DNA of 61,027 bases from Bacteroidaceae bacterium. GTDB taxonomy: Bacteria > Bacteroidota > Bacteroidia > Bacteroidales > Bacteroidaceae. Both the position numbers and the translations under genes were made by a program. Of the stretch, positions 1-61,027 are shown one piece after another (within the stretch, counting starts at the first letter, position 1; the number at the start of each line of letters is the position of its first letter). Location of the stretch: contig JAFSAT010000034.1 in the NCBI GenBank assembly GCA_017442185.1, positions 1 through 61,027 on the forward strand, given 5' to 3'. Under the pieces are notes generated by a model. That model was not told the DNA's origin. It saw only the letters and a program-made list of their open reading frames with translations, and ran no database searches.

Positions 1-34
1 AAAGTAAGTAATGACAATCTAAACGTAGAAAGCA
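1..34 (+). other. probable 3' end of rplV and spacer before rpsC
   Basis: These first bases lie directly upstream of rpsC, where rplV (ribosomal protein L22) is expected in the S10 operon order. In-frame stops at 5-7 and 9-11 could close such a gene. Too little coding sequence is present to prove identity, so this is inference from gene order only. Confidence 0.3.
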
Positions 35-763
35 ATGGGACAGAAGGTTAATCCAATTAGTAATCGATTAGGTATCATCAGAGGATGGGATTCCAACTGG
101 TACGGTGGTAAAAACTACGGTGACGAATTGGTTGAAGATTCAAAGATCAGAAAATACCTTAATGTACGTCTGGCTAAGGCAAGCGTATCACGTATTGTCA
201 TTGAACGCACTCTTAAACTTGTTACAATCACCGTTTGCACAGCTAAACCCGGTATAATTATCGGTAAAGGCGGTCAGGAGGTTGACAAGCTTAAGGAGGA
301 ATTGAAGAAGATAACCGACAAAGATGTTCAGATAAACATATTCGAGGTTAAAAAGCTCGAACTTGATGCAAATATCGTCGCCAACAACATAGCACGTCAG
401 GTAGAGGGTAAGATAGCTTACCGTCGCGCCATCAAGACAGCTATTGCAAGCGCAATGCGCATGGGTGCCGAAGGTATCAAGATACAAATTTCAGGACGTT
501 TGAACGGTGCCGAGATGGCCCGCTCCGAAATGTACAAGGAAGGACGTACACCCTTGCACACTTTCCGTGCCGACATCGACTACTGCCAGACAGAGGCACT
601 TACCAAGGTTGGTCTCTTGGGCATTAAAGTGTGGATTTGCCGTGGTGAGGTTTACGAGAAAAGAGATCTCGCACCTAACTTTGCGCAAACCAAAGAGAGC
701 GGCTTCAACAACAGTCAGGCTGGCGGAAGAAACTTCAAGCGTAAGAAAAACAACAACCGTTAA
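35..763 (+). CDS. rpsC: 30S ribosomal protein S3
   Basis: S3 sits in the head of the 30S subunit near the mRNA entry channel. The 242-residue product starts MGQKVNP and has a KH-domain signature around residues 73-81 ([10 protein letters not shown]). It then has the S3 C-terminal domain with [11 protein letters not shown] near residue 153 and a basic tail ending in KRKKNNNR. The length is typical for Bacteroidota. It is the first complete gene here and is followed 20 bases later by rplP, the standard S10 operon order. The ATG at 35 is the only start that gives the conserved N terminus. Confidence 0.98.
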
Positions 764-783
764 CGAATTGAATTTGAAGAACT

Positions 784-1209
784 ATGTTACAGCCTAAGAA
801 AACAAAATATAGAAGAGTGCAGCACGGAGTAACCAAGGGCTTTGCACAGAGAGGCAATCAGCTCGCTTTCGGTTCCTTCGGAATCAAGTGCATGCAGTAC
901 AAATGGTTGAACGGCCGTCAGATTGAGGCAGCCCGTATCGCTGTTACACGTTATATGCAGCGTCAAGGACAGGTGTGGATACGTATATTCCCCGATAAAC
1001 CCATCACTCGCAAACCTGCCGATGTACGTATGGGTAAGGGTAAGGGAGATCCTGAAGGATTTGTATTCCCCGTTACCCCCGGCCGCATCCTCATTGAGAT
1101 AGAGGGAGTTCCCTTCGAGACAGCAAAGGAGGCTTTGCGTCTTGCAGCTCAAAAACTTCCTGTTACTACTAAGTTTATTGTCAGACGCGATTACGACGCT
1201 CAAAATTAA
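784..1209 (+). CDS. rplP: 50S ribosomal protein L16
   Basis: L16 lies near the peptidyl-transferase and A-site region of the 50S subunit. The 141-residue product begins [11 protein letters not shown] and carries the conserved stretches [10 protein letters not shown] (residues 24-33) and [11 protein letters not shown] near residue 81. The end is family-typical ([14 protein letters not shown]). It lies between rpsC and rpmC with 20- and 8-base gaps, consistent with one polycistronic transcript. The start and length match the family. Confidence 0.98.
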
Positions 1210-1217
1210 GCATAATT

Positions 1218-1415
1218 ATGAAGATAGCAGAAATCAGAGAGCTCTCTACCGCTGAGCTCAAGGAAAGAGTTGAGACCGAGGTTGCACGTTATGCTCAAAT
1301 GAAGCTGAATCACGCAATTTCACCCCTGGAGAACCCCGAGGAGCTGAAGAAAGTACGTCGCTCTATTGCACGTATGAAGAGTGAATTGCGTTCTCGCGAA
1401 TTAAATCAAAAATAA
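1218..1415 (+). CDS. rpmC: 50S ribosomal protein L29
   Basis: L29 is a small helical-hairpin protein next to the polypeptide exit tunnel. The 65-residue product begins [14 protein letters not shown] and contains the late signature [13 protein letters not shown]. It is in its usual place between rplP and rpsQ, 8 bases from each neighbour. The length is normal for the family. Confidence 0.97.
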
Positions 1416-1423
1416 AGAGCACC

Positions 1424-1681
1424 ATGGAAGTAAGAAATTTAAGAAAAGAGCGTACCGGTGTAGTTGTCAGCAACAAAATGGACAAGACTGTCACTGTTGC
1501 CGCTAAATTCAAGGAGAAGCACCCCATCTACGGCAAATTCGTGAGCAGAACCAAAAAGTATCATGTACACGATGAGAAGAATGAGTGCTCAGTGGGCGAT
1601 ACTGTACGCATTATGGAGACCCGTCCTTTGAGCAAGACAAAGAGATGGAGATTAGTAGAAATCATCGAAAAAGTTAAGTAA
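1424..1681 (+). CDS. rpsQ: 30S ribosomal protein S17
   Basis: S17 is a primary 16S rRNA-binding protein with an OB fold. The 85-residue product begins [12 protein letters not shown] and has [12 protein letters not shown] (residues 14-25). The S17 signature [18 protein letters not shown] sits at about residues 58-75. It is followed after 2 bases by rplN. Start and length are standard. Confidence 0.98.
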
Positions 1682-1683
1682 TT

Positions 1684-2052
1684 ATGATACAGGTTGAATC
1701 AAGACTTACTGTATGTGATAACAGCGGTGCTAAAGAGGCATTGTGTATCCGTGTGCTTGGTGGCACACGTCGCCGCTATGCTTCGGTAGGCGACGTTATT
1801 GTTGTCGCTGTAAAAAGCGTCATCCCCTCGAGCGATATGAAGAAGGGAGCCGTTTCAAAGGCCCTCATCGTTCGTACAAAGAAAGAGGTTCGCCGTCAGG
1901 ACGGTTCATATATCCGCTTCGACGACAACGCTTGCATTCTACTTAATAACGCCGGCGAGATGCGCGGTAGCCGTATCTTCGGACCGGTGGCCCGTGAGCT
2001 TCGTGCAACCCAATATACAAAGGTTGTATCGTTGGCACCCGAGGTACTTTAA
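1684..2052 (+). CDS. rplN: 50S ribosomal protein L14
   Basis: L14 binds 23S rRNA at the subunit interface and contacts 16S rRNA. The 122-residue product begins [19 protein letters not shown] and contains the L14 signature around [14 protein letters not shown](Y)IRFDDNA. The end is ...[15 protein letters not shown]. It matches the usual 122-residue length. Gene order rpsQ-rplN-rplX marks the start of the spc operon equivalent, and no separate promoter or terminator is visible before it. Confidence 0.98.
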
Positions 2053-2071
2053 TGTTTAAAAATCTGAAGTA

Positions 2072-2392
2072 ATGAAGAAGTTACATATCAAGAAAGGTGA
2101 TATGGTCTATGTAAATTCCGGCGAGGACAAAGGCAAGACCGGTAAGGTCTTGAAAGTTCTCGTGGAAAAGGATCGTGCCATCGTAGAGGGCGTCAATATG
2201 GTTTCCAAGAGCACGAAGCCCAGCGCCAAGAATCCCCAAGGAGGTATTGTAAAACAGGAGGCCGCAATTCACGTCTCTAACCTCAACCTCATCGACCCCA
2301 AGTCGGGCAAGCCCACACGTATCGGTCGCAAGGTAAACGAGGAGGGTGTAAAGGTCCGTTATTCTAAAAAATCAGGAGAGGAGATCAAGTAA
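2072..2392 (+). CDS. rplX: 50S ribosomal protein L24
   Basis: L24 initiates 50S assembly and lies near the tunnel exit. The 106-residue product begins [21 protein letters not shown] and contains the KOW motif in residues 6-33. The stop codon overlaps the rplE start by one base (TAATG at 2390-2394), which suggests translational coupling. Confidence 0.97.
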
Positions 2393-2949
2393 TGAGTAAT
2401 ACAGCCAGCCTAAAGAAAGAATATGCCGAGCGTATTGCTCCGGCTTTGATGAAGCAATTCAACTATTCTTCACCCATGCAGGTACCCGTATTGAAGAAAA
2501 TCGTCATCAACGAAGGTTTGGGTTCTGCAACACAAGACAAGAAGATTATTGATGTAGCTATAAACGAGATTACAGCCATCACCGGTCAGAAAGCCGTTGC
2601 AACTGTATCACGCAAGGATATATCAAACTTCAAACTGCGTAAGAAAATGCCTATCGGCGTTATGGTGACACTTCGTCGCGAGCGCATGTATGAGTTCCTG
2701 GAGCGTCTTATCCGTGTAGCGTTGCCCCGTATCCGCGACTTCAAGGGTATAGAGAGCAAGTTCGACGGTAACGGTAACTACTCGCTTGGAATTAAGGAGC
2801 AGATAATCTTCCCCGAAATCAACATCGACAACATTATGCGTCTCACCGGTATGAACATCACTTTTGTGACTACCGCTAAGACCGATGAAGAGGGTTATGC
2901 ACTGCTCAAGGAATTTGGTTTACCTTTTAAGAACGCTAAAAATTCGTAA
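2392..2949 (+). CDS. rplE: 50S ribosomal protein L5
   Basis: L5 binds 5S rRNA and contacts the P-site tRNA. The 185-residue product has [13 protein letters not shown] around residues 34-46 and [12 protein letters not shown] near 100. It also has IFPEINIDN around 142-150, all typical of L5. The start codon overlaps the rplX stop, and rpsN follows after 2 bases. Confidence 0.98.
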
Positions 2950-2951
2950 CT

Positions 2952-3251
2952 ATGGCAAAAGAATCAATGAAGGCGCGCGAAGTGAAGCGTGCAAAGTTGA
3001 CTAAGAAGTACGCTGCCAAGCGTGAGGCTCTCAAGAAGATTGTTAACACAGGTACTCCTGAGGAGGCATACGAAGCAGCACGCAAATTGCAGTCACTGCC
3101 TTTGAACTCTAACCCCATACGTATGCACAACCGTTGCAAGCTCACCGGTCGTCCCAAGGGATACATTCGTCTCTTCGGTATCTCACGTATACAGTTCCGC
3201 GAGATGGCATCACAGGGTTTAATCCCCGGTGTTAGAAAAGCAAGTTGGTAA
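2952..3251 (+). CDS. rpsN: 30S ribosomal protein S14 (zinc-independent form)
   Basis: S14 is in the 30S head. The 99-residue product begins [16 protein letters not shown] and ends IPGVRKASW, with the S14 signature near [19 protein letters not shown]. There is no CxxC...CxxC pair, so this is the longer Cys-less class that does not bind zinc. It is followed by a 60-base gap that carries a hairpin before rpsH. Confidence 0.97.
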
Positions 3252-3272
3252 ATTTCTGAGTGTTTAATAAAT

Positions 3273-3296
3273 ATTGTCAGGGAAGTCCTGATCAAT
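3273..3296 (+). promoter_or_regulatory. hairpin in the rpsN-rpsH gap, possible translational control site
   Basis: ATTGTCAGG (3273-3281) pairs with CCTGATCAAT (3287-3296) with one bulged T and a 5-base loop. It lies 15 bases before the rpsH (S8) start, in the longest spacer of the ribosomal run, and no T-tract follows, so it is not a terminator. S8 is the known autoregulator of the spc operon in E. coli, where it binds elsewhere. A role here is inference. Confidence 0.4.
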
Positions 3297-3311
3297 TTAA
3301 ATTCATTTTTT

Positions 3312-3707
3312 ATGACAGATCCTATTGCAGATTATTTGACGAGGTTGAGAAATGCCATTCAAGCAAAGCACAGAGTGGTGGAGATTCCTGCCTCTAACCT
3401 CAAGAAGGAGATTACACGTATCCTTTTTGAGAAGGGTTACATCTTGAACTACAAGTTCGTAGAGGATGGCCCCCAAGGTACCATCAAGGTAGCCTTGAAG
3501 TACGATGCAGTAAACAAGGTTAACGCAATCAAAAACTTGGTTCGCGTTTCAACACCCGGTTTGCGTCGTTATACGGGATATAAGGATATGCCCAGAGTGA
3601 TTAATGGATTGGGTATCGCAATTTTGTCGACATCCAAAGGTGTAATGACAGACAAAGAGGCAGCTGCCGAGAGAATCGGTGGTGAAGTACTCTGCTATGT
3701 CTACTAA
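3312..3707 (+). CDS. rpsH: 30S ribosomal protein S8
   Basis: S8 binds the central domain of 16S rRNA and, in E. coli, represses spc operon translation. The 131-residue product begins MTDPIADYLTRLRNA. It ends with the S8 signature GLGIAILSTSKGVMTDKEA followed by GGEVLCYVY. Length and ends are canonical. A strong purine-rich site (GAGGAGG at 3710-3716) precedes the next gene, rplF. Confidence 0.98.
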   Translation: MTDPIADYLTRLRNAIQAKHRVVEIPASNLKKEITRILFEKGYILNYKFVEDGPQGTIKVALKYDAVNKVNAIKNLVRVSTPGLRRYTGYKDMPRVINGLGIAILSTSKGVMTDKEAAAERIGGEVLCYVY

Positions 3708-3725
3708 TAGAGGAGGAATTGAGCA

Positions 3726-4304
3726 ATGTCTAGAATTGGTAAATTACCTATCAGTATCCCCGCAGGTGTTAATGTTGAGATAAGCAACGACAACACCATC
3801 ACCGTATCAGGACCCGAGGGAAAACTTTCTCAGAAGGTTGATTCCTCTATTGTTATCAACAAAGGTGACAACGAATTGACATTCAGTTTCTCTGAGGGCA
3901 GAAGCGTTGCCGAGGTATCAAAGCAAGAGCATGCTTACCACGGTCTTTACAGAGCGCTTATAAACAACATGGTTATCGGTGTTTCTACCGGTTTTACAAA
4001 AGAACTCGAGCTTGTAGGTGTAGGTTATCGCGTTAACGAAAAGCCCGGAAATACTCTTGAGCTGATACTTGGTTATACACACTCTATCTATATGCAACTT
4101 CCCGCTGAGGTCAAGATTACTACCAAGTCTGAGAGAAATAAAAATCCTCTCATCATCCTTAAATCTTGCGATAAGCAACTTTTAGGTATGGTATGTGCAA
4201 AGATTCGCTCGTTCCGCAAGCCTGAGCCTTACAAGGGTAAGGGTGTCAAGTTTGTTGGCGAGGTTATCCGTCGTAAGTCTGGTAAATCGGCAGGTGCAAA
4301 ATAA
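3726..4304 (+). CDS. rplF: 50S ribosomal protein L6
   Basis: L6 lies near the GTPase-associated centre. The 192-residue product begins MSRIGKLPISIPAGV and has the duplicated L6 domains. The signature EPYKGKGVKFVGEVIRRKSGK lies close to the C terminus, which is rich in Lys and Gly. It sits between rpsH and rplR in the usual order, and the start is supported by the GAGGAGG ribosome site 10 bases upstream. Confidence 0.98.
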   Translation: MSRIGKLPISIPAGVNVEISNDNTITVSGPEGKLSQKVDSSIVINKGDNELTFSFSEGRSVAEVSKQEHAYHGLYRALINNMVIGVSTGFTKELELVGVGYRVNEKPGNTLELILGYTHSIYMQLPAEVKITTKSERNKNPLIILKSCDKQLLGMVCAKIRSFRKPEPYKGKGVKFVGEVIRRKSGKSAGAK

Positions 4305-4323
4305 TTAATTAAACCGTAAGCAT

Positions 4324-4665
4324 ATGACAACAAAGATAGAAAGACGTACCAAAATCAAATACAGAGTGCGCAACAAAGTCTACGGTGTTGCCGAGCGTCC
4401 CCGCATGAGCGTGTTCCGCAGCAACAAGCAGATTTATGTTCAGATAATTGACGACCAGACAGGTCGCACATTGGCTGCGGCATCTTCTCTCGGTCTTGAG
4501 GTTATGCCCAAGAAAGAGCAAGCTGCCAAAGTAGGTGAACTGATAGCAAAAAAGGCTCAAGAGGCAGGTATCACTACCGTTGTCTTCGACCGTAACGGCT
4601 ATCTGTACCATGGTAGAGTTAAAGAGGTAGCTGATGCTGCGCGTAATGGTGGGCTTAAATTCTAA
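4324..4665 (+). CDS. rplR: 50S ribosomal protein L18
   Basis: L18 binds 5S rRNA together with L5 and L25. The 113-residue product begins [19 protein letters not shown] and contains [20 protein letters not shown] (residues 25-44). It ends with [19 protein letters not shown], all typical. It is followed after 6 bases by rpsE. Confidence 0.98.
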
Positions 4666-4671
4666 AAGGAT

Positions 4672-5187
4672 ATGGCAGTTAATAATAGAGTAAAAGTCGC
4701 AAACGACGTAGAATTGAAAGACAGGTTGGTTGCTATCAACCGTGTAACTAAGGTTACAAAAGGTGGTCGTACATTCAGTTTCTCTGCAATTGTAGTTGTA
4801 GGAAACGAGAACGGCATCATCGGTTACGGACTTGGTAAGGCCGGTGAGGTAACTGCTGCTATCTCAAAGGGTATCGAGGCTGCTAAGAAGAACCTTGTAC
4901 GTGTTCCGGTGCTCAAGGGTACTGTACCCCATGCACAGTCGGCACACTTTGGTGGAGCCGAAGTTCTCATCATGCCCGCCTCACACGGTACCGGAGTAGT
5001 GGCAGGTGGAGCTATGCGTGCAGTTCTTGAGAGCGTAGGTATTACTGACGTTCTTGCAAAATCAAAGGGCTCTTCTAACCCTCACAACCTTGTGAAGGCT
5101 ACTATTGCAGCCCTCAGCGAGATGCGTGATGCACGCACCGTTGCACAGAACAGAGGTGTAAGTTTGAGTAAAGTATTTAACGGATAA
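4672..5187 (+). CDS. rpsE: 30S ribosomal protein S5
   Basis: S5 takes part in decoding accuracy at the mRNA entrance. The 171-residue product has the N-terminal double-stranded RNA-binding fold ([17 protein letters not shown] near residues 17-33). It also has the S5 C-terminal motif with [14 protein letters not shown] near 128-141. The length is typical. A strong AAGGAGG site follows its stop and serves rpmD. Confidence 0.98.
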
Positions 5188-5198
5188 GGAGGTATATA

Positions 5199-5378
5199 AT
5201 GGCTACTATCAAAATTAAACAAGTAAGAAGTCGCATCGGTGCTCCAAAGACACAGAAACTGACACTTGACGCACTTGGACTTACCAAGATGAACAAAGTT
5301 GTTGAGCACACCGACAATGCCTCTATTCGTGGTATGATAAGAAAAGTTCAGCATTTGGTTGCCATTGTTGAAGAGTAA
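5199..5378 (+). CDS. rpmD: 50S ribosomal protein L30
   Basis: This short gene codes for 59 residues starting MATIKIKQVRSRIGAPKTQK and ending HLVAIVEE. It has the L30 fold features (IGAPKTQKLTLDALGL, then VVEHTDNASIRGMI). L30 binds the 50S subunit near the 5S rRNA region. The start at 5199 is preceded by AAGGAGG (5187-5193). It occupies the standard position between rpsE and rplO. Confidence 0.96.
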   Translation: MATIKIKQVRSRIGAPKTQKLTLDALGLTKMNKVVEHTDNASIRGMIRKVQHLVAIVEE

Positions 5379-5400
5379 TTAACTTTAAAAAGAATTGGCT

Positions 5401-5847
5401 ATGAAATTAAATAATCTGAAGCCTGCCGAGGGCTCAGTAAAGGCTCGCAAGAGAATTGGACGTGGAACCGGTTCGGGAAGAGGCGGTACCTCTACTCGCG
5501 GACACAAGGGTGCCAAGTCTCGTTCAGGCTACAAGAAGAAAATCGGTTTCGAGGGTGGTCAGATGCCTTTGCAACGCCGTGTGCCCAAGTTCGGTTTTAA
5601 GAATATCAACCGAGTAGAGTACAAGGCCGTAAACCTCTCGACACTCCAAGCACTTGCCGAGAGCAAGTCGCTTGAGACAATCAACATTGCAACTTTGGTT
5701 GCTGCCGGTTTCATCTCGGACAAGCAGTTGGTTAAGATTCTTGCCAACGGTACTCTGACAGCAAAGTTGACAGTAGAGGCTCATGCTTTCTCGGCAAAAG
5801 CCGTTGAAGCCATCGAGGCCGTAGGTGGAACAGTAGTAAAGCTTTAA
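5401..5847 (+). CDS. rplO: 50S ribosomal protein L15
   Basis: L15 is a late-assembling 50S protein that bridges 23S rRNA domains. The 148-residue product begins [20 protein letters not shown]. It has the Gly/Arg-rich stretch around residues 19-45 and the ending [21 protein letters not shown]. An in-frame TTG at 5395 would add two residues. The ATG at 5401 is preferred because it gives the conserved L15 start. Confidence 0.97.
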
Positions 5848-5850
5848 AAC

Positions 5851-7203
5851 ATGGCAAATAAAGTATCAAACCTCAAGTTCATCCAGACACTTAAGAATAT
5901 CTGGAAGATAGAAGACCTTAGAACACGTTTGGGAATTACCCTGCTGTTTGTTGCTATTTATAGGTTCGGTTCGTATGTGGTTCTGCCGGGTATCAATCCT
6001 GAAATGTTGACACGACTGCAAGATCAGACGAGCGGTGGTTTGATGTCTCTGCTTGATATGTTCTCGGGTGGTGCATTCTCGAATGCATCAATCTTTGCCT
6101 TGGGTATTATGCCTTATATCTCTGCATCCATTGTGATTCAGTTGTTGGCAATCGCAGTACCTTATTTCCAGAAACTCCAACGCGAGGGTGAGAGTGGTCG
6201 CAGAAAGATTAACCAGTATACACGTTATCTGACAATTCTGATTCTTCTGATTCAGGCTCCCTTTTATTTGCTTAACCTCCGTTATACGGCAGGTGCGGCA
6301 CTCGGTGGAGGTCTCGACTGGAACATATTTATGATAACATCTACCATTATCCTTGCAGCAGGCAGTATGTTCATCCTTTGGTTGGGCGAGCGTATTACCG
6401 ATAAGGGTATCGGCAACGGTGTTTCACTCATAATCATGATTGGTATCATTGCACGATTGCCCCAGGCTTTCACACAGGAATTTGTTTCACGAATGACTGC
6501 GGCAACAGGCGGAGGTATAATAATGTTCCTTATAGAATTGGTAATCCTCTTGGTGGTTATCTGTGCAGGCGTAGCACTGTTGCGCGGAACACGTCGTGTC
6601 CCCGTACAGTATGCCAAGCAGTCTGCCGGAGGTGCCACTTATGGAGGTGCACGTCAATATTTGCCTCTTAAGGTAAACGCTGCGAACGTTATGCCTATCA
6701 TATTTGCGCAGGCAATATTGTTCATACCGCTCGCATTTGTTGGTTACGGAGGCTCAGAAGCTGAGCACTCATGGTTTGTACGTAACATGATGGATCATAC
6801 AAGTTGGCTCTACAACTTGATATTCGCATCGCTGATTATAATATTTACATTCTTCTACACAGCCATTACAATCAATCCGGTTCAAATGGCAGAGGATATG
6901 AAACGCAATAACGGCTTTATCCCCGGAGTTAAACCCGGTAAGCCGACAGCAGAATATATTGATACGATTATGTCGCGTATAACTTTCCCGGGTTCGCTTT
7001 TCCTTGCAGGCATTGCCGTGCTTCCTGCATTTGCAGGTGTGTTGGGAGTGCAACAGGAATTTGCATCGTTCTTCGGAGGAACATCGCTACTCATCCTTGT
7101 TGGTGTAGTGCTCGACACACTCCAGCAAATAGAGAGCTATCTTCTTATGAGGCACTATGACGGACTGTTAAGCTCGGGTCGTATAAAAGGACGTGTAGGA
7201 TAA
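5851..7203 (+). CDS. secY: preprotein translocase subunit SecY
   Basis: SecY forms the protein-conducting channel in the inner membrane with SecE and SecG. The 450-residue product has about ten membrane segments. Family signatures seen are GSYVVLPGINPE (residues 40-51), the plug-region stretch MSLLDMFSGGAFSNASIFALG (residues 65-85) and NPVQMAEDMKRNNGFIPG near 342-359. The gene starts 3 bases after rplO and is followed by map, the usual spc operon arrangement. Confidence 0.98.
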   Translation: MANKVSNLKFIQTLKNIWKIEDLRTRLGITLLFVAIYRFGSYVVLPGINPEMLTRLQDQTSGGLMSLLDMFSGGAFSNASIFALGIMPYISASIVIQLLAIAVPYFQKLQREGESGRRKINQYTRYLTILILLIQAPFYLLNLRYTAGAALGGGLDWNIFMITSTIILAAGSMFILWLGERITDKGIGNGVSLIIMIGIIARLPQAFTQEFVSRMTAATGGGIIMFLIELVILLVVICAGVALLRGTRRVPVQYAKQSAGGATYGGARQYLPLKVNAANVMPIIFAQAILFIPLAFVGYGGSEAEHSWFVRNMMDHTSWLYNLIFASLIIIFTFFYTAITINPVQMAEDMKRNNGFIPGVKPGKPTAEYIDTIMSRITFPGSLFLAGIAVLPAFAGVLGVQQEFASFFGGTSLLILVGVVLDTLQQIESYLLMRHYDGLLSSGRIKGRVG

Positions 7204-7218
7204 TTTGTAGAGCTGAGA

Positions 7219-8016
7219 ATGATATTTCTTAAGACATCAGACGAGATAGAGCTACTTCGGCAGAGTAATCTGCTGGTTGGCAGAACGCTTGCCGAAGTAG
7301 CAAAAATGATAGAACCGGGTGTTACCACCAAGCAACTCGACAAAGTTGCCGAGGAATTTATCCGCGACAATGGTGCAATACCTACGTTCAAAGGATATCC
7401 CAACTATGACGGAGTACCGTTTCCCGGAGCAATCTGCGCGTCGGTAAACGATGTGGTGGTTCACGGTATTCCCAACGACGTCCCCCTGAAGGAGGGAGAT
7501 ATAGTGTCAGTTGATTGCGGTACACTTTTGAACGGCTTTTGCGGCGACTCATGCTACACTTTCTGTGTAGGAGAAGTAGATGCAGAAACAAAGAAGTTAT
7601 TGCAAGTGACAAAAGAATCACTATATTTAGCGATAGAACAGGCTGTTCACGGCAAACGTTTGGGCGATGTAGGAAATGCGGTTCAATCGCATTGTGAGCA
7701 AAACGGATTTGGCGTTGTACGCGAATTTGTAGGCCACGGCATAGGTCGCGAAATGCACGAAGCACCCGAAGTCCCGAATTACGGACGCAAAGGTAACGGG
7801 CTTCAGTTGCGAGAAGGAATGTGCATTGCCATAGAGCCCATGATAACACTTGGAAAAAGGCAGATATTCATGGAGCGCGATGGATGGACGGTAAGAACAC
7901 GCGATCGCCGCAATGCAGCACATTTTGAACATACGATAGCTGTAGGCAAGAATAAAGCCGATATCTTATCGTCGTTTGAATTCGTTGAAGAGGTCTTAAG
8001 AAATAAAGGATATTAA
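7219..8016 (+). CDS. map: methionine aminopeptidase, type I
   Basis: This cytosolic metalloenzyme removes the initiator Met from nascent proteins. The 265-residue product has the pita-bread fold ligands: H82 in VVHGIPND, D99 in [15 protein letters not shown] and D110. H173 in [11 protein letters not shown] and E206 in CIAIEPM follow. A second conserved Glu lies near the C terminus. It is transcribed between secY and infA and ends 1 base before the infA start. Confidence 0.97.
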
Positions 8017-8017
8017 T

Positions 8018-8236
8018 ATGGCTAAACAAGATGTTATTGAACAAGATGGAACAGTTGTAGAGGCTCTCTCCAATGCAATGTTCCGAGTAGAGTTGCAAAA
8101 TGGTCACGAAGTTATTGCACATCTCTCCGGTAAAATGAGGATGCACTACATCAAAATCCTCCCCGGTGATAAAGTAAGAATCGAAATGACTATTTACGAC
8201 TTGACCAAGGGAAGAATCGTATTCCGATATAAATAA
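8018..8236 (+). CDS. infA: translation initiation factor IF-1
   Basis: IF-1 occupies the ribosomal A site during initiation. The 72-residue OB-fold product begins [17 protein letters not shown] and contains [19 protein letters not shown] and the ending [13 protein letters not shown], all canonical. It starts one base after the map stop and is followed by rpmJ. Confidence 0.98.
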
Positions 8237-8248
8237 AAACAACATATT

Positions 8249-8365
8249 ATGAAAGTTAAAGCATCTATTAAGAAACGCACCGCAGATTGCGTGATTGTAC
8301 GCAGGAAAGGTCGCTTGTACCTGATTAACAAAAAGAACCCCAAGTTCAAATTGCGTCAGGGTTAA
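8249..8365 (+). CDS. rpmJ: 50S ribosomal protein L36 (zinc-independent form)
   Basis: This very short gene encodes 38 residues, starting [19 protein letters not shown] and ending [11 protein letters not shown]36 is a late-assembling 50S protein. Only one Cys (position 14) remains, and the other zinc ligands (Cys 11, Cys 27, His 33 in the zinc form) are replaced. It is therefore the C-minus class. It sits between infA and rpsM as expected. Confidence 0.96.
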
Positions 8366-8396
8366 TAAAGTGGTAAATTAATAATTTATATAGTAT

Positions 8397-8777
8397 ATGG
8401 CTATAAGAATAGTTGGTGTAGATATTCCTCAGAATAAGAGAGGAGAAATTGCGTTGACATACATCTATGGTATCGGACGCAGCAGTGCAGCCAAGATTCT
8501 CGATAAGGCAGGTGTAGACCGCAACATCAAGGTTCAGGATTGGACCGACGATATGGCTGCAGCTGTGCGCGAGATAATCGGTGCAGAGTACAAAGTAGAG
8601 GGTGACCTCCGTTCAGAGACACAGTTGAACATCAAGCGATTGATGGACATCGGTTGCTATCGCGGAATCCGTCACCGTAACGGTTTGCCCGTTCGCGGTC
8701 AAAGCACCAAGAACAACGCACGTACTCGCAAGGGTCGCAAGAAGACGGTTGCTAACAAGAAAAAAGCTACAAAATAA
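8397..8777 (+). CDS. rpsM: 30S ribosomal protein S13
   Basis: S13 is in the 30S head and contacts the P-site tRNA and the 50S bridge. The 126-residue product begins [20 protein letters not shown] and has [17 protein letters not shown] (residues 24-40). It ends with the signature [20 protein letters not shown] and a Lys-rich tail. It opens the alpha-operon portion (rpsM-rpsK-rpsD-rpoA-rplQ). Confidence 0.98.
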
Positions 8778-8789
8778 TAAGTAAGTAAT

Positions 8790-9179
8790 ATGGCAAAAAA
8801 AACAGTTGCAACAAAGAAAAGGAATGTAAAAGTCGGAGCCGTAGGCCAGTTGCATGTCCATTCATCATTTAACAATATTATTGTTTGCCTTGCTAATGAC
8901 GAGGGTCAGGTTATCTCATGGTCTTCTGCCGGTAAGATGGGTTTCAGAGGTTCTAAGAAGAATACTCCCTATGCTGCTCAGATGGCAGCAGAGGCTTGCT
9001 CAAAGATTGCATACGACTTGGGTCTGCGCAAAGTAAAGGCTTACGTGAAAGGTCCCGGTAACGGTCGTGAATCGGCTATCCGTACCGTACACGGTGCAGG
9101 CATCGAGGTTACAGAAATCGTAGACGTAACACCGCTGCCCCACAACGGTTGCCGTCCTCCGAAGAGAAGAAGAGTATAA
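8790..9179 (+). CDS. rpsK: 30S ribosomal protein S11
   Basis: S11 lies on the 30S platform near the mRNA exit. The 129-residue product has [21 protein letters not shown] (residues 19-39). It also has [11 protein letters not shown] near 90 and the canonical ending [18 protein letters not shown]. It is spaced 12 bases after rpsM and 24 bases before rpsD. Confidence 0.98.
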
Positions 9180-9203
9180 TACATTTAACTAAAGAAATCA
9201 GAA

Positions 9204-9809
9204 ATGGCAAGATATATAGGACCTAAAAGTAAGATTGCACGTAAGTTCGGCGAGCCTATCTTCGGACCCGATAAGGTACTCTCAAAGAAGAACTATGCTC
9301 CGGGTATGCATGGAAACAACCGCCGTCGCAAAAGTTCTGAGTACGGTATAATGTTGGCTGAAAAGCAGAAAGCCAAGTATACTTACGGTGTGCTTGAAAA
9401 ACAGTTCCGTAACATGTTCGAGAAGGCCGATTCTGCACCCGGTATTACCGGTGAGGTGCTGCTTCAGTCTCTTGAGTCACGTCTCGACAATATTGTTTAC
9501 CGTTTAGGCGTAGCTCCCACACGTGCCGCTGCACGTCAGTTGGTGAGCCACTGTCACATTGTTGTTGACGGTAAGGTATGTAACGTTCCTTCGCGTCACA
9601 TCAAACCCGGACAGATTGTCGGTGTTCGTGAGCGTTCAAAGTCACTCGAGGTTATCCAGAATTCTCTGGCCGGTCTCAACCATAGCAAGTATTCATGGCT
9701 TGAGTGGGACGAGTCGGCAATGGCAGGTAAATTCTTGAATGTGCCCGAGCGTGCCGAGATTCCTGAGAACATCAAGGAGCAGTTAATCGTTGAGTTGTAC
9801 AGCAAATAA
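9204..9809 (+). CDS. rpsD: 30S ribosomal protein S4
   Basis: S4 nucleates assembly of the 16S 5' domain and in E. coli represses the alpha operon. The 201-residue product begins [20 protein letters not shown]. It has the S4 RNA-binding domain around residues 90-160 ([27 protein letters not shown]). No zinc-binding Cys cluster is seen at the N terminus. Its placement just before rpoA is the usual one. Confidence 0.98.
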
Positions 9810-9818
9810 TAGATTATA

Positions 9819-10811
9819 ATGGCGATATTAACATTTCAAAAACCTGATAAAGTAGTGATGCTGGAGGCGAATGACTTCTTCGGTAAGTTTGAATTCCGTC
9901 CCCTTGAGCCCGGTTTTGCAACTACCGTAGGTAACGCGCTTCGTCGCATCCTTCTCTCTTCACTTGAGGGCTTTGCCATCTGCACAATAAAGATTGCAGG
10001 TGTTGAACATGAATTTGCAACAGTACCCGGAGTTAAGGAGGATGTAACCAACATCATATTGAATTTGAAGAAGGTTCGATTCAAGAGAATCGTAGAAGAA
10101 TTCGAAACCGAGAAAGTCACCATCAATGTTGAGAATACCGAAGTATTCACAGCAGGTGAGATTGGTAAGTATTTGACCGGATTTGAAGTGTTAAATCCCG
10201 AGTTAGTCATTTGCCATCTCGACTCGTCGGCTAAAATGCAGATTGAAATCAACATCAACAAAGGGCGCGGTTATGTTCCCGCTGATGAAAATCGTGAGCT
10301 TTGCACAGAGCCCACGATGATTCCAATCGACTCGATATACACTCCTATTCGTAACGTTATGTACCAGCGTGAGCCTTTCCGCGTAGAGCAGAAGACCGAC
10401 TATGATAAGCTGGTTATAGAGGTTACAACCGACGGTTCCATACACCCGAAGGAGGCGCTTAAAGAGGCTGCTAAAATTCTCATTTACCACTTCATGCTCT
10501 TCTCGGACGAGAAGATAGCCATCGAATCAAGCGATGCCGACGGCAACGAAGAATTTGATGAGGAGGTACTGCACATGCGTCAGCTGCTCAAGAGCAAGCT
10601 GGTAGACCTTAATCTCTCTGTACGTGCTCTCAACTGTTTGAAAGCAGCCGACGTAGAGACACTCGGTCAGTTGGTGCAGTATAATAAAACAGACCTTCTT
10701 AAGTTCCGCAACTTTGGTAAGAAATCGCTCACTGAGCTTGATGATTTGCTCGAGAGTCTGAATCTTTCGTTTGGAACAGATATTTCAAAATACAAATTAG
10801 ATAAAGAATAA
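9819..10811 (+). CDS. rpoA: DNA-directed RNA polymerase subunit alpha
   Basis: The alpha subunit dimerises to nucleate RNA polymerase. The 330-residue product has the alpha-NTD (about 1-235) with the signature [20 protein letters not shown] (residues 29-48). The alpha-CTD (about 255-320) has [16 protein letters not shown] and [17 protein letters not shown]. Length is standard for the phylum. It is followed after 3 bases by rplQ. Confidence 0.98.
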
Positions 10812-10814
10812 AAA

Positions 10815-11291
10815 ATGAGACATAAGAAATCTTTCAATCATTTGGGTCGTACTGCATCCCACAGAAAGGCTATGCTTTCTAACATGGCAATCTCTCTGAT
10901 AATGCACAAAAGAATCACTACGACTCTTGCAAAGGCTAAGGAGCTGAAGAAGTTCGTAGAGCCTTTGATAACAAAGTCAAAAGACGACACCACAAACTCT
11001 CGTCGCGTAGTTTTCAGCTATCTTCAGAGCAAAGAGGCTGTTACAGAACTCTTCAAAGAGGTTTCTGTAAAGGTTGCCGAGCGTCCCGGTGGCTATACAC
11101 GTATCATCAAGCTCGGTAATCGTCTTGGTGATGCTGCCGAAATGTGCTTCATTGAGTTGGTAGACTACAACGAGAATATGGCTAAGACTGCTACTAAGAA
11201 GACACGTCGTCGCCGTTCTGCAAAGAAGGCCGACGCGCCCGCAGCAGAAGTTGCAGCTGCAACAGAAGAGACTACACCAACAGCTGAATAA
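10815..11291 (+). CDS. rplQ: 50S ribosomal protein L17 with extended C terminus
   Basis: L17 sits near the tunnel exit. The L17 core (residues 1-120) begins [21 protein letters not shown] and ends [18 protein letters not shown]. It is followed by a basic then Ala/Glu/Thr-rich tail of about 35 residues ([13 protein letters not shown]...TEETTPTAE). Such tails are common in Bacteroidota and account for the 158-residue length. It is the last gene of the ribosomal run, and a strong terminator follows after 24 bases. Confidence 0.97.
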
Positions 11292-11315
11292 AATTTACTT
11301 ACTTAATAGATGGAG

Positions 11316-11347
11316 GAGGGTTACCGTGAGGATAACCCTCTTTTTTT
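11316..11347 (+). terminator. intrinsic terminator of the ribosomal protein operon
   Basis: GAGGGTTA (11316-11323) pairs with TAACCCTC (11333-11340). The stem continues with CC/GG (11324-11325 with 11330-11331) and one bulged A, capped by a GTGA loop of the GNRA type. Seven Ts follow directly (11341-11347). It is placed 24 bases after the rplQ stop. Confidence 0.93.
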
Positions 11348-11390
11348 ATTCTCCTTTTTTTCGTGTAGTTGACGGGGCGCTTATTACACA

Positions 11391-11427
11391 AAAAAGCACC
11401 GCCGTTCAATAATCGAGTGAACGGCGG
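11391..11427 (-). terminator. intrinsic terminator for the minus-strand exported-protein genes
   Basis: CCGCCGTTC (11399-11407) and GAACGGCGG (11419-11427) form a perfect 9-bp stem with an 11-base loop. On the minus strand the stem is followed by TGCTTTTTTG. It therefore ends transcription coming from the gene at 11629-13029 and faces the rplQ terminator. Confidence 0.8.
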
Positions 11428-11628
11428 CGATACAATTATAAGTAGCTGTTTAAATTTACCTCCTTGAAATTTTCATAGCTCTTTTTTAGAAAGTCTTTTC
11501 ATTTTTTAAGCACACATATTCGGCTATGCAGCCCAAAAAAGGAATAACAGGAAAAAACATAAAGGCAAGTAAAACTCGCTCATAATGTTAACACAGAATT
11601 TGAAATAAATTTACATTTGATGTTTTAT
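11428..11628. repeat. gene-free spacer with a copy of the intergenic repeat
   Basis: No gene is seen. Positions 11442-11460 read GTAGCTGTTTAAATTTACC, matching the left part of the repeat at 49775-49820 (GCTGTTTAAATTTCC). The following bases to about 11494 resemble its right half loosely. The remainder is AT-rich and unremarkable. Confidence 0.45.
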
Positions 11629-13029
11629 CTATTGTTCCTTATAATATTTAGCTTCCTTACATTCAAAGATAAATTGGTCGTCAGAGAACAATAGTGGGCC
11701 GTCTATGGCATGAACCACCACAGTAGATACAGCAGCAATATTATTAGTAGGTGAATTTATATTTCTAACCCAATACTCTGTGCAAACCATGTTGTATAGT
11801 CCGTTTTCTTTAATTACTTTACGTTTATTGCCCAATGCATCAGTTACTTTCAGTGAAGATTCAGATGCTTCAACATTTAAACGGTATGTTCGTCCGGTAA
11901 CATTGTAACCCTCATATTCATAACCTCTATTGTCGAGCATTGTTTCTTTTACAAATATATTCTTTGCAGTGTTGTATTTGCCCCCTTGGGTATTTTTATC
12001 AATCATTATTGAGAAGTCCTGAATGTGGTACCTTACAAAGTCGGCCATCACCTCTATTATTTTCAGTGCCGAGTCGCCCACTTCACCCATCTCTGCCAAC
12101 TGTGCATCATACTTCTCTGCTGCCGACAGGTGGTCTAATGTGGGCAATCCTTTTGCAAAGGCCTCTTCCATGGCGGCGTCTGTCGGCGCATATACTGTGT
12201 GGTTGCCTTTGTCGAACAGTAAAGACCTTTTATAGTATTGTGGCTTTGCCTTCTTTAAAGTGCTGAATACCGGTTGGTAATACGATAGGTTGCCCTCTCC
12301 GTCAAACGGTGTAGAAGCATGGTTATTTCCTAAATTCTTATGAATACAGCAGGCTTGCACAATCTCGCTGAATTTGGAAAGTTCCGGCTTATCGGCAAGA
12401 AGCATGTTGACGGGTTTTCGCGAACCCATTATGGGGCCATCCACAACAAGGTAGCGGCAGCCGTTCTCCACAAACGTTTCAATAATCTTCAGGGGCGCAT
12501 TATTCTCCATCTGATACGGACCGTAGATGTTACTGTTTACGTCTACACCGTCTATGCGCACTATCATGTTATTCATGGTTTTATAATAGAGTTGCCCCTC
12601 TACGTAGTCGCCCTTTATTATTATGTTTCTGAGAAGATGCTTCGTACGTTCTCTAAATGCATCGTTAATAGAATTTGTGGTTTTTATCGGTATGTCGCTT
12701 AGCTTCTCCCATCTGTTTGTGCTGCCATTATATTCACATTCGTATATAGCTGCCATCAATTTGCCATAATCATTATACTTAATCTCCCAGATATTTGCCA
12801 ATGTCAGGCTTTTGTATGAACAGGGGTCGATGTACGATAACATTCCATCATTGGTTGGAATTATTATCATTGTTTTAAAGTCCTCGTTGCTTATATATTG
12901 TGTATGGTTTGATACATTGCATAGTAATTCACGCATCACACTCAGTTGTGTATTGTTATCGAGACTTTGTGCAGATGCTAAGGAACAGGTTAGCAGCATC
13001 AGTATTGTATATAAAGATTTTCTAATCAT
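11629..13029 (-). CDS. exported protein with two fasciclin (FAS1) domains
   Basis: The 466-residue product starts at the ATG at 13029, which gives a clean signal peptide (MIRKSLYTILMLLTCSLASA, cleavage before Q21). An upstream in-frame ATG would add 18 residues ahead of the signal. Two FAS1-like repeats are visible. The first has MIIIPTNDGML (54-64), HLLRNIIIKGDY (131-142) and YLVVDGP. The second has HTVYAPTDAAMEEAF (277-291), FVRYHIQDF and the late VVVHAIDGPLL. FAS1 domains mediate adhesion in many phyla. The role here is not known. It is the last gene of a four-gene minus-strand set and has no T9SS-like tail of its own. Confidence 0.75.
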   Translation of the reverse strand: MIRKSLYTILMLLTCSLASAQSLDNNTQLSVMRELLCNVSNHTQYISNEDFKTMIIIPTNDGMLSYIDPCSYKSLTLANIWEIKYNDYGKLMAAIYECEYNGSTNRWEKLSDIPIKTTNSINDAFRERTKHLLRNIIIKGDYVEGQLYYKTMNNMIVRIDGVDVNSNIYGPYQMENNAPLKIIETFVENGCRYLVVDGPIMGSRKPVNMLLADKPELSKFSEIVQACCIHKNLGNNHASTPFDGEGNLSYYQPVFSTLKKAKPQYYKRSLLFDKGNHTVYAPTDAAMEEAFAKGLPTLDHLSAAEKYDAQLAEMGEVGDSALKIIEVMADFVRYHIQDFSIMIDKNTQGGKYNTAKNIFVKETMLDNRGYEYEGYNVTGRTYRLNVEASESSLKVTDALGNKRKVIKENGLYNMVCTEYWVRNINSPTNNIAAVSTVVVHAIDGPLLFSDDQFIFECKEAKYYKEQ

Positions 13030-13102
13030 AATTGTTAATATTTTTGTTTTTTTGCATCCGGCCACTGTATATGTGGGATGCAATATTTTGTTTTACTACA
13101 CT

Positions 13103-14536
13103 CTATTCATCCTCCTTTACAGGGATGATGCGTATTTGCGAAAGGCAGACTGTGTTGTTGTACTCATCAGTTTCTTGCCTGCCGACATTAGATTGAATAT
13201 AAATGTAACTTTCGGGGGTGCCCTTAAATGTATACCTTCCTATATAGAGGGTATCTACACTTTTTGTAATGTCTGTGACAAACCTGCCATCGACATGAGG
13301 TGCCTCATCGGGAGCCTCAAATTCAACCTTGCGATATGCTCCAAGTCTCAGTGAATCGGCTATCTCTCGTTCGAACATCTGCACTCTGAGCTTATTGGGG
13401 CGTGGGTCGTTCGCAATATCGGGGTGTACAAGCACTACATATATATTATACTCCTTGTTGTGCATATATTTGGGAATATTTAAATAAACTCCGGGATTCC
13501 CAGTTCTGCTAAATGGGAGTAACGACAGATAGCTGTTGTAGGGCACTCCTTGCGAGGGGGCACAATAGACGGTAACGGTATCTGCAGAAACTACTCCTTT
13601 TTCTCTTATCGCCCCAATCACGCTGTACTCGATGCCTGCTCCGAAGCCATCCTTGAAACTCATTGCAAAGTCCGCGGGGAATTCTTTTATCAGATGCAGA
13701 TTACCGTCGACACATTCTATGGTCTTGTATATGCATTTTTTGAGGAATTTTGCTCTCTCTTCGCCCGACATTGAATTGATAAGGAAGCTCACATCCTGCT
13801 GTGCTCCGCACAAAAGGTCTAATGACGGCTCGGCGTAGTCCAAAAGCGAATGGAGCGCCTTTTGTTGTATTACAATGCTGTCGCCGAGCAGCAAGTGTCC
13901 CTCCATGCCCTCTTCACTGTCGAGTGCCGCAGCCTTGGTTCTCAACGTTGTAAAGGACTTTTCACCACCATACATCACAAATCCGTTTGTCAGTTTTATG
14001 AAAGGGCGCACATAATAGGTTGTGACATAATCGAGATTATTCAGAACTAACGAGCAATCGGCAGGTTTGCTTTTACTTACGTACATCGTGTAACACCCTT
14101 CGCCATATTTGTTAAAGAATTCGGAAATGTCAAAAGTACCATTGTTATTTCTCATTGAGAATTCCGATACAGTGGGCCTGGGAGCTTTGGATATGCAGCA
14201 ACCGAATTCATTTACCGGAAGCTCAGCAGCATCTTTGCTGAAACTGAGTGAAAAGTTCGCTCTATATTCGGTTACCGAGGTTACGTTCATATATACGTCG
14301 CTGTTCTCCTCTTCTGTTGTCTCCCACTCTTGGGTGGTTTCGTTGTATATCTGAACCTTACCCCCACTGCCTACAAACTTGAAAGTGTTGGTGCTGATTG
14401 TGCTTACCTCTATAACCGTGTCTTTACCCTCTGTTGTGCGGAATCCCACTTTGAAGGTTTTTAATGTCGGGTTTTGCGCCGATGCTGCCAAACAAAGAGT
14501 GGTAACAGCCAACGCTATATATTTTTTTATTTTCAT
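13103..14536 (-). CDS. exported protein of unknown function, Fn3-like segment
   Basis: The 477-residue product has a signal peptide (MKIKKYIALAVTTLCLAASA, cleavage before Q21). Residues of about 165-200 (NNLDYVTTYYVRPFIK, YGGEKSFTTL) resemble the end of a fibronectin type III-like strand common in Bacteroidales surface proteins. The C-terminal part (YTFKGTPESYIYIQS...LSQIRIIPV) resembles the end of the upstream neighbour (14549-16087). This suggests a shared beta-sandwich. No catalytic motif is recognised. It lies 12 bases downstream of the 14549-16087 gene and 73 bases upstream of the FAS1 gene. Confidence 0.7.
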   Translation of the reverse strand: MKIKKYIALAVTTLCLAASAQNPTLKTFKVGFRTTEGKDTVIEVSTISTNTFKFVGSGGKVQIYNETTQEWETTEEENSDVYMNVTSVTEYRANFSLSFSKDAAELPVNEFGCCISKAPRPTVSEFSMRNNNGTFDISEFFNKYGEGCYTMYVSKSKPADCSLVLNNLDYVTTYYVRPFIKLTNGFVMYGGEKSFTTLRTKAAALDSEEGMEGHLLLGDSIVIQQKALHSLLDYAEPSLDLLCGAQQDVSFLINSMSGEERAKFLKKCIYKTIECVDGNLHLIKEFPADFAMSFKDGFGAGIEYSVIGAIREKGVVSADTVTVYCAPSQGVPYNSYLSLLPFSRTGNPGVYLNIPKYMHNKEYNIYVVLVHPDIANDPRPNKLRVQMFEREIADSLRLGAYRKVEFEAPDEAPHVDGRFVTDITKSVDTLYIGRYTFKGTPESYIYIQSNVGRQETDEYNNTVCLSQIRIIPVKEDE

Positions 14537-14548
14537 AAATCTTATATT

Positions 14549-16087
14549 TTATAAATTGTCCTCTAAAACTTCTTCATTATCATATACTGTCGGAGGAACA
14601 AGCTCCAAATAATCAAGACAAAGTCCCATTGAGCTATCTTTATATGGAGATTCAGCCCTTTTTATCCTTAAATAGTGGTCGGATTTTCCGTCGGTGTAAA
14701 ATGTTCCGATAATTTTTCTGGGCATGCCGCTGTAATTGTATATTGGCATTTGATTGAAGGTGATAAAGTTTGCAGGGCCTTTCATATATCCATTATTTCG
14801 TAAACACCGCTCATCGTCCATGGCTTGTTCTTTTTCATAAATATCAGAGTATACAAAATCAGTCCAGCCATAATCGGTTACAGGCTCACGAAAATCAACC
14901 ACATCGACAGCCTTGCCATCTATATATAAGACAGCACAATCCGATGCAGCTGTTATTGAGGTTCCCAATCTAAGTTCGTATATCCTGGCCGGTACCGGAG
15001 GCAATTTTATCGTAATATCATAATTGTCGCTTGGTAAAATCTCGTCAATTAAATAGCTCCCCCAATTATAAATTCTGTTTGTTAAAATGTGAAGTGCTGT
15101 GCTGTTATTGAATTCAAAGTTTCTGACATAGCCTGCCTTAAATGAAATTGAAATTGCCGGAGAAATACCTGCGGGTAGAGAATGGCCGCGTGCACTCTCG
15201 CCATCTTTCAGAATGGTCATGAAATCGGGCGACAGGGTGGTGAAATCGAAGCGCAGACGCTCGTTAAGAACAACCTCTTGCGTGTACTTGTCATAAGCAA
15301 CTATATCATCAATGTAATGGTAGGCACCGTTCACACCAAGGTTTACTGTCTTCATTTGTTGGGGACTGAACAGTGTGGTCTTTTTTGTTTCGTCGTATGC
15401 ACGGTGATTCACATAGAGTGAATGGCTGTTTCTGTCAAAAGAAAATTTGATTAGCGAGTGGGGCATCATTGTGGCGTAGTAGTTGGGGATTTCGTAATCC
15501 GGTACGAAGTTTTCTCCTACTATGCCGTTGTCAAAATCTGTCAGGGTATAGTATTTTCCGTAGAAGTCGAGTAGTTGGTAAGATATGAATCTATTCAGAT
15601 AATTGCGTCTGTCGGTTTCGTTTGTTACACCTGCATCCTCGGGATATATGTCAGAGTATATCTCTTTTGCCTTTGCACGCAGCCCGTTCAAGTCTTTGAT
15701 GTTGTGCTTTGCCAGCAGTATGGAGTCGGGGCAGGCAAGGAACGTGAAGTTGAATCGACGCTCCTCGGGAAAAGCTCTGTAATAGCTTCGCTCAATAATT
15801 TTATAGCTGCATGAGTCTTCTACATCCATTATGGAGTATGTGTCGTCTATGCAGAATTTCAACGAGTCCATCATGCCTGTGGCCTTGAGTGCCGATACGT
15901 AGATTGATATGTTGCTGTCTTTCTCCAACAGCAGCGACAATGAACCGGGGTGAACCTTAACCTCGTGGGTTATTTGGGTTATGTTTGACAATGGGATGGC
16001 TTCTTCGCCTATGTGAATGAATTCCTGTGCATAGTGTTGTTGGACGCAGAGGATGGCTATAATTGTTGATAATAGTAATCGTTTCAT
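14549..16087 (-). CDS. exported protein with a FAS1-like region and C-terminal beta-sandwich
   Basis: The 512-residue product has a signal peptide (MKRLLLSTIIAILCVQQHYA, cleavage before Q21). A FAS1-like region spans roughly residues 110-300: FTFLACPDSILLAKH, RFISYQLLDFYGKYYTL, then LRFDFTTLSPDFMTILKDG. The C-terminal part (HYLRIKRAESPYKDSS, LCLDYLELVPP) looks like a carbohydrate- or galactose-binding-type sandwich, by pattern only. Its start codon overlaps the stop of 16084-16581 by four bases (ATGA). The two are probably translationally coupled. Confidence 0.7.
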   Translation of the reverse strand: MKRLLLSTIIAILCVQQHYAQEFIHIGEEAIPLSNITQITHEVKVHPGSLSLLLEKDSNISIYVSALKATGMMDSLKFCIDDTYSIMDVEDSCSYKIIERSYYRAFPEERRFNFTFLACPDSILLAKHNIKDLNGLRAKAKEIYSDIYPEDAGVTNETDRRNYLNRFISYQLLDFYGKYYTLTDFDNGIVGENFVPDYEIPNYYATMMPHSLIKFSFDRNSHSLYVNHRAYDETKKTTLFSPQQMKTVNLGVNGAYHYIDDIVAYDKYTQEVVLNERLRFDFTTLSPDFMTILKDGESARGHSLPAGISPAISISFKAGYVRNFEFNNSTALHILTNRIYNWGSYLIDEILPSDNYDITIKLPPVPARIYELRLGTSITAASDCAVLYIDGKAVDVVDFREPVTDYGWTDFVYSDIYEKEQAMDDERCLRNNGYMKGPANFITFNQMPIYNYSGMPRKIIGTFYTDGKSDHYLRIKRAESPYKDSSMGLCLDYLELVPPTVYDNEEVLEDNL

Positions 16088-16581
16088 CGTTTGAATACTT
16101 TTATGGATTTGCTGTTGTTTACGCTAATTATATATGTGCCACATGGCAGATTGCTGAGCGATATGTGGGCGGTGTTGTCGTCTCTGCTTACATCAAAGGC
16201 CTGTTTGCTCCCCGACAAAGAGTGTATCGTTATCTTGTCGTCGGTCTGCAAACCGCTCACGATAATGGTCTCTTTGTCAAGATATTTGAACGTTATGCCA
16301 GGAAGGCTGCTCTCGTCCTGAACATCGTCGATACCTGTTGCGTTGGTGGCGAAAGTGTAATTGACTACCGATTTAACATCGTATTCGGCTGTGATTTCAT
16401 CAGTCTGCACTTTGACGGTTTTTTCGCTAAGCGACACTTTTGGATGCTTGTTTACCACGTAGTTGACCACACTGCCGTCGGTGAGTGTGATTCTCATGAT
16501 GTAGCTTGCATCATCTGCCATTATGCTTGTGCTTGCACACAAGCAGATAATGGCAGAGATTAACTTCTTGTAGAATTTCAT
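16084..16581 (-). CDS. small exported protein with T9SS type A-like sorting tail
   Basis: The 165-residue product begins at the ATG at 16581 (MKFYKKLISAIICLCASTS...), which places a signal peptide at the N terminus. An upstream in-frame ATG at 16632 would precede it by 17 residues and is less likely. The C-terminal 60 residues (ITIHSLSGSKQAF, then LSNLPCGTYIISVNNSKSIKVFKR spread over 140-165) have the form of a type IX secretion sorting domain. A short beta-rich segment (ITLTDGSVVNYVV) makes up the rest. It is the first gene of the four-gene set, so the whole group is probably exported. Confidence 0.72.
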   Translation of the reverse strand: MKFYKKLISAIICLCASTSIMADDASYIMRITLTDGSVVNYVVNKHPKVSLSEKTVKVQTDEITAEYDVKSVVNYTFATNATGIDDVQDESSLPGITFKYLDKETIIVSGLQTDDKITIHSLSGSKQAFDVSRDDNTAHISLSNLPCGTYIISVNNSKSIKVFKR

Positions 16582-16629
16582 ACCTGTAATATATTTATAT
16601 GTAATTATTGGTTGTTTTTTGAATTTTTG

Positions 16630-16637
16630 CAAATATA
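16630..16637 (-). promoter_or_regulatory. probable -7 promoter element of the FAS1 gene set
   Basis: On the minus strand this reads TATATTTG, matching the Bacteroidota -7 consensus TAnnTTTG, about 48 bases before the start at 16581. No clear TTTG lies 19 bases further upstream, so the call rests on one element. Confidence 0.45.
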
Positions 16638-16811
16638 TGTAAAGAGGCGCAAATTACCCCCTCGATATGTTAAATAGTGTTAACAATATAGCAAATAATA
16701 GATTGCTTTTATTAGGTACAGAGGATTATGCTGTTTGTGTTATTTTATATAAAATAGTGCATTTTGTCGTCTAATTTATATATCTTAGCGACGATTTAAC
16801 ACAACATAGGA

Positions 16812-17477
16812 ATGAAAAGGGTTACTTTGTCATTTGTATTTATTCTTATATTGGCAGGTTGTGCAACGCAGACACAGCAACAGGCGGCAGGCACAATGCT
16901 TGGCATGCAGCTTGGTTCGATGGTTGGAGGTGCTGTGGGCAGTGTGTCGTCGCGCTCTGCTCGCGGACATTTTCTCGGTACGGCCATTGGCGCCGTCACA
17001 GGTGCGGCGCTTGGCAACGCTGTAAATGCTCCCAAGCAGGCTTCGGCCGAGGAGGGTAGAGAGACGGCGGCATCTTCCGACAAAGTGGAGCGCAGACGCG
17101 CCGACATAGAGCAACGCATACAATCGGCTTCGCGTCCCACAGGTGTCAAGGTGGGCAATGCAGTGTTTACGGCCGATGACGGCACTGCGGTGCTCTCTGC
17201 CGGTGGTTACGGACACTTCTCGTTCGACATTATAAATGACGGAGCTTCTGCCGTAGATATCTATCCACTTGTAAAATGCAGCAACAGGAATGTTGAAATT
17301 TCACAAATGACCGCTATTGAGGATTTGGCAGCAGGTGACGGAGTGCGATATACGGTTACGCTCTTTGGCAGTAACAGACTGAAAGACGGCAGTTCCGAGC
17401 TGACAATTTCATTGTCGGTAGACGGTGGAACATATATGTTTTTACACAAACAGATAATATTAACAAAAAAACGATAA
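16812..17477 (+). CDS. lipoprotein with glycine-zipper segment
   Basis: The 221-residue product starts MKRVTLSFVFILILAGCAT, with a lipobox (LAGC) and lipidation Cys at residue 17. Residues of about 27-75 are Gly/Ala-rich with GxxxG spacing (GSMVGGAVGS, GTAIGAVTGAALGNA), a glycine-zipper pattern found in outer-membrane lipoproteins. A helical polar stretch follows, then a beta-rich C-terminal domain (about 115-221) that may be Ig-like. It is 5 bases upstream of the metY-type gene. The function is unknown, and the link to sulfur metabolism may be only co-transcription. Confidence 0.75.
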   Translation: MKRVTLSFVFILILAGCATQTQQQAAGTMLGMQLGSMVGGAVGSVSSRSARGHFLGTAIGAVTGAALGNAVNAPKQASAEEGRETAASSDKVERRRADIEQRIQSASRPTGVKVGNAVFTADDGTAVLSAGGYGHFSFDIINDGASAVDIYPLVKCSNRNVEISQMTAIEDLAAGDGVRYTVTLFGSNRLKDGSSELTISLSVDGGTYMFLHKQIILTKKR

Positions 17478-17482
17478 TCAAA

Positions 17483-18766
17483 ATGCAGAAAAAACTTAAT
17501 CCGGGCACACTGTGTGTGCAAGGGGGCTGGGCGCCCAAGAAGGGTGAGCCGCGTGTGCTTCCAATCTATCAAAGTACGACATTTAAGTATGAGACGAGCG
17601 AGCAGATGGCACGTCTTTTCGATTTAGAGGATTCGGGATATTTTTACTCACGTTTGCAGAATCCCACAGTAGATGCAGTAGGTGTCAAAATTGCCGCCCT
17701 CGAAGGTGGTGTAGGTGCTGTTATGACAGCATCGGGGCAGGCTGCAAATTTCTATGCAATATTCAATATCTGTCAGGCAGGCGACCACTTTGTGTCGGCA
17801 ACTACAATATATGGCGGAACATATAACCTCTTTACCGTTACACTCAAGAAGTTAGGTATTGAGGTGACGCTTGTCGACCCCGATGCGCCGGCCGAAGAGA
17901 TTGAGAAAGCCTTCCGACCGAACACAAAGGCACTTTTTGGCGAGACAATTTCCAACCCCAGCGTAAATGTCCTGGATATTGAAAAATTTGCCGCAATAGC
18001 ACACAAACATGGTGTACCTCTTATTGTAGACAACACCTTTGCCACTCCCATAAACTGTCGTCCCTTTGAGTGGGGAGCGGATATTGTCACACATTCAACC
18101 ACCAAATATATGGATGGACATGCTGTGGCAGTGGGTGGAGTCGTAGTAGACAGTGGTAATTTCGATTGGGAAGCGTATCGAGACAAATATACCGGACTTA
18201 CCGAACCGGATGAATCGTATCATGGACTTACCTACACAAAAACATTCGGCAAGGCTGCATATATCACCAAGATGGTGGCTCAGTTGATGCGCGACCTTGG
18301 CTCGATGATGTCTCCCGAGAATGCTTTTCTGTTGAACTTAGGCCTTGAGACATTGCACCTGCGCATGCCGCGCCATTGTGGAAATGCGCAGCGAGTGGCA
18401 GAATGGTTGCAGAGCCATCCTAAGGTTGCGTGGGTCAACTTCTGCGGATTGCCCGATAGTAAATATCACGCTCTTGCACAGAAATATCTGCCCGACGGAG
18501 CATGCGGTGTGTTGGCTTTCGGTGTTAAAGGAAGCAAGGAGGATGCCATCCGTTTCATGGATAGCCTCGGCTTTATTGCAATAGTTACGCATGTGGCCGA
18601 TGCACGCTCCTGCATACTGCATCCCGCAAGCCACACGCATCGACAACTATCAGATGAACAACTTGTTGAGGCAGGGGTGGCTCCCGACTTAATGCGTCTT
18701 TCTGTGGGAATAGAGGATGTCGAGGATATCATAAACGACCTGTCTCAGGCACTCGACAAGATATGA
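17483..18766 (+). CDS. metY: O-acetylhomoserine sulfhydrylase (Cys/Met metabolism PLP enzyme)
   Basis: This cytosolic PLP enzyme makes homocysteine from O-acetylhomoserine and sulfide. The 427-residue product belongs to the Cys/Met metabolism PLP family. It has YSRLQNPTVDAVGVKIAALE near 55-74, SGQAANF near 84 and VDNTFATP near 182. The PLP-binding lysine is K208 in HSTTKYMDGH. The length and N terminus (KLNPGTLCVQGGW) fit MetY better than cystathionine gamma-synthase. Its stop overlaps the next gene by ATGA (18763-18766). Confidence 0.9.
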   Translation: MQKKLNPGTLCVQGGWAPKKGEPRVLPIYQSTTFKYETSEQMARLFDLEDSGYFYSRLQNPTVDAVGVKIAALEGGVGAVMTASGQAANFYAIFNICQAGDHFVSATTIYGGTYNLFTVTLKKLGIEVTLVDPDAPAEEIEKAFRPNTKALFGETISNPSVNVLDIEKFAAIAHKHGVPLIVDNTFATPINCRPFEWGADIVTHSTTKYMDGHAVAVGGVVVDSGNFDWEAYRDKYTGLTEPDESYHGLTYTKTFGKAAYITKMVAQLMRDLGSMMSPENAFLLNLGLETLHLRMPRHCGNAQRVAEWLQSHPKVAWVNFCGLPDSKYHALAQKYLPDGACGVLAFGVKGSKEDAIRFMDSLGFIAIVTHVADARSCILHPASHTHRQLSDEQLVEAGVAPDLMRLSVGIEDVEDIINDLSQALDKI

Positions 18767-19539
18767 TAAAACTGACGGAATATAATATAGGAGAGGGTGT
18801 GCGTGCTTTCTCCTCGCAACGAAAGGGCGGCGTGAGCAAAGGGGCTTACGCCGGCTTTAATATAACACACTATTGTGGAGATGACGAGTGTGATGTGCAG
18901 AAAAATCGTGAGCTGATGTGTTGCGAACTTGGTATACCGAATGAACGGCTTATTCTTCCTCGTCAAACACATGGCTGTGAGTGTTGTTGCATTGATGAAT
19001 CATTTTTCTCAATGAGCATCAAGGAGCGCAATGATACACTGAATGGTGTCGATGCCGTTATTACCAACCTTCCCCGTGTGTGCATCGGAGTCTCCACTGC
19101 CGATTGTGTGCCGCTGCTGCTGCACGATACAGCAAGAGGGGTTATCGCCGCTGTTCATGCAGGGTGGAGGGGTACTCTGGCCCGTATCGTCGTGAAGAGC
19201 ATGCGGACAATGTATGATGTTTACGGTACACGTGCCGAGGATATTCGTGCAGTAATCGGGCCGTCAATCTCGCTTGCAGCCTATGAGGTTGGCGACGAGG
19301 TTTACGACTCCTTTGCCAAGGCTCACTTCCCCATGCACAGGATAGCAAAGAGATATGCCGAAAAATGGCATATAGACCTTTGGGAAGCCAATCGTCTGCA
19401 ACTTGTTTCGTGTGGTGTTCCGCCGGAAGAAATAATGTTAAGTGGTGTTTGTACCTTCTTCGACCATGAGAACTTTTTCTCGGCCCGCCGTTTGGGCATA
19501 AATTCGGGAAGAATATTCAATGGAATAATGAAGAAATAG
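18763..19539 (+). CDS. YfiH/LACC1 family purine nucleoside-acting enzyme (former polyphenol oxidase family)
   Basis: The 258-residue product has the family's zinc-site residues: H70 in RQTHG, C115 in STADCVPLLL and H132 in AAVHAGWRGT, with IGPSI further on. Members of this family (YfiH, YlmD, LACC1) act on purine nucleosides as phosphorylase/deaminase, and older annotations call them laccases. In E. coli YfiH has also been linked to peptidoglycan fidelity. The gene overlaps metY by four bases, so the pair is probably coupled. Confidence 0.9.
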   Translation: MIKLTEYNIGEGVRAFSSQRKGGVSKGAYAGFNITHYCGDDECDVQKNRELMCCELGIPNERLILPRQTHGCECCCIDESFFSMSIKERNDTLNGVDAVITNLPRVCIGVSTADCVPLLLHDTARGVIAAVHAGWRGTLARIVVKSMRTMYDVYGTRAEDIRAVIGPSISLAAYEVGDEVYDSFAKAHFPMHRIAKRYAEKWHIDLWEANRLQLVSCGVPPEEIMLSGVCTFFDHENFFSARRLGINSGRIFNGIMKK

Positions 19540-19554
19540 CACTCTCTGCCCCTA

Positions 19555-19602
19555 TTCTAAAAAATCATGGTTGCTTACAAGTATGTACCTGTAAGCAACC
19601 AT
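19555..19602 (-). terminator. terminator of the nuo operon
   Basis: ATGGTTGCTTACA (19567-19579) and TGTAAGCAACCAT (19590-19602) form a perfect 13-bp stem with a 10-base loop. On the minus strand GATTTTTTAG follows. It lies 27 bases past the nuoN stop. It may also slow plus-strand transcripts from the yfiH-like gene, though no T-tract lies on that side. Confidence 0.88.
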
Positions 19603-19628
19603 CTGACTATATAAATATATTGTTTCTA

Positions 19629-21053
19629 TTAAAAAGCAAAATTGTCGATGCCTATATACACGAAACTGCAAATTCCCAACAATACAATTCCCAAAAGGCA
19701 GGCACACAGGCTGATGCGTGTATACATATCGCATTTTACTTTTGCAATGGGATTGTCGTTAGGTGTGATATACATTGCCTTTACAATAAGCAGATAGTAG
19801 TATAACGAAATTACCGTGTTTATAAGTGCTATAAACACAAGCACAAGGAATCCCGCATCAAATGCACTCATAAATACAAAGAATTTACTGAAGAATCCTG
19901 CAAACGGAGGTATACCGCCCAATGAGAAGAGTGCCAATGTCATGAGCAGAGTGAGCTGCGGATTTGTCTTATACAGTCCGTTACAATGCTCGCGTGTGAG
20001 CTCTCCACCCTCCACATTGTGTTGCAGTGTCTCTATAATTCCAAATACAGCCATATTGGCCATGATGTATACAAGTATGTAGAATACCATTGCGCTCATT
20101 CCCTGCGCAGTTCCGCTTATCACAGCAAGCATAATATATCCTGCTTGCGAAATGCTGCTGAATGCCATGAAGCGTTTCATGTTATTCTGCTTTATTGCAA
20201 ACAGGTTGGCAATTGTGATACTTGCCACAGTCACTGCATATATCATCATCTGCCATTGTGCCGTCATCGGGGCAAAAACCTTTGTCAGAATCACAAACAA
20301 GGTGAATACTGCAGCGCCCTTTGAAATTACCGACAGGTAGGCTGTGACCACAGTAGGTGCTCCTTGGTAGCTGTCTGCTGTCCACAGATGAAAGGGAACG
20401 AGGGATATTTTAAAGCCGAGACCTGCAAAAAACATCACTAATGCGAAAATCTGCATTGTTGTTCCGCTGAGGCCTTGTGCCATATCCTCGAAATAGAGAG
20501 TGCCGATTGTACCATAGAGAAATGATATTCCGTATAACATTATTGCTGACGCAAACATCGAAGTGAGCACATATTTTATTCCGGCTTCGGCCGAATGGTG
20601 GCGATATTTGTCGAAAGCAACAAGGCAGGCAAGCGGTAGCGATGCAAGTTCCATTCCAATGAAAAAGAGCAAGAAGTGGCGTGCGCTTAGCATGAAGAAC
20701 ATTCCGATGAGTGTGCTGAGCAGCAACACGTAAAATTCTCCCTGCTTGGCAAGGGCATGGGTGCTGCGCAACCAACGATGCGCCTGAAGCACTACCAACG
20801 AACTTCCGAACACCAACATGGCTTTCACAAAGGCTATCATGCTGTTGCTGTAATACATTCCTCCAAAGAGAGTAACCTCTTTATCTCCACTCTCTATGCA
20901 CACATATATGTGGCCAAGCATCAGCAGGCACACTAATGCGTGAAATATGCGTCTGTAACGCCCTGTGGCTACAAGGTCGAAGATGAATATTACAACGAAA
21001 ACTGCCAAAAGGCTTATTTCGGGAATCATCGAGAAGAATTCAAAATAGTTCAT
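19629..21053 (-). CDS. nuoN: NADH-quinone oxidoreductase subunit N
   Basis: NuoN is one of three antiporter-like proton-pumping membrane subunits of complex I. The 474-residue product has about 14 membrane helices. Family stretches include [20 protein letters not shown] near residue 220, with the central Lys/His region, and [19 protein letters not shown] near 380. It is the last gene of the nuo operon, 13 bases after nuoM, and ends near the 19.6-kb terminator. Confidence 0.96.
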
Positions 21054-21066
21054 ATCGGTATGAGTA

Positions 21067-22551
21067 TTATGGTCTTAAAATTGTAATTATATCGCCAACA
21101 CCGTTATTTATCAGGTCGCTTACCCACATTGGGGCTATTCCTAAACCTGCTACGCAGATTATAAGGCATATAACGGTGAAACGCTCATCCCATGTCGCGT
21201 CGGTGAGCCTTTTGTGCTCTTCGTTGCAAGGCTCTCCGTAGAGAATCTTACCTACTACGCGCAATATGTATACGGCTGTTATTACGATGCTTGTGCAGGC
21301 TATTATGGTTACTGTGCGGTGGAATGTATCGTCAACCATGAACGAACCTACAAAAATTGTCATCTCAGCAATGAATCCGCTGAATCCGGGAAGTCCGAGG
21401 TTGGCCAAACCTGCTATCACATAACCAACCGACAAGAATGGCATTATTTTCATGAGACCCTGCATCTGTCGTATGTCGCGTGTGTGTGTGCGACCGTAAA
21501 TCATACCAATGAGGGCAAAGAAAAGTGCTGTCATAAGGCCGTGAGAGAGCATTTGCAGAATTGCACCCGTGCACGATGTCCGTGTCATCATAAGCAAGGC
21601 GAACAGTACAAGGCCGCAGTGTGATACCGATGAGTAGGCGTTTATGTACTTTAAGTCTGTCTGGCTTATTGCGCTTAGTGCTCCGTATACCACGCTTATT
21701 GTTGTCAGGATTATAAATATCCACGCGAGGTCATTGGCTGCTTGTGGCAGCAGGTACATTGCTATGCGGAAACATCCGTAGCCTCCGAGCTTCATAAGCA
21801 CGCCTGCATGTAACATTGACACAGAGGTGGGTGCGCTTGCGTGACCGTCGGGACTCCAGGTGTGGAATGGAAACAGTGCACCAAGCACTCCGAATCCTAT
21901 GAATGTCAGAGGGAAGAATATGTACTGCATCTCTGTGGGTATGTTAGAGAGTGCGGCAATCTCGTGTATATTCATTGTGGTGGCACCGCTGCCGTAGTAT
22001 ATTCCCAATATTCCCATCAGTAGAAATGCCGAACCTCCCATGAGCATAAGAGTGAGCTTCATTGCCGAGTACTCTTTTTTGCCACTGCCCCATACGCCTA
22101 TCAGCAGGTACATGGGGATAAGTGCCGTTTCGTAGAACATGAACATGGCAAACATGTCTGTGGTGATGAAAAATCCGTATACTCCCAATGAGAGCAGCAC
22201 ATACCAAAGGAAGAAATCTTTGGTGTGCGGCTTTATGTTCCAAGAGGCAAATGTTCCGGTGAATACTATTATCGACGACAGCAGAATCATTGCTACCGAT
22301 ATTCCGTCGACGCCGATGGAGTAGCAGATGTTGAGTGCAGGATACCAACTCCACGAGTCGGTGTAGAGCTGTGCTGCCGTTACTCCGGCATTTCGCTGTG
22401 CAATAAAGTCTATTGTGAGGTACACCGACAGGGATAGCAGCAGGGTGGAGCCTGTTACCATCACTGTGCGTATTTGCTTTGTGTTGCGACTTATCCACAA
22501 TGCAAAAAGCATTGCCAGCGGTATCGCTACGAATAGGTTCAGTATATTCAT
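21067..22551 (-). CDS. nuoM: NADH-quinone oxidoreductase subunit M
   Basis: This is a proton-pumping antiporter-like subunit. The 494-residue product has the conserved Glu segment [19 protein letters not shown] at about residues 136-154. It also has [20 protein letters not shown] near 228 and [12 protein letters not shown] near 380, all NuoM hallmarks. It lies between nuoL and nuoN with gaps of 26 and 13 bases. Confidence 0.97.
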
Positions 22552-22577
22552 TGTCTTATATTATAGTCTTTGTTTGT

Positions 22578-24503
22578 TTATGTGAAGAATATCAGCATCA
22601 GTGCCAGCAGTAGGGCGCCGCTTAGGAACCATACGCTATAACTCTGAACATTGCCACTTTGCATGGGGCGTACAATGTTACCGCATTTTTGTGTAATTGT
22701 GGCCATCATGTCCATTGTGGCATCAATCACGTGGCGGTCGAACCATGCTATGGGGCGGCTTATGCAATTGAATATTATCTTTTTTGTGACAAAGAGCCAA
22801 AGCTCATCCATGTAGAAGCGGTTGTATGCTGCTTCTATAAATATGCCGAGCGCTTTGTTTATGGCTGTTGTAAGTTTGCTGTTTCCTCTGATATACATCA
22901 CTGTTGCAAGGGCTATACCTGCCAAAGCCAGCAATATGCTCACTGTGGCTACCGCAGGGTTTATGTGTATGTGGTATGCTTCGCCGTTGCTGCTTATGAA
23001 GTTTCCGAAAGGAATGAATCCTGCCACTGTGGTGATTGTTGCCAATATTACAAGTGGTGCGGTCATACATAGCGGTGCTTCGTGGGGTTTATGAGGCTTA
23101 TGGGTGCTTTTCCCTGCACTGTATAAGGATAGTTGTTCCTCGTAGTGACTTTTACCCCAGAAGATAAGGTAATAGAGACGGAACATATAGAATGCGGTCA
23201 TTGCTGCCACTATGCTCATAAATACACCCATCATGGGTGAATAATCGTAGCAGGCTGCCAAAATTTCGTCTTTGCTGAAGAAGCCGCTGAATGGTGGTAT
23301 TCCGGCTATTGCGAGACATGCTACAAGGAATGTCAAATGTGTTACGGGCATATATTTTCTGAGGCCTCCCATTTGGCTTTTTTCGTTGCTGTGAACAGCA
23401 TGTATTATTGCACCTGCACCTAAGAACAGCAGTCCCTTGAACATTGCATGTGTGAACAGGTGGAACATCGAGGCCATATATCCAAGACCTCCGTAATGCG
23501 GATTTGATGATGTGCACACACCGAGTGCTACCATCATGAATGCTATTTGTGATATTGTTGAGAATGCTAACACTCGCTTGATGTCTGTTTGTACGCATGC
23601 AACTATTGCAGCATAGAGCGATGTGAATGCTCCCACGTAGGCAACAATGTGCAGAACTTCGGGGGCATAATCAATGAACAGAGGGAACATTCGTGCAACA
23701 AGGTATACACCAGCTACCACCATGGTGGCTGCGTGTATAAGTGCCGATACGGGTGTTGGGCCTTCCATCGCATCGGGAAGCCATATATGCAGTGGGAACA
23801 TTGCACTCTTTCCTGCTCCACCTACGAACATCAATGCAAGAGCAATGGGGAGCACTGCGCCGGCCGACATAAGAAGTGTTTCTCCGGGTGTAAAGGAGAA
23901 TGTCTCTGTATAATAGCCGTACAACAGTATTCCTATCAGAAAGAACAGGTCGGCAAAGCGTGTTACTATAAATGCTTTTTTGGATGCGGCTATGGCTGCC
24001 GGTTTTGTGTAGTAGAAGCCTATGAGCAGATACGATGATACTCCTACCAATTCCCAAAATACATACATCTGAAATATGTTTGTTGCCACCACAAGGCCCA
24101 GCATCGAGAATGTGAAGAGTGACAGAAATGCGTAGTAGCGTTGGAATCCGCGCTCGCCTTTCATATATCCCAAAGAATATATATGTACCATAAGGCTCAC
24201 TGTGGATATAACAATCAGCATCATGACTGAGATTGGATCTATCAGTATGCCCATGTCTATACTGAGTGTGCCGCCTAAGGGTAACCATGTGTGGTTATAT
24301 GGGGTTATAGGGGCAAATATCCCCTCTGCGTTGCGCCCTGCACCAAAGTATAGTGCTGCTGCACAGTACGATAGTATCGTTACCAATGTGAGCGACAGTG
24401 TACCGATGGCTCCTGCCCATTTATGGGGCATCTTCATGCCTGCAAGTCCAAGTATCAGAAAGCTGAGCAGCGGCAGTGCAAGTATCAGTATTGTGAAATC
24501 CAT
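22578..24503 (-). CDS. nuoL: NADH-quinone oxidoreductase subunit L
   Basis: This is the distal proton-pumping subunit, with the long lateral helix. The 641-residue product has FWELVGVSSYLLIGFYY near 130 and FPLHIWLPDAMEGPTPVSAL near 240. AIAGIPPFSGFFSKDEIL follows near 395. The ATG at 24503 is preferred over an in-frame TTG at 24512 because the latter lies within the nuoK stop region. The gap to nuoK is then 5 bases. The charged C-terminal segment fits the lateral helix and terminal anchor. Confidence 0.97.
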   Translation of the reverse strand: MDFTILILALPLLSFLILGLAGMKMPHKWAGAIGTLSLTLVTILSYCAAALYFGAGRNAEGIFAPITPYNHTWLPLGGTLSIDMGILIDPISVMMLIVISTVSLMVHIYSLGYMKGERGFQRYYAFLSLFTFSMLGLVVATNIFQMYVFWELVGVSSYLLIGFYYTKPAAIAASKKAFIVTRFADLFFLIGILLYGYYTETFSFTPGETLLMSAGAVLPIALALMFVGGAGKSAMFPLHIWLPDAMEGPTPVSALIHAATMVVAGVYLVARMFPLFIDYAPEVLHIVAYVGAFTSLYAAIVACVQTDIKRVLAFSTISQIAFMMVALGVCTSSNPHYGGLGYMASMFHLFTHAMFKGLLFLGAGAIIHAVHSNEKSQMGGLRKYMPVTHLTFLVACLAIAGIPPFSGFFSKDEILAACYDYSPMMGVFMSIVAAMTAFYMFRLYYLIFWGKSHYEEQLSLYSAGKSTHKPHKPHEAPLCMTAPLVILATITTVAGFIPFGNFISSNGEAYHIHINPAVATVSILLALAGIALATVMYIRGNSKLTTAINKALGIFIEAAYNRFYMDELWLFVTKKIIFNCISRPIAWFDRHVIDATMDMMATITQKCGNIVRPMQSGNVQSYSVWFLSGALLLALMLIFFT

Positions 24504-24508
24504 GACTA

Positions 24509-24820
24509 TCAATGTTTAAGGTCTAACAGGTTCTTAATGTGGATTGACTTTGCATTGCGGAATACGTTTATTATGATGGCAATTGCCACGGCTGTTTCGG
24601 CAGCTGCAATTCCTATTCCGAACATTGTGAAGAAGAAGCCTTCGAGATGCTCGGGATGACTGTATGCATTGAATACGGCAAAGTTTATATCAACGGCGTT
24701 TAGCATCAACTCTGTACTGATGAGCAGCGAAATCAGATTGCGACGTGTGAAGAATCCGAATACTCCTATAAAAAAGAGCACTGCTGCCAATATAAGGTAA
24801 AATTGTGCGGGTATTGTCAT
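24509..24820 (-). CDS. nuoK: NADH-quinone oxidoreductase subunit K
   Basis: NuoK is a three-helix membrane subunit with two membrane-embedded Glu residues. The 103-residue product has LISTELMLNAVDINF (residues 32-46), containing the first, and AAAETAVAIAIIINVFRN (residues 70-87), containing the second. The order nuoJ-nuoK-nuoL is standard. Confidence 0.97.
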   Translation of the reverse strand: MTIPAQFYLILAAVLFFIGVFGFFTRRNLISLLISTELMLNAVDINFAVFNAYSHPEHLEGFFFTMFGIGIAAAETAVAIAIIINVFRNAKSIHIKNLLDLKH

Positions 24821-24825
24821 AGTTA

Positions 24826-25335
24826 CTATTTTTTACGTGCTATCATTATGGCTCCCACCATGCAGGCAAGAAGCAGTATACTGAGTACTTCAAACGTGAG
24901 CACATAGTTGTGCTTTGCTGTTCCCATCAGTGCGCTGCCCACTACGGTCATGGGCACTCCGTCGGTTGTGAATTTATCGGTGATGAATGTTGTGTTTACT
25001 ATAAGATAAAGTGCTATGGCAAGGCCTGACATTGAGGCAAGCACTCCTGCAAGATAACGCAATTTTGATGTGTGTGTAACATCTATTATGCCTTTTCCAA
25101 TGAGCAGTGCCGCAAAAATGAACAGTACGACAATGCCGCCGGCGTATACTATTATCTGTACGGCCCCCAAGAATGTATAGTGTAGCATGAAGTAGAGGCC
25201 TGCTGTTCCAAACAGCACGAACAGCAGGTATGTAACTGCACGCATTATTCTGCTGGTGGTTACAGCGGCAATGGCTGCTGCTGCCATCAGCAGTGCAAGT
25301 CCCGAGAATATCAATAGGTTTGTCGACATTTCCAT
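24826..25335 (-). CDS. nuoJ: NADH-quinone oxidoreductase subunit J
   Basis: This is a five-helix membrane subunit of complex I. The 169-residue product has FVLFGTAGLYFMLHYTFLGA near residues 39-58 and QIIVYAGGIVVLFIFAALL near 60-78, the NuoJ core. Two in-frame ATGs (25335 and 25329) are possible starts and differ by two residues. It is 5 bases before nuoK and 12 bases after nuoI. Confidence 0.96.
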   Translation of the reverse strand: MEMSTNLLIFSGLALLMAAAAIAAVTTSRIMRAVTYLLFVLFGTAGLYFMLHYTFLGAVQIIVYAGGIVVLFIFAALLIGKGIIDVTHTSKLRYLAGVLASMSGLAIALYLIVNTTFITDKFTTDGVPMTVVGSALMGTAKHNYVLTFEVLSILLLACMVGAIMIARKK

Positions 25336-25347
25336 ATTACAATCGCA

Positions 25348-25794
25348 TTATTTGTTTAGCTTTATGACTAATTTGCTGCGGTCGAATACCGCGTTTTCAT
25401 ATTTGTTGTTGAATGCAATGGCGTCTTTCGGGCAGACGTTGACGCACAATTGGCAGAACATGCAGCAACCAAGGTCGTAGGTGTATTCTTCGAGCACTTT
25501 TTTGCTTTTGCCTGTCTCTTCGTCGGTAACCATTTTTGTTTTTATGGTTATTGTGCCGTTGGGGCAGGTGTTTGCGCACAGTCCGCATGCGATACACTTG
25601 TTGTTCCCGTTCTCGTCGAGTGACATGTATAGCATGGCGCGGTGGCGTTCCGAGATGTGCTGTGTTTTGCGATTCTCGGGGTACTGCTCGGTGACTTTCG
25701 GGGTGAAAAACTCAATCAGTGTTGTCTTAAGGCCTGTTGTCAGGGAGACAAGGCTGTATATTACTCTTCCTATGTATGTTTTTTTGAAATCCAT
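25348..25794 (-). CDS. nuoI: NADH-quinone oxidoreductase subunit I (two 4Fe-4S clusters)
   Basis: NuoI carries clusters N6a and N6b that pass electrons towards NuoB. The 148-residue product has two CxxCxxCxxxCP motifs: C67-C70-C73-C77 (CIACGLCANTCP) and C111-C114-C117-C121 (CMFCQLCVNVCP). It follows nuoH after 27 bases. The length is close to that of Bacteroidales NuoI. Confidence 0.97.
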   Translation of the reverse strand: MDFKKTYIGRVIYSLVSLTTGLKTTLIEFFTPKVTEQYPENRKTQHISERHRAMLYMSLDENGNNKCIACGLCANTCPNGTITIKTKMVTDEETGKSKKVLEEYTYDLGCCMFCQLCVNVCPKDAIAFNNKYENAVFDRSKLVIKLNK

Positions 25795-25821
25795 ATCTCT
25801 TCATTAAGTGATTTTAGGGGG

Positions 25822-26898
25822 TCAGAATATCCAACCCATTACCACGCATAGTGTCATTATCAATAGATTAAGCAGGCCGATAGGTACAAGGTATTTCCAT
25901 TCGAGCGATACAACCTGGTCTATGCGCAGGCGGGGGAATGTCCATCGTATCCACATTAGAACCCAAATTACAAAGAATGTCTTGCCTAAGAACCATATAA
26001 CGCCCGGAATATAGTCCATTATGGTGTTGAAACTGTCGAATCCGGAAATGTGCAGTGGCATCCATCCTCCTAAGAACAGTGTCGAGGCTATACCGGCCAC
26101 GATAAAGAGATTCATGAATTCTGCTACATAGAAAAATCCGAAATGCATGCCTGAGTATTCTGTGTGGAATCCGGCTGTAAGCTCCGACTCGGCTTCGGGA
26201 AGGTCGAACGGTGCGCGGTTGGTCTCGGCATTTCCGGCTATTAGGTATATTATGAATGCTATCACTGCCGGCAGGTGTCCTTTGAATATGAACCATCCGT
26301 CGCGCTGTGCCTCTACAAGTTCACTTATTTGCATTGTGCCGCTCATCACAACGATTGTGAGCAGGCAGATTCCTATTGAGAGCTCGTAGCTTATCATCTG
26401 TGCTCCGCTGCGCACTGCACCTATCATCGAAAATTTGTTGTTGCTGCTCCATCCTGCCAAAAGAATTCCAAGCACGCCGAACGACGATGCTGCCATTATG
26501 AAGAATATTCCTATGTTAAAGTCGAGCACAAGAAGTCCTTCGCCAAATGGCAAACAGCAGAATGTAAGTACTGAACTCATTACTACAAGGTAGGGGGCAA
26601 GATTGTATAGCACCTTGTCTGAGTTGTTAATGCTTATAATCTCTTTTATCAGCATTTTGAATACATCGGCAAACACTTGAAGAAGTCCCCAAGGGCCTAC
26701 GCGCATCGGGCCTAAGCGGCATTGGAATGCAGCACACACCTTACGCTCCATAAAAATCATCACTATGGCAAACATAACGTAGGCAAGCACTGCGCACAGG
26801 GCTACAAGCACGCACTCTACAAGAAGTGCTGCCTGCGACGGCATTATGTCGCGCAGAAATTGGTCTATTGCTGTTGTTATGGTACTGAAGTCGAACAT
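25822..26898 (-). CDS. nuoH: NADH-quinone oxidoreductase subunit H
   Basis: NuoH forms much of the quinone chamber at the membrane interface. The 358-residue product has about eight helices. Its signatures are FMERKVCAAFQCRLGPMRVG (residues 49-68), AETNRAPFDLPEAESEL near 225-241 with GFHTEYSGM following, and IRWTFPRLRIDQ near 318-329. It lies 22 bases after nuoCD. Confidence 0.97.
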   Translation of the reverse strand: MFDFSTITTAIDQFLRDIMPSQAALLVECVLVALCAVLAYVMFAIVMIFMERKVCAAFQCRLGPMRVGPWGLLQVFADVFKMLIKEIISINNSDKVLYNLAPYLVVMSSVLTFCCLPFGEGLLVLDFNIGIFFIMAASSFGVLGILLAGWSSNNKFSMIGAVRSGAQMISYELSIGICLLTIVVMSGTMQISELVEAQRDGWFIFKGHLPAVIAFIIYLIAGNAETNRAPFDLPEAESELTAGFHTEYSGMHFGFFYVAEFMNLFIVAGIASTLFLGGWMPLHISGFDSFNTIMDYIPGVIWFLGKTFFVIWVLMWIRWTFPRLRIDQVVSLEWKYLVPIGLLNLLIMTLCVVMGWIF

Positions 26899-26920
26899 AT
26901 ACTATTTGGTGTTTTTTGTT

Positions 26921-28486
26921 TTATCGGTCAATGTCGGGAATCACGTAGTCGAGCGTTGCTCCTATCGCTATAAGATCGGCTACTTTGGCGCCTTTCAGTA
27001 TTTTGTGCATGGCGGCAATAAGTGGCAGACCCATCGGGCGGAACTTCAGGCGATAGGGCGATTTTTCGCCGCGACTTTCAATGAACACGCCGAATTCTCC
27101 TCGGGAACCTTCGACTGCTGCGCTGTATCGTCCTTCGGGGATGCGTATTATGGGTTTTGTCTTTACTTTGTAATCTCCCTCGGGGATATTGTCGATTAGC
27201 TGCTCTATTATGTGAATGGATTCTTTTATCTCATCTATGCGCACAAGGAAGCGGTCGTAGCAGTCGCCGTTGTTATATATTATCTCTTTAAAATCGACCT
27301 TGTCGTAGAGTGCATAGGGGTGGCGCTTGCGCACGTCGCAGGCCCAGCCTGATGCGCGTCCCGAACCGCCTGTGCAGCCATAGGATATTGCATCTTCTCG
27401 GGTTAGCACTCCAACACCTATCATGCGCTTTTGGGTTATTATGTTGTTGGTGAATACGTCGTTATACTCTTTTATCTTGCCTTTCTGATATTTGCAGTAT
27501 TCTTTTACTTTGTGTGCAAAGTCGGGGGTTATGTCGGCTTGTACTCCTCCTATTACATTGTAGTTTTGTATTAGGCGACCGCCTGTTACCTCTTCAAATA
27601 TGTCGAGTATTTTTTCGCGGTCACGGAATCCGTATATGAATGTGGTGATTGCTCCCAAGTCCATTGCGGCGCATGAGAGGAACAGCAGGTGCGAGTCTAT
27701 TCTCTGCAATTCGTCCATTATGGTACGAATGTACTGTGTGCGCTCTGTTACCTCGATGCCGATGGCTTTTTCTATGCACATACACAGGGCGTGACGGTTC
27801 TGATGTGCGCTCAGATAGTCGAGGCGGTCGGTTAGAGCAAGTATCTGTGGATATGTAAGCTTTTCGCTCATCTTTTCTATGCCACGATGTATGTAGCCGC
27901 AGTGTATGTCTATTTTTCTTATCTCTTCGCCGTCGAGAGCCAAACGGAAACGCAATACGCCGTGTGTTGCCGGATGTTGCGGACCTATGTTGATGATGTA
28001 TTGGTCGCCGTGTATTTTATTTGTCTGCTTTGCAAGTTCTTTCAGCTGTGCCTCTTCGGCTATTTCGTAGGGGCGTTGCACATCTTCGGGAGATTCATTC
28101 TCCATTCTTATGGGATTGAGTGCTTCGCTCTCGTCATAATCTTTGCGCAGAGGGTGTCCCACCCAATCGTTTCTTAGATACAGACGGCGCATGTCGGGAT
28201 GGTGGTCGAAGATGATTCCGTAGAAGTCGTATATTTCTCTTTCGTATAGCTCGGCAACGCTCCAAATGTCGCAAACTGTGGGTATGTGGGCGTTGTCGCG
28301 ACTTTCGCAGCGTATGGCCACTTGGATATTCTCTCCGGTGGCGGTGTTCTCAAGCGCATATATGGCACCCAAGCCTTCATCGCCCCAATCCATGCCTATG
28401 AGGTCGCGCAAAAAGTCCATGCCTTTGCGGCGCAGGTTTTCCATGTGTTGACGGAATTCCTTTATGTCTATGAATGTAGGGTTCAT
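26921..28486 (-). CDS. nuoCD: NADH-quinone oxidoreductase fused subunits C and D
   Basis: The 521-residue product fuses the 30-kDa (NuoC) and 49-kDa (NuoD) subunits. The NuoC part (about 1-130) has [17 protein letters not shown] (82-98) and GHPLRKDY (110-117). A short linker leads to the NuoD part with [13 protein letters not shown] (168-180), the [11 protein letters not shown] motif and a C-terminal VIPDIDR. NuoD contributes the quinone pocket. The start overlaps the nuoB stop by ATGA. No nuoE, F or G follows before nuoH, as is usual in this phylum. Confidence 0.97.
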
Positions 28487-29124
28487 TGCTGGTTTTTCTT
28501 TTCGTTAAGGGAATCGGGAACGTTTGTGACTATTATGGGTGAATCTTGCATCTCTTTGCGACTATGTTTGCGATTTTTGTCTCCAAAGAAATTCTCCACT
28601 TTTACTTTGCGCTGAAGCTGCATCATTCCATATAGCATGGCTTCGGGGCGTGGAGGACACCCGGGGATGTAAACGTCCACCGGAATTATTTTATCTACTC
28701 CGTTCAGCACGTGGTAGGAGCCTTTGAAGGGGCCGCCGCTTATGGCGCATCCGCCTACTGCCACAACGTATTTAGGCTCGGCCATTTGGTCGTAGAGACG
28801 TTTGAGCACAGGTGCCATTTTGTGGGTTATTGTACCGGCCACCATGATAAGGTCGGCTTGTCGGGGCGAATTGCGGGTTACTTCAAAACCGAAACGGGCA
28901 AAGTCGTAGCGTGCAGCTCCCACTGCCATAAATTCTATTCCGCAGCAACTTGTTGCAAAGGTAAGCGACCACAGGGAATTGCTTCGTCCCCAATTTATCA
29001 AGTCGTCGAGCTTGCTCACTAACACGTTGGTGCGCTCTTTGTTAAGCTCGGCGATAAGTGATTCAAGAGTCTCGTTGTCTTTGAATTCTTCGTAGGGTAT
29101 GGATTTAATTGCAGGCTTTTTCAT
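28483..29124 (-). CDS. nuoB: NADH-quinone oxidoreductase subunit B (cluster N2)
   Basis: NuoB holds the terminal 4Fe-4S cluster N2 next to quinone. The 213-residue product has the ligands C60-C61 (TSCCGIEFM), C126 (VGGCAISGG) and C156 ([11 protein letters not shown]). The ATG at 29124 overlaps the nuoA stop as ATGA (29121-29124) and is preferred over an upstream GTG at 29130. A C-terminal extension of about 40 polar residues follows the core. Confidence 0.96.
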
Positions 29125-29471
29125 TTCCACTCAAGAGCTTTCTTGCGCCATGCGTATGCAAGGCCTAATATTAGTATGAATAGGAAAAACAACACTCCCA
29201 GCAGGGCGCTCATTCCAAGGTCTTTGACAATTGTAGCCCAAGGAAATAGGAATACCGTCTCAATATCAAACATAAGAAACAGAATGGCGAACAGGTAATA
29301 TCCGGCTCTGAAATGCACCCATGTCTCGCCTTGGGTGGGGATTCCACATTCGTATGCTTCGCCTTTTTGCTTGTTGTGTGTGCGAGGCGAAATAAGCCTT
29401 GCCACCAACATTCCGGCAAATACCAGAAGCAACGATGCTACAATCATTGTGAACAGCAGAACAAAATTCAT
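29121..29471 (-). CDS. nuoA: NADH-quinone oxidoreductase subunit A
   Basis: NuoA is a three-helix membrane subunit near the quinone site. The 116-residue product has the conserved loop [20 protein letters not shown] (residues 36-55) and [15 protein letters not shown] (residues 65-79) with its acidic pair. It is the first gene of the operon, and a -7 promoter element lies about 58 bases upstream. Confidence 0.97.
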
Positions 29472-29528
29472 GATGCTATTTTTGTTTACTTAATTTTTAT
29501 TATTTTATGCAGTTGGTTGTAAGATTTA

Positions 29529-29536
29529 CAAAGGTA
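29529..29536 (-). promoter_or_regulatory. probable -7 element of the nuo operon promoter
   Basis: On the minus strand this reads TACCTTTG, an exact TAnnTTTG, 58 bases before the nuoA start. The -33 region has no exact TTTG at the expected 19-base spacing. Confidence 0.55.
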
Positions 29537-29594
29537 GTAAAAATAAGTGTCGGGGTGGATGCTTTTTTTGTGTTAAAAAGTTTAAAAAGTGTGT

Positions 29595-30374
29595 TTACTC
29601 TAAAATTGCGGTCAGTGTCATCATTATCATAAATCCTGTGGCAAAGCCTATTGTGCCTATGTTGCTGTGTTTGCCGGATTGCGACGAGGGGATAAGTTCC
29701 TCCACCGTCACATAAAGCATGGCTCCTGCTGCAAATGCCAACAGCAAGGGCATGGCCGACGATACATTGTCGAGAAACAAAAGAGTGATTAATGCTGCCA
29801 CAGGTTCCACCAGCCCCGACAGCATGCCCATTATGAATGCCTTGCTGCGGCTCTTTCCCTCGGCTCGCAAGGGGATTGAAATGATGGCCCCCTCGGGAAT
29901 GTTTTGTATGGCCATTCCAAAGGAGAGGGCAAAGGCTCCGGCAAGTGTGAGCACTGTGTCGTTGCCGAGCATTCCGGCAAACACCACGCCCACAGCCATT
30001 CCCTCGGGGATGTTGTGCAGCGCCACCGCCAAAATCAGCTTCGTGGAGCGTGGCAGCGAAGAGCGCGGTCCCTCGTCGATATTTGCATCAATGTGCTGAT
30101 GCGGAATTAAAGTGTCTAATATAAATAAGAAACACATTCCTGCTGCAAAGCCGGTTAATACAGGCATTACCCCCGAGATAGTTCCATCGCTTGTCTGCTC
30201 AAGGGCCGGTTGCAACAGCGACCAGAAACTTGCAGCCACCATCACTCCCGAGGCAAAGCCCAAAAGCAACTTCTGAGCAAAATCAGAAATCTTGTCGCGT
30301 AGAAAAAATACCATTGCTGCTCCAAGTGAGGTGCCAATGAAAGGTATCGCGAATCCTAATGCTATGTTTTCCAT
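29595..30374 (-). CDS. ZIP family divalent metal transporter
   Basis: ZIP transporters import zinc or other divalent metals across the inner membrane. The 259-residue product has about eight helices and a His-bearing loop (TLIPHQHIDAN, 88-98). The metal-binding helices are ALHNIPEGMAVG (about 117-128) and AIQNIPEGAIIS (about 154-165). It also has GLVEPVAAL near 186. The length fits the ZupT subgroup. It is a single gene on the minus strand, with a 19-base tandem repeat in its presumed 5' leader. Confidence 0.9.
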   Translation of the reverse strand: MENIALGFAIPFIGTSLGAAMVFFLRDKISDFAQKLLLGFASGVMVAASFWSLLQPALEQTSDGTISGVMPVLTGFAAGMCFLFILDTLIPHQHIDANIDEGPRSSLPRSTKLILAVALHNIPEGMAVGVVFAGMLGNDTVLTLAGAFALSFGMAIQNIPEGAIISIPLRAEGKSRSKAFIMGMLSGLVEPVAALITLLFLDNVSSAMPLLLAFAAGAMLYVTVEELIPSSQSGKHSNIGTIGFATGFMIMMTLTAILE

Positions 30375-30385
30375 TTTACTATACT

Positions 30386-30423
30386 ATTATAATAAATAAT
30401 CGGAATTATAATAAATAATCGGA
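30386..30423 (-). repeat. perfect 19-base tandem duplication upstream of the ZIP transporter
   Basis: ATTATAATAAATAATCGGA occurs at 30386-30404 and again at 30405-30423 without a spacer. It lies 12 bases upstream of the ZIP gene start. It is probably within its 5' leader if the -7 element at 30485-30492 is used. It could be an operator or a recent slippage product. Confidence 0.85.
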
Positions 30424-30484
30424 GATGTAAATCTAAACAGTTTCTTAAAAAACGGTTAAGATGTTGCATCCATATTTTGTTTTG

Positions 30485-30492
30485 CAAAAGTA
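30485..30492 (-). promoter_or_regulatory. probable -7 element for the ZIP transporter
   Basis: On the minus strand this reads TACTTTTG, a match to TAnnTTTG, giving a leader of about 100 bases. That leader contains the 19-base tandem repeat and one intergenic repeat copy. No exact TTTG is seen 19 bases upstream. Confidence 0.45.
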
Positions 30493-30880
30493 ACAAAAAT
30501 AATACAGATATTTTATCTTATCTCATAACAGCTTTCTGATAAGTTGACGGATATAACAGCAAACAAGCGAAATAAAATAAACTTGCGTTATTATTTTGCA
30601 GTGTGTGCTGTATAATGTTCGAGGCCTGCCTCAAATATAAGAAGCTGATTAAATTTCCAATAAATCCTTATCTTAATGGAAACAGTGTTTGTTTCGCCAT
30701 TTTTCAGAAATGTCTGTTTCTCTCTCTTTCGTGGTTGCACAGCTCGCTAAGTGCCTTTAAAAAAATAAATAAACATCCTGTTTTTGCTCTATAAAAAAAT
30801 TAGCGATATAAATTTAACAGTTTCTAAAAATAGAATATAATAAAACAGCGCTTTGTTGCCCTTGTCTCGTTTTTTTGTGC

Positions 30881-30888
30881 TATCTTCG
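30881..30888 (+). promoter_or_regulatory. probable -7 element for purL
   Basis: TATCTTCG resembles TAnnTTTG with one change. A TTG at 30862-30864 lies 16 bases upstream. It is 45 bases before the purL start. The same octamer occurs upstream of the alpha/beta hydrolase gene near 57.28 kb. Confidence 0.45.
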
Positions 30889-30932
30889 CAGGCAGGATTT
30901 TGAATGATACAATATAATAACATATACTCTCT

Positions 30933-33900
30933 ATGATTTACTTTTTCAGTACGCCGGGTCGCACGGTCGTCGCCACAGAAACCATCCACACGTTGGATAA
31001 AATCGAGATAGATAAACTTTGTTGGCTTTATGGCGAAGCAACGCTCGTCGAGAGTGACAGCATCGAGGGCTTTTTTGTTGGGCCTCGTCGCGAAATGGTG
31101 ACACCTTGGAGCACCAACGCAGTTGAGATAACACAGAATATGGGTCTTGAAGGAATTGTCCGCATCGAGGAATACTTCTCGGTGAAAGATGAAAATGCCG
31201 ATTACGACCCGATGCTGCAACGCATGTATACAGGGCTGAATCAATCGATATTCAAAGTGGATATACAACCAAAGCCCATTGAATTTATCGAAGACCTCGA
31301 AAGTTACAACGAGGCCGAGGGTCTTGCCCTTTCCGGCGAAGAGATTGAATACCTGCATCGTGTAGAGAGCGAGCTGGGGCGCAAATTAACCGACAGCGAG
31401 GTGTTTGGCTTTGCACAGATAAACTCGGAACACTGCCGACACAAAATTTTCGGAGGAACCTTTATTATTGATGGCGAAGAGATGCCGTCGTCGCTTTTTG
31501 CAATGATAAAGCGCACCACAAAAGAGAATCCTAACAGAATAATATCGGCCTACAAAGATAACGTAGCCTTTGCACAAGGCCCGGTGGTAGAGCAGTTTGC
31601 ACCTGCCGATCACTCGATGCCCGACTATTTTGTGATTAAAGATATAGAGACCGTAATATCTCTGAAGGCCGAAACACACAACTTCCCCACCACCGTAGAG
31701 CCATTCAACGGAGCCTCCACAGGTACGGGTGGCGAAATACGCGACCGTATGGGTGGCGGAAAAGGCTCTTGGCCCATTGCCGGAACAGCCGTATATATGA
31801 CATCATATCCCCGCACTTACGGCGACCGCAAATGGGAAGAGATTCTGCCCGTGCGCAAATGGCTATATCAGACACCCGAACAGATATTGATAAAAGCCTC
31901 GAACGGAGCCTCCGACTTTGGCAATAAATTCGGACAACCGCTCATTTGCGGCTCAGTGCTCACATTTGAGCATCAAGAAAATAACGAGGTCTACGGTTAC
32001 GACAAAGTGATAATGCTGGCCGGAGGAGTGGGCTATGGAACACGTCGCGATTGCCTGAAAGGCTCTCCCGAAAAAGGTAACAAAGTGATAGTTATGGGCG
32101 GCGACAATTATCGTATCGGCCTTGGCGGCGGTTCGGTGTCGTCGGTAGATACGGGTCGCTACTCCTCGGGAATAGAATTGAATGCAGTGCAACGTGCCAA
32201 CGCCGAGATGCAAAAGCGTGCCTACAACGTAGTGCGAGCACTGTGCGAGGATGATACAAACCCCGTAGTCTCCATCCACGACCACGGTTCGGCAGGGCAC
32301 GTGAACTGTCTGTCGGAACTTGTCGAGGAGTGCGGAGGCTTGATAGATATGTCCAAATTGCCGGTAGGAGACAGCACATTGTCGGCCAAAGAGATAATAG
32401 CCAACGAATCGCAAGAGCGCATGGGACTTCTTATTAAAGAAGAGGCAATAGAATATGTGCGCAAAGTAGCCGAGCGCGAGCGTGCCCCAATGTACGTGGT
32501 GGGCGAGACAACCGGCGATGCCCGCTTCGCCTTTGAACAAGCCGACGGCACACGTCCCTTCGACCTTTCCGTAAGCCAAATGTTCGGCTCATCACCCAAG
32601 ACCTATATGATAGACAGCACCAAGGTGCGTGAATATAAGAATGTAGAATACAGCGCCGAGAATATCGAAGAGTATCTTACCGACGTTCTTCGTCTCGAAG
32701 CAGTGGCATGTAAAGATTGGCTCACCAATAAAGTGGACCGTTCGGTGACAGGAAAAATTGCCCGTCAGCAGTGTCAGGGCGAGATACAGCTCCCCTTGAG
32801 CGACTGCGGTGTTGTAACACTCGATTACCGCGGACGCAAAGGTATAGCAACCTCCATAGGTCATGCGCCGCAGGCAGGCCTTGCCGACCCCGCCAAAGGT
32901 TCGGTGCTTGCAGTGGCCGAGGCACTCACCAACATAGTGCTTGCTCCGCTCACCGACGGAATAAAAACTGTATCGCTCAGTGCCAATTGGATGTGGCCCT
33001 GCCGTTCACAAGAGGGCGAAGATGCCCGCCTTTACCGAGGAGTGGAAGCACTGTCGCAATTCTGCTGCGACCTGCATATTAACGTTCCCACCGGAAAAGA
33101 CTCCCTCTCGATGACACAGAAATATCCCGACGGCACCAAGGTGATAAGCCCCGGAACGGTGATTGTATCGGCAGGAGGCGAAGTCTCCGATGTTCGTAAA
33201 GTGGTATCTCCCGTAATGGTCGAGGAGCCGGCAAGCTCATTCTATCACATAGATTTCAGTTTCGACACATTACGTTTGGGCGGTTCGGCCTTTGCGCAGA
33301 CACGCGGCTGCGTGGGAAGCGACGTCCCCTCCGTACAGAATCCCGAATATTTTGCCGAAGCATTCAACGCAGTGCAAAAATTGGTTGAGGAGGGTCTACT
33401 GCTTGCCGGACACGACGTTTCGGCAGGAGGTCTTATTACAACACTGCTCGAAATGTGCTTCGCAAACGTTAACGGAGGTATGGAAATTGACCTCAGCAAT
33501 ATAGCCGAGAAAGATATTGTCAAACTTCTCTTTGCCGAGAATCCGGCTCTTGTGATACAGGTAGCCGACAAGAACCGTTGCCGCATGCAGCAGATACTCG
33601 ACGATGCAGGCATCTGCTTCGTCAAGATTGGTACTCCTGCAAAGAAACGCCAAATAGCAGTGGCAAAAGATAAGCGTACATACCTGTTTGATGTAGACCA
33701 TTATCGCGATGTGTGGTTCGACAGCTCCTATCTCATGGATCGCAAACAGAGCTTCAACGGCTGTGCCGACGAGCGTCTTTGCAACTACAAGAATCAGCCG
33801 TTGCGTTTCCGTCTGCCAGCAAAATTCGACGGCAAACTGTCGGGCTACGGGATGAGTGCCGACCGTCGCGAAAAGTCGGGCGTGCGTGCTGCCATCATAC

Positions 33901-34631
33901 GCGAGAAAGGTACAAACGGCGAGCGTGAAATGGCTTATGCCATGTATCTTGCAGGATTCGATGTGAAAGATGTTACAATGACCGACCTTATAAGCGGTCG
34001 TGAAACACTCGACGAAGTTAACTTCATTGTATTCTGCGGAGGATTCTCAAATTCAGACGTTCTTGGCTCTGCAAAAGGATGGGCCGGCGGATTCCTCTTC
34101 AACGAGAAGGCCAAGGCTGCACTCGACCGCTACTATGCTCGCGAAGATACCCTCTCTCTGGGCATCTGCAACGGTTGCCAGCTGATGATGGAGCTTAACC
34201 TGATAAATCCCGAGCATGAGGAGCGTGGTCGCATGTTGCACAATAATTCACATAAGTTTGAGTCTTCTTTCGTGGGAGTGAACATCCCACAGAATAACAG
34301 CGTGCTTTTCGGCTCCCTGTCGGGCAGTCGTTTGGGCGTATGGGTGGCACATGGCGAAGGAAAATTCAATCTTCCCCACGACGAGGAAAGTTATAATATA
34401 GTGGCACGATATGCCTACGATGCCTATCCCGGCAATCCCAACGGCTCTTCCTATGGTGTGGCAGCCCTTGCAAGTGCCAATGGTCGCCATGTTGCCATGA
34501 TGCCTCACCCCGAGCGTGCAATATTCCCTTGGCAGTGTGCCAACTATCCTGCTGCTCACCTTGCCGATGATGTAACGCCGTGGATTGAGATATTCCGCAA
34601 TGCTTACGAATGGGTAGCGTCAAAAGCATGA
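30933..34631 (+). CDS. purL: phosphoribosylformylglycinamidine synthase, single-chain
   Basis: This enzyme converts FGAR, ATP and glutamine to FGAM in purine synthesis. The 1232-residue product is the large single-chain form. It has an N-terminal linker and PurS-like region, then two AIRS-like ATP-binding halves: INSEHCRHKIFGG near 168-180, KAETHNFPTTVEPFNGASTG near 240-259 and a second half after about 600. The glutaminase domain from about 980 has the nucleophile Cys in LGICNGCQLMME and a late His/Glu in MMPHPERAIFP. It stands alone between two non-coding spacers. Confidence 0.97.
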   Translation: MIYFFSTPGRTVVATETIHTLDKIEIDKLCWLYGEATLVESDSIEGFFVGPRREMVTPWSTNAVEITQNMGLEGIVRIEEYFSVKDENADYDPMLQRMYTGLNQSIFKVDIQPKPIEFIEDLESYNEAEGLALSGEEIEYLHRVESELGRKLTDSEVFGFAQINSEHCRHKIFGGTFIIDGEEMPSSLFAMIKRTTKENPNRIISAYKDNVAFAQGPVVEQFAPADHSMPDYFVIKDIETVISLKAETHNFPTTVEPFNGASTGTGGEIRDRMGGGKGSWPIAGTAVYMTSYPRTYGDRKWEEILPVRKWLYQTPEQILIKASNGASDFGNKFGQPLICGSVLTFEHQENNEVYGYDKVIMLAGGVGYGTRRDCLKGSPEKGNKVIVMGGDNYRIGLGGGSVSSVDTGRYSSGIELNAVQRANAEMQKRAYNVVRALCEDDTNPVVSIHDHGSAGHVNCLSELVEECGGLIDMSKLPVGDSTLSAKEIIANESQERMGLLIKEEAIEYVRKVAERERAPMYVVGETTGDARFAFEQADGTRPFDLSVSQMFGSSPKTYMIDSTKVREYKNVEYSAENIEEYLTDVLRLEAVACKDWLTNKVDRSVTGKIARQQCQGEIQLPLSDCGVVTLDYRGRKGIATSIGHAPQAGLADPAKGSVLAVAEALTNIVLAPLTDGIKTVSLSANWMWPCRSQEGEDARLYRGVEALSQFCCDLHINVPTGKDSLSMTQKYPDGTKVISPGTVIVSAGGEVSDVRKVVSPVMVEEPASSFYHIDFSFDTLRLGGSAFAQTRGCVGSDVPSVQNPEYFAEAFNAVQKLVEEGLLLAGHDVSAGGLITTLLEMCFANVNGGMEIDLSNIAEKDIVKLLFAENPALVIQVADKNRCRMQQILDDAGICFVKIGTPAKKRQIAVAKDKRTYLFDVDHYRDVWFDSSYLMDRKQSFNGCADERLCNYKNQPLRFRLPAKFDGKLSGYGMSADRREKSGVRAAIIREKGTNGEREMAYAMYLAGFDVKDVTMTDLISGRETLDEVNFIVFCGGFSNSDVLGSAKGWAGGFLFNEKAKAALDRYYAREDTLSLGICNGCQLMMELNLINPEHEERGRMLHNNSHKFESSFVGVNIPQNNSVLFGSLSGSRLGVWVAHGEGKFNLPHDEESYNIVARYAYDAYPGNPNGSSYGVAALASANGRHVAMMPHPERAIFPWQCANYPAAHLADDVTPWIEIFRNAYEWVASKA

Positions 34632-34635
34632 TTTT

Positions 34636-34660
34636 AATAGAAATTTAAACAGTTTCTTAT
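34636..34660 (+). repeat. intergenic repeat copy after purL
   Basis: AATAGAAATTTAAACAGTTTCTTAT lies 5 bases after the purL stop and before its terminator. It matches, in this orientation, the reverse complement of the left part of the 49.8-kb copy and the 30.43-kb copy. Confidence 0.6.
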
Positions 34661-34670
34661 ATATTATAAA

Positions 34671-34700
34671 GACCGGGCGCATCAACATTTGTGCCCGGTC
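34671..34700 (+). terminator. terminator of purL
   Basis: GACCGGGCGC (34671-34680) pairs with GTGCCCGGTC (34691-34700) with one G-T pair and a 10-base loop. It is followed by TGTTTG, a weak T-tract. It lies 40 bases after the purL stop. Confidence 0.75.
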
Positions 34701-34738
34701 TGTTTGAATAGAGTGGTATAATGTTTAAAAAACATAAA

Positions 34739-34765
34739 AAAACAGCATCTTAAACTATTCCTAAA
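34739..34765 (+). repeat. variant intergenic repeat just upstream of the chromate transporter pair
   Basis: AAACAGCATCTTAAACTATTCCTAAA matches positions 49814-49839 (AAACAGCTTCTTAAACAGTTCCTAAA) with three differences. It ends 6 bases before the start codon at 34772. Confidence 0.6.
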
Positions 34766-34771
34766 GCAATT

Positions 34772-35323
34772 ATGGAAAATGTCAGATTACTTAAGCTCTT
34801 TGTGACATTCTTCAAGATAGGGCTATTTACCATAGGCGGAGGATATGCCATGATTCCGCTCATCGAGCGCGATATTGTAGAGCGCAACAGTTGGATTGAC
34901 AAGAAGGGCTTTGTCGACCTGTTGGCTGTTGCTCAGGCTGCTCCGGGAGTGTTTGCAGTGAATATCTCTACATTCATAGGGCACAACTTGCGCGGATTGC
35001 GCGGTGCTGTGGCTGCGGCGGTGGGATGTGTGGCTCCGTCGGTGATGATAATACTTGCCATAGCTTTATTTTTCAACAGATTCAGGGAATATGAGATTGT
35101 GAATAATATCTTCCTCGGGCTGCGTCCTGCTGTGGTGGCACTCATTGCTGCTCCTGTATTCTCGGTTGCCAAAAGTGCCCGCATTAACAGAACCAATGTG
35201 TGGATTCCGGTGCTGTCTGCTTTGCTGATAGTTACATTCGGTGTGTCACCTGTATATGTTATTATGGTGGCAATTGTAGGCGGAGTGTTGTGGGGGCACA
35301 TTCAGGAAAGGAGGGGAATGTGA
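34772..35323 (+). CDS. chromate transporter (ChrA half), first subunit
   Basis: The 183-residue product is a single-domain (short-chain) member of the CHR family of membrane transporters. The N-terminal motif FFKIGLFTIGGGYAMIPLIE (residues 13-32) and AQAAPGVFAVNISTFIGH near residues 54-71 are characteristic, and about five to six helices follow. CHR proteins export chromate in some species, and other substrates are possible. Short-chain forms usually work as pairs. This one overlaps the next gene by one base (TGATG). Confidence 0.85.
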   Translation: MENVRLLKLFVTFFKIGLFTIGGGYAMIPLIERDIVERNSWIDKKGFVDLLAVAQAAPGVFAVNISTFIGHNLRGLRGAVAAAVGCVAPSVMIILAIALFFNRFREYEIVNNIFLGLRPAVVALIAAPVFSVAKSARINRTNVWIPVLSALLIVTFGVSPVYVIMVAIVGGVLWGHIQERRGM

Positions 35324-35910
35324 TGCTGTATCTTGAACTTTTTTATACGTTTTTCAAAATAGGCCTTTTTGGATTCGGCGGCGGTTATGGCATGCTGTCT
35401 ATGATACAGGGCGAGGTGGTTACTCGCCACGGTTGGATGACTATGGCCGAATTTACGGATATTGTGGCTGTCAGCCAGATGACGCCCGGCCCCATAGGTA
35501 TAAACTCGGCTACATACGTGGGGTATACGGCAGTTATAAATGCAGGTGGTTGTGTGCCGTATGCTGTGGCAGGCTCTATTATAGCTTCGTTTGCGGTGAT
35601 GCTTCCTTCGTTTGTGCTGATGTTGTTCGTTGCACGCTGTTTTATGCGTTACAGCAAGCACCCTCGTGTTGAGGCTGTGTTCGAGGTGCTGCGTCCCACA
35701 GTGGTGGGGCTTATTGCTTCGGCTGCTCTGTTGCTGATGAATAGCAGTAACTACGGTTCGCCCTCGGCCGATACGTTGCAGTTTGCTGTGAGTGTGGCAA
35801 TCACAGTGGCGGCTTTTGTGGCGCTTAAAATATATAAGGTAAGTCCTTTGCTGATACTGCTTGCAGGTGGGCTGTTCGGAGCGCTTTTTTATGGAGTGGT
35901 GGGCTGTTAG
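35323..35910 (+). CDS. chromate transporter (ChrA half), second subunit
   Basis: The 195-residue product starts at the ATG at 35323, giving MLYLELFYTFFKIGLFGFGG. Longer upstream readings run back into the first subunit and are not credible. It has the paralogous motif GFGGGYGMLSMIQGEVV and SQMTPGPIGINSATYVGY near residues 50-67. With the preceding gene it forms a heterodimer-type CHR pair. The GGAGG-like site just upstream (35309-35315) supports the start. Confidence 0.85.
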   Translation: MLYLELFYTFFKIGLFGFGGGYGMLSMIQGEVVTRHGWMTMAEFTDIVAVSQMTPGPIGINSATYVGYTAVINAGGCVPYAVAGSIIASFAVMLPSFVLMLFVARCFMRYSKHPRVEAVFEVLRPTVVGLIASAALLLMNSSNYGSPSADTLQFAVSVAITVAAFVALKIYKVSPLLILLAGGLFGALFYGVVGC

Positions 35911-35950
35911 CCAATCCCGTTGGAATGAGACATTCCGATTGATGGCGTTG

Positions 35951-36673
35951 TTATTTTAATTCAAATCGCACGTTTACATTAACCTGATAGGTGAGCTTGC
36001 TTACGGGGATTGCAGGTGCATGACCTCCCATTGCATTGTCGGCACCCTCTTCTGTGACCATTGCACGCGATTTATAGAAGCGGGGCTGCGGTGAACTGTG
36101 CGACGACCACGAACTTATGCTGATGGCCTTTCCTATTTCCTGTCCGATGGCTCCGGCAAAGGCACGAGCCTGCTCCTGCGCTTTCTTCATGGCCTCTATT
36201 CCAAGTTCTGTCTTAAGCTCCTCATCCTTTGTGAATTTTGTTTCCACAAGCTCGATGTTCGATATTCCCTGCTCCTCGAGGTCGTATACGATTTTTTGCA
36301 TTATGGATGCGTCGGATAGTTTTAGAATGTACTTTGCGCTGCTCTTGGGAATAACGCGGCTCGAAAACATCTTGTAGCTGATGGTACTGCCCATGAAGTC
36401 GATTGAGAGACAATCGGGGATGTATATTCTGTTGGCTTTCAGCACTCCTATCATTGCGTCCTGCATCTCCTGCAAGCTCTTTTTGCCTTTATAGTCGCTC
36501 TCGTTTATTGTGATTGATATATAAAGTTCGTCGGGGGTTACCTCGCGTTCCACTCTCGATTGCATGTCTATGTATGGCTGTTGCATCTCTTGTGCCGATG
36601 CCGCCGAACATGCTGTCAGTGCTATTGCCGCTATTGCAAATGCTCTTGCTAAAAGATTTTGAAATTTTTTCAT
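35951..36673 (-). CDS. SIMPL domain (DUF541) exported protein
   Basis: The 240-residue product has a signal peptide (about residues 1-27, ...TACSAASAQ). A single SIMPL domain follows, with VTPDELYISITINESDYKGKK near 45-65 and the typical helix ELGIEAMKKAQEQARAFAGA near 155-174. Such periplasmic proteins are widespread and of poorly known function. It is convergent with the chromate transporter pair and not obviously linked to it. Confidence 0.85.
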   Translation of the reverse strand: MKKFQNLLARAFAIAAIALTACSAASAQEMQQPYIDMQSRVEREVTPDELYISITINESDYKGKKSLQEMQDAMIGVLKANRIYIPDCLSIDFMGSTISYKMFSSRVIPKSSAKYILKLSDASIMQKIVYDLEEQGISNIELVETKFTKDEELKTELGIEAMKKAQEQARAFAGAIGQEIGKAISISSWSSHSSPQPRFYKSRAMVTEEGADNAMGGHAPAIPVSKLTYQVNVNVRFELK

Positions 36674-36786
36674 GGCTATGTTTTTTTATGGTACAATTGA
36701 AACACTGTACCTTATTATGGGTGCAATATAGCAACAATTATTTTAAAATGTGCAGAACGCGCTTGTTATTTTGTTTTATTTAACCA

Positions 36787-37725
36787 TTAATGTAAAATGT
36801 TGTTATTTAAGCATTTGGCTCCCCCCCCTATGCGCTTCTTGTGGCTGTATAGTTGGCGCTTGCGATATTCGAGTGGCGGAACGCCCACACGCTTTCTGAA
36901 GAATGTCGAGAACTGTCCCAGACTCTCGAAGTTCAGGCTGTCGGCAATGTCGGCTATGCTTGTGTCGGTGGTGTGCAAAAGTTCTTTTGCTTTTATCATC
37001 TTCACCTCCTGACGATATTGTCCGGGCGAGGTTCCGCATTGACGTTTGAATTCGCGGCGGAAGCGAGAGTAGCTTATTCCCAATTTATCGGCAATCTCTT
37101 CGATGGATTTTTGCTCTTTACCTTCGTTGCTTATTATGGTTTTTGCCTGATTTATTATGCGTGTGATGTAATTGTCGTTGTATGTGTGGTTTATATTCTC
37201 GTAGTATACTCTTCCTAAAAGAAAATGCACAAGGCTGCCGCATATTTGTTGGTAGCCGGGGAGCTTGTCTTTTGCGTATGTGAATATTTGAAGGTATATG
37301 TTGACGATGTTATTGTCGATGCCTATGCGGAATATGCAGTTCTTTACCGAGAAGAAGTTGCCTCTTGTTATATTGTCGATGCTCATCCCGTTGAAGCCGG
37401 TAATGTAGTCTTCCCACGCAGATGTTGTGTCGGGTGCGAGTGTGTACCATTCGTTGGGAAATGTGAGCAGCATTGTGCCGGCTTCGACATGTGTGCGTGG
37501 TTGCGAAGCGCTCTCGTAAAAGCCCTCGCCTTGTGTGATGTATATGAGACGATACTCGTTAAGAGTGTGGCGCTTCGGGTCGTGTGCCTCCTCTGACACC
37601 TCGCTATTCTCCTTTTCCGAGGCCGGTAACTGCCTGTGGCCAATCGTTGTAACTGTCATTCCCCACGCTTTGTCGCGTAATTCGGCTTGCAGATATTCAA
37701 TTGTTGTGTTACTCTTGCTATCCAT
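36787..37725 (-). CDS. AraC family transcriptional regulator
   Basis: The 312-residue product has an N-terminal cupin-like sensing domain (about 30-150, with LIYITQGEGFYES). The C-terminal double HTH of the AraC family follows (about 205-295), with IADKLGISYSRFRREFKR and IADSLNFESLGQFSTFFRKR. It ends in a short variable tail coded across a run of eight Gs. It is divergent from the porin gene at 37869 and could control it, by position only. Confidence 0.9.
   Translation of the reverse strand: MDSKSNTTIEYLQAELRDKAWGMTVTTIGHRQLPASEKENSEVSEEAHDPKRHTLNEYRLIYITQGEGFYESASQPRTHVEAGTMLLTFPNEWYTLAPDTTSAWEDYITGFNGMSIDNITRGNFFSVKNCIFRIGIDNNIVNIYLQIFTYAKDKLPGYQQICGSLVHFLLGRVYYENINHTYNDNYITRIINQAKTIISNEGKEQKSIEEIADKLGISYSRFRREFKRQCGTSPGQYRQEVKMIKAKELLHTTDTSIADIADSLNFESLGQFSTFFRKRVGVPPLEYRKRQLYSHKKRIGGGAKCLNNNILH
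36821..36828 (-). repeat. eight-G homopolymer in the 3' end of the AraC-type gene
   Basis: The plus strand shows eight Cs, so the gene reads eight Gs (Gly-Gly-Gly codons) 12 codons before its stop. A one-base slip in either direction would replace only the last few residues and bring an early stop. Confidence 0.9.
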
Positions 37726-37750
37726 TAATTCCCTAATGCTTATTATTGTG

Positions 37751-37758
37751 CGAAGGTA
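37751..37758 (-). promoter_or_regulatory. probable -7 element of the AraC-type gene
   Basis: On the minus strand this reads TACCTTCG, one base from TAnnTTTG, 26 bases before the start at 37725. The spacer to the porin gene is only 143 bases, so the two genes share this control region. Confidence 0.4.
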
Positions 37759-37868
37759 ACAATTTTTTTACGAATAGTATCTTTCTTATGTTGTTTATTT
37801 GACGTTATGCGAAACTTTTTACTGAATTTTGGTGTTAATATTCGGTAATCAATAAACATTTAAATAGT

Positions 37869-39146
37869 ATGAAGAAAAATTTAAAACTGCTTATGCCGAT
37901 TCTTCTTGTGGCATTATGTTCTTTGCCCGCTCATTCCCAGCGTTGGGGGCGTGTCGAGGGTGCTCCTGTCACAGTGTATAGTTTCACCGAGAATGTGAAC
38001 ACTGCACCCGAGGTTATTAATATTTTTTATACTACGCAGGGTGAGTATTTTCGCGACCCGCGTGCTCCGCGCTTCGTGCTCACCGACCGCGAGGGAAAAT
38101 GGGGGCTTGGCATTGGAGGATATGTGCAGGCGCGTGTGGAATTTGACTTTAATAAGATAGTGGATAATTTGGATTTTCTTCCCTCGTCTATTCAGCGTGA
38201 CAATGGTCCCTCGACACAGTATCAGATGGACATAACCACATCTACACTGTTTATGAAATTGGTGGGGCGCAGTAACCTGTTGGGCGATTTTTATGTCTTT
38301 ACCTCGGGTGATTGGAGGGGCGATGGCAAGACTTTCCATCTGTTGAATGCTTATCTGCGAACAAAATACATGACTTTGGGATACACCACAGGTGGTTTTA
38401 TGGATGCAGCAGCTTATCCTGCCACTGTGGACAATGCCGGCCCTTGCGGACAAACTTTCTATCGTGCCACACAGGTGGCGTTTAACTATGGATTCGATTG
38501 GGGCTTGTCTATGGGTATAGGCGTTGAGTCGCCCGACATTGATGCGCTGGAGAATGAGTATGTGAGTGTTGGTGCGCAGCGTTTTCCCGATATTCCCATC
38601 TATTTCAAATATCAGTTCTACGAGAATACACACGTTCGTGTGGGTGGAATAGTGCGCGATATTTCGTATCGCAATCTTGTTAATAACAACGAAAGCCAAA
38701 AGGTTGCTTGGGGAGCACAGGCGAGTGCTCTTGTGACGTTGGGAGATTTGCAGATAAGCGGTCAGTATACAATGGGCGAGGGAATAGGCTCGCTTATAAA
38801 CGATGTCTCTAACGTGGGTATGGATCTTGTGCCCTCGCCACGCACTCCCGGCAAAATGATAATGCTCTTTACGGATGCTTGGTTTGCGAGCCTTCATTAT
38901 AACATAGCTCCCGGTGTGTTTGCTTCGGCCACATACAGTCAGAGTAATATACGCTCGCGCAGCGGATTTGAAGGTGCCAATCCCGATGTGTATAAACGCG
39001 GACAGTATCTGGCCGTTAACATGTTTGCCGATGCAACGGAGAATTTGCAATTGGGAATAGAGTATCTGCATGGTTGGCGCACCGATTTTGACAGTGACAC
39101 ATATAATGCCAACCGCATTAACGTATCGGCAAGATACAATTTCTGA
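37869..39146 (+). CDS. outer membrane porin-like beta-barrel protein
   Basis: The 425-residue product has a signal peptide (MKKNLKLLMPILLVALCSLPAHS, cleavage before Q). The mature part has alternating beta strands and ends in an aromatic residue (...NVSARYNF), typical of outer membrane barrels. Strands such as WGLGIGGYVQARVEFDF and TLGYTTGGFMDAAAYPATVD resemble DcaP-like or porin family members of Bacteroidales. The substrate is unknown. A terminator follows. Confidence 0.8.
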   Translation: MKKNLKLLMPILLVALCSLPAHSQRWGRVEGAPVTVYSFTENVNTAPEVINIFYTTQGEYFRDPRAPRFVLTDREGKWGLGIGGYVQARVEFDFNKIVDNLDFLPSSIQRDNGPSTQYQMDITTSTLFMKLVGRSNLLGDFYVFTSGDWRGDGKTFHLLNAYLRTKYMTLGYTTGGFMDAAAYPATVDNAGPCGQTFYRATQVAFNYGFDWGLSMGIGVESPDIDALENEYVSVGAQRFPDIPIYFKYQFYENTHVRVGGIVRDISYRNLVNNNESQKVAWGAQASALVTLGDLQISGQYTMGEGIGSLINDVSNVGMDLVPSPRTPGKMIMLFTDAWFASLHYNIAPGVFASATYSQSNIRSRSGFEGANPDVYKRGQYLAVNMFADATENLQLGIEYLHGWRTDFDSDTYNANRINVSARYNF

Positions 39147-39177
39147 TAAATTGTTTGAACTTAATAAGTCCTTGGTT

Positions 39178-39212
39178 GCGCAATATCCCACAAAGGGGTA
39201 TTGCGCTTTTTT
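39178..39212 (+). terminator. terminator of the porin gene
   Basis: GCGCAATATCCC (39178-39189) pairs with GGGGTATTGCGC (39195-39206) with one G-T pair and loop ACAAA. Six Ts follow (39207-39212). It lies 31 bases after the stop codon. Confidence 0.92.
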
Positions 39213-39304
39213 GTCGGGCTGTTTCTAACTTTTTTTATAACTCTTTTTGTTTTTGTGATTTCTTTTTATATTTTTGTTTCCGAAGAAAAATGCGATGTAA
39301 CATT

Positions 39305-39355
39305 TTTGTAACAATTTTGTAATACGCGAGTAATCCTTTTGTGATAATTTTGTAG
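39305..39355 (+). promoter_or_regulatory. pho-box-like array of five 11-base-phased repeats
   Basis: TTTGTAA (39305), TTTGTAA (39316), CGAGTAA (39327), TTTGTGA (39338) and TTTGTAG (39349) recur at exact 11-base intervals. PhoB/PhoP-type regulators bind direct repeats with an 11-base period. The array lies 53 bases before the phosphate transporter start. The octamer TAATTTTG (39345-39352) within it can serve as the -7 element. Binding by the regulators encoded nearby is inference. Confidence 0.65.
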
Positions 39356-39407
39356 CGTAAAAACAGAGGCATAAAAATAAACACAAAATATAATTAAATT
39401 TTAAATT

Positions 39408-41696
39408 ATGGAATTATCGGAACTTCTGTTGAATCCTTATCTGTATATTATCGCCTTTTTGTTTATGCTGGCGGTGATAGATCTTACGGTGGGTGTAAGC
39501 AACGATGCAGTTAACTTCCTTTCTTCGGCTGTTGGAAGCAAGGCGGCCAAACTGAGAACAGTGTTGATAGTAGCCTCTGTGGGCGTGTTTGTAGGTGCGG
39601 CCTTCAGTAGCAGAATGATGGATATTGCTCGTCACGGTATTTTTACGCCGGAGTATTTTTATTTTAACGAGGTGATGTGCATCTTTTTGGCTGTAGTAAT
39701 CAGCGATGTATTTTTGCTCGACCTTTTCAACACTCTCGGCCTTCCAACCTCCACCACAGTTTCAATGGTGTTTGAGCTGTTGGGAGCAGCATTCATAATA
39801 TCTATATTTAAGATAAGCTCCGGCACTATGGACACAAGCATCATGGAGCTTCTGAACACCGAGAAAGCGTTGACAATGATAATCTCGATATTCCTGTCGG
39901 TTGCGATAGCATTTGTGTTCGGTCTTGTGGTACAATGGATTTCCCGTACTATCTTCACTTTCCATTATCGCCGCAATCTTGGCAGTAAAATAGGTATTTT
40001 TGGTGGTATCGCAGTAACCGCAATACTATATTTCATGCTTATCAAAGGTCTGAAGGGAAGCACTTTGGTTCCGGCAGATGTGAAAACTTTTGTGGATGCA
40101 AACACAGGTATGTTGCTTCTGGCGTCATTCTTGTTCTTCACGGTGTTTATGCAGGTGTTGCATTGGCTTAAAGTGAATGTGCTGAAGATTGTGGTTCTCA
40201 TAGGAACATTCTCGCTGGCGTTGGCATTTGCAGGAAACGACCTTGTGAACTTTATCGGAGTGACGCTTGCGGGCTTATCTTCGTTCCAAGATTTTGTGAC
40301 CAACGGCAACGGTATGGCCGCCGACCAATTTGTGATGACATCGCTCATGGAGTCGGCAAAAACACCTGTATACTATCTTGTGGGTGCTGGTGCTATCATG
40401 GTGTTTGCCCTGTGCACAAGCAAAAAGGCCAAGAAGGTGTTACAAACATCCATAAATCTTTCAAGTCAAAAGAACGACGAGAATGATATGTTTGGTTCGT
40501 CGCCCCTTGCACGTAACGTAGTGCGCGTTACCACAAATATGGTAACAGCAATATCTCGAAAAACTCCCACAAGCGTGAAAGATTGGGTTAACGAGCGCTT
40601 CCGTCCTCTCGAAGAGCGCGAGGATGTTGCATTCGACCTTATTCGTGCGTCGGTGAATCTTGTGCTTGCGGGATTGTTAATCGCGGTGGGTACATCCATG
40701 AAACTCCCCTTATCTACCACATACGTTACATTTATGGTGGGTATGGGTTCTTCACTTGCCGACCGTGCATGGGGGCGCGAGAGTGCCGTATATCGCGTGA
40801 CAGGAGTGGTGTCGGTTATCGGCGGATGGTTCATCACCGCAGGAGCAGCATTCATCCTTGCATCTACAGTGGCAACAATAATGTACTTCGGAGGGCTGCC
40901 TGCAATGTTCATAATGATAGCCATTGTGGCTTATCTGCTCATACACAGCCATCTGAGATATAATAAGAAACAAAAAGAAGATAGAGAGGATGCAAAAGTG
41001 CAGGTGATAATGAACTCCGAAAATCCTGAGGAGGTTTGGGACGCACTCCGACTGCATACGGCTGAAACACTGTCGCACACTCTCACATTCTCGGCCGAGA
41101 CCTATAAGACTATGTTTGAGGCCTTCTCGAAAGACGACTCACGCCCCCTCAAAGGTTCGCTCAATAAGATTGTCGACGAGAAGAATCTTATTAAAAAGCA
41201 GCGTCGCTTTGAGACACGCGGCATGCAACGTATAGACCAATCGCTTGCATTTGAACGCACCACATGGTATCACCTCTGCACCAACAGCTGTCAACAAATG
41301 TTGAACACTCTCATACGCATTGGAGAACCCATGAAAGAACACACCGAGAATAGTTTCAGCCCACTCTCAAAAGGTTACATCGAAGAATTCTCGCCCTATT
41401 GTCGCGATGTGTTCAACGTGCTTGTAGATATTAACAATATATTATCGACAGGCGACTTTACAACGGCCGACGAAGTATCGGAACGTGCAAAGAATCTAAA
41501 GCACGCACTTGCCAATCTGCGCAAGACGCAAACAATGCGTTTGCACAAGAGTCAGGGCAGTCTGCGCATGGATTTTGTTTATCTGAACCTTATACAGGAG
41601 TCACACGAGCTTCTCAGCGAAGTGCGTAACCTGTTGCGTGGCGGAAAGAAACTCTTTGCATCTGTTGCCGAGTCCAATGCCGTAATAACAGAATAA
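39408..41696 (+). CDS. inorganic phosphate transporter, PiT family, with PhoU-like tail
   Basis: The 762-residue product has the PiT membrane core (residues about 1-510). It carries the family signatures [19 protein letters not shown] (29-47) and, later, [16 protein letters not shown]. Each is followed by a repeat of the transporter half ([15 protein letters not shown], then [15 protein letters not shown]). After a charged linker the last 220 residues are helical and PhoU-like, unlike simple PiT proteins. It imports phosphate with proton or sodium. It heads a run with nfo and a PhoB/PhoR-like pair. Confidence 0.9.
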
Positions 41697-41722
41697 TAAT
41701 TTTAAACATTTGCACTGTAATA

Positions 41723-42562
41723 ATGAAACATATAGGAGCACACGTATCGGCAAGCGGTGGGGTAGAGAATGCCCCACTGAATGCCACTTCGATTGGTGCC
41801 GATGCTTTTGCGCTGTTTACAAAAAATCAACGTCAGTGGGTGTCATCCCCTCTGAGTGATAAGAGTATAAGACTTTTCAAAGAGCGATGCTCCGAGGGCG
41901 GCTACGATGCACGATATATCCTTCCACACGACAGCTATTTGATAAATCTGGGCAGTCCCGACGAAGAGGCGCAGCAAAAATCCCGAGCTGCATTCATCGA
42001 CGAAATGAAACGCTGCGAACAGTTAGGATTGCAACTGCTAAACTTCCACCCGGGCAGCCATCTTAATAAAATATCAGTCGAAGAGTGTCTCGATAAAATT
42101 GCGGCCAACATAAATCTTGCCCTCTCAATGACACAGGGTGTCACCGCCGTCATTGAAAATACAGCAGGGCAGGGCAGTAATGTGGGCAACAAACTCGAAG
42201 AGATACGATACATAATAGACCGCATCGACGACAAAAGCCGTGTGGGTTACTGTATCGACACATGTCACTTCTATTCGGCCGGATACGACATAGTGGATAA
42301 TTACGAAGAGGCGTTTGGAGAATTAGAGAGAGTGCTCGGCCTTGAATACCTGTGCGGCATACACCTGAATGATACAAAAAAGCCCCTCGGCTCCAGGGTC
42401 GACCGTCACGAAAGCATAGGGCTGGGATTGTTGGGTATGGACTTCTTTGCACGATTCATGAAAGACAGCCGATTCGATGCGGTTCCCATCATCCTTGAAA
42501 CCCCCGATGAGACGCGATGGGCCTCCGAGATAGAACTACTGCGCAGTTTCGAGAATAATTAA
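41723..42562 (+). CDS. nfo: endonuclease IV (AP endonuclease)
   Basis: This zinc enzyme cuts DNA 5' of abasic sites in base excision repair. The 279-residue product begins [13 protein letters not shown] and has the metal-site motifs NFHPGSH (near 107) and [13 protein letters not shown] (near 142). [13 protein letters not shown] (near 178) and [20 protein letters not shown] (near 215) follow. It lies 26 bases after the phosphate transporter and before a response regulator. No separate terminator is visible, so co-transcription is likely. Confidence 0.95.
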
Positions 42563-42588
42563 CAGCCGCATAAACTGCTTCTAATACC
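42561..42588 (+). repeat. variant intergenic repeat between nfo and the response regulator
   Basis: AACAGCCGCATAAACTGCTT then CTAATACC resembles the 34.74-kb and 49.81-kb copies (AACAGCnnCnTAAACnnTTC). It starts 35 bases before the response regulator start. Confidence 0.4.
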
Positions 42589-42595
42589 ACAAAGC

Positions 42596-43282
42596 ATGGC
42601 AAGGATTCTTGTAGTAGACGATGAAGAGGATATCGGCGAAATTCTGAAATTCAATCTTCAGAACAGTGGCTATGAGGTGGATACAGCCACCTCGGCCGAG
42701 GAGGCTCTGACGATGGAACTTCAGCAATATTCACTCTTCATGCTCGACGTTATGATGGGCAATATGAGCGGCTATGAACTTGCCATGCAACTCAGAGCCA
42801 CACAAACGACGGCCAACATACCCATTATATTCGTTACTGCAAAATCGGCCGAGTATGACGTGCTGAAAGGATTCAATGCCGGTGCCGACGACTATATAAG
42901 CAAGCCGTTCCGTATCGGCGAGGTGATTGCACGTGTGAAGGCGGTGTTAAAGCGTGCCACTCTGCAACACACCTCTTTCTCTGCTGTTGTTTTTGAGACA
43001 CTCGTGCTCGACCCCGACACAAAGCGTGCACTCATTGACGGACACGATATCTCTCTGACAAAGAAAGAATTCGAGGTGCTGCACCTGTTGCTGCAAAAAC
43101 CCGGCAAAGTATACTCGCGCGAAGAGATACTCGCTCGTGTATGGCCCGACGATGCCGGTGTCCTCGAACGCAGCATAGATGTAAGCATAGCCCGTATGCG
43201 TAAAAAGATTGGCTGTTACGCAGCCCATCTGGTGTCACGCAGCGGATACGGCTACTGCTTTATGAAATCCGTAAGCGAATAA
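42596..43282 (+). CDS. OmpR/PhoB family response regulator (pair 1)
   Basis: The 228-residue product has a receiver domain (1-120) with the acidic pocket D8-D9 and phospho-acceptor D51 in FMLDVMMGN. K103 in ISKPF completes the site. A winged-helix DNA-binding domain follows (about 130-225), with KEFEVLHLLLQKPGKVYSREE and the recognition end ARMRKKIGCYA. It is followed after 2 bases by a histidine kinase. Its neighbours and the paralogue at 49.9 kb suggest a role in phosphate control, by context. Confidence 0.92.
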   Translation: MARILVVDDEEDIGEILKFNLQNSGYEVDTATSAEEALTMELQQYSLFMLDVMMGNMSGYELAMQLRATQTTANIPIIFVTAKSAEYDVLKGFNAGADDYISKPFRIGEVIARVKAVLKRATLQHTSFSAVVFETLVLDPDTKRALIDGHDISLTKKEFEVLHLLLQKPGKVYSREEILARVWPDDAGVLERSIDVSIARMRKKIGCYAAHLVSRSGYGYCFMKSVSE

Positions 43283-43284
43283 CC

Positions 43285-44418
43285 ATGCAGATCGCAGACA
43301 CCTCTTTCCTAATTATATATGTATCAGTTGTCACATTATTTTCGATAATCACTCTGATATACGTATATGTCAAGCATCGGGGAATATCACGTTCGGCAAC
43401 GGAAAAACTGCTGTCGCATCTGCGTATTTCGCGTGAGGGTCTTGCCATCTTCAATGCCCGTCGACGAATCGTATTTTCCAATGCTCTCTTCAGACAATAT
43501 TGCGACATAATATCTTCGGAACACCTTGTAGACCTCCGTCACATACTGCTGCAACCCGAATTTCGTACAATATCCCGATTCGTAGACAATGACACAGCCG
43601 ATAGAACGGAAGAGAATGTTCATTCGACAAAAATCGAAAAAGATGGAAGGGTCTTTTTGCTCAATTGCGCTCGCTTCGACGATGGTGGCTTTGAAATCTC
43701 CATAAACGACGTAACACAAATCGAAGAGCAAAGTCGCCTGAAGCAGCAATTGACACAGAATGTGGCACATGAATTTAAAACCCCTGTATGCAGCATACAA
43801 GGGGGATTGGAAACCATCATCCGAAACTATCCGCATAATATGTCGGAGGAGCAGTTGATGCACTTCCTTAAACGCTGTCACAGTCAGAGCAATCGCCTGT
43901 GCAATCTGGTGGATGATATGTCGCAGCTGCACGCAATGAGCAATTCGGTGCAGCGGATGAAAAAAGAGATTGTCGACCTCTCACAGTTGGTAAACAGTGT
44001 GCAGCACGAAGTTGCAGACAGGCTTGCAGCGCAAAATATGAGTGTATGCAACAACCTCCCCCAGCACCTGTATCTCGAAGGCGACCCCTCGTTGCTCTAT
44101 TCGATATTCCGCAATCTGTTCGACAATGCGATAGCTTATGCCGGGGAGGGCACTGCTGTCGGGCTCTCATGCTTTCGCAGCGATGAGCAATTCTATTATT
44201 TCAGTTTCGCGGATAACGGATGCGGTGTTTCCGACGAGCATCTTAACAGAATCTTTGAACGTTTTTATCGCGTAGATAAGGGCCGAAGCCGCAAATTAGG
44301 AGGGACAGGCCTTGGCCTTGCTATTGTGAAAAATGCCGTAACATTGCACAACGGTGCAATTTCGGCACGTCGTTCCCAAGAATGTGGGCTTGAATTTGTT
44401 TTTACTCTTCACCGGTAA
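43285..44418 (+). CDS. PhoR-like sensor histidine kinase (pair 1)
   Basis: The 377-residue product has one clear N-terminal helix (residues 8-29), a PAS-like stretch (about 47-145) and a HisKA motif with phospho-acceptor H162 (NVAHEFKTP). The ATPase N box is FRNLFDNAIAYA, with the G boxes FADNGCGVSDE and GGTGLGLAIVKN. Without a periplasmic domain it may sense through a partner such as Pst, as E. coli PhoR does. That is inference. Confidence 0.9.
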   Translation: MQIADTSFLIIYVSVVTLFSIITLIYVYVKHRGISRSATEKLLSHLRISREGLAIFNARRRIVFSNALFRQYCDIISSEHLVDLRHILLQPEFRTISRFVDNDTADRTEENVHSTKIEKDGRVFLLNCARFDDGGFEISINDVTQIEEQSRLKQQLTQNVAHEFKTPVCSIQGGLETIIRNYPHNMSEEQLMHFLKRCHSQSNRLCNLVDDMSQLHAMSNSVQRMKKEIVDLSQLVNSVQHEVADRLAAQNMSVCNNLPQHLYLEGDPSLLYSIFRNLFDNAIAYAGEGTAVGLSCFRSDEQFYYFSFADNGCGVSDEHLNRIFERFYRVDKGRSRKLGGTGLGLAIVKNAVTLHNGAISARRSQECGLEFVFTLHR

Positions 44419-44500
44419 GTCTCTTTCAGGCTGTGAGCCGATGTGTGTTTCTTGTATAATTATCAGCCCCCCCTGTATTATTATTTGAGGACTATTACAC

Positions 44501-44527
44501 AAAAGCGCATTAATAATCGCCTTTTTT
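44501..44527 (+). terminator. probable terminator of the PiT-nfo-kinase run
   Basis: AAAAGCG (44501-44507) pairs with CGCCTTTT (44518-44525) with one bulged C, and the T-tract continues to 44527. The stem is short, so strength is uncertain. Positions 44523-44538 also carry a fragment resembling the intergenic repeat (TTTTTAAGCAGTTTC). Confidence 0.5.
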
Positions 44528-44601
44528 AAGCAGTTTCAAATGGCTCTGAAGTAAAATCTGAAATAAAATTTAGGCTGCCGCAAAATTTTTAAATAAATTA
44601 T

Positions 44602-44632
44602 TTTGATATTACGGAATAATGTGTTACCTTTG
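44602..44632 (+). promoter_or_regulatory. tRNA-Ser promoter, full Bacteroidota consensus
   Basis: TTTG at 44602-44605 and TACCTTTG at 44625-44632 are separated by 19 bases. This is an exact match to the phylum's TTTG-N19-TAnnTTTG promoter. Transcription would start near 44639, about 44 bases before the tRNA. Confidence 0.88.
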
Positions 44633-44682
44633 CAACGTCAAATGGGAAACAACCGTTTGTTCGATATTTAAATTGGCTTATT

Positions 44683-44767
44683 GGAGAGGTGGCAGAGTGG
44701 TCGATTGCACCGGTCTTGAAAACCGACGTACTGAAAGGTACCGGGGGTTCGAATCCCTCTCTCTCCG
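44683..44767 (+). tRNA. tRNA-Ser (anticodon TGA)
   Basis: The 85-base gene has acceptor stem GGAGAGG/TCTCTCC and D arm GGCAGAGTGGTCGA. The anticodon loop is CTTGAAA with anticodon TGA. The long variable arm around GTACTGAAAGGTAC is typical of tRNA-Ser, and the T arm is GGGGGTTCGAATCCCTC. The discriminator is G and CCA is not encoded. The first anticodon-stem pair is a C-A mismatch. Its last 18 bases recur twice downstream at 115-base intervals. Confidence 0.96.
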
Positions 44768-44771
44768 CAAG

Positions 44772-44800
44772 AAAAAGGAAGCCTTAGCTTCCTTTTTTTT
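44772..44800 (+). terminator. terminator after tRNA-Ser
   Basis: AAAAAGGAAGC (44772-44782) and GCTTCCTTTTT (44787-44797) form an 11-bp stem with loop CTTA. The T-tract runs to 44800. It begins 5 bases after the discriminator base. Confidence 0.93.
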
Positions 44801-44810
44801 ACATTAGAGG

Positions 44811-44882
44811 GGATGAGAACACCCGAGTGGGGGTTCGTAATCGACGAAGTCGCTTGCCAAAGCAAGAATCCCTCTCTCTCCG
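44811..44882 (+). ncRNA. tRNA-like repeat unit 2 (candidate small RNA or decayed tRNA-Ser)
   Basis: GGATGAGA (44811-44818) can pair with TCTCTCC (44875-44881) with one bulged T, like an acceptor stem. GGGGGTTCG (44829-44837) repeats the tRNA T-arm 5' strand and loop. A 29-base insert (44838-44866) then precedes AATCCCTC. The insert is two tight hairpins, CGAC-GAA-GTCG and CTTGC-CAAA-GCAAG. No anticodon arm is recognisable. The span is 72 bases, the size of a tRNA. Expression is unproven. Confidence 0.5.
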
Positions 44883-44944
44883 CAAAAAGAAAAGCAGACA
44901 GAAACTCAAATTTATTTGAAGGTTTGTCTGCTTTTTCTTTTTGC
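44882..44944 (+). terminator. long hairpin terminator after repeat unit 2
   Basis: GCAAAAAGAAAAGCAGACA (44882-44900) pairs with TGTCTGCTTTTTCTTTTTGC (44925-44944) with one bulge. The loop region can fold further (CAAAT/ATTTG). The right arm supplies two T5 runs. The stem includes the last bases of the repeated tRNA tail. It is near-symmetrical, so it may also stop minus-strand transcripts from pstB. Confidence 0.75.
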
Positions 44945-44945
44945 A

Positions 44946-44999
44946 AGGATGCCCGCGGCAGCGCAAGGGATGGACAAAGTCAATCCCTCTCTCTCCGCA
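44946..44999 (+). ncRNA. tRNA-like repeat unit 3 (candidate small RNA)
   Basis: This unit shares GGATG, CCCG, AAGTC and the AATCCCTCTCTCTCCGCA tail with unit 2, in the same order, but is shorter. AGGGAT (44966-44971) pairs with ATCCCT (44983-44988) around an inner GAC-AAA-GTC stem. The conserved tail is thus again held in a T-arm-like hairpin made from different bases. Expression is unproven. Confidence 0.45.
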
Positions 45000-45001
45000 G
45001 C

Positions 45002-45043
45002 AAAGGGTGTAAATCAAGTAGTTACGAGATTTACACCCTTTTT
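45002..45043 (+). terminator. hairpin terminator after repeat unit 3
   Basis: AAAGGGTGTAAATC (45002-45015) and GATTTACACCCTTT (45028-45041) form a perfect 14-bp stem with a 12-base loop, and the T-run extends to 45043. Confidence 0.85.
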
Positions 45044-45044
45044 C

Positions 45045-45076
45045 ATACCCAAAATCAAGGTTGGGTGTATTTTTTT
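45045..45076 (+). terminator. second terminator closing the tRNA-Ser repeat region
   Basis: ATACCCAA (45045-45052) pairs with TTGGGTGT (45061-45068) with one T-G pair and an 8-base loop. Seven Ts follow (45070-45076). It lies just past the end of pstB and faces it. Confidence 0.7.
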
Positions 45077-45106
45077 GAATTTTAAGAAGCTGCAAACAAA
45101 ACCGAA

Positions 45107-45874
45107 TCATCCCATCTTTCCCGTCAGATAGGCTTTTGTGCGCTCATCAGAGGGGTTAGAGAACATTGCGTCTGTATTACCATATTCAACCAGCTCGCCA
45201 AGATACATAAACATCGACTTCGACGAGATGCGCATCGCCTGCCCCATGTTGTGGGTAACAATGAGGATGGTGACATCCTTTTGCAGCTCCTGCATCAGTT
45301 CCTCGATGTGTGCCGTTGCAATAGGATCGAGCGCCGACGTTGGCTCATCCATCAACAGGACATCGGGCTTCATAGCCAATGCACGAGCAATGCACAAACG
45401 TTGTTGCTGACCACCCGATAGGAATGTACCTTTCTTATTCAGCACATCTTTAACCTCGTCCCATAGTGCAACACTCTTCAAGCAGCGTTCAACGGTTTCA
45501 TCTTTATCGGTTTTAGACAGGCGAATCCCATTGAGTGCATATCCTGAAAGCACATTGTCGTAGATGCTCATCGTAGGAAACGGTGCAGGACGCTGAAAGA
45601 CCATACCTACCCTGCGGCGCACATCAATAGGCTCCATTGATAAGATATTTTCGCCATTCAACAATATTTCGCCGTCCACACGGATGTTGGGATATAGATT
45701 GTGCATCAAGTTTACGGCACGCAGCAGTGTACTCTTGCCGCAACCCGAGGGGCCCATTATGGCTGTAATGGTATTTCGTTCAATGGCAGCCGATACATAT
45801 TTTACGGCCATCGTCTGCTTGGTGTAGGAAACGCAAGTTTTATTAAATTCAAGTATAGGTGTTATTGATTCCAT
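45107..45874 (-). CDS. pstB: phosphate ABC transporter ATP-binding protein
   Basis: PstB powers high-affinity phosphate uptake. The 255-residue product has Walker A GPSGCGKST (about 41-49) and the Q loop VFQRPAPFP. The ABC signature LSGGQQQRL (about 152-160) and Walker B VLLMDEPTSALD follow. It overlaps the end of pstA by 13 bases. No phoU follows before the tRNA-Ser region, which differs from the common pstSCAB-phoU order. Confidence 0.96.
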   Translation of the reverse strand: MESITPILEFNKTCVSYTKQTMAVKYVSAAIERNTITAIMGPSGCGKSTLLRAVNLMHNLYPNIRVDGEILLNGENILSMEPIDVRRRVGMVFQRPAPFPTMSIYDNVLSGYALNGIRLSKTDKDETVERCLKSVALWDEVKDVLNKKGTFLSGGQQQRLCIARALAMKPDVLLMDEPTSALDPIATAHIEELMQELQKDVTILIVTHNMGQAMRISSKSMFMYLGELVEYGNTDAMFSNPSDERTKAYLTGKMG

Positions 45875-46728
45875 TTCTTTGCAAGATATTTAGCTGTAAG
45901 ATTTAACGTAAGAACAAATAATAACAAGAATAGTGATGCACCCCAAATAAGCTCTTGAAGATTGGGGTCATTGAAGAATTCCAATATAAGCAATGGTACT
46001 GCCGAAATAGGCTTATCAATGGCAAACCTGATGAACGAACAGCCAAGTGCGGTGAACATAAGCGGTGCCGTCTCGCCAATGACACGCGATATTGCGAGTA
46101 GTACACCCGTAAAGATACCACCAAATGCTGCCGGAATTTGTACCTTGAGCATTACGCGAGCACGATTGCCGCCAAGAGCCAAGCCTGCCTCTTTGAGCGA
46201 TTGAGGAAGAATCTTTAAGGTCTCTTCCGTTGAGCGGATAATAAGAGGAAGCATCATAATGAACAGAGCGACACTGCCTGCAATTGCAGAATAGCCCTTC
46301 ATGGGAACTACTACCCAAATATATGTAACAATACCTATAATCACCGATGGCGTGCCTTGCAACAAATCTGTCAGATAACTAACTACCTGTGCAAAGCGAT
46401 TTTTTGGATTCTCGGACAAAAAAGCACCGCACAGAATGCCTGTGGGAACTGCAACCACAACAGCCATACTGAGCATAATCATAGTGCCGATGATACCGTT
46501 TGCAATGCCGCCCGGTATAGGCTCGCCCTGCTCAATAGCTTTCATCGCCTTATATGCCGTAGGTGTCGGCTCGGTGAAGAACGACCAAGAGAATTGCTCA
46601 TATCCTCGCAATAGCACCTCTCCCAAGATTGCAAAAAGAGGAACTGCAGTGAGTGTTGCAAACAGACATACTGTCCACAACATGGCTCTATCTTTTGCCA
46701 AACGATTTTTTATTTTCATTGTAGCCAT
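45862..46728 (-). CDS. pstA: phosphate ABC transporter permease PstA
   Basis: The 288-residue inner membrane permease has about six helices. The cytoplasmic coupling motif is in the segment SLKEAGLALGGNRARVMLKV (about 177-196), followed by ISRVIGETAPLMFTA. It pairs with PstC to form the channel. The gene lies 2 bases after pstC and overlaps pstB. Confidence 0.95.
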   Translation of the reverse strand: MATMKIKNRLAKDRAMLWTVCLFATLTAVPLFAILGEVLLRGYEQFSWSFFTEPTPTAYKAMKAIEQGEPIPGGIANGIIGTMIMLSMAVVVAVPTGILCGAFLSENPKNRFAQVVSYLTDLLQGTPSVIIGIVTYIWVVVPMKGYSAIAGSVALFIMMLPLIIRSTEETLKILPQSLKEAGLALGGNRARVMLKVQIPAAFGGIFTGVLLAISRVIGETAPLMFTALGCSFIRFAIDKPISAVPLLILEFFNDPNLQELIWGASLFLLLFVLTLNLTAKYLAKKWNQ

Positions 46729-46730
46729 AA

Positions 46731-47588
46731 TTAAGATATTCTTGCGCGTTTTATCATTATTTTACCTATCATGTTGATTATAGCCGTAATAAAGAAGAGT
46801 ACAAGGCCTATTGCAATCAGTGAAGAGAAGCGCAGGTCAGAAGCCTCACCGAATTGGTTGGCAATAATCGAAGCCATAGAATTACCTGTCGAGGTGATTG
46901 AATCGGGGATGTTGTTGGTGTTGCCGATAAGCATGGTTACGGTCATCGTTTCGCCCAATGCACGCCCGATTGCCAATATGTATGACGAGAATATTCCGGA
47001 GCCGGCAACAGGGAATACAATATTGCGTATCACCTCGGCATGGGTTGCGCCAAGACTGTATGCCCCCTCTTTAAGGTCGTTAGGCACCATCTTGATAAAT
47101 TCGGCACTCAACGATGCAGCGTATGGTACAATCATAATTGCCAGCACCAATGATGCTGTTAATATGCCCGAGCCTTGTGGCGAGATATTAAGAGCCATAA
47201 TCAAAGGGCGCAAAGTGTAGAATCCCCAGAGACCATAGATGATAGAGGGGATGCCTGCCAAAAGGTCGGTGACGGTGCTTAACACCGAGGCTGTCTTTGT
47301 CCCCTTAAAATACTCTCCCACAAAGAGGGCAACAGGCAGAGAGAACGGAATACAAAAAATCAGAGCCAAAAGGGTTGTCATCAACGTTCCGGTGATGAAT
47401 GGCAGTGCTCCATACTGTTCAGCACCCTCGGTGTAGCTCCACTCCGAAGATGTCAGAAACTTGAAGAATCCAAAATGTTCAAAAGCCTCGTATGCGTCGG
47501 TGACGAGGGCGTACACGACACCCCCGCACACTATCGGCATTGCCAATGCTGCTACGAACAATAGGACTTTGTATAGTTTATCGTTCAT
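46731..47588 (-). CDS. pstC: phosphate ABC transporter permease PstC
   Basis: The 285-residue permease has about six helices, the coupling segment DLKEGAYSLGATHAEVIRNI (about 174-193) and the PstC stretch AIGRALGETMTVTMLIGN. LLAGIPSIIYGLWGFY near 108 is also typical. It is 12 bases after pstS. Confidence 0.95.
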   Translation of the reverse strand: MNDKLYKVLLFVAALAMPIVCGGVVYALVTDAYEAFEHFGFFKFLTSSEWSYTEGAEQYGALPFITGTLMTTLLALIFCIPFSLPVALFVGEYFKGTKTASVLSTVTDLLAGIPSIIYGLWGFYTLRPLIMALNISPQGSGILTASLVLAIMIVPYAASLSAEFIKMVPNDLKEGAYSLGATHAEVIRNIVFPVAGSGIFSSYILAIGRALGETMTVTMLIGNTNNIPDSITSTGNSMASIIANQFGEASDLRFSSLIAIGLVLFFITAIINMIGKIMIKRARIS

Positions 47589-47600
47589 ACTTTTATTTTG

Positions 47601-48662
47601 TTATTGCAATATTGCTTCTCCGTTGTAAGTGACGCTCTTCAAGTTTGTTAAACTAAAATCCTTAGCCTTGGCGGGTAGTGGAGCATAGTGAACCTCCGAG
47701 GTTATTTGCTGTGCCTCACCCGAAAGGATATATTTCAGGAGGTCGAGTGTTGCCACAGCCTGCTCCTTTGTGCGGTCGGAGTAGTTCTGCTCCTTGTAGA
47801 TAATCATCCAAGTGAAGGTTGAGATGGGATATGCTCCTGCGGCATCGGCATTGGTAATCGAACAGCGTGTATCGGCAGGAATAACACCCGATGCAGCTGC
47901 CGAGATGCTTGCAGCCGAAGGTTGCACAAATTCTCCACGCTGATTTTTTACTCGTGCATAAGGTAGTTTCTGTGCAAAGGCATACTCCGAGCCTACATAG
48001 CCGATTGTATTCTTTGTCTGCTTAATCACACCTGCCACGCCCGGATTGCCCTTGGCGGCCTGTCCCGATGAGAAGTTTACCGATTTGCCGGCACCAAAAT
48101 TCTCGGCCCATTTGGGACTTACCTTTGTAAGATAGTCGGTGAATACAAATGTTGTACCCGAGCCGTCTGAACGGTAAACAGGGATAATAGCTTCAGCCGG
48201 AAGTTTCACATCGGGATTGATGGCAGTCAAGCGCTCATCGTTCCACATCTTAATCTCGCCGGCAAAAATATCGGCAATAAGTTCACCTGTAAGTTTCAAA
48301 TCATTTACTCCGTCAAGATTATAGGCAACAACCACTGCTCCCATACAAGTGGGAATGTGCACCACAGGGGCCATCTCTGCCATCTCCTTATCGCTAAGAA
48401 ACGCATCGCTGCCGGCAAAGTCTACAATCTTGTCACGCAAGTTGCGTACGCCGCCGCCCGAGCCTATACCTCCGTAAGCAACCTGGTCGCCATTCACATG
48501 TCCAAACTGCTCGAACACCACATTATAGTAAGGAAGTGGGAATGTTGCACCTGCACCCGAAAGTTCTTGAGCTTTACGACCTCCATTGTCTGCATTACCA
48601 CCACATGCAACCATGGCAAGGGCGACAATCAATGTTGTAACTGATAAAAATAACTTTCTCAT
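47601..48662 (-). CDS. pstS: phosphate-binding lipoprotein PstS
   Basis: The 353-residue substrate-binding protein has a lipobox (LAMVACGG, Cys at residue 20). The phosphate-binding segments are SGAGATFPLPYY (about 35-46), GIGSGGGVRNL and VYRSDGSGTTFVFTDYL. As a lipoprotein it is tethered in the periplasm and delivers phosphate to PstCA. It lies 28 bases after the porin gene in the same direction. Confidence 0.96.
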   Translation of the reverse strand: MRKLFLSVTTLIVALAMVACGGNADNGGRKAQELSGAGATFPLPYYNVVFEQFGHVNGDQVAYGGIGSGGGVRNLRDKIVDFAGSDAFLSDKEMAEMAPVVHIPTCMGAVVVAYNLDGVNDLKLTGELIADIFAGEIKMWNDERLTAINPDVKLPAEAIIPVYRSDGSGTTFVFTDYLTKVSPKWAENFGAGKSVNFSSGQAAKGNPGVAGVIKQTKNTIGYVGSEYAFAQKLPYARVKNQRGEFVQPSAASISAAASGVIPADTRCSITNADAAGAYPISTFTWMIIYKEQNYSDRTKEQAVATLDLLKYILSGEAQQITSEVHYAPLPAKAKDFSLTNLKSVTYNGEAILQ

Positions 48663-48689
48663 AATATTTATGTATTAATGTTTATTCTG

Positions 48690-49670
48690 TTAAAAACCAA
48701 AGTAGCAGTTAATATATGCCGAGTAACCATTATCCGCCCCATCTTCTTTTGGTATGTTCATTCTGACATTAGGAGCAATCTTTACATATTTGCCGAGCTT
48801 GAATTGTGCACCTATGATTGCAGCCGACTCATCTTTTGCGATGTTCCAATCGTCCTTGGAGCAGAGGTCGTCGAATCGGGCATATAGCTCCGAAGTCTTA
48901 GATAGTTTTACCGATGCAAAGATTGAATATCCATTTTGGTCGGCTCCATCAGTATATGAAGCATTCCACATTTGGTTATATTCTGCTCCAACAGTGAACT
49001 TCTCGTGCTTGTATCCTGCAAAAGCAGCAAAATTTGCAATATCTTTTTTGCCCTCTGCGCCACTCTCGTTCAAACCACCATACAGGCGAATCTGAAAGCC
49101 TTTGACGGGGGTTAGCGTTACGCCCAAGCCATAATTAAGACCATCATTCTTCTGAATCTTCTTGTAGCCCTCTCCATTTACGATGATTGCATCGGCTGAT
49201 ACCCAGTCTGCAAATTTATAAGCCACCGAAACACCTAAATCGGCGCTGCTGCCAAATTTATATTCATCTTGAAACGACTTCATAATATAGCGATAGCCCC
49301 AAAACTTCTCTTGAAAGTTGAATTGTGTGGTAGAGATCAGACCTCCGTTGAATGTCAGGCCTCCCTTTTTCCAAGTTATCATAGCATTTTTTATGTAGGC
49401 TATACGCTGATAATCAGAGACGTCATTCGACTTGCCGATGTCCATTACAGCCTTTGTCGATAGTCCGTTTCCAAAGTTGTATTCATAGCCTAAATAACTA
49501 CGCTCCAGCTCGAAGCCGCGGTCGTCGTTCTCTGCTCCGAAACCTGTGTGGAAATTTCCAAACACCTGAACGATAGCTTTACCTTTGGGTTCCTCACTCT
49601 TTGCATCCTGTGCTTGTGCGCCGATGCCGATGCAGGTTAAAATACCTGCCAAGATTACTTTTGTTTTCAT
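48690..49670 (-). CDS. outer membrane porin, probably phosphate-linked
   Basis: The 326-residue product starts at the ATG at 49670, giving a signal peptide (MKTKVILAGILTCIGIGAQA, cleavage before Q21). An upstream ATG at 49724 would add 18 residues before the signal and overlaps the promoter. The mature part is a beta-barrel ending in ...SAYINCYFGF. It begins the pst operon, as phosphate-selective OprO/OprP-type porins do elsewhere, so a role in phosphate entry is likely. Confidence 0.82.
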   Translation of the reverse strand: MKTKVILAGILTCIGIGAQAQDAKSEEPKGKAIVQVFGNFHTGFGAENDDRGFELERSYLGYEYNFGNGLSTKAVMDIGKSNDVSDYQRIAYIKNAMITWKKGGLTFNGGLISTTQFNFQEKFWGYRYIMKSFQDEYKFGSSADLGVSVAYKFADWVSADAIIVNGEGYKKIQKNDGLNYGLGVTLTPVKGFQIRLYGGLNESGAEGKKDIANFAAFAGYKHEKFTVGAEYNQMWNASYTDGADQNGYSIFASVKLSKTSELYARFDDLCSKDDWNIAKDESAAIIGAQFKLGKYVKIAPNVRMNIPKEDGADNGYSAYINCYFGF

Positions 49671-49699
49671 ACTTTTTTGTCTTATTAAATTTGACACTG

Positions 49700-49747
49700 C
49701 AAAAGTATCCGGAAAACATTTCAAGAATATTACAAAAAAGTTAGCCT
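49700..49747 (-). promoter_or_regulatory. pho-box-like repeats and -7 element of the porin-pst operon
   Basis: On the minus strand AGGCTAA (ending at 49741), TTTGTAA (49736-49730), CTTGAAA (49725-49719) and TTCCGGA (49714-49708) follow at 11-base steps. The -7 octamer TACTTTTG comes next (49707-49700). The middle two match the array upstream of the PiT gene. No -33 TTTG sits at the normal distance, as expected for an activator-dependent promoter. Confidence 0.55.
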
Positions 49748-49774
49748 TTTGTGAAATGCCTGCGTGGAGTAAAA

Positions 49775-49840
49775 AAGCTGTTTAAATTTCCAACAAATCT
49801 TTTCTTAATAGAAACAGCTTCTTAAACAGTTCCTAAAATA
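49775..49840 (+). repeat. longest copy of the AT-rich intergenic repeat
   Basis: AAGCTGTTT (49775-49783) and AAACAGCTT (49812-49820) are a perfect 9-base inverted repeat around a 28-base AT-rich core. A second half (TTAAACAGTTCCTAAAA) follows to 49840. The core is nearly the same as at 30641-30686. It lies in the divergent spacer between the porin-pst operon and the second response regulator. Confidence 0.75.
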
Positions 49841-49893
49841 TTACATTTTTATTAAATCTTTTTTGATACGTTTCTCCATTCGCCAATTCTATG

Positions 49894-49901
49894 TACTTTT
49901 G
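49894..49901 (+). promoter_or_regulatory. probable -7 element of response regulator/kinase pair 2
   Basis: TACTTTTG matches TAnnTTTG and lies 25 bases before the start at 49926. TTTC at 49871-49874 is 19 bases upstream and may be a weak -33 element. Confidence 0.55.
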
Positions 49902-49925
49902 CGAGATAATGGTTAAATAAGGTAT

Positions 49926-50624
49926 ATGGCAACAAATCGTATTTTGATAGTGGATGACGAGGAAACATTGTGCGAGGTGCTGAAACTGAATCTCGAAAAT
50001 GAGGGTTATGACGTGGATATTGCTTTTAGTGCCGAGCAGGCACTCGGATATAATCTAAAAGAGTATTCGCTCATTCTGCTTGATATAATGATGGGAGAAA
50101 TCAGCGGTATAAAGATGGCTAAGATGCTGAAAAACGATGTCTCTACAGCCGAAATTCCCATAATCTTCTGCACAGCTCGTGATACTGAGGATGATATGGT
50201 TATGGGGCTGAACCTCGGTGCCGATGACTATATTATGAAACCTTACACTGTTCGTAATGTGATTGCCCGTGTCAGGAGTGTCCTGCGTAGAACATCAACA
50301 CACAAGGTGGCAGCTAATCCTTCAGAAAAAACTAATCTCTTGCAGGTTGAAGGGCTGGAGCTCGACCTTGAATTTAAGCGTTGCACTGTGGATGGTGAAG
50401 AGGTGAAACTTGCCCGCAAAGAATTTGAACTGTTGGTATACCTTGTGTCGCATCGTGGAAAAATCTGTTCGCGCGAGCAGATTCTGAGTCGCGTTTGGAG
50501 CGACGAAGTGGTTGTCTTAGACCGTACCATTGATGTAAATATCACCCGACTGCGCTCAAAGATTGGTGCATACGGCTCATATATTGTAACACGTTCAGGC
50601 TTTGGCTATGGCTTCCGCAATTAA
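49926..50624 (+). CDS. PhoB-like response regulator (pair 2)
   Basis: The 232-residue product has a receiver domain with D10-D11, phospho-acceptor D53 in ILLDIMMGE and K105 in IMKPY. An OmpR-type winged helix follows (about 135-230) with KEFELLVYLVSHRGKICSREQ. It is clearly paralogous to the regulator at 42.6 kb. Its place beside the porin-pst operon makes it the best candidate for the phosphate regulator. The kinase gene overlaps its 3' end. Confidence 0.92.
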   Translation: MATNRILIVDDEETLCEVLKLNLENEGYDVDIAFSAEQALGYNLKEYSLILLDIMMGEISGIKMAKMLKNDVSTAEIPIIFCTARDTEDDMVMGLNLGADDYIMKPYTVRNVIARVRSVLRRTSTHKVAANPSEKTNLLQVEGLELDLEFKRCTVDGEEVKLARKEFELLVYLVSHRGKICSREQILSRVWSDEVVVLDRTIDVNITRLRSKIGAYGSYIVTRSGFGYGFRN

Positions 50625-51909
50625 AATCTCTTTCCACAAGCAACTTTTTTTGCAACTCATAATCTTTTCGTGGGCAATAGTCTTATGCTTTATCGGGTAT
50701 CAATATCTGCGCGAAAAGGAGTATAAATCGGATTTTTTGAGTGCTCAGTTGCAACAGTATAATCGCCATCTGCTTGAGGCGGTAGAGGAGGGTGAGCCGT
50801 ATGAGGAGTATATAGCATTGCATGAAAAACCTTTCAACGACCTGCGCATCTCAATCATCACTCTCTCGGGTGCTGTTGTCTATGACAACACAATTCCGGT
50901 AGATTCGCTCGACAACCATCGTGCACGTCCCGAGGTGGCCGAAGCTTTGAACAAAGGCTCGGGGTATCATATCGGGCGACAATCAGCAAGTGACGGACGC
51001 GAGTATTTCTACTCCGCAACACGTGGCGAAAGGGTTGTTGTTCGCACTGCCATCCCATACTCTAATACGTTGCGCGACTTGCTTGCAACAGACTGGTCGT
51101 TTCTTTTGGTTATGATTTCTATCAGTCTTGCAATGAGTGTATTGGCATATTTTACCACTCGCAAGCTCGGCAAGGACATAGAACGTGTCAATCGCTATGA
51201 GGCCGAACAGGAGAGGAGCCGACTGAAACGTCAGCTCACAAACAATATAAACCACGAACTTAAAACCCCTGTTGCATCCATTCATGTGTGTCTCGAAACG
51301 CTGCTATCGGGCATCACTCTAAGTGAAGAAAAGCGGCAAGAGCTTATCGAACGTTGTTATATGCACAACGACCGTCTGCGCCGCATGCTCAGTGAAGTGT
51401 CACTTATCACTCGTATGGAGGATGGAGGGCACCTTATTAATTGCGAAAAGGTGGTTTTAAACCAAATAATCAATGAGATTGCCGAGGAACTTAAGGTGAT
51501 GCCCGAGGAGGAGCGCCTGACCTTGCATGCCGACTTTGATGATGAGGTTGCTGTTGAGGGGAACACTTCGCTGATAGGTTCAATATTCAGCAATTTGACC
51601 GAGAATGCCATCGCCTACTCTGAGGGCAAAAATATCTATATCACGCTACTCGAAAATAGCGCAGAGCTGTGTCGCATACGCATAGAAGACGATGGGAAAG
51701 GTGTTTCTCCGAAGCATTTGTCTCGTCTCTTTGAGCGATTCTATCGCGTGGATAAGGGCCGTTCCCGACAAAGGGGCGGAACGGGGCTTGGGCTTGCCAT
51801 TGTAAAGCACGCCGTTCAGTTTCATGGGGGGACAATCTCTGTGACGAATCGTCCAAGCGGTGGCCTGCGATTTGAATTTACACTCAGAAAACACTTCCGG
51901 CAATCATAG
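50608..51909 (+). CDS. PhoR-like sensor histidine kinase (pair 2)
   Basis: The 433-residue product has two membrane helices (about 13-34 and 163-182) flanking a periplasmic loop. The HisKA domain has phospho-acceptor H216 (NNINHELKTP). The N box is FSNLTENAIAYS and the G boxes are EDDGKGVSPKH and GGTGLGLAIVKH. The ATG at 50608 is preferred over a TTG two codons upstream. It overlaps the regulator gene by 17 bases. Confidence 0.9.
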   Translation: MASAIKISFHKQLFLQLIIFSWAIVLCFIGYQYLREKEYKSDFLSAQLQQYNRHLLEAVEEGEPYEEYIALHEKPFNDLRISIITLSGAVVYDNTIPVDSLDNHRARPEVAEALNKGSGYHIGRQSASDGREYFYSATRGERVVVRTAIPYSNTLRDLLATDWSFLLVMISISLAMSVLAYFTTRKLGKDIERVNRYEAEQERSRLKRQLTNNINHELKTPVASIHVCLETLLSGITLSEEKRQELIERCYMHNDRLRRMLSEVSLITRMEDGGHLINCEKVVLNQIINEIAEELKVMPEEERLTLHADFDDEVAVEGNTSLIGSIFSNLTENAIAYSEGKNIYITLLENSAELCRIRIEDDGKGVSPKHLSRLFERFYRVDKGRSRQRGGTGLGLAIVKHAVQFHGGTISVTNRPSGGLRFEFTLRKHFRQS

Positions 51910-51942
51910 AAAGTTTGAATTTACAAAAAAGAAACTGCTGAT

Positions 51943-51963
51943 GTAAGCCGCCCTCGGGCTTAC
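51943..51963 (+). terminator. terminator of regulator/kinase pair 2
   Basis: GTAAGCC (51943-51949) pairs with GGCTTAC (51957-51963) with a 7-base loop, followed by TTTG. The stem is good but the T-tract is weak. It lies 33 bases after the kinase stop and faces the end of umuC. Confidence 0.6.
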
Positions 51964-51986
51964 TTTGTGGTCTTTAAAGATTGGGA

Positions 51987-53246
51987 TTATACATTCACCA
52001 CAATTATATCTTCCCACTTTGTGGTATATTGCTTAGAAACATATTGTCGGTTAGTGTGCTCGGTTAATGAGCCTTGTGACACTATTTTTACGGCGTCGTG
52101 TCCCTGTGTGGCATTTATTTTATCAATTGCAGCCATAAGCTGTTTGTGCTTTGGTCGGTCTATTGTGTCGAACAGTTCGCCTTGCACTGTGTCGGCAGGT
52201 TCAATGGCGCTGAGGCTTATGCCTGCTTTTTTGTACCCGAATCCTTTTCGATAAATTTTTGTGAGTAGTGTCGCAGCCTCTTTTACAATCTCCAATGTGC
52301 TGTCGGTGGGGGTTATAAGATGTTTGACAGCGCTTTCGTGATGTTGCGGCCGGTCGTCACGGTGGCGATTGGTTAATATAAATACTTGTAGTTGTTGCGC
52401 AGCAGAGCGCTGTTTGCGAAGTTTCTCGGCTGCAATGCCTGCAAAGGTCGAAATGGCACGATGCAGCTCTTCTATGTCGTATAATTCTTTTGAAAAAGAG
52501 CGTGATACGGTTATTGATTGTCGGTCGGCTATCTGATGTGTGAATGTGATGCACGATTTTCCGTGCAGTTCGTTCCATGTGCGCACTCCTGTTATTCCCA
52601 TTCTGTTCTGTACCCACTCTTCGCTCAATGCACAGAACTGTCCGGCTGTATCTATGTGCAGGCCTGCGAGCATCTTGCCGTGACGTCGCCCTATGCCCCA
52701 TATATCACTCACCGGGTATGTCGAGAGAACCTTTGTCACATCCTCGTCGCGATACATAAGGCAGGCACTCTTCAGTCTGGGGTAGCGTTTGCATAGTTTG
52801 CTTGCTATCTTGGCTAAGGTTTTTGTGGGGGATATGCCTATGCTCACCGGGATGCCTGTGCATCTACGCACTGTGCGTGCAAGTTCTTCGCCGAAACTTT
52901 TCAGTTTATCTGTGGGTATGTCGTCAAGATACAGAAATGCTTCGTCTATCGAATATATTTCGATGTGGCGCACGTGTTGTTTAAGCAGCGACATTACTCT
53001 GTGCGACATATCTCCGTAAAGGTGGTAGTTGGCCGAGTGTACCGCAATATTCTGTTCTTTTATCAGGTTGCGTATCTGATACAGCGGTTGTCCCATCTTA
53101 ATACCAATTGCTTTTGCTTCGTTGCTACGTGCCACCACACAGCCGTCGTTGTTGCTAAGCACTATAACAGGGCGTCCCTCAAGCGAGGGGTTGAATACTC
53201 TCTCGCATGAAACAAAGAAGTTGTTGCAGTCGCACAAACCTATCAT
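51987..53246 (-). CDS. umuC: DNA polymerase V catalytic subunit UmuC
   Basis: UmuC is a Y-family translesion polymerase. The 419-residue product starts at the ATG at 53246 ([18 protein letters not shown]), which overlaps the umuD stop as TAATG. Catalytic motifs are D6/N8 in CDCNNFF, the [10 protein letters not shown] acidic pair near 100 and [12 protein letters not shown] near 142. A longer reading adds 12 residues within umuD and is unlikely. It is the last gene of a five-gene run. Confidence 0.95.
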
Positions 53247-53674
53247 TATGCTTTTTTGATGATGTAGGTTACAACGCCCCATATTACAAAGTCGTTGTCA
53301 CTTGTAACGCGCAGAGGCTTGAAATTTTTGTTGGCCGGCATCAGCAGTCCGTGGTCGTGGTGCTTTTGGAAGCGTTTCAGGGTAAATTCTCCGTCGATGT
53401 AACATACAGCCAGGCAACCGTTGTAGGGCTCTATGCTTTTGTCAATTACCAAGAGGTCGCCATCGTTTATTCCCTCATCTATCATAGACAGTCCGCTGAC
53501 ACGGGCATAAAATGTGGATGCGGGATTTTTTATCAGTTCCTTGTTAAGGTCAAGTCCTAGTGTGCCATAATCTTCGGCAGGTGAAGGAAAGCCTGCTGCC
53601 ACGCGCTCTTCGGAGAGTGGCAGTTTAAGCTCGCTTCCGTCGTCTGCCGATATTATGTCAAGTGTGTTACTCAT
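53246..53674 (-). CDS. umuD: UmuD-type translesion protein (S24 autoprotease)
   Basis: RecA-stimulated self-cleavage yields the form that joins UmuC. The 142-residue product has a cleavage site A27-G28 (VAAGF) and the Ser-Lys dyad S63 (SGLSMIDEG) and K100 (FTLKRF), matching the E. coli layout. Its start overlaps the stop of the Ddl-like gene as ATGA (53671-53674), so expression depends at least partly on that upstream gene. No SOS box is recognised immediately upstream. Confidence 0.94.
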
Positions 53675-54885
53675 CTTCCGCTCTTGCTGCCGAATTTGCC
53701 ACCCATTTTGGCGCCACCTTTGCTGCCTCCCGATGTGTTTGCCGCAAAGATGTTATCACCATAGTTTACAGCCTTGAAGCTTGCATCCTGCTTGCGTCGG
53801 AAGGCTATCTCGATGAGCTTGTCTATGAGTGTTCCGAAGTTTATTCCGCTATATTCCCACAGATAGAAAGAGAGTGAGCCGGGAATGGTGTTTATCTCGT
53901 TTACGAAAATCTCTCCGGTTGCTTCGTCTATTATAAAGTCGATACGTGCAACGCCATCGCAATCGAGTGCGCGGAATGTGTCGCATGCCGATTTCTGAAT
54001 GAATGTGGTAGTCGCCTCGGGAAGAATTGCGGGTATCTCGCGCACAGTGGAGCGCATACCCTGAGATTGTTTGCTGCCGCCACCCATGTATTTATCTTGG
54101 TAAGAGAGTATCTCGCCGCTGCGCATGGGTACTTCGCACACCGAGGCTTCACATTCGTAATAATTTCCTAATACTGCGCAATTTACCTCTTTCAGTCTCT
54201 GAACATATTTTTCTATTATTATGCGGCTTGTGAATGATATTGCATATTCCACAGCCTCAATTAATTCTTCGCGATTGTGTGCCGCGCGTATGCCCACGCT
54301 TGAACCGCTGTTGGCAGGTTTTACGATTACCGGGTATCCTAAATGCGATTCAACGTTGCTTATAGCGGTATCTTTCTTGTCGTCCCACTCTTTGTCGCTG
54401 AACCAGCAGTAGTCTATCACAGGTATGCCGCACTCCTTTAGTATCATCTTCATGGTTATTTTGTCCATTCCGTTGGCCGATGCAAGAGTGTTGCAACCGG
54501 TGTATGGTATTCCACAAAATTCCATGATGCCTTGGAATGTGCCATCTTCGCAGTTGGTACCGTGCAGCGCAGGCAGCACTACATCTAATTTTGCCAGGAC
54601 TTCGCTATTGAAAAGTTTTTTTCTTACACGATATAGATTTGTGTCATTGTAGATGGGGCGCATATACACCTCTTCGCACATCGACAATAGTTTTTTTGTG
54701 TCGCGATAGTTCTGTACGTCGAGCAGAGCATTGCCACTGTACCATTTACCCTCTTTTGTTATGTATATAGGTATAATATTGTATTTTTCTTTATCCATGG
54801 CCATTATGGCCTGATTGGCTGTTATTACTGAGATTTCGTTCTCGACGGAGCGTCCGCCAAATACAACGCCTACATTAGTTTTCAT
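53671..54885 (-). CDS. D-Ala-D-Ala ligase-like ATP-grasp enzyme
   Basis: The 404-residue product has the Ddl fold: GVVFGGRSVENEISVI (6-21), HGTNCEDG (108-115), NSGSSVGI (192-199), RIDF (314-317) and NEINTIPGS (329-337). Family members join two D-amino acids for peptidoglycan. Two features are unusual. HGTNCEDG replaces the common HGxxGEDG, and the C terminus after residue 380 is a Gly/Ser/Lys tail (NTSGGSKGGAKMGG...). The exact product (D-Ala-D-Ala or another dipeptide) is not evident. It follows the MurF-like gene after 35 bases. Confidence 0.85.
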   Translation of the reverse strand: MKTNVGVVFGGRSVENEISVITANQAIMAMDKEKYNIIPIYITKEGKWYSGNALLDVQNYRDTKKLLSMCEEVYMRPIYNDTNLYRVRKKLFNSEVLAKLDVVLPALHGTNCEDGTFQGIMEFCGIPYTGCNTLASANGMDKITMKMILKECGIPVIDYCWFSDKEWDDKKDTAISNVESHLGYPVIVKPANSGSSVGIRAAHNREELIEAVEYAISFTSRIIIEKYVQRLKEVNCAVLGNYYECEASVCEVPMRSGEILSYQDKYMGGGSKQSQGMRSTVREIPAILPEATTTFIQKSACDTFRALDCDGVARIDFIIDEATGEIFVNEINTIPGSLSFYLWEYSGINFGTLIDKLIEIAFRRKQDASFKAVNYGDNIFAANTSGGSKGGAKMGGKFGSKSGR

Positions 54886-54920
54886 AGCTTCTGTATATTG
54901 TTTTTAGATGTTTCTTTTTT

Positions 54921-56468
54921 TTATTTGAAATTGTCGGGCAGGTCGTTTTCGTATAGAACAACGTCGCCCGGATGCAATATTGTTGCCAAGTGTGCATGTG
55001 CCTGTATCAGATTGTCTGCAAGGAATAGTTTCTCTTGAGAAAGTCCACCCTCGGCTATGCCCCGGGCGATAGGCTCTCTGTTGGTGGTGTTTACAACTAT
55101 TGCGTAGTCGCAACTTTGTGCTATCATTTGCCCAAGCTCTTTGTTTGCATCATATTGCCGCGTGCCCATCTCTACAAATCCCGGAGTTATCACAATACGT
55201 TTGTTGCCCTCGTTCACTGCAAAGTTACGTAGCACTTCGAGAGCCATTTTGGCTCCTGTCGGGTTGGAATTATATGCATCGTCAAGCACAGTGACGTTGC
55301 CGCTGCGTCGCATCGAGAGGCGATGCTCCACAGGTTGCAGGCGTGCAATTGCGCTCTTCTGTTTGTTGGTTGGAACGCCTAAATGGTTGGCAACGGCTAT
55401 GGCAGCCAGCATATTAAGCAGGTTGCCCGAGCCTAACAAACGGCTCTCTATCTGCTCGCCGTTTGTTGACAGTGTGAATGATAATCCGTTGGCGCCGTAT
55501 ATCACATTCTGTGCACGATAGTCGGCCGGCTGTTCTACGGCATACGTCGTTATGCGGCAGCGGCTGTTGTGATTATAGCTTTTTATAAGCGGTGAGTCTA
55601 TGTTTACTATGCCCAATCCTTGGGATGGCAGCGAATCTATAAGTTCAAATTTTGTTTTCTGTATATTCTCCACGCATTTAAACGTCTCAAGGTGCATCTC
55701 TCCCACAGAGGTGACAATGCCAATGCTTGGGTGAACAAGGTCGCAAATCTCTTTTATATCGCCACGCTGTTTGGCTCCCATTTCCACAATGAACACTTGG
55801 TGATAGGGACGCAGATGCTCGCGCACTGTGCGCACCACGCCTAACAGTGTGTTAAAATTGCCGGGGGTTACAAGTACATTGTATTTCTCGGCCAAGATGC
55901 TTGTGAGGTAGTTTTTTGTGCTTGTTTTTCCGAAACTTCCTGTTACGCCTATTATAATGAGGTTCTTGTGTGATGCAAGAATTTTCTTTGCGTCGTTGTA
56001 GTAATATCTGTTGACGGCTTTCTCAACAGGGGTGTTTATCAGATTGGCCAGCAACATTATAAAGTTAGAAAACAGAAGCAGCAGGCCCACCAAAAGTGTT
56101 GCCCATCTGTCTGCAAAGAGCAGAGCCATTGTGGCCGATAAAATGAACAATATAATGTTTGTTGCAAATAATCTTTTCACTCGCATTGTGAACACAAGCG
56201 GGGTCTTGAATTTCTCTCTCAACGAACTGATGAATGTAAAAACTGTTATAATTGCCAAAATCCCAGGGCCGTAATATCCGCTGAAGAATGATGCAATCAG
56301 CGCCGCCAGGGCAAATCCTCTCTTAGGAGAGATGATGTTTCCCGGCACCAGCCAACGAAAATAACGATTGTAGCGATACGAACTTAATTGGAACATGTGA
56401 ATGTCGTACTTTGCAATCATTATGTAGAGCAGTGCGGCTGTTATTGTGTATATGATGCTGCTGTTCAT
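54921..56468 (-). CDS. membrane-anchored MurF-like Mur ligase
   Basis: The 515-residue product has about four N-terminal hydrophobic segments (about 2-20, 52-80, 102-120 and 124-146). A Mur ligase core follows, with P-loop GVTGSFGKTSTK (174-185), VEMGA (228-232) and VLDDAYNSNP further on. MurF adds the D-Ala-D-Ala dipeptide to the UDP-muramyl peptide. Ordinary MurF is soluble and lacks these membrane segments. It lies next to the Ddl-like gene that could make its dipeptide substrate. A separate housekeeping MurF is expected elsewhere in the genome. Confidence 0.82.
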   Translation of the reverse strand: MNSSIIYTITAALLYIMIAKYDIHMFQLSSYRYNRYFRWLVPGNIISPKRGFALAALIASFFSGYYGPGILAIITVFTFISSLREKFKTPLVFTMRVKRLFATNIILFILSATMALLFADRWATLLVGLLLLFSNFIMLLANLINTPVEKAVNRYYYNDAKKILASHKNLIIIGVTGSFGKTSTKNYLTSILAEKYNVLVTPGNFNTLLGVVRTVREHLRPYHQVFIVEMGAKQRGDIKEICDLVHPSIGIVTSVGEMHLETFKCVENIQKTKFELIDSLPSQGLGIVNIDSPLIKSYNHNSRCRITTYAVEQPADYRAQNVIYGANGLSFTLSTNGEQIESRLLGSGNLLNMLAAIAVANHLGVPTNKQKSAIARLQPVEHRLSMRRSGNVTVLDDAYNSNPTGAKMALEVLRNFAVNEGNKRIVITPGFVEMGTRQYDANKELGQMIAQSCDYAIVVNTTNREPIARGIAEGGLSQEKLFLADNLIQAHAHLATILHPGDVVLYENDLPDNFK

Positions 56469-56471
56469 AAG

Positions 56472-57230
56472 TTATTTGATGTTGAAAAAGTTTTTCATTA
56501 CAGAAGCAAACAGACCCGCATTTTCGAGGAACGAGAAGTGTCCTGTTCCGTGGGCAATCACAAGTCCCGCATCGGGTATTTGTTTCTCCATTGTCTTTGC
56601 ATCGGAGAGGGGGGTTGCCGTATCCAAATTTCCCCAAAAGAGCAGTGTGGGTGCTTTTATTTTGTGTAGCAGTGGCGTGAGGTCTTCGTTTACCACTTTA
56701 GAGAGTATTGCACGCATCATGGGCGATGCGTTGTTGTAGTCGCTTGAGCCTGCGCCTTTGCGTCGTTTCTCTATTATGCGTTGTGCCGTTCGTTTGGGCA
56801 AAAAGGTGTTACACAGCCATTTCAACAGTTTGAATGTATACACCTTGTAGTAGTATTTTAAAGGGCGTTTGGGTTTTATTCCCGCAGCATCTACCAATAC
56901 AACCCTGCGGAGTGCGTTGCGCGATGCCAATATTATGCTTATTCTGCCTCCGAAAGAGTGTCCAACCACAGATGGCTCTTTTATGCAGTTGTCGGCCATG
57001 AAAGCCTCCACCATACGTGTATACTCCTCGGTACCCCACACGCTGTCGGGTTCTTGTGAGGCTCCAAAGCCGGGAAAGTCGAAATTGTATACCTTGTATT
57101 TTTGTGCCAGCAGTTGTTGAAGTGCATCGAATGTGTGGTGTGTGCATCCCCATCCATGCAGAATCAGCACAGGTTCACCCTCGCCCTGAACGTCTATATA
57201 TATGTCTCTGTTATTGTACTTATATATCAT
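56472..57230 (-). CDS. alpha/beta hydrolase
   Basis: The 252-residue product has the hydrolase fold with oxyanion-site HGWG (25-28) and nucleophile S92 in VGHSFGGR. The acid is D in WGNLDTATP near 207, and the His is in GTGHFSFLE near 231. No signal peptide is seen, so it is probably cytosolic. It starts the operon and ends 3 bases before the MurF-like gene. The substrate is unknown, but context suggests a link to cell-wall precursors. Confidence 0.82.
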   Translation of the reverse strand: MIYKYNNRDIYIDVQGEGEPVLILHGWGCTHHTFDALQQLLAQKYKVYNFDFPGFGASQEPDSVWGTEEYTRMVEAFMADNCIKEPSVVGHSFGGRISIILASRNALRRVVLVDAAGIKPKRPLKYYYKVYTFKLLKWLCNTFLPKRTAQRIIEKRRKGAGSSDYNNASPMMRAILSKVVNEDLTPLLHKIKAPTLLFWGNLDTATPLSDAKTMEKQIPDAGLVIAHGTGHFSFLENAGLFASVMKNFFNIK

Positions 57231-57276
57231 TGCATTTATATATCATTGTACTTTAGAAACAACTTCTAAATTCGTG

Positions 57277-57284
57277 CGAAGATA
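57277..57284 (-). promoter_or_regulatory. probable -7 element of the hydrolase-murF-ddl-umuDC operon
   Basis: On the minus strand this reads TATCTTCG, the same octamer as upstream of purL and one base from TAnnTTTG. It is 47 bases before the start at 57230. Confidence 0.45.
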
Positions 57285-57345
57285 GCAATTAATATTCATA
57301 AATGGCTGTGAAGCGTATTGTTTTTTGAATATATTAATGAAAAAC

Positions 57346-57381
57346 ATTCCCCTCTGCCGCTTGTGAGCGGCAGAGGGGAAT
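57346..57381 (-). terminator. terminator after the 56-residue peptide gene
   Basis: ATTCCCCTCTGCCGC (57346-57360) and GCGGCAGAGGGGAAT (57367-57381) form a perfect 15-bp stem with loop TTGTGA. On the minus strand GTTTTTC follows. It lies 41 bases after the peptide gene's stop. Confidence 0.9.
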
Positions 57382-57422
57382 TAGTGGGGTTATATTACGC
57401 CTTTTGCGTTTTAATAGGCTTA

Positions 57423-57593
57423 TCAGTTGCTCCAGATATTATCCCAGCTGTTACGATTCTCTTTGCCCAACTGAACACCTCCGGACTTTGAGTTTACAGT
57501 CTCGTCGCTATGGGTTTGCAAAGAGTTTGCAATCATGCTGCTTGTCTCAATCTCCACACGGTTTATAGTGGGTACCAAATATGCTTTTTTCAT
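57423..57593 (-). CDS. 56-residue peptide of the Bacteroidales MKKxYxxP type
   Basis: The product begins MKKAYLVPTINRVEIETSSM and ends in a polar stretch finishing NRNSWDNIWSN. It has no signal peptide or membrane helix. Short proteins with the start MKKxYxxPxxxxxEI and a variable polar tail are frequent in Bacteroidales and have no assigned role, to my knowledge. It is 41 bases downstream of the large secreted protein gene in the same direction and is followed by a strong terminator. The start is set by the ATG at 57593 with an A/G-rich leader. Confidence 0.75.
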   Translation of the reverse strand: MKKAYLVPTINRVEIETSSMIANSLQTHSDETVNSKSGGVQLGKENRNSWDNIWSN

Positions 57594-57634
57594 CTTATTT
57601 CGTTTTTTTGATTGTTGAATAAAATTTGTATCAT

Positions 57635-60600
57635 TTACTTTACAAGAACTTTCTTGCCATTGATGATGTAGATGCCCTTTGCGGGTGTCTCCACGCGACG
57701 GCCTGTGAGGTCGTATATTACATTCTTCTCAGTTTCACTCTCAATCTCCTCGATGTTTGTTGTACCTTCAAAATCGAATCTGTAACCGGTGCTCTGTGCA
57801 GCACCTGCGGCTGTTACTATGGGCAGATAAGCCTTGTTGGCGTTGTTGCGGAATGTACCGCCCTCCAATGCGTCGGGGTATAGACCTATGCCTTTGCTGC
57901 CCACTGCCAATATGTAGTATGTGGTATTTTCGGCAGGTGTTATATCCACTTGTGTGGCCGAGCCGCTGAGCATATTGCTTGCGATTGTAGCGCGGCCGCT
58001 TGTGGGCGAGGTGAATGTGTAGCTTCCCTCGTTGGCTTTTATTATAACACCGGTGTTTGCAGGAAGAACACCTGTAACCTGTTCGAGTGTGACATAATCG
58101 TTCTCGGCTTTTGTTGCAACATACACTTCGGCTTCTGCGGGTATGTTTGCAGCATAATCGAGGAACATTGTGGCATAGCCGGCTGCGGATACATTTACCT
58201 CAAAAGAGGGTAGCGCAGCAACCTCATCGTCTGTAAGTGCCACAAGGTTAAAATCATAGCCTTTATCTGTGGTTGTGGCAAGGTCGCTTGCTGCATCGGT
58301 ATAGTATGCGTTATTCTTATATTGACCGTATAACCAGCGGTTGTATGTGCCATCGCTGTTTTTGTTATACTTGATGCTGTATTGTCCTGCTGCTCCTGTT
58401 GCTGCGGTTGTAAATTGAACCTCCGTAGCAGCGTTGTCGGGACGGTAGTATGCAAAAGGCCTGTTGTCTGTAACATCTGTGTAGCCAAGGTACGATGCTG
58501 TATTTACCGCGAGCAGTTTGCCATCTTTGTAGTAGAATACGGTGGAGGCATCGGCATCGGTTGCAAATGCGGCACGTGATGTTTTGCTTGCGCTGTTAAC
58601 AGATGACAAATAGGTGTTATGTTTGGCCGATTGAATACGCATATATGTGCCATCTGCCGGCATGTTGAGTGTAAGGGAGAGGCTGTTCAGCGCATTCAGG
58701 GCATTGCTGTATTCTTCATTTTGGCTTGCTTTGTTGTCGATGACAGTGAGTGCTTGTGCCATTGCGTCTGCCATTGCATCAGCGTCGTTGGTTGTGTATT
58801 GTCCGAGTCCTTCGCCTGTTTGGTTGCCCAGTGTTTCATATTTTTTGTTCAATGTCACATAGGCTATATTTTCAAAATCTACACGTGTTCCGGCATCGTC
58901 GTATTTGTTGTAGAATCCCATGTAGTTGCCGGTTCCACCATGATTCGAAACGAATGTAGTGCCGCTTATGGGCTTGAATGCAAAATAGGCCGAATTAAAA
59001 TTTTGTGCATTGTAACCTCCGAAATAGAGTGTGTAGGCATCGTCGGCATAGCCTTCTGTCGAAGAATTATTTGTCAGTTTGCCTGCTCCGTCATTGACTG
59101 TTATATATCCCATGGGATTCTCTTTGTCGTTGAGGGGATAGATTTGCAGATTCTTATCCTCGTCCAACATAAAGAACCAATGTGTGGCATTGTCTGTCAC
59201 AATGTCTTTATTGTCGTAGAGCTTTATTTTGTTGTTTTCAAGTGTGAAGTAGTAGTTGCCACGTCCCGAACGTATGGCGTAGCAGATGGGATTCTCCTTG
59301 TCTGTGGTAAGCTCAAAGGGGGCCTTTTGAAGAATCCATTGAGAGGGGTCTCCGTTGTCCCATCTTACTATCTCTTGTCCTGTCCAATTGCTCTTGTGTA
59401 AGTAACCATTGCCGTCTTGTCCCACTGCGTGGAAAAGAGAGTAGGCTCCGTTGCTTGTTATTTCGTACTTACCTGCCGCGTCGGCGTCGGCTGTATATTT
59501 GAATACTGTATTGTTGCTTTCGCTTAATGCTCCTAAATATACCCCCAATCTTTCATTGTATATTTTGAATTGTGCCTCATTCTCGGTTGCAACCAATGTC
59601 CAAACAAGGTCAAGAGCAAACAGGTCGGCGTCGAGCGACGAGCATTTTACATTTTCATTTGCCGCGTAGGCACGTAAATATCCGTCGCGCCCTTTGTTTT
59701 TCATCATGAATCTGTCGCCGGCTGCGGGAGTGGCTGTTTTATGTGCATCAATATAAGATTGCAGTGTAGTGTTGAATTCATTGGATATTGCGCTTGTCAA
59801 TGCCGCTTCCAAAGTGCTGATGTCTATGCCTTCGATTTCTGCGATTGCATTTGTCTGCTGTTCCGAAGTAATATAGTTGTAGAAACTGTTTGTAATAAAA
59901 TTATTCAGTGATGCAAGCGCGTTGTTCTTTAAGGAAACCACCTGGTTTATAAGCTCCTCTTCGGTTGTATAAAGCTGCTCAAACGCCCAAATTGAGCCCG
60001 GGTCGTCGTATGACCACACTCCTATTTTTTGTCCGTTGCCACCGGCATCGTTCCACGATGCGTCAGCTTCGTTGTTAGGGCGTATGACAAAGTTTGTATA
60101 GTTGCCATTGTTGTGAACACCTACATAGTAGATTTTGGCAGGATATGTAACGCCCTCGTTCTGTGACATATATCCGTTGCTGGGGTTTTCTACTGCCAAT
60201 GTGTTTGCTGCATTATAAAGGCGATAGGCTTTGTAGCCTTCGGGGATGTTTGTCTCGCCTTCAACCTCTGCAAAATACCAATACGAACCGTATGTGGTTG
60301 AGGATTTTTGTGTAAATTGCACTCCTGCTCCTTCGTAGTTTGCGTATTTGTTTGAGCGTACATTTTTTATATAATAGAAAGTCTTATTCTCGGCAGTGGA
60401 TGCTTGTGGATATATGTAAGCACCTGTCACACTGATGTTTCCCTTCGTGTCGTTGCTTGTTCCGGGGGTGATGTCCTCTTTTTGTGCGGCAATGAATATA
60501 CGCAGATGGTAGTCTCCTGCTTCTACACCCTCAAGTGTGTAGGTGTTTTCACTATGATTGCCTCCTGCATAGCCAAAGTGGTAGTCCGATTTTACAACCT

Positions 60601-60919
60601 CGCCATTTTCATTCAGAATATCTACACCGCTGATGTCCATGCGAATGTTACCGGCGTTGTATGTAATTGTTGTTGCAACGTTGCCGGCAGTGTGCACACG
60701 AATCTCTGCTACATATACACCAACTTTGTCGTTGCTGAGGGTAAGGTTGTCGCTGCTGTAATTCTCGGCAAAATCGGTGAAAATCTCTTCGGGAACTTCT
60801 GTCACTCTTTCGTGATTGGTTGCCGGAAAAGTCCATAATCTTTTTCCGTAACCGATTTGCGCTGTTGCAGTGGTGAGCACAGTTGCTAACAGCACCAATA
60901 AAAATGTAAATTTTCTCAT
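57635..60919 (-). CDS. large secreted protein with lectin-like repeats and T9SS-like tail
   Basis: The 1094-residue product has a signal peptide (MRKFTFLLVLLATVLTTATA, cleavage before Q21). It then has a beta-sandwich-like region (about 30-170). Several beta-trefoil or ricin-like stretches follow, marked by repeats of the kind YYIKNVRSNKYANYEG, LYNAANTLAVEN and YLHKSNWTGQEIVRW. The end (about 1020-1094) has the T9SS sorting form, with NVIYDLTGRRVETPAKGIYI and a final basic KKVLVK. A substrate-binding or adhesion role at the cell surface is likely. No catalytic site is recognised. Confidence 0.8.
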   Translation of the reverse strand: MRKFTFLLVLLATVLTTATAQIGYGKRLWTFPATNHERVTEVPEEIFTDFAENYSSDNLTLSNDKVGVYVAEIRVHTAGNVATTITYNAGNIRMDISGVDILNENGEVVKSDYHFGYAGGNHSENTYTLEGVEAGDYHLRIFIAAQKEDITPGTSNDTKGNISVTGAYIYPQASTAENKTFYYIKNVRSNKYANYEGAGVQFTQKSSTTYGSYWYFAEVEGETNIPEGYKAYRLYNAANTLAVENPSNGYMSQNEGVTYPAKIYYVGVHNNGNYTNFVIRPNNEADASWNDAGGNGQKIGVWSYDDPGSIWAFEQLYTTEEELINQVVSLKNNALASLNNFITNSFYNYITSEQQTNAIAEIEGIDISTLEAALTSAISNEFNTTLQSYIDAHKTATPAAGDRFMMKNKGRDGYLRAYAANENVKCSSLDADLFALDLVWTLVATENEAQFKIYNERLGVYLGALSESNNTVFKYTADADAAGKYEITSNGAYSLFHAVGQDGNGYLHKSNWTGQEIVRWDNGDPSQWILQKAPFELTTDKENPICYAIRSGRGNYYFTLENNKIKLYDNKDIVTDNATHWFFMLDEDKNLQIYPLNDKENPMGYITVNDGAGKLTNNSSTEGYADDAYTLYFGGYNAQNFNSAYFAFKPISGTTFVSNHGGTGNYMGFYNKYDDAGTRVDFENIAYVTLNKKYETLGNQTGEGLGQYTTNDADAMADAMAQALTVIDNKASQNEEYSNALNALNSLSLTLNMPADGTYMRIQSAKHNTYLSSVNSASKTSRAAFATDADASTVFYYKDGKLLAVNTASYLGYTDVTDNRPFAYYRPDNAATEVQFTTAATGAAGQYSIKYNKNSDGTYNRWLYGQYKNNAYYTDAASDLATTTDKGYDFNLVALTDDEVAALPSFEVNVSAAGYATMFLDYAANIPAEAEVYVATKAENDYVTLEQVTGVLPANTGVIIKANEGSYTFTSPTSGRATIASNMLSGSATQVDITPAENTTYYILAVGSKGIGLYPDALEGGTFRNNANKAYLPIVTAAGAAQSTGYRFDFEGTTNIEEIESETEKNVIYDLTGRRVETPAKGIYIINGKKVLVK

Positions 60920-61006
60920 AAGTTAAATGTTTGTTTAAAAATATGTTTATGTTTAAGTTTCTGATATTGAGAGTGTTGAGCTTGTTTAGTTTCCGAGATT
61001 TAGGGC

Positions 61007-61027
61007 ATATCTCTTACATAGAGATAT
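61007..61027. repeat. inverted repeat at the window edge
   Basis: ATATCTCT (61007-61014) and AGAGATAT (61020-61027) form a perfect 8-base inverted repeat with a 5-base loop. It lies about 90 bases upstream of the large secreted protein gene, and the window ends at its last base. It may be an operator or part of a larger palindrome. Confidence 0.5.

Follow-up and report, generated by a model that had tools for sequence, protein, structure and literature searches.

The tRNA-Ser(TGA) gene is the sole tRNA that ARAGORN predicts in the window, that is, in the whole 61,027-nt stretch of DNA that was analysed. It is located between a histidine kinase gene and, on the opposite strand, the gene of an ABC transporter ATPase which we take to be PstB-like. 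The tRNA is followed by an array of hairpins and copies of its own 3' end, with the following features.

43285..44418, forward strand: histidine kinase gene upstream of the tRNA (ORF; Pfam HisKA, HATPase_c)
44683..44768, forward strand: tRNA-Ser(TGA) (ARAGORN; Rfam RF00005 at 44683-44767, 52.7 bits), its 3' end the anchor of the array
44752..44866, forward strand: module U1, 115 bp, composed of tail, X1 and a stretch of several hairpins that runs from GGGAT (44810) towards ATCCC in tail copy 2
44752..44769, forward strand: tail copy 1, exact match, covering the tRNA from its T-loop to the 3' end and the next bases
44769..44800, forward strand: hairpin X1 of module U1, terminator-like (inverted repeat, arms of 14 nt, 93%)
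44867..44981, forward strand: module U2, 115 bp, composed of tail, X2 and motif M
44867..44884, forward strand: tail copy 2, exact match
44884..44941, forward strand: hairpin X2 of module U2 (inverted repeat, arms of 28 nt, 79%)
44944..44987, forward strand: motif M, AAGGATGCCCGCGGCAGCG plus the hairpin GGGAT-G-GAC-AAA-GTC-A-ATCCC; tail copy 3 begins with the 3' arm of this hairpin
44982..44999, forward strand: tail copy 3, exact match
45002..45041, forward strand: hairpin X3, apparently the older terminator (inverted repeat, arms of 19 nt, 89%)
45045..45068, forward strand: second terminator-like hairpin, 3' of X3 (terminator scan)
45107..45874, reverse strand: ABC transporter ATPase gene, the downstream neighbour (ORF; Pfam ABC_tran; 96% identical in the relative G016)

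The 18-mer AATCCCTCTCTCTCCGCA, made up of the last bases of the tRNA and the next ones, is present in three exact copies starting at 44752, 44867 and 44982, spaced 115 and 115 bases apart. The mean chance expectation was 0.04 copies in 100 shuffles, none of which reached 3, and no further copy was found in the window with up to 3 mismatches allowed. The first-pass annotation had described a tRNA tail repeated in 115-base steps, each copy entering a different strong hairpin, and both statements hold (inverted repeats at 44769-44800, 44884-44941 and 45002-45041). Folding of the 249 nt at 44752-45000 is far more stable than that of shuffled sequence, with z values of -8.15 as DNA and -6.96 as RNA. 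A simple terminator scan flagged a sole hairpin, at 45045-45068, where 1.1 are expected by chance, and the label of terminator for X1 to X3 thus rests on the hairpin and T-run visible in the sequence. Among 39 tRNA rows of the same genome (38 tRNA matches are listed for it), some with short stretches, partial-tail copies occur downstream of tRNA-Ser(TGA) only; in three other rows the repeats are whole tRNAs in tandem. At the gathering score of Rfam 15 the tRNA was the only match in the window and in 19 further loci, with none for the module or for M, and weaker ones such as that to sX4 (34.6 bits against a gathering score of 70) overlap the tRNA.

In the relative G016 the tRNA is directly joined to the third hairpin, X3, and U1 and U2 are absent. 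Its alignment to the window is composed of two blocks, 1-87 (the tRNA, 97.7%) and 300-405 (94.4%), which are contiguous and share an 18-bp overlap equal to the tail. Since the tRNA joins X3 directly in G016 and the downstream gene is the same, the window holds 230 extra bp, corresponding to U1 and U2. These two modules were most simply gained in the window; by the other route, loci of the G016 type would have lost 230 bp through recombination between tails. Judged by its sequence, X3 is the old terminator of tRNA-Ser(TGA); it is also found directly behind the tRNA in G002 (contig 30), G019, G035 and, in another family, G057. G002 contains in addition a second tRNA-Ser(TGA) contig (C99) with modules. 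Altogether, 59 of the 61 genomes compared matched the window region, mostly through the tRNA itself, and U1 is common to G028, G033, G022 and G015, in differing downstream settings. Outside the tail, U1 and U2 are identical at 23 of 97 positions (25.3 in shuffles). As the bodies are as unlike as shuffled sequence, the equal length of 115 bp is a coincidence and a true 115-bp repeat period was ruled out.

The rtT repeats behind E. coli tyrT consist of one body repeated in tandem units, each of which includes about 19 bases from the 3' end of the tRNA. The first-pass annotation had drawn a parallel to rtT, which is apt for the arrangement, with tandem units behind a tRNA gene and 18 of 18 nt of the tail in three copies. 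It fails for the bodies, which differ between U1 and U2 and carry their own hairpins and M, and here several tRNA genes and many species are concerned. A chain of small RNAs with tRNA-like 3' ends, its tail under selection, was also proposed there and would fit the three exact copies. However, ARAGORN predicts no tRNA at copies 2 and 3, a terminator-like hairpin precedes each copy, and no promoter-like site was found by a scan whose patterns are from outside Bacteroidota. Moreover, tail copies drift in relatives: the third copy is rearranged in G028, the second is two bases shorter in G022, and in many arrays the copy is reduced to little more than AATCCC. Selection on the tail is unlikely because of this decay, and the rtT-like chain as a whole is highly improbable.

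Module U2 ends in a conserved motif, M, consisting of AAGGAYGCCCGCGGCAGCG and a hairpin whose 3' arm opens the next tail copy. The covariance model R1, which includes the window's own copy, scored M of the window at E 2.1e-24. An alignment of 17 copies (A2) has 98.9% paired cells and a covariation score of 0.205, compared with 0.102 when shuffled (0 of 500 as high) and at most 0.045 when slid, the structure having been drawn from the same 17 sequences in a way that favours this score. Further pair types in A2 showed no excess over shuffles (413 of 500). The genomes compared are one per species and largely MAGs; several relatives are Bacteroidaceae or Bacteroidales MAGs, many from ruminant gut. 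Within the genus, 30 of 44 genomes matched R1 at E <= 0.01, 21 of these at E <= 1e-7, and at least one (G032) of the 14 congeners lacking a match does have a module missed by the filters. In the order, 64 of 393 genomes matched at E <= 0.01, most of them weakly. The cut-off of E <= 1e-7 left 40 arrays, 27 of them from the genus and 13 from outside it, the latter in families f81 (four genomes), f2 (two), f29 (one) and f22 (one). Among 10 matches read outside the genus, the weaker ones look coding-like and were left out of this count, as were several weak matches in the genus that are real modules (e.g. G026, G029, G025 contig 11). A covariance search in other Bacteroidales, suggested in the first-pass annotation, thus returned equivalents in the genus and in four other families. 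The alternative named there, neutral recombination debris, is too weak an account, since conservation of the motif next to the tail copy extends across families.

The genome of the window has one R1 match, and the short motif GCCCGCGGCAGCG has 2 exact sites in it, the one described here and one in apparent coding sequence (by eye). R1 outperformed a tight hairpin pattern, which in 295 Bacteroidales genomes gave 4 matches besides the window's own, none with a tRNA in its 3-kb locus. A pattern scan for M in 84,980 genomes yielded 77 stretches, 22 of which have a closing hairpin arm no more than 50 bases away. Fourteen of these 22 stand 65-209 nt behind a tRNA gene, 13 behind tRNA-Ser and one behind tRNA-Thr. 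The remaining eight are located at contig edges (L081, L088) or an IS edge (L085), are displaced with a tail remnant (L067), are cut short with the tRNA visible in another locus of the same contig (L102, L105), belong to an Alistipes copy lacking a tRNA (L125), or represent a likely chance match in Armatimonadetes (L101). Three further stretches (L089, L114, L138) lie behind tRNA-Ser with the closing arm changed or cut off. The other 52 have no arm and no tRNA within 800 nt, except L084 (tRNA-Met, 731 nt).

In 33 of the 40 arrays found at E <= 1e-7 (22/27 in the genus, 11/13 outside), a tRNA on the same strand has its end less than 300 nt upstream; 32 of these tRNAs are tRNA-Ser and one is tRNA-His. 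The seven arrays lacking a close upstream tRNA are at contig or IS edges (G009 on two contigs, G019, G004), are displaced with a tail or T-arm remnant (G024, G268), or have 228 upstream bases with no tRNA in them (G364 contig 32). Perfect 17-nt tail copies were observed at 10 other loci, all behind tRNA-Ser and one of another family, a count that is no frequency because the loci were chosen by similarity to the window or to M. For 90 far-edge copies, many of them decayed and some being chance scan matches, the local tail gave the longest match in 31, was tied in 34 and was beaten in 25. Among the 28 copies that match some tail over at least 10 nt, the local tail is the best match in 21, is equalled in 3 and is surpassed in 4 (L298, L303 and twice L314). 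The hairpin of M pairs GGGAT of the module with ATCCC of the tail, and its arm tracks a differing T-arm: GAGAT pairs with AATCTC in G268, and behind tRNA-Arg in G017 the arm CGGTGGGAT pairs with ATCCCACCG. The inner spacing of this hairpin ranges from 5 to about 30 nt. The module-like hairpin behind tRNA-Arg(CCG) in G017 (L329, 640-900) has a 9-bp arm matching the tail of that tRNA, and a stretch in G021 (L327, 1-80) is similar to it.

As read from its members, the module family has X, a hairpin or cloverleaf, followed by M and by the tRNA tail, which is copied more or less completely. Its hosts are tRNA-Ser genes in several Bacteroidales families and occasionally tRNA-His and tRNA-Thr; a hairpin of the same kind is found behind one tRNA-Arg. 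The phenomenon is real and wider than one window, with modules accreted behind tRNA-Ser genes. Modules behind different tRNAs are homologous: the His module of G003 and the Ser(TGA) module of G021 are 71% identical over 178 nt (E 1.4e-18), and U2 of the window and the Ser(CGA) module of G028 are 79% identical over 122 nt (E 1.2e-19). Modules are often multiplied in tandem; IS elements interrupt the arrays, and integrative elements displace them. The reading we favour, tentatively and at somewhat less than an even chance, is that the tails bound small hairpin modules without genes, which accreted by recombination behind tRNA-Ser(TGA), at its 3' end, and were then multiplied in tandem. A module would enter as DNA via recombination at the stretch from the T-arm to the 3' end of the tRNA. 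The tRNA would stay whole, the local tail would become a direct repeat at the far edge of the module, and the module's own hairpin would take over the role of terminator. The likeliest recognition site would be the hairpin formed between GGGAT of the module and ATCCC of the tail, and in later rounds modules would stack, duplicate and decay.

Several results count against accretion. The variable spacing of the M hairpin is odd for a fixed recombination site. The local tail is the best match for only 31 of the 90 far-edge copies, and seven of the 40 arrays, like the Alistipes copy L125, lack a tRNA close upstream. No recombinase linked to the modules was found, and neither excision nor a circle was seen. 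In the four genomes of f81, module pairs behind the same tRNA are 82-92% identical, compared with 78-85% for pairs of the same genome behind different tRNAs; as same-tRNA pairs are mostly closer, inheritance there looks vertical, with the modules inherited in place. Gene-carrying elements classically integrate at the 3' ends of tRNA genes. Structured modules without genes that recur behind tRNA-Ser in several Bacteroidales families, with an edge that tracks the local tRNA, would point, in major gut bacteria, either to a recombination route not yet recognised or to an RNA family not yet described. No published description of such modules was found in a literature search covering titles and abstract beginnings.

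Stable inheritance in f81 is in line with a rival reading, that the modules encode a structured RNA, as its genes or its 3' trailers, in which read-through of the terminator would give a cloverleaf RNA plus M, kept by selection and acting, for example, like a tRNA 3' external transcribed spacer. The X part is either a single long hairpin or a cloverleaf closed by a stem beginning at the 3' end of the tRNA. Of 22 loci in the genus, f81, f2, f29 and an Alistipes genome, 3 yielded no unit; among the 19 units folded one by one, 18 have this closing stem by reading. Compensatory changes were observed at 13 of 26 consensus pairs in alignment A4 and at 17 of 41 in A5, and X folds slightly better on the tRNA strand (13/19, p 0.005), all of which favours a structured RNA. 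However, the A4 consensus keeps the closing stem and one hairpin well, A5 is without the closing stem, and neither gives a whole cloverleaf. M folds slightly worse on the tRNA strand (lower energy in 12/32, p 0.03), and that strand is not enriched in G-U pairs (X 22 versus 23, M 9 versus 26). The strand tests lean towards DNA rather than RNA as the working form, without settling it. Further points against an RNA are the placement of M behind T-runs, the congeners without a match (14 of 44, G032 being a filter miss) and the Rfam result given above. A structured RNA is an unlikely explanation that nevertheless retains an appreciable chance. The 3'ETS-leuZ type of tRNA 3' external transcribed spacer RNAs, as far as the excerpt of PMC8166272 describes them, shares with the modules a structured sequence directly behind a tRNA; M differs in its position behind terminator-like hairpins and its tandem arrays.

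Elements that carry integrases use the same site. In L028 (228-1409, reverse strand) the tyrosine integrase of an integrated element is located directly behind tRNA-Ser(TGA), and L025 and L029 are alike by eye. In G014, module arrays are found about 37 kb from the tRNA, apparently pushed away. In Prevotella nigrescens (L230, 1501-1555) the old terminator of tRNA-Ser, together with a piece of the tail, stands without a tRNA next to an annotated Mpi-type DNA invertase; an integrated element has apparently displaced it.

The array could accordingly be read as scars of ordinary integrative elements, the tail being the attachment core and the module a remnant after gene loss. tRNA-Ser(TGA) is a real integration site, as L028 shows, and a displaced tail with an array or terminator occurs in G014, G024, G268 and P. 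nigrescens. Tandem stacking of integrative elements at tRNA genes, with CIMEs, is described in the excerpted text of PMC5704250 as site-specific accretion, and it resembles the modules in the direct repeats of the tRNA 3' end, the tandem stacking and the whole tRNA. Compared with the CIMEs of that excerpt, the modules are gene-less, about 50-190 bp long and have a conserved structured body. As far as the sequences were read, M is absent before the core at the four displaced junctions (G014, G024, G268, P. nigrescens), and no gene-carrying element with X and M ends was seen in an unsystematic reading of the loci. The close distance kept between X and M and the conservation of M across families are unlike random deletion remnants, and scars of this kind are quite improbable.

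In the M hairpin the start of the local tail is present twice, once inverted and once direct. Such a structure could also be a mutational by-product, arising at the palindromic T-arm through slippage and fold-back template switching. In agreement with this, several species carry T-arm antisense inside a hairpin at their Ser(CGA) loci, but the conserved AAGGAYGCCCGCGGCAGCG motif across families and the shared architecture of X are left unexplained, and we give the by-product only a slim chance.

Integron cassette arrays are tandem units with a hairpin site of constant arms and variable loop and with an anchor end. The modules resemble them in their tandem gene-poor units, their constant-arm, variable-loop hairpin and an apparent anchor end; they differ in that the anchor is a tRNA gene, no gene is recognised in the modules and the neighbours are a histidine kinase and an ABC ATPase. 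A bolder form of accretion, which we consider unlikely, is a new class of mobile element: a gene-less single-stranded DNA hairpin cassette that would insert behind tRNA genes, find its site by pairing the GGGAT arm with the T-arm strand, and build tRNA-anchored, integron-like arrays carrying terminators instead of genes.

REP elements associated with RAYTs are, in the excerpts of PMC6006769 and PMC3733652, short palindromic intergenic repeats found in clusters, a description that also suits the modules. The canonical REP foot is GT[AG]G (PMC6006769, in part), while the foot of the module is AAGGAY in most of the 17 aligned M copies, which sets it apart from canonical REPs, the atypical Bacteroidetes REPs of PMC6006769 being outside this comparison. 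The modules are tied to tRNAs and not dispersed, and a Y1 transposase (PF01797) was not found in the genome of the window (94.5% complete) and is present in 5 of 44 genomes of the genus. A REP/RAYT origin was rejected on the lack of PF01797, the single model match in the genome of the window and the lack of a GT[AG]G foot.

Carriage by phages or plasmids was likewise rejected, the matches to the phage record MT838243 and to a P. nigrescens plasmid being X3 with the tail only. MT838243 (L229), labelled Bacteriophage sp., has a bacterial tRNA-Ser with terminator at its start; by eye, its ORFs resemble those of chromosomal or mobilisable DNA, and it is probably not a phage. In viral contigs, the M pattern gave 2 matches, with no upstream tRNA and no closing arm in the bases shown, and the U1 core and M-plus-tail patterns gave none. 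An f81 module of 216 bases matched 10 plasmid and 14 phage records, in every case within its first 39 bases at most, which are the tRNA end.

Module arrays in L014, L147, L149 and L046 are split by an IS with the end CAACTTTTGCAGGTGAGCC (IS3-like by eye). Two module copies, in L125 (7300-7620) and L304 (1-280), stand behind terminator-looking hairpins with no tRNA nearby. In L038, L119, L315, L316, L317 and L318, of which L119 and L317 may be one contig, a hairpin behind tRNA-Ser(CGA) carries an antisense to the variable arm and T-arm, CAAACCCACGGTAC, with one mismatch in L318.
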